This document shows positions 1 through 43,789 of a stretch of DNA of 43,789 bases, piece after piece; within the stretch, counting starts at the first letter, position 1, and the number at the start of each line of letters is the position of its first letter. The translations under genes and the position numbers were made by a program. Source of the stretch: Clostridia bacterium. Lineage in GTDB: Bacteria; Bacillota; Clostridia; Christensenellales; Borkfalkiaceae. Below the pieces are notes generated by a model. The model had not been told where the DNA came from and searched no databases. It was given only the letters and a program-made list of their open reading frames with translations. The stretch spans positions 1-43,789 of the forward strand of contig JAFTQB010000021.1 in NCBI GenBank assembly GCA_017462985.1, written 5' to 3'.

Positions 1-19
1 GATAACTAAGCAATGAAAA

Positions 20-52
20 TACGGGACGAACGGGAGATCCGCTCGTTCCGTA
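20..52 (-). terminator. Terminator hairpin of the 73-aa gene, module copy 1
   Basis: Imperfect inverted repeat with arms at 20-34 and 39-52 and a 4-nt loop. Read on the minus strand it is followed by a short T run. It lies just past the stop of the minus-strand gene ending at 70. Nearly the same sequence occurs at 25419-25451 behind the paralogous gene, so it belongs to the duplicated module. Confidence 0.6.
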
Positions 53-69
53 TGTGTTTTAAGCGACCG

Positions 70-291
70 TTATTCGTCGACCGTTTGTTCAACGATCACA
101 AAGGTGTCGGTGATATCCCCTTGTACCGTTGGGGCGATCTGTTCGTTTGCGTAGTCTAAAAGCGCACAAAATAATGTTTGAAACTTTTCGTCGTGCCATA
201 ACAATCCCGTTGAACGGAACAGCTCTAAAAAATAGCTTACGAGATACCATTCCAATGATTTTCGCGTTTGAATTTTCTTTTCTTTTTTCAT
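70..291 (-). CDS. Small hypothetical protein, module copy 1 (73 aa)
   Basis: I do not recognise this family. The 73-aa product starts with a basic stretch (MKKEKKIQTRK), continues with an aromatic, probably helical middle (residues 13-50) and ends in an acidic tail. It has no signal peptide or membrane segment. The frame is open further upstream, but that part only translates the two tandem operators, giving a repeated MPIGY. The paralog at 25469-25690 starts at the equivalent ATG, so I place the start at 291. The two proteins differ at 8 of 73 positions (89% identity). The gene is transcribed away from an XRE repressor gene, and an operator fills the spacer of its promoter, so it is probably the main target of that repressor. 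A toxin or other effector role is possible but nothing in the sequence shows it. Confidence 0.7.
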   Translation of the reverse strand: MKKEKKIQTRKSLEWYLVSYFLELFRSTGLLWHDEKFQTLFCALLDYANEQIAPTVQGDITDTFVIVEQTVDE

Positions 292-314
292 TCGACTTAT
301 CTTCCTTTTATTTT

Positions 315-387
315 TATAGCCAATAGGCATATATAATATATCATAGCCAATGGGCATAAGTCAAGTATTTTATGCCTATTCGGCATA
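315..387. promoter_or_regulatory. Three operators and divergent promoters, module copy 1
   Basis: Three related inverted repeats lie between the divergent genes: 315-331, 342-358 and 371-387. The last, TATGCCTATTCGGCATA, is a perfect 6-bp inverted repeat around 5 nt; the first two are near-identical to each other and 27 bp apart. The half-site is TATGCC/GGCATA. On the minus strand, TTGACT (364-359) and TATATT (340-335) form a promoter with 18-bp spacing and the middle operator fills its spacer. The third operator abuts TAAAAT (386-391), a plausible -10 for the repressor gene. This predicts repression of the 73-aa gene and autoregulation. Confidence 0.75.
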
Positions 388-420
388 AAATAAAACAAAA
401 AGAGGTTGGGAGATATAAAA

Positions 421-630
421 ATGATTACATTAACGCAAATTCAGGCAAAGTTAGCAGAAGCAATCAAACAAAGCGGGCTTAGTCAAACGGCATTAGCAGA
501 AAAACTTGGTGTGAAACAGCCGACGATTTCCCATTATGTAAAAGGGGATAAAATGCCCGCATTGGATACGTTCGCAAACCTTTGCGCCGTCTTGGACGTT
601 GACGCGAACGATATTCTTTGCATTAAGTAA
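421..630 (+). CDS. XRE/Cro-family repressor, module copy 1 (69 aa)
   Basis: Single-domain helix-turn-helix protein of the lambda-Cro/C1 type. Residues 6-62 cover the five-helix fold, with the turn around QTALAEKLGV (22-31) and a recognition helix around 33-41 (QPTISHYVK). There is no extra ligand or dimerisation domain. The ATG at 421 is preferred over the in-frame TTG at 406 because GGGAG (408-412) lies 8 nt before it and the paralog at 25811 begins with the same MITL. It differs from that paralog at 20 of 69 residues, and 16 of the 20 changes fall in residues 20-43, the helix-turn-helix itself. It probably binds the operators at 315-387 and represses the divergent gene. Confidence 0.9.
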   Translation: MITLTQIQAKLAEAIKQSGLSQTALAEKLGVKQPTISHYVKGDKMPALDTFANLCAVLDVDANDILCIK

Positions 631-634
631 TATA

Positions 635-910
635 ATACGAGATTGCCACGGTGTTTTATTGTGAATTGCTTGCTGTGCAAGCGTGAATTGCAACGCTCTG
701 CGTTGCGTTGCGGAAAAATATTAAAACTGTCATTGCGAGCGAAACGAAGTGAAGCGCGGCAATCTCATAAAATATTTCCATAACGACGCCATAGGCGGCA
801 ATTCACGAAAAACGAACGTTTTTCAATTCACGCGCCTTTCGGCGCTATTCACGATTGCCTTTGGCAATCAATTCACTTATTATGCGGCAGGGTTTGATAC
901 GAGATTGCCA
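635..910. repeat. Composite interspersed repeat with GTGAATT-spaced hairpins, copy 1
   Basis: Non-coding repeat. ATACGAGATTGCCA occurs at 635-648 and again at 897-910. Inside are two hairpins separated by GTGAATTG (stems CTTGC/GCAAG and CAACGC/GCGTTG, 661-708), then a TGTCATTGCGAGC...GCGGCAATCTC unit (729-767), then three hairpins each flanked by AATTCAC or TATTCAC: 807-824, GCGCC/GGCGC at 832-845 and GATTGCC/GGCAATC at 853-869. A 51-nt stretch, 731-781, is identical to 40206-40256, and the same order of parts recurs at 39956-40292. Open frames across it are by-products of the repeats. Confidence 0.85.
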
Positions 911-948
911 TCGCGTTTCCTTTTTTTTCTTTTCGTAGAATAAAAATA

Positions 949-984
949 AAAAAGGGCGTTCAAATCGTTGACAACGCCCTTTTT
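949..984 (+). terminator. Terminator-like hairpin overlapping the next promoter
   Basis: Perfect 12-bp inverted repeat, arms 949-960 and 973-984, loop 961-972, with A and T runs at the two ends, so it could terminate in both directions. The -35 box of the riboswitch promoter (TTGACA, 968-973) sits in the loop and the first base of the right arm. Confidence 0.7.
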
Positions 985-996
985 GTGTGCTATCAT
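968..996 (+). promoter_or_regulatory. Promoter of the glycine riboswitch/symporter unit
   Basis: TTGACA (968-973), 17-bp spacer, TATCAT (991-996). It lies about 25 bp before the riboswitch aptamers. The -35 box is inside the inverted repeat at 949-984. Confidence 0.8.
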
Positions 997-1020
997 ATAC
1001 AAAATTTCATCAGCTATACG

Positions 1021-1198
1021 AAGATCGTAGGAGATGAGCGTAACGGCTCGACCGAAGGAGTAAATCTCTCAGGTGATCCGAAAGGATTGGGTACTGCGAT
1101 CGGATTGGCACTCCGGAGAATCTCGCCAAAGAGCGAGTGCCGAAGGGGCAAAACGGAAAGGAGTTTCCGTCAATCTCTCAGGCAAAAGGACAGAGTTA
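1021..1198 (+). ncRNA. Tandem glycine riboswitch (gcvT type)
   Basis: Two aptamers in series. Aptamer 1 (about 1023-1101) is closed by GATCG/CGATC and carries ACCGAAGGAG and TCTCTCAGG. Aptamer 2 (about 1111-1195) carries GTGCCGAAGGGGCAAA, then TCTCTCAGGC and AAAAGGACAGAG. These are the conserved blocks of the glycine riboswitch, and the two-aptamer form is its usual form. A terminator follows at 1249-1283, so control is probably by termination or antitermination, setting symporter expression by glycine level. Whether glycine turns it on or off cannot be decided by eye. Confidence 0.93.
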
Positions 1199-1248
1199 TT
1201 TTTTTTGAAATTCCCCCTTTGTAGGGCTGGAATTTGCTTTACTTATTC

Positions 1249-1283
1249 GACGGAGTGTATATTCATTCCGTCTTTATTTTTTT
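1249..1283 (+). terminator. Riboswitch expression-platform terminator
   Basis: GACGGA (1249-1254) pairs with TCCGTC (1267-1272), followed by a T-rich run interrupted by one A. It sits between the glycine aptamers and the symporter ribosome binding site, as expected for a transcriptional expression platform. Confidence 0.75.
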
Positions 1284-1303
1284 ACACATAGGAGGTTTCT
1301 ATT

Positions 1304-2905
1304 ATGGAGGCAGTTTTGGAAGTGATCGCTCAAATCAATTCCGCGATCAACGGCGTCGTTTGGGGCTGGCCGATGATCATTCTCATCTTGGGCACGGGGA
1401 TCTATCTCACCGTTCGCACAAGGGTTTTGCAAGTGCGTAAGTTCGGCACTTCGTGGGGCGAAACGATCGTACCCACCGTCAAGAGCATAGGCAAAAAGCA
1501 AAAGACCCTCGGCGGCGAAAACACCATTTCCCCGTTCGAAGCGTTTGCCACGGCCATTTCGGGCACGGTGGGCACGGGGAACATTATCGGCGTAACCTCG
1601 GCGATCATGTCGGGCGGCCCCGGCGCGGTGTTTTGGATGTGGGTATCCGCGTTCTTCGGTATGGTAACTAACTACGCCGAAAACGTGCTTGGAATGTATT
1701 TTAGAAAAAAAGGCGCGGACGGCGAATTTTCGGGCGGTCCAATGCAGTACCTTTCCGAGGGGATCGGCAGAAATACGCAAGGGAAATGGGGTGCGTTTTT
1801 AAAGACTTTTGGGAAAATTCTCGGCGTGATGGCGGCGGTATTTTGTACCTTTGCCGCAATCGGTATGAGCGGCGCGCAAACGAATAATATCGCGGGCACC
1901 TTCGAGGATATTTTCAGGGGCGTTCCCGGCGTGGATACGAATATCGTCGTGCTGATCGTCGGCATCGTGATCGCAGTCGTTCTCGCGCTCGTGATCCTCG
2001 GCGGGATCAAGAGCATCGGCAGAGTGGCTTCCGTGCTCGTTCCGTTTATGTCGCTCGTGTTCATCTTGATGGCGCTTATCATCATCTTTGCGAACGTTAC
2101 GATGATCGGCAACGCGTTCGCGCTCATCTTCGGCAATATCTTCTCGTTCGAATCGGCGCTTTCGGGCGTGGGCGGCTACGCGTTCGCGCAAGTCATTCAA
2201 AAGGGCTTGGCGCGCGGCATATTTTCCAACGAAGCGGGACTTGGCTCTTCCGTTATCGCGCACAGCGCTTCCGCAACGAGAGAACCCGTTAAACAAGGCT
2301 TTTGGGGGATTTTCGAAGTCTTTTTCGATACCTTTATCATCTGTACGCTCACCGCGCTCGTCGTTTTGGTTTCGTTCGGCAACGACGCGGGGATGCAAAA
2401 CGTGTTGTACGCGGAAAATCAACTTTCCACGACGGTCGTTTCCATGCGCGCCTTCCAAAGCTTGTTCGGGGACGTCGGCACGGTGATTTATGCAATCATC
2501 ATTCCTCTGTTTGCGTTCACTACGATTTTGGCTTGGTCGTATTACGGCGAAAAATGCGTGGCGTTCCTCTTCCGTAAAACGGGCGAAAAGGGTCAAAAGA
2601 TCGCAACGGTCGTATTCAAAGTGGCGTACGTGCTGTTGGTCATCGTCGCCGCCGTGATGGATAATACCCTCGCTTGGGAAATTTCCGATACCTTCAACGG
2701 CTTGATGGCGCTTCCCAACCTCGTCGGGCTGGTGATTATGGGCGGCTTGGTGGCGAAGATCACCAAGAACTATTTCGACCGCAAAAAGGGCTTGAACGTA
2801 GAGCCGATGCTCTCGGCGTATCCCGAACAAAACGAGCGGTTTAAAGCCGATCTCGAAATGGAAAACGCCGCGGAGCAGGAAAGTGCGGAAACGGCGGAAA
2901 AGTAA
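1304..2905 (+). CDS. Alanine/glycine:cation symporter, AgcS family
   Basis: Sodium- or proton-coupled alanine/glycine symporter of the inner membrane (AgcS family; the Bacillus AlsT and DagA relatives have this architecture). At 533 aa it is slightly longer than many members because of an acidic cytoplasmic C-terminal tail rich in Glu and Ala. The family signature is visible at residues 76-94 (SPFEAFATAISGTVGTGNI), followed by SGGPGAVFWMWVSAFFGM and, near residue 305, SNEAGLGSS. About ten to eleven hydrophobic segments span the rest. The start follows AGGAGG by a normal distance. The tandem glycine riboswitch and terminator upstream argue that glycine is a physiological substrate or signal. 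Confidence 0.93.
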   Translation: MEAVLEVIAQINSAINGVVWGWPMIILILGTGIYLTVRTRVLQVRKFGTSWGETIVPTVKSIGKKQKTLGGENTISPFEAFATAISGTVGTGNIIGVTSAIMSGGPGAVFWMWVSAFFGMVTNYAENVLGMYFRKKGADGEFSGGPMQYLSEGIGRNTQGKWGAFLKTFGKILGVMAAVFCTFAAIGMSGAQTNNIAGTFEDIFRGVPGVDTNIVVLIVGIVIAVVLALVILGGIKSIGRVASVLVPFMSLVFILMALIIIFANVTMIGNAFALIFGNIFSFESALSGVGGYAFAQVIQKGLARGIFSNEAGLGSSVIAHSASATREPVKQGFWGIFEVFFDTFIICTLTALVVLVSFGNDAGMQNVLYAENQLSTTVVSMRAFQSLFGDVGTVIYAIIIPLFAFTTILAWSYYGEKCVAFLFRKTGEKGQKIATVVFKVAYVLLVIVAAVMDNTLAWEISDTFNGLMALPNLVGLVIMGGLVAKITKNYFDRKKGLNVEPMLSAYPEQNERFKADLEMENAAEQESAETAEK

Positions 2906-2945
2906 AGAAATTTTATAAAAAATTCGTTAAAAGGCTTGAATTTGT

Positions 2946-2974
2946 TTGACTTCCCCCGCGCGGTGTGCTATGAT
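2946..2974 (+). promoter_or_regulatory. Promoter of ilvE
   Basis: TTGACT (2946-2951), 17-bp spacer, TATGAT (2969-2974). The leader that follows contains TTTCGAATA (2992-3000), which can pair with TATTCGAAA (3015-3023); the latter can alternatively pair with CGAATA at 3027-3032, so two exclusive hairpins are possible before the ribosome binding site AAGGAGGGG. No terminator is seen in this leader. Confidence 0.75.
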
Positions 2975-3051
2975 ATTAGAAATTATTTCATTTTCGAATA
3001 GCTTCACGCGGTTGTATTCGAAAAATCGAATAGCGCCGCAAGGAGGGGAGT

Positions 3052-4113
3052 ATGCAAATTCAAATCACGAAAACGCAAAATCCGTCGACGATGCCGCCCG
3101 AAAACGAGCTTGGGTTTGGACGGGTATTCACCGACCACATGTTTATCATGGATTACGAAGAAGGGAAAGGCTGGCAAAACGCGCGGATCGTTCCCTTTCA
3201 GAATATTTCGTTGCATCCTGCGTCCACCGTGCTTCACTACGGCGCGGAGATCTTCGAGGGATTAAAGGCGTACCGTCGCGCGGATGGCGGCGTGCAGCTT
3301 TTTCGGCCGATGGAAAATATCAGGCGTATGAACCGTTCGGCAGAGCGTATGAGTTTGCCCCTCTTGCCCGAGGAAGAAACGTTGGAAATTTTGAAAACGT
3401 TCGTTAAATTAGAGGAACGGTTCGTCCCGAAGTCGTTCGGGACTTCTCTGTATCTTCGTCCGTTCACGTTCGGCAACGACGAGGCGCTTGGGGTGCACGC
3501 GGTGAGCCGCGCCACCTTTATGTTGATCGCTTCGCCTTCGGGGAGCTATTATAAAGAGGGCATCAACCCCGTGGGGATCATGATCGAAAACGAGGACGTA
3601 AGAACGGTGCGCGGCGGCACGGGCTACGCTAAGTGCGGCGGCAACTACGCGGCGAGTACGAGAGCGGGCGAGAGAGCGGCGAAAAAGGGATATTCGCAGG
3701 TGCTTTGGCTGGACGGCGTGGAAAGAAAGTACGTGGAAGAAGTGGGCGCGATGAACGTTATGTTCAAGATCGGCGGTAAGATCGTTACGCCTATGCTCAC
3801 CGGTTCGATTCTGCCCGGCATTACGAGAATGAGCTGTATCGCCGTACTCAAAGACCTTGGCTACGAGGTGGAAGAGCGGTTGCTTTCCGTCGACGAGCTG
3901 TTGCAGGCGTTAAAAGACGGCAGTTTGGAAGAAGCTTGGGGCTGCGGCACGGCGGCGGTGGTATCGCCCATCGGACGACTTGCGTTCGGGGAAGAAGAAT
4001 ACGTCGTTAACGGCGGAAAGATCGGCGAGGTTACGCAAAAGCTCTACGATATTTTGACGGGGATTCAGTGGGGCAAGGAAGAGGATAAATTCGGCTGGGT
4101 TTATAAGCTGTAA
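3052..4113 (+). CDS. ilvE: Branched-chain amino acid aminotransferase
   Basis: PLP-dependent fold-type IV transaminase that makes Val, Leu and Ile from the 2-oxoacids, usually with glutamate as donor, in the cytosol. At 353 aa it is of the longer BCAT type, like the mammalian and Bacillus enzymes, rather than the roughly 310-aa E. coli form. LHYGAEIFEGLKAYR (61-75) and YAKCGGNYA (192-200) are typical; K194 is the expected PLP lysine. The start has a strong AAGGAGGGG site. It is transcribed from its own promoter and separated from the ilv-leu operon by the T-box, so the last shared step is not under the leucine T-box. Confidence 0.95.
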   Translation: MQIQITKTQNPSTMPPENELGFGRVFTDHMFIMDYEEGKGWQNARIVPFQNISLHPASTVLHYGAEIFEGLKAYRRADGGVQLFRPMENIRRMNRSAERMSLPLLPEEETLEILKTFVKLEERFVPKSFGTSLYLRPFTFGNDEALGVHAVSRATFMLIASPSGSYYKEGINPVGIMIENEDVRTVRGGTGYAKCGGNYAASTRAGERAAKKGYSQVLWLDGVERKYVEEVGAMNVMFKIGGKIVTPMLTGSILPGITRMSCIAVLKDLGYEVEERLLSVDELLQALKDGSLEEAWGCGTAAVVSPIGRLAFGEEEYVVNGGKIGEVTQKLYDILTGIQWGKEEDKFGWVYKL

Positions 4114-4209
4114 GATCGTTTTGTTCGTCTTTGTTCTCTTTTGCTTGGGCGAGGCGAAAAAAATAGTTAACAATTTACGCTTTTGGTAAAAAAAGTTGGC
4201 AGTAGATCG

Positions 4210-4238
4210 TTGACAATTTATAAAAAAGCATATATAAT
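4210..4238 (+). promoter_or_regulatory. Promoter of the ilv-leu operon
   Basis: Perfect consensus: TTGACA (4210-4215), 17-bp spacer, TATAAT (4233-4238), starting a transcript at about 4245 just before the T-box. In 4114-4209, between ilvE and this promoter, I see no gene or clear terminator. Confidence 0.85.
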
Positions 4239-4245
4239 GTAAGTA

Positions 4246-4526
4246 ATTATTTCATAAACAGGCGATGATGGGAATGAAAATCGCAAATTGCGTTTGCAGA
4301 GAGTCGGCGTTTGGTGCGAGTCGATACGCGGTTGCGAAGAATAGCTCCTCCCGTAGCTGCCGAAAGAACGGCGAATAAAATTCGCTCAGTAGAATCGGAC
4401 GGGTTCTCCCGTAACAGAGAGTTTTCAAGAGGGTGAGCGATCACCAAAAAGAGTGGTACCGCGGAGAAAACTTCGTCTCTTTAGGGCAACGCTTTTGCGT
4501 GCTCAAAAGAGGCGGATTTTTTTAAA
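4246..4526 (+). ncRNA. T-box leader, probably leucine-specific
   Basis: tRNA-sensing T-box riboswitch. Stem I carries AGAGAGTCGG near 4300 and a specifier region around GAATAGCTCC. The T-box proper, TGGTACCGCGG, is at about 4454-4464. A terminator follows: CGTCTCTTT pairs with AAAGAGGCG, then seven T. The best in-frame specifier is CTC (Leu), which suits leuA as first gene, but the loop was judged by eye and the codon call is an inference. Uncharged tRNA should stabilise the antiterminator and switch the operon on. Confidence 0.92.
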
Positions 4527-4548
4527 GGCGGCGGAAAGGAACAGGATT

Positions 4549-6246
4549 ATGAAAAACGTAAACAAATATCAAAGACAGTATTTTGAAGCGCGGGGCGTTA
4601 CGATGGATTGGATGAAAAAATCGTATATCGAACGCCCGCCGATTTGGTGCAGCGTCGATCTTCGCGACGGCAACCAAGCGCTTATCACGCCGATGAGCTT
4701 GGAGGAAAAATTGGATTTTTTCCAAATGCTTTGCAAGGTGGGCTTTAAAGAAATCGAGATCGGCTTTCCCGCCGCGTCCGAAACGGAATACGATTTTTGC
4801 CGCACTTTGATCTGCCGCAAGCTTATCCCCGACGACGTAACCATTCAGGTGCTGACGCAGGCGAGAGAGCATATCATCGAAAAGACGTTCAAGGCGATCG
4901 AGGGCGCGAAGCACGCGATCGTGCATCTTTATAATTCCACTTCCAAGGCGCAACGCGAGCAGGTATTCAAGCGGGAAAAAGCGGAGATCATCGAGCTTGC
5001 GATCAAAGGCGCGAAGCTTTGCAAGGAATACAAGGAAAAAGCAAAGGGCAAGATTACCTTGGAATATTCCCCCGAAAGCTTCACGGGTACGGAGCCGGAA
5101 TTCGCCTTGGAAATTTGCAACGAGGTGCTGTCCGTTTGGGAACCGACCGCAGACGATAAGGCGATTATTAACCTGCCCGTTACGGTATCCCATTCCATGC
5201 CGCACGTCTACGCGGCGCAGGTGGAATATATGAGCAAGAACCTCTATAAGCGGGAAAACGTGGTGATCTCGTTGCATCCGCACAACGATCGCGGTTGCGC
5301 GGTGGCGGATAGCGAAATGGGCTTGCTTGCGGGGGGCGATCGGATCGAGGGTACGCTCTTTGGCAACGGCGAGCGCACGGGGAACGTGGATATTATCACG
5401 CTGGCGTTGAATATGTATTCGCAAGGGGTAGACCCCGAACTTGATTTTTTCGATCTTCCCGCGATCACGAAAGTGTACGAGCGGGTAACGCGGATGCAAG
5501 TGCCGCCCCGTCAGCCGTACAGCGGACAGCTCGTGTTCGCGGCGTTCTCCGGTTCGCACCAAGACGCGATCGCAAAGGGAATGAAATACCGAGAGGAGAG
5601 AAACCTAGATACTTGGACGGTGCCGTATTTGCCGCTCGACCCTGCCGACGTTGGCAGAGTGTACGAGGCGGACGTTATCCGCATCAATTCGCAATCGGGC
5701 AAGGGCGGTATCGGGTATATTTTGGAAACGCAATTTAAATTGGTGTTGCCGCCGAAGATGCGCGAGGTGTTCGGGTATCACGTCAAGAGTATTTCCGATC
5801 ATGCGCACAAGGAGCTTTCCTATCAGGAGGTGTACGAGATCTTCCTGCGCGATTTCGTCAACGTGAAATCGCCGCTGTCCATTTTGAAATCGTCGTTTTC
5901 CAACGAATGCGAGCATGAGAACTTTTATTATGATAACGACGTGGTTTGGGCGAAGATCGGGATGGAACTCAACGGCGAACGCAAGGTGGTGAGCGACGAG
6001 GGCAACGGGCGCATGGACGCGGCTTGCAACGCCGTAAGAAGATTTTTGGGCGATCATTTCAGTTTGGATAGCTACGCAGAACACGCGCTGGATGAAAAAT
6101 CGTCCTCGAAAGCCGCTTCGTACGTGAGTATTACCAAAGACGGGAAAACGTATTGGGGCGCGGGAATCCACAGCGATATTATGACGTCGTCGCTCAACGC
6201 GCTGGTATCGGCTGTGAACAATATGCTGAAAAGTGAAAAGGAGTAA
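4549..6246 (+). CDS. leuA: 2-isopropylmalate synthase
   Basis: Condenses acetyl-CoA with 2-oxoisovalerate, the first committed step to leucine. The 565-aa length and the sequence around residues 38-48 (DLRDGNQALIT) fit the long LeuA form. HPHNDRG and GNGERTGN complete the HMGL-type TIM-barrel active site, with R39, D40 and the two His of HPHND as metal/catalytic candidates. The last 130 or so residues form the leucine-binding regulatory domain. The frame is open upstream to a GTG at 4453, but that lies inside the T-box; the ATG at 4549 follows AAAGGA and begins a typical N-terminus. First gene of the T-box operon, 2 nt before ilvB. Confidence 0.95.
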   Translation: MKNVNKYQRQYFEARGVTMDWMKKSYIERPPIWCSVDLRDGNQALITPMSLEEKLDFFQMLCKVGFKEIEIGFPAASETEYDFCRTLICRKLIPDDVTIQVLTQAREHIIEKTFKAIEGAKHAIVHLYNSTSKAQREQVFKREKAEIIELAIKGAKLCKEYKEKAKGKITLEYSPESFTGTEPEFALEICNEVLSVWEPTADDKAIINLPVTVSHSMPHVYAAQVEYMSKNLYKRENVVISLHPHNDRGCAVADSEMGLLAGGDRIEGTLFGNGERTGNVDIITLALNMYSQGVDPELDFFDLPAITKVYERVTRMQVPPRQPYSGQLVFAAFSGSHQDAIAKGMKYREERNLDTWTVPYLPLDPADVGRVYEADVIRINSQSGKGGIGYILETQFKLVLPPKMREVFGYHVKSISDHAHKELSYQEVYEIFLRDFVNVKSPLSILKSSFSNECEHENFYYDNDVVWAKIGMELNGERKVVSDEGNGRMDAACNAVRRFLGDHFSLDSYAEHALDEKSSSKAASYVSITKDGKTYWGAGIHSDIMTSSLNALVSAVNNMLKSEKE

Positions 6247-6248
6247 TT

Positions 6249-7934
6249 ATGAAATTAACGGGAGCTGAAATCATCGTAAAGACGTTGATCGAGCAGGGAG
6301 TTACCGACGTATTCGGGTATCCCGGCGGGCAAGTCATCAATATTTACGACGCATTATATAAATATCAAAACGAAATCAATCATATCTTAACGGCGCACGA
6401 ACAGGGCGCTTCGCACGCGGCGGACGGGTATTCCCGCGCGACGGGAAAAGTGGGCGTTTGTATCGCCACGAGCGGGCCGGGGGCGACCAACCTCGTAACG
6501 GGGATCGCGACGGCGATGCTCGATTCCATTCCCATGGTGGCGATCACGGGCAACGTGCCCAATTCTTTGATCGGGAAGGACAGCTTCCAAGAGATCGATA
6601 TTACGGGCATTACCATTCCCATTACCAAGCACAATTATTTCGTGCGGAATATCGAAGACTTGGCGGATACTATTCGCGAGGCGTTCGCAATTGCAAAATC
6701 GGGCAGACCGGGGCCAGTCCTCATCGACGTGCCCAAGGACGTGCAGGTGGCTACCTATGAATACGAGCCGCAGCCGATCGTGGAAAAAATTCCTTTGCCG
6801 AAAGTGGACGAGGCGAAAATCGACGAGGCGGTAGTGCTTTTGTCGCAAGCGAAAAAGCCGTATATTTATATCGGCGGCGGCGCGGCGGGCTTGGGGCTCG
6901 GCGACGAGATCGTGGAATTTGCGCGCAAGATCGACGCGGTGATCGGGTGTTCGTTTATGGGGCTTTCTGCCGTACCCGATTCTAACGAACGGTTTTTGGG
7001 AATGCAAGGCATGCACGGGCATTACGCTTCCAGCATGGCGCAAAACGAAGCGGATATTATCTTGGCTGTGGGCGTGCGGTTCAGCGACCGAGCGACGGGC
7101 AACGTGCAAAAGTTTGCCAAAAAGAGCAAGATCGTTCAGTTGGATCCCGATTGCGCGGAAGTGAACAAGAACGTGCGGGTAGACCTTGGGTTGATCGGGG
7201 ATGTGGAGGACAGCTTTAGACGGATCGCGGAAAAATGCGAAAAGACGAGCAGACCCGAATGGATCGCAAGGGTAGAGGAGCTGAAAAACGAGGAAGCGGA
7301 AACGGCAAGGGAGCTTGCCGAGGCGTCTACGGCGAGCATTACGCCCAAGCAGGTATTCGACGTGATCAACGCGAACAAGCCCGCGAAAACGATTATTGCG
7401 ACGGACGTAGGGCAGCACCAAATGTGGACGGCGCAATATATCACCTTCGACAGCCGCAGAAGATTCGTTTCCAGCGGCGGCTTGGGAACGATGGGCTTCG
7501 GAATGGGCGCGGCGATGGGCGCTTACGTGGCGACGGGCGATCCCACCGTGCTGATTACGGGCGACGGGAGCTTTGGAATGAATCTCAACGAGCTTGCCAC
7601 GGCGGTATCGTACAATATCCCTATCGTGATCGTATTGCTCAATAACGGCGTGCTGGGAATGGTGCGGCAATGGCAAACGCTGTTCTTTGGGAAGCGGTAT
7701 TCCCAAACGGTGCTTTCCCGTCAAACGGATTTTGTAAAGCTTGCGGAAGCGTTCGGCGCAAAGGGCGTGGCTGTGGATACGCCGAAAGCGTTTGAAGAAG
7801 CGTTCCAAGCGGCGCTCAAAGCAGGCAGACCGACGGTGATCGACGTGAGAATCGGCGAGGACGAAATGGTGTTGCCGATGTTGCCCCCCGGCGGCGCGAT
7901 CGACGATATTATCGTGAAAGTGGATAAAAAATAA
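6249..7934 (+). CDS. ilvB: Acetolactate synthase, catalytic subunit
   Basis: ThDP- and FAD-dependent large subunit making 2-acetolactate (Val/Leu) or 2-aceto-2-hydroxybutyrate (Ile). At 561 aa it has the full three-domain length. GYPGGQ (24-29) and the catalytic glutamate E51 in TAHEQGASHAADGY mark the N-terminal pyrimidine-binding domain. The central domain binds FAD. TGDGSFGMN near residue 437, followed by LLNNGVLGMVRQWQ, is the ThDP-Mg site. Starts 2 nt after leuA and is followed at 13 nt by its regulatory subunit. Confidence 0.96.
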   Translation: MKLTGAEIIVKTLIEQGVTDVFGYPGGQVINIYDALYKYQNEINHILTAHEQGASHAADGYSRATGKVGVCIATSGPGATNLVTGIATAMLDSIPMVAITGNVPNSLIGKDSFQEIDITGITIPITKHNYFVRNIEDLADTIREAFAIAKSGRPGPVLIDVPKDVQVATYEYEPQPIVEKIPLPKVDEAKIDEAVVLLSQAKKPYIYIGGGAAGLGLGDEIVEFARKIDAVIGCSFMGLSAVPDSNERFLGMQGMHGHYASSMAQNEADIILAVGVRFSDRATGNVQKFAKKSKIVQLDPDCAEVNKNVRVDLGLIGDVEDSFRRIAEKCEKTSRPEWIARVEELKNEEAETARELAEASTASITPKQVFDVINANKPAKTIIATDVGQHQMWTAQYITFDSRRRFVSSGGLGTMGFGMGAAMGAYVATGDPTVLITGDGSFGMNLNELATAVSYNIPIVIVLLNNGVLGMVRQWQTLFFGKRYSQTVLSRQTDFVKLAEAFGAKGVAVDTPKAFEEAFQAALKAGRPTVIDVRIGEDEMVLPMLPPGGAIDDIIVKVDKK

Positions 7935-7947
7935 GGAGGGGAACGGA

Positions 7948-8442
7948 ATGAGTAAGTTTATCATTGCGGCAAAGGTAGATAACCAAATCGGCGTTTTGAC
8001 GCGCGTAACGGGGCTGTTTACCCGCCGCGGCTTTAATATCGATACGCTCACCGTGGGCGAAACGGAAAATCCCGAATCGTCGCGGATTACGATCACGATG
8101 ACGGGCGACGAATATGCAAGGGATCAAATGATCAATCAGCTGAAAAAGCTCGTGAACGTGAAAAAGGTGGAAATTCTCGAACCCGAAGCGACGAAGCGGG
8201 AGCTGATGCTGATCAAGGTGCGGCATACGGCGGAAACGCGGACGGAGATCATGACGGCGGTGGACGTATTTCGGGCGAAGGTGGTGGATTATTCCGCCAA
8301 TGAAATGTGCATTGAAGTAACGGGAGATTCGGCAAAGGTGGACGCGTTCGTGGCGTTGATGAAGCCGTTCGAAATTATGGAAATGTGCCGCACGGGCGTC
8401 GTTGCGCTCGATCGCGGCGGCGTAACGCTTTTGAATAAATAA
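7948..8442 (+). CDS. ilvN: Acetolactate synthase, regulatory subunit
   Basis: The 164-aa small subunit (IlvN/IlvH type) activates IlvB and gives feedback inhibition by valine. The N-terminal ACT domain (about 1-77) shows the pattern VDNQIGVLTRVTGLFTRRGF with NIDTLTVGETE after it; residues 85-160 form the small-subunit C-terminal domain (RELMLIKV, FRAKVVDYS, GVVALDRG). GGAGGGG precedes the ATG. Its position directly after ilvB fits a co-translated complex. Confidence 0.95.
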   Translation: MSKFIIAAKVDNQIGVLTRVTGLFTRRGFNIDTLTVGETENPESSRITITMTGDEYARDQMINQLKKLVNVKKVEILEPEATKRELMLIKVRHTAETRTEIMTAVDVFRAKVVDYSANEMCIEVTGDSAKVDAFVALMKPFEIMEMCRTGVVALDRGGVTLLNK

Positions 8443-8448
8443 AAATAG

Positions 8449-9495
<1,047 letters not shown>

Positions 9496-9512
9496 AAAAC
9501 GGAGAATACGCG

Positions 9513-9531
9513 GCGCAATGCTTCGTTGCGC
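9513..9531 (+). repeat. Short hairpin in the ilvC-ilvD gap
   Basis: GCGCAA (9513-9518) pairs with TTGCGC (9526-9531). There is no T run, so it is not a terminator. It resembles the small GCAAC/GTTGC hairpins of the interspersed repeats and may be a fragment of one, or an mRNA processing or stability element. Confidence 0.45.
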
Positions 9532-9564
9532 TGCGCTATCCTTTTTAGGCGTAAGGAGAAGAAT

Positions 9565-11223
9565 ATGATTAAAGATACGATCGTTGACGGATTCCATAAC
9601 GCTCCGCACAGATCTTTATATCACGCGTTGGGATTAACGGACGAGGAATTATCCCGTCCGCTCATCGGCGTGGTATGCTCTTATAACGAGATCGTGCCCG
9701 GGCACAAGGATCTTGATAAAATTTGCGACGCCGTGAAAATGGGCGTTGCGATGGCGGGCGGTACGCCCATTATGTTCCCTGCGATCACCGTTTGCGACGG
9801 GATCGCCATGGGGCACGTGGGAATGAAGTATTCCCTTGTAACGCGCGATCTCATTGCCGATTCTACGGAAGCGATGGTGATGGCGCACGGGTTCGACGGC
9901 TTGGTGATGATCCCCAACTGCGATAAAAACGTGCCGGGGCTGTTGATGGCGGCGGCGCGGTTGAATATCCCGACGGTATTCGTCAGCGGCGGCCCGATGC
10001 TCGCGGGAAGAGTGGGCGGCAAAAAACGCTCGCTTTCGAGTATGTTCGAAGCGGTGGGCGCGTACAAGGCGGGCAAGATCGACGAGGAGCAGCTTTGCGA
10101 ATTTGAACGCAAGGTCTGCCCCACCTGCGGTTCCTGTTCGGGAATGTATACGGCTAATTCGATGAACTGTTTGACGGAAGTGCTCGGCATGGGCTTGCGT
10201 GGCAACGGTACGATTCCCGCCGTGTATTCGGCGCGGATCGAGCTTGCCAAGCACGCGGGAATGCAGGTGATGGAGCTTGTGAAAAAGAATATCCGTCCCC
10301 GCGATATCATGACTGCGGCGGCGATCAAGAACGCGATCACCGCGGATATGGCGCTCGGCTGTTCGACGAACAGTATGCTGCACTTGCCCGCGATTGCCAA
10401 CGAATGCGGCGTTCCTTTTTCGTTGGACGAAGTGAACGAGATCAGCGAACGCACGCCGAATTTGTGTCATTTGGCGCCTGCGGGGCCTACCTATATGGAA
10501 GACCTCAACGAAGCGGGCGGCGTGTACGCCGTGCTCAAAGAATTGGAAGCGCTCGATTTGATCGATACTTCTGTTTTGACCTGCACGGGCAAGACGATGA
10601 AAGAAAACCTCGAAGGGGTGCAAAACCTCGATACGGAAGTGATCAGAAAGCCGGAAAACGCGTTCAGTGCGACGGGCGGGATCGCCGTTTTGCGCGGCAA
10701 CCTTGCGCCCGACGGGTGCGTGGTGAAGCGTTCGGCTGTGGCGAGCGAGATGCTCGTGCACGAAGGACCCGCGAAGGTGTTCGAAAGCGAGGAAGAATGT
10801 ATTGCGGCGATCTACGCGGGCAAGATCGTGAAGGGCGACGTGGTGGTCATTCGCGGCGAAGGGCCTGCGGGCGGTCCCGGTATGCGCGAAATGCTTTCGC
10901 CTACCTCTGCGATCGCGGGCATGGGCTTGGATAAAGACGTGGCGCTCATCACCGACGGCAGGTTTTCGGGCGCGACGCGCGGCGCGTCGATCGGGCATGT
11001 TTCCCCCGAAGCGGTTTCGGGCGGGACGATCGCTTACGTGAAAGACGGGGATATCATTGCGATCGATATTCCCAACTATTCGATCGAATTGAAGGTTTCC
11101 GACGAAGAACTTCAAAAGAGAAAAGCGGAAATGCCGATCAAGCGCAAGGAAGTTACGGGGTATTTGAAGCGTTACGCGGCGCAGGTGTCGTCGGCGGATA
11201 AGGGCGCTATAATCAATAAGTAA
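9565..11223 (+). CDS. ilvD: Dihydroxy-acid dehydratase
   Basis: Iron-sulfur dehydratase (IlvD/Edd family) forming 2-oxoisovalerate and 2-oxo-3-methylvalerate. Cluster cysteine candidates are C119 in [15 protein letters not shown] and C188/C191 in [30 protein letters not shown] and [11 protein letters not shown] mark the substrate and metal region. The frame extends to a TTG at 9526, but AAGGAG (9553-9558) and the typical N-terminus MIKDT place the start at 9565, giving 552 aa. An oxygen-sensitive cluster is likely. Confidence 0.95.
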
Positions 11224-11236
11224 AGGAATAATTTTT

Positions 11237-12505
11237 ATGGGTATGACAATGACGCAAAAAATTCTTGCTTCTCACGCGGGGCTTGACAGCGTGGAAGCGG
11301 GACAGCTCGTTTTGGTGAACCTCGATCGGGTGCTGGGGAACGATATCACTTCCCCCGTGGCGATCCGCGAATTTGAGGGGATCGGCGCGAGCACGGTATA
11401 CGATAAAGACAAGGTAACGATGGTAATGGACCATTTCGCGCCGAACAAGGATATTAAGGCGGCGACGCAATGCAAAATGTGCAGGGATTTTTGCGAAAAA
11501 CATTCCGTTACGCATTTTTACGACGTGGGCAGAATGGGCATAGAGCACGCTTTGCTTCCCGAAAAGGGTTTGGTCGTGCCCGGCGACGTAGTGATCGGCG
11601 CCGATTCGCACACTTGCACCTACGGCGCGTTGGGCGCGTTTTCCACGGGCGTTGGCTCTACGGATATGGCGTGCGGTATGGCGACGGGCAAGGCTTGGTT
11701 CAAAGTGCCGTCAGCGATCAAATTCGTGCTGAAAGGCAAGCTGAAAAAATACGTATCGGGCAAAGACCTTATTTTGCATATCATCGGCAAGATCGGCGTG
11801 GACGGCGCGCTGTACCGTTCGATGGAATTTGTCGGCGAGGGGGTTGCTTCGCTGACGGTATACGACCGTTTGACTGTGGCGAATATGGCGATCGAAGCGG
11901 GCGCGAAAAACGGGATCTTTGAAGTGGACGAACAGACGGCGGCGTACGTGAAAGCGCGTTCGGACAGGGAGTTCGTTGCTTACAAGGCGGACGAGGACGC
12001 CGTATACGAAGAAACTTACGAGATCGATTTGAGCGCGATCGAGCCGACGGTGGCGTTCCCGCACCTGCCTGAAAACACGCGTACTTTCGATATGATCGGG
12101 GAAGTGAAGATCGATCAAGTGGTGATCGGCTCTTGCACGAACGGGCATTATAAAGACCTCGAAGAGGCGGCGGAAATTTTAAAGGGAAGAACGGTTGCGA
12201 AGGGCGTTCGCGCCATTATTATCCCCGCGACGCAGGATATTTATATGAAAGCCGTGGAAAACGGTTTGGTGAAAATCTTTGTGGAAGCGGGCTGCGTGGT
12301 ATCCACGCCCACCTGCGGGCCTTGCCTCGGTGGGCACATGGGCGTTTTGGCGGCGGGCGAGCGCGCCGTGGCGACGACGAATCGAAATTTCGTCGGGCGC
12401 ATGGGGCATACGACGAGCGAGGTGTATTTGGCTTCGCCTGCGGTGGCGGCGGCTTCGGCGGTTTTGGGAAAAGTGGCTTCGCCTTACGAAGTGATGGGAA
12501 ATTGA
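11237..12505 (+). CDS. leuC: 3-isopropylmalate dehydratase, large subunit
   Basis: Aconitase-family subunit that, with LeuD, isomerises 2- to 3-isopropylmalate. At 422 aa it is the short archaeal/clostridial LeuC type, related to HacA. The three [4Fe-4S] ligands are expected in GSCTNG (near 298) and in [13 protein letters not shown] (near 357). [21 protein letters not shown] is the usual active-site stretch. It sits 13 nt after ilvD and 15 nt before leuD. Confidence 0.94.
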
Positions 12506-12520
12506 CGGGAGGAACGGACG

Positions 12521-13015
12521 ATGAAATTTATCGGAAAGAGTATCAAATACGGCGACAACGTGGATACGGACGTAATTATTCCTGCGAGATACCTCAACAC
12601 CATTGATAAAAAGGAGCTTGCTTCCCATTGTATGGAAGATATCGACAAGACGTTCGTTACCCGCGTGCAAGCGGGGGATATTATGGTGGCAGGGAACAAC
12701 TTCGGTTGCGGTTCTTCGCGCGAACACGCGCCGATCGCGATCAAGGAAAGCGGGATCTCCCTCGTGATCGCAAAGAGCTTTGCGCGTATCTTTTACCGCA
12801 ATTCCATCAATATCGGTTTGGCGATCGTGGAATGTAGCGAAGCGGTAGACGGGATCAAAGAGGGAGACGAGATCGAAGCGGACTTGGACGCGGGCGTGAT
12901 CTACAACCGCACGACGGGCGCGCAGTACAAAACGCAGCCTTTCCCCGCGTTTATTCAAAAAATCATCGAAAACGGCGGTTTGGTATCCAGTATTAAGGCG
13001 GGCGTGATCAAATAA
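12521..13015 (+). CDS. leuD: 3-isopropylmalate dehydratase, small subunit
   Basis: Swivel-domain subunit of LeuCD, 164 aa, the length typical of the type paired with the short Leu[17 protein letters not shown] (near 62-77) is the conserved substrate-binding loop and [16 protein letters not shown] the family N-terminus. GGGAGGA precedes the ATG. Directly downstream of leuC. Confidence 0.95.
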
Positions 13016-13027
13016 GAGGAAAGGAAA

Positions 13028-13672
13028 ATGAAAATTCTGTTTTTTGGCGATTCTATAACGGACGCGGCGAGAGAGCGCGGATCGTCGGACGCAGGGCGGG
13101 TTGGCGAAGCGTATAGCACAAATCCCAAAGCCTACGGTTCGGGATTTGTGTTTTTGACGGCGACGCAACTTTTGTATGAAAAACCGAATGATTATCAGAT
13201 TTTGAATCGTGGAATCGGTGGGGATAGATTGCCGCAGCTTTACGCGCGGATCCAACTGGACGTTTGGAATGAAAAACCTGACGTTTTGAGTATTCTTGTT
13301 GGCGTAAACGACGTAGACACGGGAACGAATCCTAACTTCACAGACCTTGACCGTTGGGGAAAAATTTATCGTATGATGATTCGTGATACGCAGGAAAAAT
13401 GTCCAAACACAAAAATAATCGTTTGCGAGCCTTTTGCCTTGCGGGAAAGCAGAAAAACCGACGGCGTGTTGGAATATGCCGCCGAAGCAAAAAAGATTGC
13501 GGAAGAATTCAATTTGCCTTTCGTGGCGTTACAGGAGAAGATGGACGAGGCGGCTAGCGTTTACGGCGTAGAAACTTGTTGCTACGACGGCGTACATCCA
13601 AACCTTGTGGGGAGCAAAGTGATTTCCGACGCGTGGCTCAAAGTTTTTAAGCAACAAGTGTTGAAGGATTAA
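13028..13672 (+). CDS. SGNH/GDSL-family hydrolase
   Basis: A 214-aa esterase or acyl hydrolase of the SGNH fold. Block I is FFGDSIT with nucleophile S9; block II glycine lies in RGIGGDR (61-67); block III is GVND with N94; block V is DGVHPN with D187 and H190, so the catalytic set is complete. No signal peptide is seen, so it is probably cytosolic. It has no role in leucine synthesis, yet sits 12 nt after leuD and before leuB. It is visibly more AT-rich than its neighbours and looks like an insertion into the operon. The substrate is unknown. Confidence 0.9.
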   Translation: MKILFFGDSITDAARERGSSDAGRVGEAYSTNPKAYGSGFVFLTATQLLYEKPNDYQILNRGIGGDRLPQLYARIQLDVWNEKPDVLSILVGVNDVDTGTNPNFTDLDRWGKIYRMMIRDTQEKCPNTKIIVCEPFALRESRKTDGVLEYAAEAKKIAEEFNLPFVALQEKMDEAASVYGVETCCYDGVHPNLVGSKVISDAWLKVFKQQVLKD

Positions 13673-13694
13673 AAAATGAACGAAGCCGTGAAGG

Positions 13695-13712
13695 CGCAAC
13701 CTTTCGGTTGCG
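13695..13712 (+). repeat. Hairpin in the leuB leader
   Basis: CGCAACC (13695-13701), loop TTTC, GGTTGCG (13706-13712). No T run follows. It resembles the loop style of the interspersed hairpin repeats (TTC or TTTC loops) and precedes the leuB ribosome binding site AAGGAG. It may be a trace of the event that inserted the SGNH gene. Confidence 0.45.
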
Positions 13713-13731
13713 TTCAAATTAAGGAGAGAAT

Positions 13732-14799
13732 ATGAAATACAGTATCGGTTTATTGCGCGGGGACGGAATCGGCCCCGAGATCGTAGATAGCGCGGTGCGC
13801 GTGCTTCGCGCGGTGGGGGAAAAATTCGGGCACGAGTTCGTTTTTACCCCGTATTTGATCGGCGGCGCGGCAATCGACGCTTGCGGACAGCCGTTGCCCA
13901 AAGAAACAGTGGACGGGTGTTTGGCGTCGGACAGCGTGTTGCTCGGCGCGGTGGGCGGTCCGAAATGGGATCATCTGCCCGGAAATTTGCGCCCCGAAAA
14001 GGCGCTGCTTGGGATCCGCGAGGCGATGGGGTTGTTTACCAACCTTCGGCCCGCGAAGCTGTATCCCGCGTTGAAAGCGGAATGTCCGCTTCGCGAGGAT
14101 ATCGTGGAAAAGGGCTTCGATATTATGATCGTGCGGGAGCTGACGGGCGGCATTTATTTCGGGGAACGGGGATATCGCGAGGGGCGGTACGGCGAAGAAG
14201 CGTACGATACCGAACGGTATAGCCGTATGGAAATCGAACGCATCGTGCGCGTGGCGTTTGAAACGGCGAGAAAACGCAGAAAGAAGCTGACGAGCATCGA
14301 TAAGGCGAACGTGTTGGAAACCTCGCGGCTTTGGAGAAAGATTTTTCACGAGATCGCCGCGGAATATCCCGACGTGGAAGCGACGGATATGCTTGTGGAT
14401 AACGCGGCGATGCAGCTCGTGCGCAATCCCGCGCAATTCGACGTGATCGTAACGAGCAATATGTTCGGGGATATTTTATCCGACGAGGCGAGCCAAATCA
14501 CAGGCTCGATCGGAATGCTCGAATCCGCTTCGCTTTCCGATTGCAAGCGGGGGCTTTACGAGCCGATCCACGGTTCTGCGCCCGATATTGCGGGGCAGGG
14601 AAAGGCGAACCCGATTGCGACGATTCTTTCGGCGGCGATGATGCTCTTATATGCGTTTGATTTAAAAGACGAAGCGGGAGCGATTGTTGCGGCGGTGGAG
14701 AAAGCGCTTGCGGACGGGTTGCGAACGGCAGATATCGCGCGCGGCGGCGCGGCGGTTTCGACGGATGAGATGACGGACGCTATCGTTCAAAGATTATAA
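13732..14799 (+). CDS. leuB: 3-isopropylmalate dehydrogenase
   Basis: NAD-dependent oxidative decarboxylation of 3-isopropylmalate to 2-oxoisocaproate. The 355-aa length is standard. GDGIGPEIV starts the protein; the substrate-binding stretch [18 protein letters not shown] and the signature [25 protein letters not shown], followed by [19 protein letters not shown] (NAD loop), are all intact. It is separated from leuCD by the SGNH hydrolase gene, which breaks the usual leuCDB order. Confidence 0.95.
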
Positions 14800-14801
14800 T
14801 C

Positions 14802-15989
14802 ATGGAAAAAGATTTACGGAAAATTTATTTGCGGCTTTGTTTGGCGAGCGTGTTTGGCGGCGTTTTGGATACGCCGCTGTTCGCCGCTTTTGAAGCGTAT
14901 GCGGAAGAAACGGGCGGCGCGGCGGCGAAGCGGAAAAAATATGCGGCGTTCGTTGCAAAAATCTACGAGGGCGGCGGCGATTTGACGGCGCTTGTCAAGA
15001 GGCTCGTGTTTGAGGACGAAAACGTATTCGTACGCGCGAAAGCAAAGAACGAAAAGGTAAACGCGCATATTGAAGCCGCGGCGAAGGCGGAGCTGGAAGC
15101 GTTTGCGGCGTTCGCTGCGCTGAAAAGAGATGATTTTGCCGCCGATATGGGCGTAGAGGCGAACCTACTGCCCGCGTTTGAGAGCACAACGGCGGAGCTT
15201 TGCGCCGAATACGGCGAGCGATTGCAAAAGATCGATTGTTACGGATACGGGATATTTTCTTCCTACGGAATGTTCCGCGTATCCGATGAAAAGAAGATCG
15301 AGCCGATCGTGAGCGCGGATAAGATCGGCATGGAAAATTTTATCGGCTACGAAGCGGAACGGGCGAAAGTGGTGAAAAATACCCTTGCGTTCGTGGAAGG
15401 ACGGCCTGCGGCGAACACTCTTTTGTGCGGCGACGCGGGCACGGGGAAATCTTCGACGGTGAAGGCGGTGGCAAACGAGTTTTTCGCGCGCGGGGTGCGA
15501 TTGATCGAGCTGAGAAAGGATCAGCTTTCGCTGCTTCCGTTCGTAATGGGCAAGGTGAGCGAAAATCCCTTGAAATTCATCATTTTCATCGACGATCTTT
15601 CCTTTAATAAAAGCGACGATAATTTCAGTATGCTCAAAGCGGCGTTGGAGGGCTCGGCTTCGGCAAAAGCGGAAAACGCGGTGATCTACGCCACGAGCAA
15701 CCGCAGACATATCGTAAAAGAGAGCTTTGGCGATCGGGAAGGCGACGATTTGCACCGCAACGATACGTTGCAAGAAACGCTATCTCTTTCCGAGCGGTTC
15801 GGGCTGACCATTCTCTTTTCCAAACCTGATAAAAAGCTGTATCTTACCATCGTCAAGGAGCTTGCGGCGCGCCACGGCGTAACGATGGAGGAAACGGAGC
15901 TTTTCTTGCGGGCGGAAGCGTTTGCGCTCAAAAAAGGAAACCGTTCGGCGCGGTGCGCGGAGCAGTTTGTGAACAGTTTACTTAGATAA
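14802..15989 (+). CDS. DUF815 family AAA+ ATPase
   Basis: A 395-aa P-loop ATPase matching the DUF815 family, whose function is not known to me. An all-helical N-terminal region (about 1-170) precedes the AAA core: Walker A GDAGTGKSS at 210-217, Walker B FIIFIDDLSF at 259-268, an Asn-Arg sensor-like stretch in YATSNRRH, and a C-terminal lid. It starts 2 nt after the leuB stop, so it is translated with the branched-chain enzymes. It carries no biosynthetic domain; a chaperone or remodelling role for an operon product is speculation. Confidence 0.88.
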   Translation: MEKDLRKIYLRLCLASVFGGVLDTPLFAAFEAYAEETGGAAAKRKKYAAFVAKIYEGGGDLTALVKRLVFEDENVFVRAKAKNEKVNAHIEAAAKAELEAFAAFAALKRDDFAADMGVEANLLPAFESTTAELCAEYGERLQKIDCYGYGIFSSYGMFRVSDEKKIEPIVSADKIGMENFIGYEAERAKVVKNTLAFVEGRPAANTLLCGDAGTGKSSTVKAVANEFFARGVRLIELRKDQLSLLPFVMGKVSENPLKFIIFIDDLSFNKSDDNFSMLKAALEGSASAKAENAVIYATSNRRHIVKESFGDREGDDLHRNDTLQETLSLSERFGLTILFSKPDKKLYLTIVKELAARHGVTMEETELFLRAEAFALKKGNRSARCAEQFVNSLLR

Positions 15990-16015
15990 AAATTCATAAA
16001 AAGGAAGAAAAGGAT

Positions 16016-17215
16016 ATGTTGACGATCGATAACGTATATCGCGCGAGGAACGCGCTCAAGGACGTGGCGAGAAGGACGGACGTGATTTATTCGCCCAAGC
16101 TTTCCGGCGTTTGCGCGGGCGAGGTGTACTTAAAAACGGAAAATTTACAGGTAACGGGTTCGTTTAAGGTGCGCGGCGCGTACTATAAGATGACGAAGTT
16201 GACGGACGAAGAAAAATCGCGCGGCGTGATCGCCTGTTCGGCGGGGAATCACGCGCAGGGCGTAGCGCTTGCGGCGCAAAAGAACGGGATCAAAGCCGTG
16301 ATCTGTTTGCCCGACGGCGCGCCCATTTCAAAAGTGGAAGCCACCAAAAGTTACGGCGCGGAGGTTTGCCTCGTAGAAGGCGTTTACGACGACGCGTACA
16401 AGAAAGCGTTGGAGCTTCGCGACGAAAAGGGGTATACCTTCCTGCATCCTTTTGACGACGAGGACGTCGTGGCGGGGCAGGGAACGATCGCCTTAGAAAT
16501 TTTGGAACAGCTTCCCGACGTGGACGCGATCATCGTGCCCGTGGGCGGCGGCGGTTTGATTTCGGGAATCGCGTATACGGCAAAGACCTTAGCGCCGAAT
16601 ATTAAGGTGTACGGCGTGGAAGCGGCGGGCGCGGCGTCGATGAGAAATTCCCTCGTCGATCATCATATCGAGGAACTTTCTTCCGTGGCGACGATCGCGG
16701 ATGGGATCGCAGTGAAACGCCCCGGAACGCTCACTTACGAACTTTGCGAAAAATACGTGGACGAGATCGTTACCGTTACCGACGACGAGATTTCTGCGGC
16801 GATCCTTGCGTTGATGGAAAATCAAAAGCTGGTTGCCGAGGGCGCGGGCGCGGTGCCCGTGGCGGCGGTAATGTTCAATAAGATCGACTTAAAAGGCAAA
16901 AAAGCCGTGTGCTTGGTTTCGGGCGGGAATATCGACGTAACCATTCTTTCGCGCGTGATCAAGCGCGGGCTGTTGATGAGCGGCAGAAACTGTCAGCTTA
17001 CGCTCGAATTGGTGGATAAACCCGGTCAGCTTAAAGACGTATCGCGCATTATTGCAGATCTTGGCGGCAACGTTACGGAAGTGTATCACCAACGCGCGAA
17101 CGAGGGCTCGGACGTCAACGGCTGTTATTTGCGCGTAACCTTGGAAACGAGAAATTTCGAGCATATCGAAGAGATTAGAAACGCGCTTTCTGCGCACGGA
17201 TTTAAATTGATTTAA
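16016..17215 (+). CDS. ilvA: Threonine ammonia-lyase
   Basis: PLP enzyme (fold type II) converting threonine to 2-oxobutyrate, the entry to isoleucine. PLP lysine is K51 in [12 protein letters not shown]; the phosphate-binding glycine loop GGGGLISG lies near residue 180. The C-terminal ACT domain begins near residue 322 ([15 protein letters not shown]). At 399 aa with one ACT domain it is of the shorter TdcB/IlvA type, not the 510-aa form with two ACT-like domains. Followed at 13 nt by ridA, which handles its reactive product. Confidence 0.93.
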
Positions 17216-17228
17216 GGAGAACAGGAAA

Positions 17229-17600
17229 ATGAAAAAAATAGCGACGGAAAAAGCGCCTCAAGCTATCGGGCCGTATTCGCAAGCGATTTTGGCGGGAGAT
17301 CTTTTGTTTACGAGCGGGCAAATTCCCCTCGATCCCGCAACGGGCGAAATGGTGGGCGCGACGATCGAAGAACAGGCGGAACAGGTGATGAAAAACCTTG
17401 GCGAAGTGCTTGCGGCGGCGGGCGCGAGCTTTGAAAACGCGGTGAAAACCACTTGCTTTTTGGCGGATATGGCGGATTTTGCGGCGTTCAACGGCGTGTA
17501 TGCGAAGTATTTTACGAGCAAGCCCGCGCGTAGTTGCGTGGCGGTGAAAACGCTGCCCAAGGGCGCGCTCGTGGAAGTGGAAGTGATCGCGAAACTTTAA
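17229..17600 (+). CDS. ridA: RidA 2-iminobutanoate/2-iminopropanoate deaminase
   Basis: The 123-aa RidA/YjgF protein hydrolyses the reactive enamine/imine released by IlvA and other PLP enzymes, protecting PLP enzymes such as IlvE from damage. AIGPYSQAI (12-20), [14 protein letters not shown] and [21 protein letters not shown] are family hallmarks; R101 is the conserved catalytic arginine. Directly after ilvA, with a terminator behind it, it closes the ilv-leu operon. Confidence 0.96.
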
Positions 17601-17630
17601 CCTTGGCAACGGGAATTTTATAAAGAGAAT

Positions 17631-17677
17631 AAAACGGTGTCGGCGATGTTTGCGCCTCGCCGTTTTAAGCTTTTTTC
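17631..17677 (+). terminator. Terminator of the ilv-leu operon
   Basis: AAAACGGTG (17631-17639) pairs with CGCCGTTTT (17658-17666), with one wobble pair, followed by six T from 17671. The rest of the gap to 17858 is AT-rich, with a small inverted repeat ATCGATAA/TTATCGAT near 17730-17750 but no gene I can support. Confidence 0.75.
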
Positions 17678-17857
17678 CTTGCTTTCCGTTGCGAAATTTT
17701 TCACTTCGTTCAAAATTGTAAAGAAAAAATCGATAATTTTTTATCGATAAATTTTTATCAATTTCGTTGGAGGAAAACAGAGCTAAAGGAAAATTGTGAA
17801 AACTTTGGAAAAGTTTGGGCGATGGCGGGGAAGTTTGCATTTTTTGCCCTTATTTCC

Positions 17858-17887
17858 TTGACAAACTGCGTTGTTTTTGTGTATAAT
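17858..17887 (+). promoter_or_regulatory. Promoter of the citrate/cysteine/asparagine unit
   Basis: TTGACA (17858-17863), 18-bp spacer, TATAAT (17882-17887), about 70 nt before the citrate synthase start. No riboswitch or T-box is visible in this short leader. Confidence 0.8.
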
Positions 17888-17958
17888 CATATATATTCAC
17901 ATATTCAAAAAATTGATAAAAAAGGCTCAATCAATCGAAAAAGTTAGGAGTGAAGGTT

Positions 17959-19350
17959 ATGATTGAAAAAAACAAGCACAGTAATTTATTAGAGCAGGAC
18001 CAATACAAGTATTCGTTACAAGACGTGGCGAAGCCCAATTTGTACCGCGATATTTATTCTTACGACGAAGTTCCCAAGACGACCTTTAACCATAGAAAAG
18101 TGCCCCTTGATATGCCCGAAGAAATTTGGATCACCGATACCACCTTCCGCGACGGGCAACAATCGCGCGCGCCGTATACGGCGAAACAGATCGTGGATAT
18201 TTATAAGCTTTTGGCAAGACTCGGCGGGCCGAAAGGGATCATTCGTCAAAGCGAATTTTTCGTGTATACCAAAAAGGACCGTCAAGCATTGGAAGAATGT
18301 ATGGCTTTGGGGTATAAATTCCCTGAGATCACCACTTGGATCAGAGCAAAAAAAGAGGATTTTGCGCTTGTGCACGATATCGGGATCAAAGAAACGGGAA
18401 TTCTTGTAAGTTGTTCGGATTATCATATTTTTAAGAAGCTGAATATGACGAGAAAACAGGCGTTCGATCATTATTTGGGCGTGGTGAAAGACGCGTTTGC
18501 GGCGGGGATCAGCCCGCGCTGTCACCTTGAAGATTTGACGCGTGCGGATTTTTACGGCTTCGTCGTTCCGTTCGTCAACGAATTGATTGAGCTTTCGAAG
18601 CAAGCGGGCGTGTCCGTGCGTATCCGTATGTGCGATACGATGGGTTATGGCGTTCCGTTTACGGGTGCGGCGCTTCCTCGAAGCGTTCCCGGGATCGTTT
18701 ACGGGTTGCATCATTATTCGGACGTTACTTCGGATATGCTTGAATGGCACGGGCACAACGATTTTTACATGGGCGTTGCGAACGCCGTTTCCGCGTGGCT
18801 GTACGGCGCTTCGGGCGTGAACTGTTCGTTGTTGGGCATTGGGGAACGCACGGGCAACGTGCCTTTGGAAGCTATGGTGATGCAGTACGCTTCCATGCAG
18901 GGGACGCTTGACGGCATGGACACGACTGCGATCACGGAGATTGCGGAATATTTCAAAAAGGAACTCAAATACGATATTCCCCCGATGACTCCGTTCGTGG
19001 GCGACGCGTTCAATTTGACGCGCGCGGGAATCCACGCGGACGGGATGATGAAGGATGCGGAAATTTATAATATTTTCGATACGGAAAAAATTCTTGGCAG
19101 ACCTGCGGCGGTTTCCATTTCGAATACCTCGGGGCTTGCGGGCATTGCCTACTGGCTGAATATGCGCTACGGGCTAAAGGGCGAGCAAGCGCTCACCAAG
19201 CAGGATTGGCTGGTGCAGGAAATGAAAGCGCGCGTGGACGCGCTGTATACGGACGGCAGAACGACGGTGATGGGCGACGACGAACTGGAAACGCTTGTGA
19301 ACGAGCTCAAAGGCGACGCGCGTTGCACGGTGAACTGGTTTGATTTATAA
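17959..19350 (+). CDS. Re-type citrate synthase (HMGL-like family)
   Basis: DRE-TIM metallolyase-fold synthase of 463 aa. DTTFRDGQQSR (60-70), HGHND and GIGERTGNVPLEAMVM are the family's metal and acetyl-CoA site motifs. Database annotation often calls such proteins isopropylmalate or homocitrate synthase. Here a bona fide leuA is already present, and aconitase and isocitrate dehydrogenase follow at once, so the Re-citrate synthase known from Clostridium kluyveri is the better call: acetyl-CoA + oxaloacetate to citrate. I use the ATG at 17959, 8 nt after AGGAG, rather than the in-frame GTG at 17950. Homocitrate synthase remains an alternative. Confidence 0.78.
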   Translation: MIEKNKHSNLLEQDQYKYSLQDVAKPNLYRDIYSYDEVPKTTFNHRKVPLDMPEEIWITDTTFRDGQQSRAPYTAKQIVDIYKLLARLGGPKGIIRQSEFFVYTKKDRQALEECMALGYKFPEITTWIRAKKEDFALVHDIGIKETGILVSCSDYHIFKKLNMTRKQAFDHYLGVVKDAFAAGISPRCHLEDLTRADFYGFVVPFVNELIELSKQAGVSVRIRMCDTMGYGVPFTGAALPRSVPGIVYGLHHYSDVTSDMLEWHGHNDFYMGVANAVSAWLYGASGVNCSLLGIGERTGNVPLEAMVMQYASMQGTLDGMDTTAITEIAEYFKKELKYDIPPMTPFVGDAFNLTRAGIHADGMMKDAEIYNIFDTEKILGRPAAVSISNTSGLAGIAYWLNMRYGLKGEQALTKQDWLVQEMKARVDALYTDGRTTVMGDDELETLVNELKGDARCTVNWFDL

Positions 19351-19356
19351 GGAGCT

Positions 19357-21291
19357 ATGATGGGACTTACGATAGCGCAAAAAATCATAAAAAATCATCT
19401 CGTTTGCGGCGAGATGAAAACGGGGAACGAGATCGGCTTGAAGATCGATCAGACGCTCACGCAAGACGCCACGGGAACGATGGCGTATTTGCAATTTGAG
19501 GCGATGGGGATCGAGCGCGTGAAAACGGAGCTTTCCGTGGCGTATATAGATCACAACACCTTGCAGGCGGGTTTTGAAAACGCGGACGATCACCGTTATA
19601 TCCAAACGGTGACGAAAAAGCACGGCATCCGCTTTTCCCGTCCCGGGAACGGCATTTGCCACCAAGTGCATTTGGAGCGGTTCGCCGTGCCCGGAAAAAC
19701 CTTGATCGGGTCCGATTCGCACACGCCCACCGCGGGCGGGATCGGTATGCTGGCAATGGGTGCGGGCGGTTTGGACGTAGCCGTGGCGATGGGCGGCGGC
19801 ACCTATTATATCACGATGCCCCGAATGATCAAGATCAACCTTAAAGGCAGACTTTCTGCGTACGTAGGAGCAAAAGACGTCATTTTGGAAGTGCTGAGAA
19901 TGTTATCCGTGAAAGGCGGCGTGGGGGCGATCGTGGAATACGGCGGCGATGGCGTGAAAACGCTTTCCGTGCCGCAACGAGCCACCATTACCAACATGGG
20001 CGCGGAGCTTGGCGCGACCACTTCTATTTTTCCCGCCGACGAAACGACGAAAGAATTTTTGATCGCACAGGGCAGAGGCGAGGCGTTTACCCCGCTTTGT
20101 TCGGACGAGGACGCCGTTTACGACGAGGAATATACCGTTAATCTTTCGGCGTTGAAGCCGTTGGCGGCTTGTCCGCACAGCCCCGATAACGTCAAGCCTG
20201 TCAGCGAGCTTGCGGGCAAAAAGATCAATCAGGTATGTATCGGGTCTTGTACCAATTCGTCCATGCTCGATATGCTTACGGTGGCGGCGATGCTCAAAGG
20301 CAAGACGGTGCACCCCGACGTATCTCTTTCCATTTCCCCCGGCTCGAAGCAGGTGTATACGATGCTTGCGCGCTGCGGCGCGCTTGCCGATCTGATCGCG
20401 GCGGGCGCGAGAATTTTGGAATGTGCGTGCGGGCCTTGTATCGGCATGGGTTTTTCGCCCAATTCCGCAGGCGTGAGTTTGAGGACGTTTAACAGAAATT
20501 TTTTGGCGCGCAGCGGAACGGCGGACGCGCAGGTATACCTCGTTTCCCCCGAAACGGCGGCGGCGAGCGCGATTGCGGGAGTATTTACCGACCCGACGGG
20601 CTTGGGCGAGGGCGTTTGCGTGGAAATGCCCGCGAAATTCGAAGTGGACGATAATTTAATCGAATTGCCCGCAAGCGTGGAAGAAGCGGCGGGCGTTACG
20701 GTGGAAAGAGGACCGAATATCAAGCCGATCCCCGTGGGAAAAGCGCCCGACGAGGATCTGCGTTCTACCTTCATTTTGAAAGTGGGCGACGATATCACCA
20801 CCGATCATATTATGCCTGCGGGTACGAAGGTGCTTCCCTACCGTTCGAACGTTCCCAAGCTTTCGGAATTTTGCTTTACGGTATGCGATCCTACTTTCCC
20901 TCAGCACGCAAAAGCGGCGGGCGGCGGCGTGATCCTCGGCGGCGCAAATTACGGGCAGGGATCTTCCCGTGAGCACGCGGCGTTGGTGCCGCTGTATTTA
21001 GGGATCAAAGCGGTGGTGGCAAAGAGCTTTGCGCGTATCCACGTGGCGAACCTTATCAACTTCGGGATCGTGCCGTTGACGCTTGCAAATCCCGACGATT
21101 ACGAGAAATTTTCGCAAGGCGACGAGATCGAAGTGATCGGCTTTAAAGAAGCGGTGAAAAATAAGGACGAGGCGATGGTCGTTTGCAAGGCGACGGGCGC
21201 GAGAGCGAAAGTGAGATTGAATTTTTCCGCTCGACAGAGAGAAATTTTGCTTGCGGGCGGTACGCTGAATTATACGAAACAAAACGGTTGA
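19357..21291 (+). CDS. Aconitate hydratase, short Aquifex-type
   Basis: A 644-aa aconitase-family protein with the LeuC-like catalytic part and LeuD-like swivel part fused: domain 1-3 to about residue 400 (DSHTPTAGGIG; cluster cysteines in GSCTNSS and ACGPCIGMG), then the swivel domain (NYGQGSSREHAALVPL). This is the compact bacterial type, shorter than the roughly 890-aa AcnA. It interconverts citrate and isocitrate between the flanking synthase and dehydrogenase. Begins 6 nt after the synthase stop; ATGs at 19357 and 19360 are both possible. Confidence 0.92.
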   Translation: MMGLTIAQKIIKNHLVCGEMKTGNEIGLKIDQTLTQDATGTMAYLQFEAMGIERVKTELSVAYIDHNTLQAGFENADDHRYIQTVTKKHGIRFSRPGNGICHQVHLERFAVPGKTLIGSDSHTPTAGGIGMLAMGAGGLDVAVAMGGGTYYITMPRMIKINLKGRLSAYVGAKDVILEVLRMLSVKGGVGAIVEYGGDGVKTLSVPQRATITNMGAELGATTSIFPADETTKEFLIAQGRGEAFTPLCSDEDAVYDEEYTVNLSALKPLAACPHSPDNVKPVSELAGKKINQVCIGSCTNSSMLDMLTVAAMLKGKTVHPDVSLSISPGSKQVYTMLARCGALADLIAAGARILECACGPCIGMGFSPNSAGVSLRTFNRNFLARSGTADAQVYLVSPETAAASAIAGVFTDPTGLGEGVCVEMPAKFEVDDNLIELPASVEEAAGVTVERGPNIKPIPVGKAPDEDLRSTFILKVGDDITTDHIMPAGTKVLPYRSNVPKLSEFCFTVCDPTFPQHAKAAGGGVILGGANYGQGSSREHAALVPLYLGIKAVVAKSFARIHVANLINFGIVPLTLANPDDYEKFSQGDEIEVIGFKEAVKNKDEAMVVCKATGARAKVRLNFSARQREILLAGGTLNYTKQNG

Positions 21292-21306
21292 AAGGAAGAG
21301 AGAATT

Positions 21307-22479
21307 ATGGAAAATTACGAACAACAGTTACAGGCGGCTTGCGAAAAGTTTCGCAAGGTGTTGGAAGGACAGCTCAAACGCGTAGAGGATATGAAGTCGC
21401 AAGGGGATTTCGTCGATTACGGCGCGTTGGAGCGTATTAAGATCGGCGTTTGCGGCGGCGACGGGATTGGCCCGACGATCACCGCACAGGCGCGTCGCGT
21501 ACTTGAATTTATCCTTGCGGACTTAAAAGAGCAGGGCAGGGTTGAGTTTATTGATATCGACGGATTGACGATCGAAAACCGTATCGCGCACAATCAGGCG
21601 ATTCCCGACGACGTGATGCAACAGCTTAAAAGCTGCCATATCATCTTAAAAGGACCGACGACGACCCCGCAAAAGGGGAGCGGAATGCCGAACATCGAAT
21701 CCGCGAACGTGGCGATGAGAAAGGCGCTCGATCTGTTTGCGAATATCCGACCCGTAAAAGTGCCCGAAGAGGGCATCAACTGGACGATCTTCCGCGAAAA
21801 TACCGAGGGGGGCTACGCCGTAGGTTCGTCGGGTTTTAACGTAACGGAAGATTTGGCGGTGGATTTTACGATCACGACAAAGCAAGGCTCCGACCGTATC
21901 GCAAAGCTCGCGTACGATTACGCGCGCAAGAACGGGCTTGGGCGGGTATCGCTCGTAACGAAAGCGAACGTTATCAAGACGACGGACGGGAATTTCTTGG
22001 AAGATTGCCACAAGGTGGCTGTGAATTATCCCGAGATCGTTACCGACGAATGGTATGCGGATATTATGACGGCTAAGCTGGTGGATAAAAAGCGCCGCCG
22101 CGATTTTAAGGTGCTGTTGCGTCCCAATCTTTACGGGGATATTATTTCCGACGAAGCGGCGGAATTCCAAGGCGGCGTCGGCACGGCGGGGTGCGCGAAT
22201 ATCGGCAAAAAATACGCGATGTTCGAAGCCATTCACGGCTCTGCGCCGCGTATGGTGCAAGAGGGTAGAGCGAAATACGCCGACCCTTGTTCGATGCTTC
22301 GCGCGTGCGTGATGCTCTTATCGCATATCGGCTTGCAGGATCGGGCGGATAAGCTGGAACGGGCGTTGGATATTTGTTCGTTTGAAGAAAAGAAATACGT
22401 GATCACGGGCAGAGATACGGGCGCGACCTGCGACGAGTTCGGCGATTACGTGATGGAAACGCTTACGAAGATAAAATAA
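21307..22479 (+). CDS. Isocitrate dehydrogenase, IDH/IPMDH family
   Basis: Beta-decarboxylating dehydrogenase of 390 aa with a 35-residue charged N-terminal extension before the Rossmann-like start (IGVCGGDGIGPTI). FRENTEGGYAVG is the isocitrate-type substrate loop; NLYGDIISDEAAEFQGGVG the metal-binding signature; FEAIHGSAPRMVQEGRAKYADP the cofactor loop. Context makes isocitrate to 2-oxoglutarate the likely reaction, giving the carbon skeleton of glutamate. NAD or NADP preference cannot be settled by eye. It is a paralog of leuB at 13732. Confidence 0.88.
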   Translation: MENYEQQLQAACEKFRKVLEGQLKRVEDMKSQGDFVDYGALERIKIGVCGGDGIGPTITAQARRVLEFILADLKEQGRVEFIDIDGLTIENRIAHNQAIPDDVMQQLKSCHIILKGPTTTPQKGSGMPNIESANVAMRKALDLFANIRPVKVPEEGINWTIFRENTEGGYAVGSSGFNVTEDLAVDFTITTKQGSDRIAKLAYDYARKNGLGRVSLVTKANVIKTTDGNFLEDCHKVAVNYPEIVTDEWYADIMTAKLVDKKRRRDFKVLLRPNLYGDIISDEAAEFQGGVGTAGCANIGKKYAMFEAIHGSAPRMVQEGRAKYADPCSMLRACVMLLSHIGLQDRADKLERALDICSFEEKKYVITGRDTGATCDEFGDYVMETLTKIK

Positions 22480-22531
22480 TAAAGGGCTTTTTTGTGGGCG
22501 TGAATTCATATACTATACGGGAGTGAGAATT

Positions 22532-23455
22532 ATGGCTATCTATTCTTCGGTGATAGAATTGATCGGAAAAACGCCGCTCGTCAGGCTTGCGGGCTTGGAG
22601 AGTATGTGCGGGCTTTCCGCGCGCCTTTACGGGAAGATAGAATATCTCAATCCCGCAGGTTCAGTGAAAGACCGCGCCGCGCTGTACATGATCGAACAGG
22701 CGGAGCGCGAGGGGAAGCTGAAAGCGGGCGCGACCGTGATCGAGCCGACCTCGGGAAATACGGGGATCGGACTAGCGATGGTTTGCGCGCTGAAAAATTA
22801 CCGTTTTATCGCCGTGATGCCCGAAACGATGAGTGTGGAAAGAAGAAAACTCATCGCCGCTTACGGCGCGGAAATCGTGCTTACGGACGGCAAGAAAGGC
22901 ATGACGGGCGCGGTGGAAAAAGCCGAGGAGCTTTGTAAGCAATACGGCGGGTTTATTCCCAATCAGTTTTCGTCCGAAGCGAACGCGCTGGCGCATTACC
23001 AAACGACAGCGCCCGAAATTTTCGAGGATTTACCGAGCGTGGACTGCGTCGTTTGCGGCGTGGGAAGCGGCGGAACGGTAACGGGGATCGGACGGTATTT
23101 CAAAGAAAAACTGCCGTCCGTGGAGATCGTCGCCGTAGAACCGAGCGCGTCCCCCGTGCTTTCGGGCGGGGAAAAGGGCGCGCATAAGATTGAGGGGATC
23201 GGCGCGGGATTTGTTCCTCAAACGCTTGATACGGACGCGTATACGAAAGTGATGACCGTGCCCGATCATATCGCGCTGACGTTCGCGCAAACGGCTGCGA
23301 AAAGCGACGGGGCGTTCGTGGGGATTTCTTCGGGAGCGGCTATCGCCGCGGCGGTGAAGTTGGCGAAGGAGCCGCGTTACGAGAATAAAAATATCGTTGT
23401 GGTTTTGCCCGACGGCGGGGGTAGGTATTTATCTACCGAGCTTGTAAGAAATTAA
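22532..23455 (+). CDS. cysK: Cysteine synthase (O-acetylserine sulfhydrylase)
   Basis: PLP enzyme replacing the acetate of O-acetylserine with sulfide. NPAGSVKDRAALYMIEQA holds the PLP lysine; PTSGNTGIGLAMV and GVGSGGTVTGIG the substrate and phosphate loops; ISSGAAIAAA lies near the C-terminus. The ATG at 22532, 8 nt after GGAG, gives 307 aa and is preferred to the in-frame GTG at 22523. It precedes the serine acetyltransferase gene, so both steps from serine to cysteine are together. Confidence 0.94.
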   Translation: MAIYSSVIELIGKTPLVRLAGLESMCGLSARLYGKIEYLNPAGSVKDRAALYMIEQAEREGKLKAGATVIEPTSGNTGIGLAMVCALKNYRFIAVMPETMSVERRKLIAAYGAEIVLTDGKKGMTGAVEKAEELCKQYGGFIPNQFSSEANALAHYQTTAPEIFEDLPSVDCVVCGVGSGGTVTGIGRYFKEKLPSVEIVAVEPSASPVLSGGEKGAHKIEGIGAGFVPQTLDTDAYTKVMTVPDHIALTFAQTAAKSDGAFVGISSGAAIAAAVKLAKEPRYENKNIVVVLPDGGGRYLSTELVRN

Positions 23456-23471
23456 AAAGGAGCGATTTTAA

Positions 23472-24329
23472 GTGAAAGAAATTGCCGAAAAAATGATGAA
23501 GTCGTACGAAAAGAACCAAACGGCGGGCGTGGAACGGGGGCTGATTTTGCCCGATCGCGAAGAGGTGATCTCGGCGTTGAAGGATTTGCGAAAGCTGATG
23601 TTTCCCGCGTTTTTTGCAGCGGAGGAAGCGAGGGGGGATCTGTTGCATTTTGCGGAGTCTACCCTTAATACCGTCTATTATAAAATGAAAAAACAGATCG
23701 AACGCGCGTATCTTTTTGATGGCAAAAGTGCGGAGAGCGCGGAAATGACGATAAAAAGGTTTATAGAGGCGCTTCCGTGCGTTCGAGATACTCTTTTTAC
23801 CGATCTGCAAGCGACTTATGAAGGCGACCCTGCGGCGAAGAGCAAAGAGGAGATCGTGTTTTCCTATCCGGGATTTTACGCCATTTTCGTTTATCGTATA
23901 GCGCATATCCTCTATTTAGAGGGCGTGCCGTTCATTCCGCGTATGATGACGGAATACGCGCACGGCAAGACGGGCATCGATATCCATCCCGGCGCGGTGA
24001 TCGGGGATTATTTCTTTATCGATCACGGCACGGGTGTCGTGATCGGGGAAACGACGGTGATCGGAAACCGCGTGAAAATTTACCAAATGGTTACGCTCGG
24101 CGCGCTTTCGCCCAGAAAAGGGCAAAGCCTGGCGGGCGTGAAACGCCACCCCACCGTGGAGGACGACGTAACCGTATATTCGGGTGCGTCCATTTTGGGC
24201 GGCGAAACGGTGATCGGCAAAGGTGCGATGATCGGCGGCAACTGTTTTTTGACGCAAAGCGTGGGCGCAGGCGTGCGCGTGAGTGCGAAACCGCCTGAAC
24301 TGACCATCAAAGAGGGTAAAAAGGAGTAG
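23472..24329 (+). CDS. cysE: Serine O-acetyltransferase, EpsC type
   Basis: Left-handed beta-helix acyltransferase making O-acetylserine from serine and acetyl-CoA. At 285 aa it has the longer N-terminal helical domain of the EpsC-type enzymes. Hexapeptide repeats run from about residue 168 (DIHPGAVIGDYFFIDHGTGVVIGE) to 270, with the catalytic His in IDHGTG. The start is GTG at 23472, 9 nt after AAGGAG. The C-terminus ends in a short charged tail, unlike the CysK-binding Ile tail of E. coli CysE. Confidence 0.92.
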   Translation: MKEIAEKMMKSYEKNQTAGVERGLILPDREEVISALKDLRKLMFPAFFAAEEARGDLLHFAESTLNTVYYKMKKQIERAYLFDGKSAESAEMTIKRFIEALPCVRDTLFTDLQATYEGDPAAKSKEEIVFSYPGFYAIFVYRIAHILYLEGVPFIPRMMTEYAHGKTGIDIHPGAVIGDYFFIDHGTGVVIGETTVIGNRVKIYQMVTLGALSPRKGQSLAGVKRHPTVEDDVTVYSGASILGGETVIGKGAMIGGNCFLTQSVGAGVRVSAKPPELTIKEGKKE

Positions 24330-24332
24330 ACG

Positions 24333-25340
24333 ATGAGTAAGGTCGTTGTGCCGAAAGGCTACCGCGCGGCTCTGGGATTATACGATACGCAAACGGCGAT
24401 CGGGATCTTAAAACGGACGTTTGAAGAGAAGCTCTGCCTCGCGCTCAATTTAAAGAGGGTTTCCGCGCCGTTGTTCGTTGATCCAACGACGGGTTTAAAC
24501 GACGATTTGAGCGGCGTAGAACGCGCGGTGCGGTTTGATATTAAGGAAACGGGAAAGGACGCCGTTGTGGTGCATTCTTTGGCGAAATGGAAGCGTATGG
24601 CGCTTGCCGTGTACGGTTTTTCGGCGGGCGAGGGGCTGTATACGGATATGAACGCCATTCGCCGCGATGAGGAAATGGATAATCTTCACTCGGTGTATAC
24701 CGATCAATGGGATTGGGAGAAGATCATCACGGCGGAAACGCGCAACGAGGAATATTTACGCGTGGTGGTGCGCGCGATCGTGGGCGCGATTTGCGATACG
24801 CTCGACGTATTAAAATGCCGCTATCCGCAGCTTCCCGTTACGCTTTGCAGGGAAGTTACGTTTATTTCCGCGCAGGAATTAGAGGATAGATACCCTCGTC
24901 TTTCGGCGAAAGAGCGCGAACAGCGCATCACGAAAGAAAAGGGAACGGTTTTCATTGAGGGCATCGGGGATAAACTGAAAAGTGGCGTTCCGCACGACTT
25001 GCGCGCGCCCGACTACGACGATTGGTCGCTGAACGGCGATATTTTATTTTGGCACGAACCGCTTGGGGTAGCGCTGGAAATTTCTTCGATGGGAATACGC
25101 GTGAACGAACAGTCGATGGAAGAACAGCTTGAAAAAGCAGGGGCGACGGAACGCAAACAATTGCCTTTCCACAAAGCGCTTTTAAACGGAGAACTGCCGT
25201 TGACGATGGGCGGCGGAATCGGACAATCTCGGCTTTCGATGTTGCTTTTGGGCAAGGCGCATATCGGTGAAGTGCAGGTGTCGCTTTGGGATGAGGAAAC
25301 GCGGCGCGTTTGTGCGGAAAACGGCGTAGTGCTGTTGTGA
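24333..25340 (+). CDS. asnA: Aspartate-ammonia ligase
   Basis: Ammonia-dependent asparagine synthetase, 335 aa, class II aminoacyl-tRNA synthetase-like fold. The family start (KGYRAALGLYDTQTAIGILKRTFE), RVSAPLFVDPTTGLNDDLSGVERAVRFD, HSLAKWKRMAL, the motif TDQWDWEK and the closing TMGGGIGQSRLSMLLLGKAHIGEVQVS are all present. It starts 3 nt after cysE and is the last gene before the second XRE module. Confidence 0.95.
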   Translation: MSKVVVPKGYRAALGLYDTQTAIGILKRTFEEKLCLALNLKRVSAPLFVDPTTGLNDDLSGVERAVRFDIKETGKDAVVVHSLAKWKRMALAVYGFSAGEGLYTDMNAIRRDEEMDNLHSVYTDQWDWEKIITAETRNEEYLRVVVRAIVGAICDTLDVLKCRYPQLPVTLCREVTFISAQELEDRYPRLSAKEREQRITKEKGTVFIEGIGDKLKSGVPHDLRAPDYDDWSLNGDILFWHEPLGVALEISSMGIRVNEQSMEEQLEKAGATERKQLPFHKALLNGELPLTMGGGIGQSRLSMLLLGKAHIGEVQVSLWDEETRRVCAENGVVLL

Positions 25341-25350
25341 GGGAAGAGAA

Positions 25351-25401
25351 ATTGCCGCCTCGCAATGACGGTATGGTGGGGCTACGCTGCCTCGCAATGA
25401 C
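25351..25401. repeat. Truncated interspersed repeat units
   Basis: Two partial copies, in reverse orientation, of the TGTCATTGCGAG...GGCAATCTC repeat: each ends in CTCGCAATGAC. They lie between asnA and module copy 2. No clear terminator is seen after asnA. Confidence 0.7.
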
Positions 25402-25418
25402 AACTAAGCAATGAAAAA

Positions 25419-25451
25419 TACGGGACGAACGGGAGATCCGCTCGTTCCGTA
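25419..25451 (-). terminator. Terminator hairpin of the 73-aa gene, module copy 2
   Basis: Near-exact copy of the hairpin at 20-52, with a five-T run on the minus strand. It marks the left edge of the duplicated module; similarity starts near 25402. Confidence 0.6.
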
Positions 25452-25468
25452 TGCGTTTTAAGCGACCG

Positions 25469-25690
25469 TTATTCGTCGACCGTTTGTTCTACGATCACAA
25501 AGGTGTCGGTGATATCCCCTTGTACCGTTGGGGCGATCTGCTTGTTTGCGTAGTCTAAAAGTGCATAAAATAATGCTTGAAATTTTTCATCGTGCCATAA
25601 CAATCTCGTCGAACGGAACATCTCTAAAAAATGGCTCGCAAGATACCATTCCAATGCTTTTCGCGTTTGAATTTTCTTTTCCTTTTTCAT
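25469..25690 (-). CDS. Small hypothetical protein, module copy 2 (73 aa)
   Basis: Paralog of the protein at 70-291: same length, 65 of 73 residues identical, changes scattered through the middle (S12A, V18A, Y20H, L24M, G29R, T39A, C42Y, E50K). The last 22 residues are identical. Function unknown; no signal peptide or membrane segment. It has a perfect consensus promoter with an operator occupying the whole spacer, so it should be expressed strongly when the divergent repressor is absent. Retention of both copies with near-identical sequence suggests the protein is under selection. Confidence 0.72.
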   Translation of the reverse strand: MKKEKKIQTRKALEWYLASHFLEMFRSTRLLWHDEKFQALFYALLDYANKQIAPTVQGDITDTFVIVEQTVDE

Positions 25691-25715
25691 TTGACTTACC
25701 TTCCTTTTAATTGAT

Positions 25716-25787
25716 TGACCTGTTGGGTCATTTGCATTATATGACCTAAAAGGTCAAATGTCAACTATTTTTTGACCTATTAGGTAA
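25716..25787. promoter_or_regulatory. Three operators and divergent promoters, module copy 2
   Basis: Three inverted repeats with half-site TGACC/GGTCA: 25716-25730 (TGACC, 5 nt, GGTCA), 25742-25756 (TGACCTAAAAGGTCA, a 6-bp inverted repeat around 3 nt) and 25773-25787 (one imperfect half). On the minus strand, TTGACA (25764-25759) and TATAAT (25741-25736) are 17 bp apart, and the middle operator fills 15 of those 17 bp. TAAAAT at 25785-25790 is a plausible -10 for the repressor. Layout matches copy 1, but the half-site sequence is different. Confidence 0.8.
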
Positions 25788-25810
25788 AATAATTTTAGAG
25801 AGGTGCAAAA

Positions 25811-26020
25811 ATGATTACTTTAATGCAAATTCAAGCGAAACTGGCAGAAGCGATACAACAAAGCGGAATGACGCAAACCGAAATTGCGAAACGATTGAAT
25901 ATTAAACCCACGCAAATTTGCAGTTATATGCACGGTAGAAAAATGCCTGCGCTTGATACGTTTGCCAATCTTTGCGCCGTTTTGGATATTGATGCGAACG
26001 ATATCCTTTGTATTCGATAA
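25811..26020 (+). CDS. XRE/Cro-family repressor, module copy 2 (69 aa)
   Basis: Single helix-turn-helix domain, same length and start as the copy at 421-630. The first 19 residues and the tail from residue 44 on are almost unchanged between copies, while residues 20-43 keep only 8 of 24 positions: the turn reads QTEIAKRLNI and the recognition region PTQICSYMH. This fits the changed operators at 25716-25787. A strong ribosome binding site (GAGAGGTG) precedes the ATG. It likely represses the divergent 73-aa gene and itself. Confidence 0.9.
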   Translation: MITLMQIQAKLAEAIQQSGMTQTEIAKRLNIKPTQICSYMHGRKMPALDTFANLCAVLDIDANDILCIR

Positions 26021-26048
26021 AAATGCTAAATTTTTTGCGCTCAAATGC

Positions 26049-26077
26049 TTGACATTGCGCAAAAACTGTGTTATGAT
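26049..26077 (+). promoter_or_regulatory. Promoter of the tryptophan T-box/trpB2 unit
   Basis: TTGACA (26049-26054), 17-bp spacer, TATGAT (26072-26077). The -35 box lies in the loop of a perfect 9-bp inverted repeat (TTTTTGCGC at 26032-26040, GCGCAAAAA at 26057-26065), a layout like that at 949-984 though without a terminal T run. Confidence 0.8.
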
Positions 26078-26102
26078 AGAAAAAATTAAATGAAACCGAT
26101 GA

Positions 26103-26370
26103 TTAAGAGTAGTATTTTCGAAAGGCGTTGCTTTCAGAGAGTCGCGGGCGGTGGGATCGCGATAGAACGGTCGGAAAGAATGGACTTATGAGGGCGATCG
26201 AACGCGCGAGAGGACTTGCGTCAGTAGCAATCGACGGGGACTGCGCCCGTAAAAGGGCAGTGCGTATGATGGTACGTAAAGAGGACCGAAAACAGGTCAA
26301 TTTGGGTGGCACCGCGGTATTGGTATATCGTCCCGAAACACGGAAGGATTCCGTGCTTCGGGATTTTTTT
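26103..26370 (+). ncRNA. T-box leader, tryptophan-specific
   Basis: Stem I starts with TTTCAGAGAGTCG and carries the specifier in GAATGGACT, i.e. TGG (Trp). The T-box GGGTGGCACCGCGG is at about 26303-26316. The terminator is TCCCGAA-x-CACGGAA pairing with TTCCGTG-x-TTCGGGA, followed by seven T (26331-26370). It should let trpB2 be transcribed when uncharged tRNA-Trp accumulates. Confidence 0.94.
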
Positions 26371-26393
26371 ATTGCAAAAAGGAGCATATAATA

Positions 26394-26429
26394 ATGAATA
26401 GAAAACGGGAATTTCGATGGCGGGCTTGA
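26394..26429 (+). CDS. Possible 11-codon leader ORF
   Basis: After the T-box terminator, AAAGGAG and an ATG at normal spacing open an 11-residue frame, MNRKREFRWRA, with one Trp codon (TGG) near its end, 45 nt before trpB2. It could be a regulatory leader peptide, a remnant of a lost gene, or chance. A single Trp codon is weak evidence for attenuation. Confidence 0.25.
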   Translation: MNRKREFRWRA

Positions 26430-26474
26430 AGAAAACGAAAAACGCTGAAAAAATAAGAATAGGAGAAAAAAATT

Positions 26475-27848
26475 ATGAAAAAAGAAATACCTTATAAAAT
26501 TTATTTGAACGAAGCACAGCTTCCCAAGCAATGGTTAAATTTGCGCGCGTTTATGAAGCAGAAGCCCGCGCCGCTTTTAAATCCTCAAACGCAACAGCCG
26601 ATGACGGTGCAAGAGCTTTCCACAGTATTTTGCGACGAGCTTGCCGCGCAGGAGTTGGACGATAGCACGCCGTATATCGATATTCCCACGGAAGTGAGGG
26701 ATTTTTATAAAATGTACCGCCCCGCGCCGCTCATTCGCGCATATTGTTTGGAGCGCGCGCTTGATACGCCCGCGAAAATTTATTATAAATTCGAAGGCAA
26801 TAACACGAGCGGCTCGCACAAGCTCAATTCCGCGATTGCGCAAGCGTATTATGCGAAAGAACAGGGCTTGAAAGGCGTAACGACGGAAACGGGCGCAGGG
26901 CAATGGGGAACGGCGCTTTCGATGGCGTGTTCGTACTTTGGCTTGGATTGCAAAGTGTTTATGGTCAAGGTTTCCTACGAGCAAAAGCCGTTCCGCCGCG
27001 AAGTGATGCGCACTTACGGCGCTTCCGTTACTCCCTCGCCATCTACTTTTACGAGCGTTGGCAGAAAGATTTTAGAAGAATTCCCCGGTACGACGGGAAG
27101 CCTCGGCTGTGCGATTTCCGAAGCGGTGGAGGTTGCCGTGGGGTCGGAGGGATACCGTTACGTTTTGGGGAGCGTGCTCAATCAGGTATTATTGCATCAA
27201 TCGGTGATCGGTTTGGAAACGAAAACCGCGCTTGACGAGTACGGCGTAAAGGCGGATATTATCATCGGTTGTGCGGGCGGCGGCTCGAACCTTGGCGGCT
27301 TGATTGCGCCGTTTATGGCGGAAAAGCTGCAAGGGAAAGCAGATTATCGGTTTATCGCCGTAGAGCCTGCCTCTTGCCCTAGCTTAACGCGCGGGAAATA
27401 TGCGTACGATTATTGCGATACGGGAAAGGTTTGCCCGCTTTCGAAAATGTATACGCTCGGTTCGGGCTTTATCCCGTCGGCAAATCATGCGGGCGGGCTG
27501 AGATACCACGGTATGACTTCGACCTTGTCGGAGCTGTACGCGCAAGGGTTGATGGAAGCGCGGTCGGTGGAGCAGACCGCCGTGTTCGAAGCGGCGGAAC
27601 GGTTTGCGCGCGTGGAGGGGATTTTGCCCGCGCCTGAATCCTCGCACGCGATCAAAGTGGCGATCGACGAGGCGTTGGAATGTAAACGCACGGGCGAGGA
27701 AAAGACGATTGTATTCGGCTTGACGGGTACGGGGTACTTTGATATGATGTCGTACGAAAAATTCCACGACGGAAAAATGACCGATTATATCCCCACCGAC
27801 GAGGAGATCGCGGCGAGTCTTTCGAAATTGCCGAAAATCGGAAAGTAA
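26475..27848 (+). CDS. Tryptophan synthase beta-like protein, TrpB2 type
   Basis: PLP enzyme joining indole and serine to tryptophan. At 457 aa it is longer than TrpB1 (about 400) and has the TrpB2 look: extended N-terminus (RPAPLIRAYCLERAL), KFEGNNTSGSHKLNSA with the PLP lysine, TETGAGQWG, and GGGSNLGG for the phosphate. No trpA lies anywhere in the window, so it probably works alone on free indole (salvage), which is the usual proposal for TrpB2. AGGAGAA precedes the ATG. Sole structural gene behind the Trp T-box. Confidence 0.92.
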   Translation: MKKEIPYKIYLNEAQLPKQWLNLRAFMKQKPAPLLNPQTQQPMTVQELSTVFCDELAAQELDDSTPYIDIPTEVRDFYKMYRPAPLIRAYCLERALDTPAKIYYKFEGNNTSGSHKLNSAIAQAYYAKEQGLKGVTTETGAGQWGTALSMACSYFGLDCKVFMVKVSYEQKPFRREVMRTYGASVTPSPSTFTSVGRKILEEFPGTTGSLGCAISEAVEVAVGSEGYRYVLGSVLNQVLLHQSVIGLETKTALDEYGVKADIIIGCAGGGSNLGGLIAPFMAEKLQGKADYRFIAVEPASCPSLTRGKYAYDYCDTGKVCPLSKMYTLGSGFIPSANHAGGLRYHGMTSTLSELYAQGLMEARSVEQTAVFEAAERFARVEGILPAPESSHAIKVAIDEALECKRTGEEKTIVFGLTGTGYFDMMSYEKFHDGKMTDYIPTDEEIAASLSKLPKIGK

Positions 27849-27858
27849 AAGGGAAATG

Positions 27859-28030
27859 CAACGCTGTGCGTTGCGGAATAATCCAAACTGTCATTGCGAG
27901 CCTGCACAGTAGGCGTGGCAATCTCGTATCAATAAGGCAATATTTTTTATGAGCTTGCCGCGCTACGCACCGCGAGATTCTTACGCGTTCGCTCAGAATG
28001 ACAGGCGCGGCGCTTCGCTCGCAATAACGG
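27859..28030. repeat. Interspersed repeat cluster downstream of trpB2
   Basis: A CAACGC/GCGTTG hairpin (27859-27873), then ACTGTCATTGCGAG...GTGGCAATCTCGTATC (27888-27930), then in reverse a second family, GAGATTCTTACGCG...CTCAGAATGACA (27974-28003), then a fragment GCTTCGCTCGCAATAACGG. The first part shares order and sequence with the elements at 661 and 40025. No gene or clear terminator is seen here. Confidence 0.8.
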
Positions 28031-28075
28031 TAGAGAGAAAATATCGCCATAGTTTTTTCGCTCGCGGCAAGCCTT

Positions 28076-28113
28076 AAATTGATAAAATTTTATCAATTTA
28101 TACCTATTGGGTA
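28076..28113. promoter_or_regulatory. 24-bp perfect palindrome plus operator-like site
   Basis: 28076-28099 is a perfect 24-bp palindrome (half-site AAATTGATAAAA). It is followed directly by TACCTATTGGGTA (28101-28113), a 4-bp inverted repeat around 5 nt, whose core ACCTATTGGGT closely resembles the XRE operators at 25716-25787 (ACCTGTTGGGT, ACCTATTAGGT). It lies about 100 bp before the ABC transporter promoter. Regulatory function is a guess. Confidence 0.4.
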
Positions 28114-28214
28114 CAAAAAAGCGAGGTGAAAGGGGGATTTTTTTGCCGAAAAAGCGGTTTTGCAAAAAAAAATAAAAAAATTTAAAAAATTTTCAAAAAA
28201 CCCCCTCAAAACGC

Positions 28215-28243
28215 TTTACAAAACTAAAGTGATGAAGTATAAT
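28215..28243 (+). promoter_or_regulatory. Promoter of the amino acid ABC transporter
   Basis: TTTACA (28215-28220), 17-bp spacer, TATAAT (28238-28243). The 130-nt leader holds two hairpins: GCGGT-GAAA-ACCGC (28286-28299, GNRA-type loop) and AACGCTTT/AAAGCGTT (28315-28338). Neither is followed by a T run, so they look like stability or translational elements, not a terminator. Confidence 0.7.
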
Positions 28244-28381
28244 AAGTGTACTTTAACAAAGTGAAGCGATAAAGTAAAAAGAAAAGCGGTGAAAACCGCG
28301 TAAAATTTTCCTCAAACGCTTTATCACGGCAAAGCGTTAAAGCAAAAAAAGAAAAATAATTTTTTAAGGAGATTTTTAATT

Positions 28382-29248
28382 ATGAAAAAGGTAGCAAAAG
28401 TGTTGGGTTTGGTTTTGGCGGCGTCTATGGTAACGGCAGCGGCAGTTGCTTGTAACCAAGGGGACGAACTTCAAATCGGAAAAGAATTCGTAGCGGCTTC
28501 GAGTCAGCTTGACGCGCTTACGAAGTTGGATAAGGGCGAAGCGGACGTAGCCGTGATCGACTCGGTAATGGCGGGATACTACACCGCGACGGGCGATTAT
28601 GCGGATAAGATGCAAATGGTCGACGGGCTTGTTCTTGCCGAAGAAAGCTATGGGATCGCTGCGAAGAAAGGGAACCAAGCGTTTATGTCTAAGATCAACG
28701 AAGCCTTGATCGCATTGAGAACGACGGAGTATGCAACGATCACCGAAGAATATAATTTGACGGCTTCCGCGGCGTTGACGGAAAGCACGACGAATCCTTA
28801 CGCGGACGCGACGGATAATAGCTGGGAAGAAGTGAAATCGAGCGGTACGATCGTGATCGGTTATACGGTATTCGCGCCGATCGCTTATGAAGAAGCGGGC
28901 GCATTGACCGGCTATGATATCGAGCTTGCAAGAGCAGTCGTCGCTTATTTGAATACGACGTATACTTTGAATTTGGAAGTGGATTTCTTGCTGATCGATT
29001 GGAACACGAAAGAAGCGAAGTTGGAGGACGGAACGATCGACCTCGTATGGAACGGTATGACGATCACGCCCGACAGAGAAGAAGGTATGTGTATTTCCGT
29101 GCCTTATCTTTACAATAAGCAAGTAGCCGTGATTTTGAAAACCGACGCGTCCAAATACACTTCGAAAGACAGCATGAAAGACGCGATCATGACGGCGGAA
29201 AGCGGTTCTGCCGGTGAAACGGTGATCGTAGGCGAACAAGAAGAATAA
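28382..29248 (+). CDS. Amino acid ABC transporter binding lipoprotein, permuted lobe order
   Basis: Lipoprotein signal (residues 1-23, C24 as lipid attachment) and a type II periplasmic-binding-protein fold of the SBP_bac_3 family, 288 aa. The order is unusual. Residues 30-127 look like the second lobe and C-terminal end of a normal member (LDALTKLDKGEADVAVID, then ESYGIAAKKG and a final helix ending TITEEYNL). After a Ser/Thr/Asn-rich linker (128-148), residues 152-288 look like the normal N-terminal lobe (SGTIVIGYTVFAPIAYE, GALTGYDIELARAV, DGTIDLVWNGMTITPDREEG) and stop just past the first hinge (ESGSAGETVIV). All parts are present once, so this fits a circular permutation. Ligand residues D60, D179 and R232 are retained. 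Expected to feed the permease and ATPase that follow. Confidence 0.85.
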   Translation: MKKVAKVLGLVLAASMVTAAAVACNQGDELQIGKEFVAASSQLDALTKLDKGEADVAVIDSVMAGYYTATGDYADKMQMVDGLVLAEESYGIAAKKGNQAFMSKINEALIALRTTEYATITEEYNLTASAALTESTTNPYADATDNSWEEVKSSGTIVIGYTVFAPIAYEEAGALTGYDIELARAVVAYLNTTYTLNLEVDFLLIDWNTKEAKLEDGTIDLVWNGMTITPDREEGMCISVPYLYNKQVAVILKTDASKYTSKDSMKDAIMTAESGSAGETVIVGEQEE

Positions 29249-29265
29249 TCTCTTCGGAGCTTGGA

Positions 29266-29952
29266 ATGGAACATTTTTCTGATATTATTATAGAGCTATT
29301 CGAGGGTTTCGGCAACACGGTCTTGTTGTTCGCCGCGACCCTCGTTGTCGCGCTTCCGTTAGGATTATTGTTGGCGTTTGGTTCAATGTCGAAATTTAAG
29401 CCGCTGAAATGGTTGGTGAACGTGCTCGTTTGGGTAATTCGCGGTACGCCGCTGATGTTGCAGATATTGCTCGTGAGTTTTATTCCCCAATACGTTTTCA
29501 GCGTGCCGACCAAACAGCTTGCGGCGGCGCTCAATATTTCGATCAATACGACGATGTTTTTATTCGTTGCGATTGCGTTTATCATCAATTACGCGTGCTA
29601 TTTTTCGGAAATTTACCGCGCGGGGATCGAAGCGATCCCGCAAGGACAATACGAAGCGGGCAAGGTATTGGGTTTGACAAAAAATCAAGTTTTTGGTAAA
29701 ATCATATTGATGCAGGTCGTTCGGCGTATTCTGCCGCCGATGAGCAACGAGATTATTACGCTTGTCAAAGATACTTCGCTTGCGCAAATCCTTGGCGTGA
29801 TCGATCTTTTGAACGCGGCGAAGCACGCGGTCAATCATTACGTGATCCTGTCGCCGTTTTTATATGCGGCTATTTTCTATCTGATCTTTAACGGGATTTT
29901 AACTTTGTTGCTCGGTTGGATAGAAAAGAAGTTGTCGTTTTATCAGGTGTGA
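29266..29952 (+). CDS. Polar amino acid ABC transporter permease
   Basis: HisM/GlnP-type membrane subunit, 228 aa, with about five membrane segments. The family N-terminus (FEGFGNTVLLFAATLVVALPLGLLLAF), VIRGTPLMLQILL, AIAFIINYACYFSEIYRAGIEAIPQGQ and the EAA loop contacting the ATPase (YEAGKVLGLTKNQVFGKIIL) are clear. A single permease gene implies a homodimer. It starts 17 nt after the binding-protein gene and lies 4 nt before the ATPase gene. Confidence 0.94.
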   Translation: MEHFSDIIIELFEGFGNTVLLFAATLVVALPLGLLLAFGSMSKFKPLKWLVNVLVWVIRGTPLMLQILLVSFIPQYVFSVPTKQLAAALNISINTTMFLFVAIAFIINYACYFSEIYRAGIEAIPQGQYEAGKVLGLTKNQVFGKIILMQVVRRILPPMSNEIITLVKDTSLAQILGVIDLLNAAKHAVNHYVILSPFLYAAIFYLIFNGILTLLLGWIEKKLSFYQV

Positions 29953-29956
29953 GATT

Positions 29957-30751
29957 ATGGCTTTTTTTGAGATTGAAAATTTAACGAAAAGCTTTGGCGC
30001 GGTGCAGGTGTTAAAAGGCGTTTCCGTATCTTTGGAAGAAGGGCAGGTGCTTGCGATCATCGGTTCTTCGGGCGGCGGGAAAACCACTTTGATGCGGTGT
30101 ATCAACTTTTTGGAAACGCCCGACGGCGGTACGATCACCGTGGACGGGGAACAGGTGTTTCCTGCGGAAAAAAGCAATAAGGAACGGGGAAAAAGCCGTT
30201 TGACTTTTGGAATGGTCTTTCAGGCGTTCCATTTGTTCCCGCAGTATACGGCGCTGAAAAACGTAACGCTTGCGATGGACGTGCAATCGGAGAACGAATT
30301 GAGGGAACGGGGCGTGAAGTTTTTTGCGCGCAAGGCGCTCATGAAAGAAAAGCGCGCGCAAAACGAGGAAACGGCAAAAGCGCTTTTGACTCGCGTGGGG
30401 CTGGAAGAGAAAATGCAAAACTATCCCTATCAGCTTTCGGGCGGGCAGCAGCAGCGTGTGGCGATCGCGCGGGCGCTTGCTTTGTCGCCGAAAATTTTGT
30501 GCTTCGACGAGCCGACGAGCGCGCTCGATCCCGAGCTGACGGGCGAGGTTTTAAAGGTTATTAAAGACTTGAGAAACGAAGGAAGAACGATGATCATTGT
30601 TACGCACGAGATGGAATTTGCGCGCAACGTTGCGGATAAGGTAATCTTTATTGCGGACGGCGAGATCGCGGAAGAGGGTACGCCCGAGGAAGTATTCGGG
30701 AATCCGCAAAACGAAAAAACCAAGCATTTCTTGGCAAAGGAAGAGGTGTAA
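29957..30751 (+). CDS. Polar amino acid ABC transporter ATPase
   Basis: GlnQ/HisP-type ATPase of 264 aa. Walker A GSSGGGKTT at 36-44, Q-loop FGMVFQAFHLFPQYTAL, signature LSGGQQQRVAIARAL from 160, Walker B ILCFDEPTSALD at 180-191, H-loop VTHEM. It is about 20 residues longer than usual; the extra is a charged stretch near 111-138 between the Q-loop and the signature, on the face of the helical domain. Last gene of the transporter proper. Confidence 0.95.
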   Translation: MAFFEIENLTKSFGAVQVLKGVSVSLEEGQVLAIIGSSGGGKTTLMRCINFLETPDGGTITVDGEQVFPAEKSNKERGKSRLTFGMVFQAFHLFPQYTALKNVTLAMDVQSENELRERGVKFFARKALMKEKRAQNEETAKALLTRVGLEEKMQNYPYQLSGGQQQRVAIARALALSPKILCFDEPTSALDPELTGEVLKVIKDLRNEGRTMIIVTHEMEFARNVADKVIFIADGEIAEEGTPEEVFGNPQNEKTKHFLAKEEV

Positions 30752-30753
30752 AA

Positions 30754-31041
30754 ATGGGAAAGGATAAGGAAAAGGACGAAATGATGCGATCGACGCTGTA
30801 TAAAGCGCTGTTGCTTTGCGAAAACGAGCGGGAAATGGCGGAACTGCTCAGCGATCTTTGCACCTATAAGGAAATCGACCAAATGGCGCAACGGATCGCG
30901 GCGGCAAAGCTTTTGAAAGAGGGCAAAACGTACGCGGAAATTATCGAGGATACGGAAATTTCCTCTGCGACGCTCTCGCGTGTGTCGCGGTGTTTGCAGC
31001 GCGGCAGCGGCGGCTACGAAAGGATTGTGGAAAAAATTTAA
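30754..31041 (+). CDS. YerC/YecD-family TrpR-like DNA-binding protein
   Basis: All-helical 95-aa protein of the TrpR superfamily as seen in Bacillus YerC. Residues 25-52 resemble TrpR helices (LLSDLCTYKEIDQMAQRIAAAKLL); the helix-turn-helix is about 58-82 (TYAEIIEDTEISSATLSRVSRCL). It starts 2 nt after the transporter ATPase stop and is probably co-transcribed with it. It may regulate the transporter or, given the family, respond to tryptophan and act on the neighbouring trpB2; the sequence does not decide. Confidence 0.88.
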   Translation: MGKDKEKDEMMRSTLYKALLLCENEREMAELLSDLCTYKEIDQMAQRIAAAKLLKEGKTYAEIIEDTEISSATLSRVSRCLQRGSGGYERIVEKI

Positions 31042-31059
31042 AAAACGCAATTGATTTTT

Positions 31060-31083
31060 CGCCGAACAAGGTTCGGCGTTTTA
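31060..31083 (+). terminator. Probable terminator after yerC
   Basis: CGCCGAAC (31060-31067), loop AAG, GTTCGGCG (31071-31078), then only four T. An 8-bp GC-rich stem with a short tail, so possibly partial; proB follows at 31104 without a convincing promoter of its own. Confidence 0.55.
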
Positions 31084-31103
31084 GCATATAAAGGAAAAGA
31101 ATT

Positions 31104-31880
31104 ATGAAAGTTGTAGTAAAAGTGGGTACTTCCACGCTCGCTCATTCGACGGGGCGATTAAATATCCGTCGGGCAAGAAAATTATGCGAAACGCTTAGCG
31201 ATTTGAAAAACGCGGGGCATGAGATCATTTTGGTGTCTTCGGGCGCGATCGGTATGGGCGTGGGGAAACTCGCGCTTTCAGAGCGACCCAAAGATATTCC
31301 CACCAAACAAGCCGCGGCGGCAGTGGGACAATGCGAGCTGATGTATACCTATGATAAGCTGTTTTCCGAATGCGGGCATACGGTGGCGCAGATCTTGCTG
31401 ACGGGCGCGGACTTTTCGCACGAGGACCGATTGCAAAATTTTAAAAATACCGCGTCGCGGCTCATCGAGCTTGGGGCGTTGCCCATCGTCAACGAAAACG
31501 ATACCATCGCGACGGACGAGATCAGCGTGGGGGATAACGATACCCTTTCCGCGCTTGTGGCGGTGAATACGGGGGCGGACTTGCTCGTGATTTTATCGGA
31601 TATCGACGGACTGTATACCGCCGATCCCAAAAAGGACGAGAATGCGGAGCTGATCGCGAGAGTAGAGGAGCTTACGCCCGAAATTTTGGCGCTCGGCGGC
31701 GGCGCGGGGTCGTCGCTGGGAACGGGCGGAATGAAAACGAAGCTTTCGGCGGCGGCGACGTGTATGGAACGCGGTACGGATATGGTGATCGCGAGCGGCG
31801 AAGAGCCTGAAATTTTGTATCAGATCCTTGAAAACAAGGGGGCAGGTACGAGATTTGTGGCAAAGAAGGTGAAAAAATGA
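31104..31880 (+). CDS. proB: Glutamate 5-kinase
   Basis: Amino acid kinase family enzyme phosphorylating glutamate for proline synthesis. KVGTSTL (7-13), LVSSGAIGMGVGKL, PIVNENDTIATDEI and VGDNDTLSALVA are the family motifs. At 258 aa it lacks the C-terminal PUA domain of the 367-aa E. coli enzyme; PUA-less forms are known. The last four bases, ATGA, overlap the start of proA, so the two are translationally coupled. Confidence 0.95.
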   Translation: MKVVVKVGTSTLAHSTGRLNIRRARKLCETLSDLKNAGHEIILVSSGAIGMGVGKLALSERPKDIPTKQAAAAVGQCELMYTYDKLFSECGHTVAQILLTGADFSHEDRLQNFKNTASRLIELGALPIVNENDTIATDEISVGDNDTLSALVAVNTGADLLVILSDIDGLYTADPKKDENAELIARVEELTPEILALGGGAGSSLGTGGMKTKLSAAATCMERGTDMVIASGEEPEILYQILENKGAGTRFVAKKVKK

Positions 31881-33136
31881 GCGAAGTGAGAGAGATGCTC
31901 GTCGCGGCGAAAACGGCGGCGAGAAAGTTTATGAATACGAGCGGCGAAAAGCGAAACGAAGCGCTGTTTGCCATTGCCGAAGCATTGGAAGATCAAGCGG
32001 AAGCGATTTTGGCGGCGAACGATTTGGATATTGAGGCGGCGAAAGAGAAGATCGGGGAAGTGATGATCGATCGGTTGCGCTTGACGAAAGAGCGAATCGC
32101 GGGAATTGCCAAGGGAGTGCGCGAGGTGGCGGCGCTGCCCGATCCTTTGGCTCGGAATTTGCAAACGATCGTGCGCCCGAACGGGTTGAAGATCGAAAAG
32201 ATCGCCGTGCCGCTTGGCGTGGTGGCGATCATTTACGAAAGCCGCCCCAACGTAACGGCGGACGCGGCGGCGCTTTGTATTAAAAGCGGCAACGTTTGCG
32301 TGCTTCGCGGCGGTTCGAACGCTTACCGCACGAGCGCGAAGATCGTGGGAATTATGAAAGTCGCGCTTGTAAAAGTTGGTTTGGACGAAAATCTTGTGAA
32401 TATGCCTACGGATACCTCGCGGCAAAGCGCGACGGAGCTGATGACGGCGGTGGGCTTGGTGGACGTGCTCATTCCCCGCGGCGGCGCGGGTTTGATACGC
32501 TCTTGCGTAGAGAACGCGAAAGTTCCGTGCATCGAAACGGGCACGGGGATCTGCCATTTGTATATCGACGAGAGCGCGGAGCTTGATACGGCGCTGAATT
32601 TGGTGGAAAACGCAAAGACGAGCAGACCTTCGGTATGTAACGCCGAGGAAGTGTGCTTGGTGCATCGATCGATCGCGAACGCGTACCTGCCCGCCTTAAA
32701 AGCGAGATTGGTGGAAAATCGTATCGCGGACGGAAAGCCGCCCGTGGAACTTCGGCTTTGCGAAAGGGCGCAAAAAATCGTCGACGGGGTGGCGGCGACG
32801 GAAACGGACTTTGATACGGAGTTTCTCGATTATATTTTAGCGGTGAAGATTGTGGATAGCGTGCAGGAAGCGATCGAGCATATTGCCGCCCATTCGACGG
32901 GGCACAGCGACGGGATCGTAACGCGCTCCGAGGAAAACGCGCGCGCGTTCGTGGCGGGCGTAGACAGCGCGGCGGTGTACGTGAACGCTTCCACGCGGTT
33001 TACCGACGGGGGCGAATTTGGAAAGGGTTGCGAGATCGGCATATCTACGCAAAAAATGCACGCGAGAGGTCCGATGGGATTGGAAGAGCTGACCACTTAT
33101 AAATACGTGGTGTACGGCGACGGGCAAATTCGATAG
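31877..33136 (+). CDS. proA: Glutamate-5-semialdehyde dehydrogenase
   Basis: NADPH-dependent reduction of glutamyl-5-phosphate, 419 aa, ALDH-like fold. IYESRPNVTADAAALCIKSGN and LRGGSNAYRT are the family stretches; the catalytic cysteine is expected in SRPSVCNAEE; FTDGGEFGKGCEIGISTQKMHARGPM closes the active site. It overlaps proB by 4 bases and is followed by proC at 16 nt, so all three proline steps are in one unit. Confidence 0.96.
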   Translation: MSEVREMLVAAKTAARKFMNTSGEKRNEALFAIAEALEDQAEAILAANDLDIEAAKEKIGEVMIDRLRLTKERIAGIAKGVREVAALPDPLARNLQTIVRPNGLKIEKIAVPLGVVAIIYESRPNVTADAAALCIKSGNVCVLRGGSNAYRTSAKIVGIMKVALVKVGLDENLVNMPTDTSRQSATELMTAVGLVDVLIPRGGAGLIRSCVENAKVPCIETGTGICHLYIDESAELDTALNLVENAKTSRPSVCNAEEVCLVHRSIANAYLPALKARLVENRIADGKPPVELRLCERAQKIVDGVAATETDFDTEFLDYILAVKIVDSVQEAIEHIAAHSTGHSDGIVTRSEENARAFVAGVDSAAVYVNASTRFTDGGEFGKGCEIGISTQKMHARGPMGLEELTTYKYVVYGDGQIR

Positions 33137-33151
33137 TAAGGAGTTGGAAAT

Positions 33152-33946
33152 ATGTACCGTTTTGGATTTATCGGTTGCGGGAATATGGGCGGAGCGTTGG
33201 TACGCTCCGTATGCAAAAGCGTGGCGGCTGGCGAGATTGCCGTATGCGATTACAGCGTGGAAAAAACGCAGGCGCTGCAAAAGGAACTGGGCGTGCAGAC
33301 GGTCGGCGCGGAGGAGTTGGCGAAAAATTCCCGATTCGTCGTGCTGGGCGTGAAGCCGCAAAATATGCAAGAAACGCTGGCGGGGATCTCCGCGGCGTTA
33401 AAGGAAAATCCCAAATTGACGCTGATCACGATGGCGGCGGGGCTTTCGACGGCGGCGATCCTCTCTTACGCGGGTATCGTCGCGCCGATCATTCGTATTA
33501 TGCCCAATACCCCTTGCGCGCTTGGGGAAGGCGTGGTGTTGTATGCGAGTAACGGCGCGAGCGCGGAAGCGTTACGCGAGTTCCGTTCGGCGTTTAAGAA
33601 AGCGGGAAAACTCTTCCCGATGAGCGAGGAAACGTTGGACGCGGCGGGCGCGCTTTCGGGCTGCGGCCCCGCGTTCGCCTATATGTTCGCGGAAGCGCTC
33701 GCAAACGGCGCGGTGGAATGCGGCGTGGAAAAATCGCAGGCAGTGGAGCTTGCGGCGCAAACGCTGCTCGGCGCGGCGAAGATGATACAGCAATACGGCG
33801 ACCCCGTCGACTTGAAAATCAAGGTTTGCAGCCCCGGCGGCACCACATTGGCGGGCGTTGCCGCGTTGGAGCAGGGGAAATTTGACGAAGTAACCGCTTC
33901 GGCTGTAACGGCGGCTTATGCGCGAACGCTGGAATTGAAACGCTGA
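33152..33946 (+). CDS. proC: Pyrroline-5-carboxylate reductase
   Basis: Last step to proline, 264 aa. The N-terminal Rossmann motif is FIGCGNMGGAL (4-14); RIMPNTPCALGEG and the C-terminal signature around SPGGTTLAGV complete the family. AAGGAG precedes the ATG. No typical terminator follows, only an AT-rich 10-bp hairpin at 33962-33983. Confidence 0.95.
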   Translation: MYRFGFIGCGNMGGALVRSVCKSVAAGEIAVCDYSVEKTQALQKELGVQTVGAEELAKNSRFVVLGVKPQNMQETLAGISAALKENPKLTLITMAAGLSTAAILSYAGIVAPIIRIMPNTPCALGEGVVLYASNGASAEALREFRSAFKKAGKLFPMSEETLDAAGALSGCGPAFAYMFAEALANGAVECGVEKSQAVELAAQTLLGAAKMIQQYGDPVDLKIKVCSPGGTTLAGVAALEQGKFDEVTASAVTAAYARTLELKR

Positions 33947-33961
33947 AAATACAATATGGTT

Positions 33962-34022
33962 TGCAAAAATTTTAATTTTTGCATATTATAAAGTTGATAA
34001 TCTTGAAAAAAAGTGATAGAAT
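33962..34022 (+). promoter_or_regulatory. AT-rich hairpin and promoter of serC-serA
   Basis: TGCAAAAATT (33962-33971) and AATTTTTGCA (33974-33983) form a perfect inverted repeat without a T run. The promoter follows: TTGATA (33994-33999), 17-bp spacer, TAGAAT (34017-34022), about 32 bp before the serC ATG. Confidence 0.65.
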
Positions 34023-34054
34023 ATAAGGAACACGAGAAAAGGAGCAAAAAAATT

Positions 34055-35143
34055 ATGGAAAGAGTGTTTAATTTTTCGGCAGGGCCCTCTATGTTGCCGT
34101 TGCCCGTTCTCGAAAGGGCGGCGGGCGAGATGACGAATTACCGTGGCAGCGGTATGTCGGTAATGGAAATGAGCCACCGATCGCCCGTATACGATCAGAT
34201 CATTACGGACGCAGAGGCGAATTTTCGCAAGCTTTTGAATATTCCTCAAAATTACAAGGTGCTGTTTTTGCAAGGCGGCGCTTCTACGCAGTTTGCTGCC
34301 GTGCCTTTGAATTTGATGAACAAAAACAAAAAAGCCGATTATATTTTGTCGGGGCAATTTTCCTCGAAAGCGTTTGAAGAAGCGAAAAAGTACGGCGACG
34401 CGTACGCGGTGGCGTCCTCGAAGTCGGAGAAGTTTTCTTTCGTGCCTTTCGTTTCTCGCGAGCAGTTTCGCGCCGACGCCGATTACGTGCATATTTGTAT
34501 GAACAATACCATTTACGGCACGAAATTTCCCTATCTTCCCGATTGCGGCGAGATCCCTTTGGTGGCGGATCTTTCGTCCTGTATTGCAAGCGAGCCGATC
34601 GATATTACGAAATTCGGTTTGATCTATGCGGGGGCGCAAAAAAATATCGCGCCCGCGGGCTTGACCGTTGTGATCGTCCGCGAAGATCTGATCGGGAATG
34701 CGCGCCCCGAAACGCCGACGATGCTTGATTATAAAGTGATGGCAGACAATAACTCGATGTATAATACGCCGCCTTGCTATTGTATTTATATGCTTGGATT
34801 GGTATGCGAATGGTTGCTTTCAATCGGCGGCTTGGAAGAGATCAAAAAGCGCAACGAAACAAAGGCGAAGCTTTTGTATGATTATTTGGATAGCCAAGAT
34901 TATTATTTTGCGCCCGTCAGAAAGGATTGCCGTTCGATGATGAACGTTACTTTCGTGAGCGGCAGCGAGGAATTGGATAAACTGTTCGTCAAGGAAGCGA
35001 CGGCGGCGGGGCTTGTGAATTTGAAAGGACACAGAAGCGTAGGCGGTATGCGCGCTTCCATCTATAACGCGATGCCCTACGAGGGTGTGGAAGCGTTGGT
35101 GGCGTTTATGAAAAAGTTCGCCGCTCAGCATCCGAAGGAGTGA
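34055..35143 (+). CDS. serC: Phosphoserine aminotransferase
   Basis: PLP enzyme (class V) making 3-phosphoserine from 3-phosphohydroxypyruvate and glutamate; 362 aa. FNFSAGPSMLP (5-15), MEMSHRSPVY, LFLQGGASTQFAAVP and YAGAQKNIAPAG with K196 as PLP lysine are typical. The frame extends upstream to 34013, within the promoter, but AAAGGAG and the family N-terminus place the start at 34055. Followed at 3 nt by serA. Confidence 0.96.
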   Translation: MERVFNFSAGPSMLPLPVLERAAGEMTNYRGSGMSVMEMSHRSPVYDQIITDAEANFRKLLNIPQNYKVLFLQGGASTQFAAVPLNLMNKNKKADYILSGQFSSKAFEEAKKYGDAYAVASSKSEKFSFVPFVSREQFRADADYVHICMNNTIYGTKFPYLPDCGEIPLVADLSSCIASEPIDITKFGLIYAGAQKNIAPAGLTVVIVREDLIGNARPETPTMLDYKVMADNNSMYNTPPCYCIYMLGLVCEWLLSIGGLEEIKKRNETKAKLLYDYLDSQDYYFAPVRKDCRSMMNVTFVSGSEELDKLFVKEATAAGLVNLKGHRSVGGMRASIYNAMPYEGVEALVAFMKKFAAQHPKE

Positions 35144-35146
35144 GAA

Positions 35147-36307
35147 ATGAAAAAGATAAAACTGTATAACAAGATCGCGAAAGTGGGCTTGGAAATTTTG
35201 AAAAAGCGCGGCTGTGAAGCGAGCGAGGAAATGCAAGAACCCGACGGGATTTTGGTGCGTTCGGCAAAGCTCTTGGACGAGGAATTTCCCGCTTCCGTAA
35301 AAGCGATCGCGCGGAGCGGCGCGGGCGTGAACAATATTCCCGTTGAGCGTTGTACCAAAGAGGGGATCGTCGTATTCAACACCCCCGGCGCGAATGCGAA
35401 CGGCGTGAAAGAGCTTGCGATCTGCGCGCTCATCCTTGCCGCGCGCGACGTGATCGGCGGTGTGAATTGGGCAAACACCCTCGGCGGCGAGGCGGACGCG
35501 GCGAAAGCCGTGGAAGCAGGCAAAAGCGCGTTCGTCGGCGGCGAGCTTGCGGGCAAAACGCTGGGCGTGATCGGCTTGGGCGCGATCGGCGGCAGCGTGG
35601 CGAACGCGGCGACGGCGCTTGGAATGACGGTGATCGGCTACGATCCGTATATCACGCCGAAAGCGGCGTGGAGCTTGGCGCCGTCCGTCAAACAGGCTTC
35701 GGGCTACGACGAGATTTTTGCGCTCAGCGATTATATCACTTTGCACGTCCCTGCGACCGAGCAAACCAAGCATATGATCAACGCAAAGACGATCGCGCAG
35801 ATGAAGGACGGGGTGAAGATCCTCAACCTTGCGCGGGCGGATCTTGTGAACGCGGAGGATATAAAGGCGGCGCTCAAAAGCAAAAAGGTGGGAAAATACG
35901 TTACCGATTTCCCGACGAACGATACGGTGGGCGTGGAGGGGATCGTCGCGATCCCGCATTTGGGCGCTTCCACCGTGGAATCGGAAGATCATTGCGCGGT
36001 GATGGCGGCGAAACAGCTCGACGATTACTTGACTTGCGGGAATATCGTAAACAGCGTGAATTTCCCTTGCGTTTCTTTGCCGCATACCTCGTTGGCGCGC
36101 GCTTGCGTACTGCATAAAAATATCCCGAATATGCTCGCGCAGATCACTTCTGCGTTTTCCTTATCGGGCGTGAATATCGATAACCTTGCCAATGCTTCGA
36201 GGGGCGAGGTGGCGTATACGATCGTAGAGATTTCTCAAAAACCGAGTGAGGAGATTATACAAACGCTTTCGAAAATCGACGGCGTGATACGGGTTACTAC
36301 CTATTAA
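35147..36307 (+). CDS. serA: D-3-phosphoglycerate dehydrogenase
   Basis: First step from 3-phosphoglycerate to serine; 386 aa. RSGAGVNNIPVERC is the substrate region; the NAD motif VIGLGAIGGSVA lies at 141-152; the catalytic Arg is in NLARADLVN and the His in IPHLGAST. A C-terminal ACT domain (about 315-386, NIPNMLAQITSAFSLSGVNI) suggests serine feedback. The second half of the usual signature (NCARGG) is varied here. No serB-type phosphatase is seen in the window. A perfect 17-bp terminator hairpin follows. Confidence 0.93.
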   Translation: MKKIKLYNKIAKVGLEILKKRGCEASEEMQEPDGILVRSAKLLDEEFPASVKAIARSGAGVNNIPVERCTKEGIVVFNTPGANANGVKELAICALILAARDVIGGVNWANTLGGEADAAKAVEAGKSAFVGGELAGKTLGVIGLGAIGGSVANAATALGMTVIGYDPYITPKAAWSLAPSVKQASGYDEIFALSDYITLHVPATEQTKHMINAKTIAQMKDGVKILNLARADLVNAEDIKAALKSKKVGKYVTDFPTNDTVGVEGIVAIPHLGASTVESEDHCAVMAAKQLDDYLTCGNIVNSVNFPCVSLPHTSLARACVLHKNIPNMLAQITSAFSLSGVNIDNLANASRGEVAYTIVEISQKPSEEIIQTLSKIDGVIRVTTY

Positions 36308-36310
36308 ACG

Positions 36311-36350
36311 AAAAGTCAACGCTTTTGGCTCAAAAGCGTTGACTTTTTTT
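36311..36350 (+). terminator. Terminator of serC-serA, sharing DNA with the next promoter
   Basis: Perfect 17-bp inverted repeat: AAAAGTCAACGCTTTTG (36311-36327), loop GCT, complementary arm 36331-36347, T run to 36350. The right arm contains the TTGACT -35 box of the downstream promoter (36339-36344). Confidence 0.9.
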
Positions 36351-36367
36351 GTGAGCTTTTGTATAAT
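36339..36367 (+). promoter_or_regulatory. Promoter of the MATE exporter gene
   Basis: TTGACT (36339-36344), 17-bp spacer, TATAAT (36362-36367). With a start site about 7 nt after the -10 box, the mRNA would begin near 36374, four bases before the ATG at 36378, so the message is probably leaderless or nearly so. Confidence 0.8.
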
Positions 36368-36377
36368 AGCTTTCGGT

Positions 36378-37778
36378 ATGCAAAATCAAGAGAACAAACA
36401 AAATTTAAACGGGGCGATTTCCGTCGCGCCGATCAAAAAACAGACAAAAGAGCCGATTCGCTTATCCGATCATTTTACGGTGAAAAAGCTGCTGCGGTTC
36501 ACTTTGCCGTCGATCGCAATGATGATTTTTACTTCCATCTACGGCGTAGTGGACGGCTTTTTCGTATCTAATTTCGTTGGAAAAACGGCGTTTGCCGCCG
36601 TCAATTTCATCATGCCGTTTTTGATGATCTTGGGCGCGTTTGGGTTTATGTTCGGCGCGGGCGGCAGCGCGCTCGTATCCAAAATAATGGGTCAAGGCGA
36701 CAAGGAAAAAGCGAACAGGCAATTCTCCCTGATTGTGTACGCTTCCCTCGTTTTAGGGGTGATTATCGCCGTTTTGGGGGTGATTTTTCTGCCTGCGATC
36801 GCTTCGCTTTTGGGCGCGGAAGGGCAAATGCATTCCGATTGCGTTTTGTACGGCACGATCATCTTGATCGCGCTTCCCGCGTATATGATGCAAATGGAAT
36901 TTCAAAGCTTCTTTATCACCGCTGAAAAACCCACGCTCGGCTTGATCGTTACGGTTGCGGCGGGGGTAACGAATATGGCGCTCGACGCGCTTTTGGTGGC
37001 GGTATTCCCTTTCGGCTTGGTAGGCGCGGCGGTGGCGACGGCGCTCAGCCAGCTCGTCGGCGGCGTGATCCCCGTTATATATTTTTTGCGGAATAATACA
37101 AGCCTTTTGCGGCTTTCCAAAACCAAATGGGACGGAAATGCGCTCTTAAAGGTTTGCGTGAACGGCTCATCGGAGCTGATGAGCAATATTTCCATGTCGC
37201 TCGTAGGGATGCTGTATAATATCCAACTGCTTGCCTACGCGGGCGAGGACGGTATTGCCGCTTACGGCGTTTTAATGTACGTGAGTATGATCTTTATCGC
37301 CGTGTTTATCGGCTATTCGGTGGGCACCGCGCCCGTCGTCGGCTATCATTACGGCGCGGAAAATCACGAGGAATTAAAGGAGCTTTTGAAAAAGAGCCTC
37401 GCGATCATCGGCGTGGCTTCTTTGGGCATGTTGGGGCTGTCGTTTGCGCTGGCAACGCCGCTTTCCTATCTGTTCGTGGGCTACGACGAAGGGCTGTTTG
37501 CGCTTACGCAACGCGGATTTTATATCTATTCCTTTTGCTTTTTGTTTTCGGGCTTCGCGATCTACGCTTCAGGATTTTTCACCGCCCTCAACGACGGCGT
37601 TACCTCGGCGATTATTTCCTTTTTGCGAACGCTCGTGTTCCAAATCGCCGCCGTTATGCTATTGCCGCTCGTTTGGGGAATCGACGGGATCTGGCTTTCG
37701 ATCGTGGTGGCGGAAGTGCTTGCCGTATTGGTGGGCGCGGCGTTCTTGATCGGTAAACGAAAGCATTTCAAATACTAA
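36378..37778 (+). CDS. MATE family efflux transporter
   Basis: Multidrug/toxin-extrusion type transporter of 466 aa, about 12 membrane segments in two homologous halves. The first half begins VKKLLRFTLPSIAMMIFTSIYGVVDGFFVS, and GAGGSALVSKIMGQGDKEKANRQFS is the typical cytoplasmic loop. The hydrophilic first 40 residues are longer than usual. The substrate cannot be read from sequence. The frame extends to a TTG at 36339, which is the -35 box itself, so I start at the ATG at 36378; no ribosome binding site precedes it. Convergent with the QueG-like gene. Confidence 0.9.
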   Translation: MQNQENKQNLNGAISVAPIKKQTKEPIRLSDHFTVKKLLRFTLPSIAMMIFTSIYGVVDGFFVSNFVGKTAFAAVNFIMPFLMILGAFGFMFGAGGSALVSKIMGQGDKEKANRQFSLIVYASLVLGVIIAVLGVIFLPAIASLLGAEGQMHSDCVLYGTIILIALPAYMMQMEFQSFFITAEKPTLGLIVTVAAGVTNMALDALLVAVFPFGLVGAAVATALSQLVGGVIPVIYFLRNNTSLLRLSKTKWDGNALLKVCVNGSSELMSNISMSLVGMLYNIQLLAYAGEDGIAAYGVLMYVSMIFIAVFIGYSVGTAPVVGYHYGAENHEELKELLKKSLAIIGVASLGMLGLSFALATPLSYLFVGYDEGLFALTQRGFYIYSFCFLFSGFAIYASGFFTALNDGVTSAIISFLRTLVFQIAAVMLLPLVWGIDGIWLSIVVAEVLAVLVGAAFLIGKRKHFKY

Positions 37779-37813
37779 AAAAAATCTTGACGAATTTTCG
37801 TCAAGATTTTTTT
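37778..37813. terminator. Bidirectional terminator between convergent genes
   Basis: Perfect 17-bp inverted repeat, AAAAAAATCTTGACGAA (37778-37794), 2-nt centre, complementary arm 37797-37813. It has A and T runs at both ends and serves the MATE gene on the plus strand and the iron-sulfur protein gene on the minus strand, overlapping both stop codons. Confidence 0.9.
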
Positions 37814-38480
37814 ATAATTTATTTTTCGGGCAAACGCGGATACAAACGCCGCAAACGCTTCCGCGCCCGATCCCTTGGAAATGCTCTTTCATATATCGGG
37901 AGCATTTTTCCGCGTCAAAATTCCGTTCGCCGTCCGCCGTGGGTAGCTCGCCGTAGATCGCGCCCGCAGGGCACGCCTTTTGGCACGCCGTACAGCTTCC
38001 GCAGCCGTTTTCGACGATCGGTTTGTTTGCTTTCAGCGGCATATCCGTCAAAACGGTGGCAAGCCGCACTCTGCTGCCGTATTCCTCGCTCAAAAACAGA
38101 CCGCTTTTGCCTACGAAGCCAAGCCCCGCAAGCACCGCCGCCGTCTTGTGCGGATACACGCCCCGAAAGGGGTTTTCTTTTCCAAGGCTTTGGCTTGCGG
38201 CGATCGGAAACGCCGAAAAGCCGTTTTCTTCGATCTTATTCGCCAAGCGAAAGGCGATCTGATCGAGCAGGGCGTTCGCCGTGCGATAGTGCTGAAAATA
38301 GGAAAAAGTGGGCGCGCCGTCGATCTCTTTGAGCACCGCGTCGGATAACTTTACGGCAATCGAAAAGGCGTAGCGCATTTTTTCGTCCTCGATCGGCGAA
38401 ACGCCAAGCTCTGCGCCGCCGCAAAGGCACGCGCCTATCTCAAGGGCAAACGCCTGCAAATTTTCTTGCGTATACTTCAT
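37812..38480 (-). CDS. QueG-like double [4Fe-4S] protein
   Basis: A 222-aa protein resembling the C-terminal part of epoxyqueuosine reductase. HKTAAVLAGLGFVGKSGLFLSEEYGSRVRLATVLTDMPL (from 111) is the hallmark stretch, followed by two cluster motifs: C160, C163, C166, C170 and C193, C210, C213, C217. It is far shorter than the 300-380 aa of true QueG and lacks most of the cobalamin-binding N-terminus, so queuosine synthesis is unlikely; such short relatives are of unknown function, probably redox. Its start overlaps the antiporter stop by 4 bases (ATGA), so they form one unit. Confidence 0.85.
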   Translation of the reverse strand: MKYTQENLQAFALEIGACLCGGAELGVSPIEDEKMRYAFSIAVKLSDAVLKEIDGAPTFSYFQHYRTANALLDQIAFRLANKIEENGFSAFPIAASQSLGKENPFRGVYPHKTAAVLAGLGFVGKSGLFLSEEYGSRVRLATVLTDMPLKANKPIVENGCGSCTACQKACPAGAIYGELPTADGERNFDAEKCSRYMKEHFQGIGRGSVCGVCIRVCPKNKL

Positions 38481-39772
38481 TGTTGCGCGTTTTCCTGCGC
38501 CATTTTCGCGGCGTGTTCGTCTCTTGCGTTGCGCTTGCCTTCGGGGTCGATATCGCCCGCTTTCGTCAATGCGATCTTCGTGAGCAACGGCCCGATCAGC
38601 TCGTAGACCAAAACGGCGAACAGCGTGATATTGATGATCAGCTCGCCGCCTTGGGGAAGCGCCGCCGCTTGGTTTGCCATGCCGAGGGCAACGCCCGCCT
38701 GCGGCAGGAGCGTAATGCCGAGGTATTTGACGATGTTATCGTCGCATTTTGCGATTTTAGAGCTCCAAAGCGCGCCCGTGTACTTGCCCGCCGAGCGGCT
38801 GAGGATATACACAATGCCGATCAAAACGATCATCAGATCGGTGAAGACGGACAGACGAAGCTCCGCGCCGCTGATGACGAAAAAGAGCGCGAACAGAGGC
38901 GCCGTCCAGCGATCCACTCTGTCCATAAGCTCTTCGGAAAAATCGCAGATATTGCAAAATACCGTGCCGAGCATCATGCAGGTGAGCAGAGGTGAGAAAG
39001 AAATGTGTACGCTGCCGAGGTTGATCTTGATCATCGAAAGCCCGATCGTGAGCAGGACGAAGCCGACGGAAACGGCAAGCCGTTTGGAACGGGAATGGAA
39101 GAAGCGTTCGCAAAACGAGAACAGCAACCCCATCAAGAAGCCGAGCCCAAGCGAAAGAACGATTTCCAGCAGTGGATTGACGATGATCGAAACCGCGTCC
39201 ACGCTACCTGCGCCGAGCGCCTTTGCCACGCCGAACGAGATCGCGAACAGCACCAAGCCCACAGCGTCGTCGAGGGCGACGACGGGCAAGAGGATATCCG
39301 TCAACGGACCTTTCGCCTTGTATTGTTTTACGACCATCAGCGTTGCCGCAGGCGCGGTTGCCGCGGCGATCGCCCCCAGCGTGATCGCCGCGGGGAGAGG
39401 AAGCTTATCGGGCATTAAAAAATGCAAAGCGATCAGCGCGATATCCACGACAACCGTCGTGATCACCGCTTGCAAAACGCCGACGATCGTCGCTTGCTTG
39501 CCGATTTTTTTCAATTGAGAAATTCTGAATTCGTTGCCGATCGAAAAGGCGATAAAGCCGAGTGCGACTTCGGAAATAATCGAAAATTCTTCCACGTTTT
39601 CCGCGCTCGTAAACCCAAGCCCGGGCACGTCGAAAAGTCCGAGTACGTACGGACCGACCAAAATACCCGCTACCAAGTATGCGGTTACGGCGGGGAGTTG
39701 CACCAATTTTGCAAGGCGGGATAAAAGCAAGCCCACGAGCAACGCGATCGCCAAACTGAGTAAAGCTTCCAT
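38477..39772 (-). CDS. Cation:proton antiporter, CPA2 family
   Basis: Membrane antiporter of 431 aa, with 12-13 hydrophobic segments, of the NapA/KefB-like exchanger domain. AGILVGPYVLGLF and the early FIAFSIGNEF stretch are typical; AAATAPAATLMVVKQY and LDDAVGLVLFAIS hold the usual discontinuous-helix and acidic ion-binding residues. There is no C-terminal TrkA-N domain, only a short charged tail. GGAGCG precedes the ATG. Transcribed with the QueG-like gene; Na+ or K+ against H+ cannot be told. Confidence 0.9.
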   Translation of the reverse strand: MEALLSLAIALLVGLLLSRLAKLVQLPAVTAYLVAGILVGPYVLGLFDVPGLGFTSAENVEEFSIISEVALGFIAFSIGNEFRISQLKKIGKQATIVGVLQAVITTVVVDIALIALHFLMPDKLPLPAAITLGAIAAATAPAATLMVVKQYKAKGPLTDILLPVVALDDAVGLVLFAISFGVAKALGAGSVDAVSIIVNPLLEIVLSLGLGFLMGLLFSFCERFFHSRSKRLAVSVGFVLLTIGLSMIKINLGSVHISFSPLLTCMMLGTVFCNICDFSEELMDRVDRWTAPLFALFFVISGAELRLSVFTDLMIVLIGIVYILSRSAGKYTGALWSSKIAKCDDNIVKYLGITLLPQAGVALGMANQAAALPQGGELIINITLFAVLVYELIGPLLTKIALTKAGDIDPEGKRNARDEHAAKMAQENAQQ

Positions 39773-39804
39773 AGAACGCTCCTTTTTTGTTAAAATTCGA
39801 CAGT

Positions 39805-39833
39805 ATTATACACCTTTCAAACGGGAAAAGCAA
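39805..39833 (-). promoter_or_regulatory. Promoter of the antiporter gene
   Basis: On the minus strand, TTGCTT (39833-39828), 17-bp spacer, TATAAT (39810-39805), 33 bp before the start codon. In 39840-39955, upstream, the DNA is AT-rich and I see no gene. Confidence 0.65.
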
Positions 39834-39955
39834 ACGAAAAACACCCGTAAATAAAAATTATATAAATAATTTTATTGACAAAGCACGGAAAAGGTGCAGA
39901 AAGGAAACTGTGTCATAATTGGATAGTTGTTTGTAGGAGGCTCACGGATCTTCGG

Positions 39956-40292
39956 GTGAATTGCTTGCAATGCAAGCGTGAATTTTCGCTAACGATCAGT
40001 GAATTGCGCTTCGCGCGTGAATTGCAACGCTCCGCGTTGCGTTGCGGAAAAATCCAAACTGTCATTGCGAGCAAGAAAACACTCCCCCCCCCTGTCATTG
40101 CGAGCCTACGCAGTAGGCGCGGCAATCTCATATAAAATAATGCAATAATAAAAACGAGATTGCCGCAGTCGCTATCGCTCCTTCGCAATGACACTTTCTA
40201 ACCGCCATTGCGAGCGAAACGAAGTGAAGCGCGGCAATCTCATAAAATATTTCCATTCACGCGCCGTTCGGCACAATTCACGATTGACGAAA
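39956..40292. repeat. Composite interspersed repeat with GTGAATT-spaced hairpins, copy 2
   Basis: Starts with four GTGAATT motifs spacing hairpins CTTGC/GCAAG, GCGC/GCGC and CAACGC/GCGTTG (39956-40039), then CGTTGCGGAAAAAT as in copy 1. Three TGTCATTGCGAGC-type units follow: a truncated one (40060-40074), a full one (40091-40127) and one in reverse (40155-40192); the last two form a large inverted repeat. A fourth unit, 40206-40256, is identical over 51 nt to 731-781. It ends with decayed GCGCC/GGC and GATTG/GGCAATC hairpins flanked by ATTCAC. A run of ten C (40084-40093) lies inside. No gene is supported. Confidence 0.85.
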
Positions 40293-40320
40293 GGCAATCA
40301 CTTCAAAAATCTATTTTATA

Positions 40321-40371
40321 ATAAATTGTCAAGCGCAAGCGTTTGACAATTTATTTTTTCTGCGGTATAAT
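40321..40371 (+). promoter_or_regulatory. Promoter of nfnAB embedded in a terminator-like hairpin
   Basis: ATAAATTGTCAA (40321-40332) and its complement (40343-40354) form a perfect 12-bp stem, extended by inner pairs and followed by TTTTT. The right arm contains TTGACA (40343-40348), which with a 17-bp spacer and TATAAT (40366-40371) is a consensus promoter. No plus-strand gene immediately upstream needs a terminator. Confidence 0.8.
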
Positions 40372-40407
40372 ATCTTGTGAAAGTATAAAGATAAGGAGAA
40401 TTTCTAT

Positions 40408-41250
40408 ATGTACAAAATCGTGCGGAAAAAATCGCTGAATCCCACGGTAACGCAAATGGATATTTATGCGCCGTTCGTGGCGAAAAAAGCGTTGCCCGGG
40501 CAGTTTATCATTCTTCGCGTAGACGAGGACGGGGAGCGTATCCCTCTGACGGTAGCGGGCTATGATCGCGAAGCGGGTACCGTTTCCATCATCTTCCAGA
40601 TCGTCGGCGGCAGTACCGAGCTTTTGAATCACAAAAACGAGGGGGATTCTATTCCCGATTTCGTGGGGCCTTTGGGTACGCCTACGCATACCGAGGGCTT
40701 GAAAAAGGTTTGCGTGGTCGGCGGCGGCGTAGGCTGTGCAATCGCGTTGCCCGTGGCAAGAGCGCTTCACGAGCAGGGCTGTGAGGTTACTTCGATCATC
40801 GGTTTCAGAAGCAAAGATCTCGTGATCTTAGAGGACGAGTTCAAGGCTTGCTCCACCTCTTTCCATATGATGACGGACGACGGCTCTTACGGGCGGCAAG
40901 GGAACGTTTGCGTGCCGTTGAACGAGATTCTTGAAAAGGGCGAAACGTTCGACGAAGTGATCACAATCGGGCCGTTGATCATGATGAAATTCGTTTGCGC
41001 GGCAACGAAACCGTACGGCGTGAAAACGATCGCGAGTATGAACCCGATTATGATCGACGGAACGGGTATGTGCGGCGGTTGCAGATTGACGGTGGGCGGA
41101 AAGATGAAATTCGCTTGCGTGGACGGGCCTGAATTTGACGGGCACGAGATCGACTTTGACGAAGCGATGAGCCGTTCGAGAACTTATGCGGATTTCGAGG
41201 CGCACGAACGCGAAGCGGCTTGCAATCTTTTCAAAAAGGAGGTGCTTTGA
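40408..41250 (+). CDS. nfnA: NfnA, ferredoxin-NADP reductase small subunit
   Basis: FAD/NAD-binding and [2Fe-2S] subunit, 280 aa, related to dihydroorotate dehydrogenase electron-transfer subunit PyrK and sulfide dehydrogenase. The FAD motif RIPLTVAGYD lies near 44-53, the NAD-binding GGGVGCAIALPVARAL near 108, and the 2Fe-2S cysteines in GTGMCGGCR and FACVDGPEFDGH. Paired with the next gene it forms the electron-bifurcating NADH-dependent reduced ferredoxin:NADP+ oxidoreductase of clostridia. AAGGAG precedes the ATG. Confidence 0.9.
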   Translation: MYKIVRKKSLNPTVTQMDIYAPFVAKKALPGQFIILRVDEDGERIPLTVAGYDREAGTVSIIFQIVGGSTELLNHKNEGDSIPDFVGPLGTPTHTEGLKKVCVVGGGVGCAIALPVARALHEQGCEVTSIIGFRSKDLVILEDEFKACSTSFHMMTDDGSYGRQGNVCVPLNEILEKGETFDEVITIGPLIMMKFVCAATKPYGVKTIASMNPIMIDGTGMCGGCRLTVGGKMKFACVDGPEFDGHEIDFDEAMSRSRTYADFEAHEREAACNLFKKEVL

Positions 41251-41252
41251 TC

Positions 41253-42674
41253 ATGGCGAAATTTAATATGTCTCCTTTGAAAAACGAAATGCCCACGCAA
41301 GATCCTTGCGTGAGAAACGGAAACTTTAACGAGGTTGCGCTCGGCTATACGGCGGAACAGGCGATCGACGAAGCGAAACGCTGTATCGGTTGCAAAAACC
41401 GTCCCTGCGTGGCGGGCTGCCCCGTGAATATCGATATCCCCGAATTTATCGCAAAGGTTGCGGAGGGGGATTTTGAAGCGGCGTATCAAATCATTGCCAA
41501 GGATTCCTCTTTGCCTGCGGTTTGCGGCAGAGTTTGCCCCCAAGAAACGCAATGCGAGGGCAAATGCACGCGCGGGATCAAGGCGGGCTGCGAATCGGTG
41601 GCGATCGGGCGCTTGGAACGCTTCGTTGCCGATTGGCATAACGAAAACAGCACGGATAAACCCGTACCTGCCCCCTCCAACGGTCATAAAGTGGCGATCG
41701 TCGGCAGCGGCCCCGCGGGTTTGACTTGCGCGGGCGATCTGGCGAAAATGGGCTATGAAGTAACGGTGTTCGAAGCGTTGCACGTAGCGGGCGGCGTGCT
41801 TGTGTACGGGATTCCCGAATTCAGACTTCCCAAAGCGATCGTGAAAAAGGAAGTGGATAACTTAAAGGCGCTTGGCGTGAAAGTGGAAACGAACATGGTT
41901 ATCGGGCGCGTGATCACGATCGAGGAGCTGAAAGAAGAATACGGCTTCGAAGCGGTGTTCCTCGGTTCGGGCGCGGGGCTTCCCAAGTTTATGAATATTC
42001 CCGGCGAAAGCTTGAAAGGCGTATATTCCGCGAACGAATTTTTGACTCGTTCAAATTTGATGAAAGCGTACCGTGCAGACAGCCACACTCCCATTCAACA
42101 CGGTAAATGCGTAGCCGTGGTGGGCGGCGGCAACGTTGCGATGGACGCGGCACGTACGGCGAAACGACTCGGCGCGGAAGTGCATATCATCTACCGCCGC
42201 GGCGAGGAAGAATTGCCCGCTCGGCGCGAAGAGATCGAGCACGCCAAGGAAGAGGGGATCATCTTCGATCTGCTCACCAACCCCAAGCGTATTTTGCCTA
42301 CGGCAACGGACAATCCTCGCGATCCCGCTTACGGCTGGGTGAACGGTATCGAGTGCGTGAGAATGGAACTTGGCGAGCCGGATGAAAGCGGCAGAAGATC
42401 GCCCAAGACGGTGGAAGGAAGCGAATTTATCATTCCCGTGGATTGCGTAATTATGTCGTTGGGAACTTCGCCCAACCCGCTTTTGAAAGCGACGACGCCG
42501 GGGTTGGAAACGCTCCGTCGCGGCGAGATTGCCGTGGACGAAGTGGGCAAAACTTCGATCGAGGGCGTATATTGCGGCGGCGACGCGGCGACGGGCGCGG
42601 CGACGGTCATCAAGGCGATGGGCGCCGGCAAGATTGCGGCAAAAGCCATCGACGAATATATTCAAAGCAAATAA
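41253..42674 (+). CDS. nfnB: NfnB, ferredoxin-NADP reductase large subunit (GltD-like)
   Basis: A 473-aa FAD/NADPH-binding subunit with two N-terminal [4Fe-4S] clusters (C44, C47, C52, C56 and C91, C95, C101, C105), FAD motif VGSGPAGLTCAG near 150 and NADPH motif VVGGGNVAMDAARTAKRLG near 289. It resembles the glutamate synthase small subunit, and databases often call it gltA or gltD, but no glutamate synthase large subunit is near and the NfnA partner is adjacent. I use the ATG at 41253, which follows AAGGAGG, rather than an in-frame start at 41220. Supplies NADPH for the many reductive biosynthetic steps here. Confidence 0.9.
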   Translation: MAKFNMSPLKNEMPTQDPCVRNGNFNEVALGYTAEQAIDEAKRCIGCKNRPCVAGCPVNIDIPEFIAKVAEGDFEAAYQIIAKDSSLPAVCGRVCPQETQCEGKCTRGIKAGCESVAIGRLERFVADWHNENSTDKPVPAPSNGHKVAIVGSGPAGLTCAGDLAKMGYEVTVFEALHVAGGVLVYGIPEFRLPKAIVKKEVDNLKALGVKVETNMVIGRVITIEELKEEYGFEAVFLGSGAGLPKFMNIPGESLKGVYSANEFLTRSNLMKAYRADSHTPIQHGKCVAVVGGGNVAMDAARTAKRLGAEVHIIYRRGEEELPARREEIEHAKEEGIIFDLLTNPKRILPTATDNPRDPAYGWVNGIECVRMELGEPDESGRRSPKTVEGSEFIIPVDCVIMSLGTSPNPLLKATTPGLETLRRGEIAVDEVGKTSIEGVYCGGDAATGAATVIKAMGAGKIAAKAIDEYIQSK

Positions 42675-42691
42675 TCGATAACGATAAAAAC

Positions 42692-42726
42692 ACCCCCGCG
42701 GCTATATTTAGCCGCGGGGGTAGTTT
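42692..42726 (+). terminator. Terminator of nfnAB
   Basis: Perfect 13-bp GC-rich stem, ACCCCCGCGGCTA (42692-42704), loop TATT, complementary arm 42709-42721, then a short T run with one G. Confidence 0.92.
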
Positions 42727-42749
42727 TGTTAATTGAGTGGTTGCTTATA

Positions 42750-42784
42750 AGATTGCCGCGCTCGTTTCACTCGCTCGCAATGAC
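42750..42784. repeat. Interspersed repeat unit, reverse orientation
   Basis: AGATTGCCGCGCTC...GCTCGCAATGAC, a reverse copy of the TGTCATTGCGAGC...GGCAATCT family seen at 729-767 and 40091-40256. It lies in the gap after nfnAB. Confidence 0.8.
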
Positions 42785-42839
42785 GGTATGGAGTGGGGGA
42801 ACAATCGTATTTTAAGTTTTTGGTTGAGAAAGTTGAACC

Positions 42840-43169
42840 TTAATCGTAGACCAATTCTGCATAATAAAAGTATCCCCACATCCAACCGTATTTTTCATAA
42901 AGAATATAAAACGGATCATCTTTAGGGGGATTATTTCCATCATCTGTATTGTAAGCACTAACTTCTAAATCAATCAAATCTTCTAACAATATTTCCATTT
43001 CTTCTTCAGTTAAGTCAACGCGAACGATACACGGGGCAGACTTACAAAAACCAAGTCTTTCCAACGCGTCATCGCATTCCACTAAAATCAATTTGATATT
43101 TGGACGAAATTCAGTCAATGCTGTTTTTAATCTTTCGTATTCAGCTTTCGTTATTTGTAATTTATACAT
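42840..43169 (-). CDS. Hypothetical protein (109 aa), AT-rich
   Basis: I do not recognise this family. A 109-aa soluble, acidic protein: a short beta/alpha start (MYKLQITKAEYERLKTAL), an acidic centre (VDLTEEEMEILLEDLIDLEVSAYN) and a C-terminus rich in aromatics (YEKYGWMWGYFYYAE). I use the ATG at 43169, after the stop of the upstream gene; the frame also opens at a TTG at 43178 that overlaps it. Codon use is clearly more AT-rich than the biosynthetic genes. Size, acidity and pairing with another small unknown gene resemble immunity-type proteins, but that is only a resemblance. Confidence 0.7.
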   Translation of the reverse strand: MYKLQITKAEYERLKTALTEFRPNIKLILVECDDALERLGFCKSAPCIVRVDLTEEEMEILLEDLIDLEVSAYNTDDGNNPPKDDPFYILYEKYGWMWGYFYYAELVYD

Positions 43170-43174
43170 AATTC

Positions 43175-43738
43175 TCAATCAATATCGTGATATTTGCAAG
43201 CAAGGCAAATATCACGAAAATGGGGCTTTGCTTTTGCTTTTTCGGGTAAAATTCTATCAGGCTTAAACATTCTTTCTGCAACCATTGAATACTCATAACA
43301 ATGATCGCTGATAATATCTTCTCCGTCCATCAAAGGACACGGTCTGTCTTTACCGATCAAATTCCATAGTACACTTTTAAACAGAGTTTCATCATCGTAA
43401 AACAGATACAAGGATCTGTCTCTATTATTGCAACGAGTTTCCATTTCTAAAGAGAATATAAAATCGTCTTTGTTTTCATAGCCCGTTGTCAGAATATCAA
43501 ACTGAAAATTGGCTTCCCCCGCAATGGTATCAAAAATTAAATGCCATACATTTTCTTTGCTACCGTAAAAAAAGACTTCTTCGCAACCTGCTTTTGCTAA
43601 GGATAAGGCAATCTGTTTAATCAATTTTTCATTGTCTGTATTTTCACAAATAAAAAAGCCGATCACTCGATTTTCTTTTATAGACAGGGAAAGATTGTTT
43701 TCAAGTTTTATACAATTTATCCAATATAAAGATTTCAT
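43175..43738 (-). CDS. Hypothetical protein (187 aa), AT-rich
   Basis: I do not recognise this family. A soluble 187-aa protein with mixed alpha/beta pattern and nine cysteines, two of them near the C-terminus in DICLACKYHDID. It has no signal peptide or membrane segment. AGGAT precedes the ATG, and it is complete within the window. The stop lies 5 nt before the next gene's ATG, so the two are an operon. AT-rich codon use matches its neighbour and differs from the rest of the window, consistent with recent acquisition. Confidence 0.72.
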   Translation of the reverse strand: MKSLYWINCIKLENNLSLSIKENRVIGFFICENTDNEKLIKQIALSLAKAGCEEVFFYGSKENVWHLIFDTIAGEANFQFDILTTGYENKDDFIFSLEMETRCNNRDRSLYLFYDDETLFKSVLWNLIGKDRPCPLMDGEDIISDHCYEYSMVAERMFKPDRILPEKAKAKPHFRDICLACKYHDID

Positions 43739-43789
43739 TTTTATCCTAATAAAGTTGTTGCTGTTTCTATGATTTTTTTCACTTTCAAA

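Follow-up and report, generated by a model that had tools for sequence, protein, structure and literature searches.

As far as is known, natural circular permutation is usually inferred between distant protein families, and its route and tempo have mostly been guesswork. The permutations of the DNA methyltransferases and of saposin/swaposin, for instance, are old splits between subfamilies. In both cases the same domain occurs in different circular orders that are explained by duplication, and the available text gives duplication and fission with fusion as the two main models of permutation, with the DNA methyltransferases as the case with documented intermediates (PMC3320104).

A related system has been described in Treponema pallidum, where Tp0684 (MglB-2) is a circularly permuted type I glucose-binding lipoprotein for which the name Type Ic has been proposed (PMC4990184). 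According to the part of that study that is available, Tp0684 has relatives in treponemes as well as in Gram-positives, of which many are gut commensals, and tethering is raised by its authors as a possible reason for the permutation. In the same available part the protein has one permuted topology, in which the first three strands of the N-lobe lie at the C-terminus and a fourth hinge crossing is present (PMC4990184).

In the window (the whole stretch of 43,789 nucleotides analysed), the gene for the solute-binding protein P0001 very probably encodes a working, lipid-anchored, circularly permuted amino-acid binder, one of a group in which four permuted orders have recurred by way of surface loops and the ends have been moved again, with duplication as the likeliest route. 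Like Tp0684, as far as the available text describes it, P0001 is permuted and probably lipid-anchored, serves an ABC importer and has kin among gut Gram-positives (PMC4990184); unlike the type I, sugar-binding Tp0684, the permuted proteins studied here belong to the type II family SBP_bac_3 (PF00497), show four orders with repeated origins, and include one switch within a genus. P0001 is also not Tp0684-like by similarity, as in NCBIfam and the PDB it matches SBP_bac_3-like amino-acid proteins along with sensors and enzymes that share their fold, and no type I sugar family is listed. In contrast to the old splits of methyltransferases and swaposin, the switch took place within one genus, in a secreted lipoprotein that needs a signal peptide at its new start. 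An earlier note on this DNA knew of no permutation described in SBP_bac_3, and none was found among the papers listed, as judged from titles and the opening parts of abstracts, a body in which subscription papers mostly lie outside the scope; two candidate papers (PMC2912341 and PMC7683729) had no bearing on the question in their available text. As far as found, the permuted order in SBP_bac_3, the four orders and the within-genus switch are new, whereas a permuted binding protein as such is known.

A binding lipoprotein in swapped order

The gene is an open frame with an ATG start that encodes 288 amino acids (Table 1). Its sole Pfam match is PF00497, which covers one stretch (residues 160-264, profile positions 4-102 of 132) at 82.4 bits against a gathering score of 26.4. 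When P0001 was compared in its real order with the PDB by phmmer, 3hv1 was matched in two swapped pieces, residues 145-279 aligning with chain positions 11-139 (71.5 bits) and residues 35-112 with positions 157-233 (17.5 bits). The earlier note had predicted that a search with the halves exchanged would give one full-length hit; this search was run against the PDB rather than with Pfam, whose model has 132 positions with the lobe-1 part already covering 4-102, and P0001 rewritten in native order gave one continuous match to 3hv1 (query 5-235 to chain 12-233, 231 residues, 95 bits, whole-sequence E 4e-26). In addition, a doubled profile was made from ten proteins of the same order as P0001, written twice in tandem, and on it P0001, itself one of the ten rows, runs as a single contiguous lap of 251 positions from P32 to P282, in agreement with the claim that nothing is duplicated or missing; relatives outside the ten rows show the same lap behaviour. 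The chain of P0001 thus does not run from lobe 1 through lobe 2 to the C-terminal helices, as native members do; P0001 is a permuted relative of SBP_bac_3 with what is here called order A, and the permutation claimed for this frame is borne out by the swapped PDB match, by homologs of the same order and by the doubled profile. Among the matches shown for orders A, B and C, those that run across the old C- and N-terminus are only to chains with two tandem domains (BvgS, 4q0c, for orders A and B, and in part GlnP, 6h30, for order C).

Table 1. Features of the binding-protein gene, its upstream region and its operon in the window
Feature	Position	Strand	Basis
Palindrome CTTTA-N6-TAAAG and ACTTTAACAAAGT, upstream of the binding-protein gene	28214-28229 and 28250-28262		
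Candidate promoter TTTACA-17-TATAAT, upstream of the binding-protein gene	28215..28243	+	consensus scan, 11/12 matches
P0001, order-A SBP_bac_3-type (type II) solute-binding lipoprotein, circularly permuted	28382..29248	+	Pfam, PDB, doubled profile
Residues 1-24: signal peptide, with C24 as the probable lipidated cysteine	28382..28453	+	by inspection
Residues 30-127: remainder of lobe 2, with the second hinge strand and what are the C-terminal helices in a normal member	28469..28762	+	3hv1 match, doubled-profile lap
Residues 128-148: linker from old C-terminus to old mature N-terminus	28763..28825	+	linker comparison
Residues 149-253: lobe 1 as far as the first hinge strand	28826..29140	+	PF00497 on 160-264; 3hv1
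Residues 254-288: first lobe-2 piece (ends after ESGSAGETVI), short tail, new C-terminus	29141..29245	+	doubled profile, linker comparison, swapped match
Single amino-acid ABC permease (BPD_transp_1; HEQRo_perm_3TM)	29266..29952	+	Pfam, NCBIfam
ABC ATPase; best NCBIfam models TcyN, GlnQ and EhuA, all under cut-off	29957..30751	+	Pfam, NCBIfam
YerC/YecD family TrpR-related regulator, directly after the ATPase	30754..31041	+	TIGR02531, 79.2 bits against a cut-off of 42.2

Once its halves are swapped, P0001 resembles the SBP_bac_3 proteins 3hv1, 4ohn, AncQR and GlnH over the whole domain, and it shares with the amino-acid binders of this family a probable lipoprotein signal, an operon with permease and ATPase, the residue D60 and the WNG motif. 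It differs from the canonical family in its chain order and, by the known fold of the family, in the placement of its lipid anchor on lobe 2. The lobe limits and secondary structure given for its segments likewise follow the known fold. Read in this way, the earlier lobe assignment holds for the swapped order of the two parts, but the cut does not lie at the lobe boundary, since residues of about 254-282, which follow the first hinge strand, already belong to lobe 2; by the alignment and this fold both chain ends are in lobe 2, which is the split lobe. P0001 should fold as an ordinary two-lobed Venus flytrap with its termini and anchor in lobe 2. The linker of residues 128-148 had been taken for a newly made bridge, which is true in part; in its second half, ATDNSWEEVKSSG, it is similar to the start of mature native-order proteins (for example ADNSKDWDNIQAKG of L022) and so is not purely new, and the linker as a whole looks like an old C-terminal tail joined to an old N-terminus.

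By inspection, the N-terminus of P0001 has a hydrophobic stretch up to AVAC24, in which the A at -3 is slightly unusual; LAAC stands there in relatives such as L003. A loose regular expression finds a lipobox-like motif in 104 of the 108 permuted relatives and in 60 of the 71 native ones. The lipid anchor presumably sits on lobe 1 in native proteins and in order C, and on lobe 2 in orders A, B and D. The homologs, the swapped-sequence match and purifying selection on the permuted genes support the view that through a natural permutation the anchor has come to sit on lobe 2 instead of lobe 1. Docking on the permease might change with it, as the earlier note proposed.

P0001 keeps D60, G225, T227 and R232, which we take to be ligand contacts. 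D60, D179 and R232 had been named as conserved ligand residues, and this holds nearly throughout for D60 (D in 106/108 permuted and 71/71 native proteins), whereas R232 is missing from many relatives (R in only 81/108 permuted and 45/71 native); the position of D179 is D or E in all 179, and we know of no proof that it touches the ligand. Across the same 179 sequences W223 and N224 are kept in 172, G225 in 174, Q247 in 175 and N245 in 178. The ligand of P0001 is probably an amino acid, to judge by these family resemblances. In the window's genome (77% complete) just one further SBP_bac_3 gene was found, the distant relative L001, which is in native order by inspection.

Four permuted orders and their repeated origins in Clostridia

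ORFs of the collected loci were matched to the doubled profile, on which a native protein runs from about P143 round to P130 and permuted proteins start and end elsewhere. Classes were set by the last position, as native (N, P112-134), A (P277 to P34, the order of P0001), B (P64-72), C (P169-172) and D (P248-256). Of 180 distinct ORFs (at least 200 aa, E <=1e-10), 179 fell into the native class or one of the four permuted orders, with one lap each; the remaining one is the two-lap protein L193. Native proteins are recovered by identical steps, and the doubled profile therefore does not create permutation artificially. Removal of near-duplicates left 71 native proteins and 107 permuted ones, of which 46 have order A, 21 B, 28 C and 12 D. 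L001 and a second ORF of L013 had been set aside ahead of counts or trees; the latter (313 aa, 28 bits, called B) was judged spurious.

The four narrow cut zones sit at or beside loops of native relatives that tolerate insertions and deletions. Among the 71 native proteins, stretches in which at least 20% carry indels relative to the template are P162-163, 171-173, 191-198, 254-257, 282-32, 34-36, 74-77, 80-84, 99-101 and 114-115. The cut zones of A, C and D coincide with such stretches, and the gap of B, whose members end at P64-72 and start at about P72-85, spans 74-84; no cuts were found at P162-163, 191-198 or 99-101 in this sample. The linkers of the permuted proteins fall into several unlike families, as expected from several founding events.

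The presence of same-order homologs elsewhere in Clostridia, which the earlier note had suggested searching for, has been confirmed. In a search of genome contigs, L003, L004 and L005, from roe deer, water deer and sheep gut assemblies, have order A over nearly the whole query (74%, 72% and 61% identity in the best segment), and in a search of the family (398 genomes) 14 genomes besides the window gave full-length same-order matches at 51-74% identity, with G373 in addition at 38%. A wider genome survey was made with a doubled profile of six diverse laps from permuted proteins only (alignment A2), which may favour permuted best hits in genomes with both kinds, since all its rows are permuted. 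In the taxonomic order of the window, 98 of 200 genomes were matched at E <=1e-35 (window included; G000, G501 and G479 among them contributed rows to the profile), and by best row 14 of them were A (the window being one), 14 were C, 7 B, 3 D, one two-lap and 57 native; a permuted best hit was thus seen in 38 of the 98, with the best rows of G532 and G416, which lie outside the class limits, read as native from their start positions and not counted as permuted. In the class, 321 of 391 genomes were matched at 1e-20, and the matches listed include at least 20 permuted genomes other than the window (four A, eleven B, five D; 16 checked by ORF) and no order C outside the window's taxonomic order. 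In the phylum, 216 of 299 genomes were matched at 1e-30, and the window and G1183 (D) are the only permuted ones among the matches listed. Within the window's genus, 22 of 57 genomes were matched at 1e-20 (A 7, C 2, native 13).

The four permuted orders arose repeatedly in Clostridia. A tree of 112 un-permuted homologs needs 17 order changes, and a tree of 173 sequences at least 23 (22 without two long rows), both trees carrying long-branch and composition warnings and the larger one having 64 of 170 inner branches open and weak deep branches. Its starred branches force at least four changes for A, four for B, four for C and three for D; kept out of it were L193 and, from tandem arrays, five different long upstream copies that make up six ORF entries. 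With AU groups that here and below were chosen after the trees had been seen, a single origin was rejected for B (15 rows, p 4e-55), C (22 rows, p 2.6e-4) and D (10 rows, p 7.6e-4), while with 4 D rows only there was no rejection for D (p 0.49). As an independent marker, the permease tree (149 rows) has 26 order changes.

A change of order is also seen within the window's own genus, where in two species L020 (G036) and L041 (G365) have order C in the same operon, and order A is found in the relatives nearest to them, including the window. The linker type is shared, and L020 and L041 sit inside five nested starred branches with A rows in a tree of binding protein and permease together (33 rows, 461 columns). 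Grouping the seven A rows without L020 and L041 was rejected (AU, p 0.007), as was joining L020 and L041 to L021, the other C protein of the clade (AU, p 1.4e-4). It follows from this nesting and both rejections that an already permuted protein was permuted again, and that within this clade order C has at least two origins. In the joint tree B forms one branch (91/99, not starred), and L017 (B) groups with the other B rows there and in the permease tree; in the tree of the binding protein only, L017 is paired with L021 (C) at 96, starred. One or two origins of B are therefore possible in the window's clade. A microhomology, ELIG, at the A-to-C junction is not claimed, as the same letters occur at that loop in other relatives.

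Possible routes to the permuted orders

It is likely that the position of the ends of this binding protein is an evolvable trait in gut Clostridia, the operon's binding protein having been re-cut often at four loops, with the anchor shifting between lobes and faces, and at least once, within a genus, in a gene that was already permuted. In the proposed route, the mature domain would first have been duplicated in tandem and in frame, and one complete lap would have been retained at every stage. A deletion from the 5' side as far as a tolerant loop, combined with a stop in the second copy at that loop, would then yield a new order; in P0001 the old lobe-1 termini would be bridged by the linker of residues 128-148 and the new termini, with the lipid anchor, would lie in lobe 2. 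In the window's clade the ends of an already permuted protein were moved again, to B and to C. Tandem duplication fits the linker, as its second half resembles the native mature N-terminus and its first half the native C-terminal tail.

Duplication is further supported by tandem binding-protein genes and by the two-lap protein L193. In L095, L096 and L011 two or three binding-protein genes stand in a row in one operon, the upstream copies being divergent, order-A-like frames of 323-348 aa, with a native-order copy also in L096. L193 (G425:C4; 801 aa) has two profile matches, of 50.9 and 13.9 bits, and is fused to a permease; it is read, partly by inspection, as a lipoprotein-like signal followed by lobe 2, lobe 1, lobe 2, lobe 1 and a permease-like domain. 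GlnP-type permeases combine binding domains with a permease in this way. By inspection L193 resembles those known by title (4kpt, 4la9, 6h30) in having tandem binding domains and a permease, and is unlike them in that its binding laps are in permuted phase. No free half-trimmed two-lap intermediate was seen, the sole two-lap protein being this permease fusion with weak scores, and so the trimming step is one that we infer.

Several other explanations were weighed. That misassembly or a decayed gene is the source of the permuted order has a negligible chance of being right: L003, L004 and L005 all come from metagenome-assembled genomes, as such an explanation would have it, but 107 distinct permuted genes are known, some on contigs of 150 kb to 1.3 Mb, and their intact frames, lipobox-like motifs and low dN/dS refute it in practice. 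The permuted genes are under purifying selection, with dN/dS of 0.05-0.21 in nine of ten close pairs, the computable ones (orders A, B and C), calculated on frames that run from stop to stop and include a few pre-start codons; in the tenth, the only order-D pair, synonymous sites are saturated (dN 0.22). It is also improbable that permutations were few and that the patchy distribution mostly reflects horizontal exchange of binding-protein genes or operons. Close genes across families (L010 of f1 and L049 of f6; L015 of f1 and L060 of f24) indicate that transfer may occur, but in trees of their own sequence and of the permease alike the genus's two order-C genes fall with order-A genes, and are therefore rearranged A relatives rather than imported C genes. 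Exchange is thus already hard to hold for the within-genus switch, and the rejection of single origins of B, C and D was obtained on the protein's own tree, independent of species relations.

Fission, with the two resulting genes later fused the other way round, is an unlikely source of the permuted orders that deserves more weight than exchange; with fusion it is one of two main models in the available text of PMC3320104, and the lack of a free two-lap intermediate among the proteins found would suit it. Against this, no adjacent half-genes were noticed in passing among the matches listed, the linkers resemble an old C-terminal tail joined to an old mature N-terminus, and a two-lap protein, L193, exists. 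A pair of half-genes in G086 was set aside as support for fission, both halves lying at contig ends. Still less credible is a domain-swapped dimer, in which a second chain would complete each lobe pair and a change of order would be neutral in the monomer; TmArgBP is a published domain-swapped type II binding protein, according to the available text (PMC4022495), but several orders with different linkers make one shared dimer arrangement less likely.

The position of the anchor may hardly matter, given a flexible tether and a symmetric permease, and this would explain a drifting order. Adaptation to tethering, as raised for Tp0684 in the available text (PMC4990184), would by analogy be an alternative. 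If the position of the ends is such a repeatedly changing trait, recurrent circular permutation could here, as far as is known for the first time in a protein family, be traced at species-level resolution, and the cut zones would form a natural map of the loops able to carry the termini of a type II binding protein. Since the switch is recent enough for close comparison, wider genome sampling in a single genus can tell duplication from fission. These proteins also indicate that the lobe which carries the anchor is not fixed, which bears on how binding proteins meet permeases, and they offer natural permutation sites for binding proteins, which serve as biosensor scaffolds. Permuted binders are also easily under-annotated, because family models see only a part of them, as Pfam does here.

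Operon, neighbourhood and candidate regulation

The binding-protein gene of the window shares an operon with the permease and ATPase genes. The permease gene comes directly next in 100 of 107 permuted and 68 of 71 native loci, and an ATPase gene follows it in 89 of 107 and 60 of 71, the flanks being short. In this transporter, the binder anchored through C24 would catch an amino acid and pass it to a permease dimer made from one gene.

A YerC/YecD gene is also present in six of seven clade relatives with enough downstream sequence (L003, L004, L005, L197, L198 and L199; orders A and C). Larger pieces around L020 and L041, and the genome of L021, all of order C, contain this gene as do the order-A loci L003, L004 and L005; none turned up around the order-B gene of G089 (L200). 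The palindrome CTTTA-N6-TAAAG is possibly an operator with the YerC/YecD protein as its regulator. It lies within 200 nt upstream (160 for L041) of 13 of the 18 binding-protein genes checked, in orders A, B and C (the window, L007, L009, L010, L011, L012, L014, L015, L017, L021, L037, L038 and L040), and in L007 the promoter spacer is taken up by it; the two order-C genes in the window's genus have no copy upstream, and genome-wide it shows no excess, with 7 sites against 5 for a control pattern. For ACTTTAACAAAGT in the window, 0.06 occurrences are expected at one mismatch. A scan of 3.3 kb counted 10 promoter-like sites, the candidate promoter among them, where shuffled sequence gave 3.8.

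A gene for a TrpB-like PLP enzyme lies at 26475-27848 in the window, and such genes are also found near the binding protein in L050, L055, L058, L067, L087 and L184, all in the window's taxonomic order (L184 is from the same genome as L050, and L087 has native order). These neighbours hint at an aromatic or indole-related ligand. Further amino-acid genes surround the transporter (23472-25340 and 31104-33946), namely asnA (TIGR00669) and proB (TIGR01027) and, by inspection, serine acetyltransferase-like, proA-like and proC-like genes.
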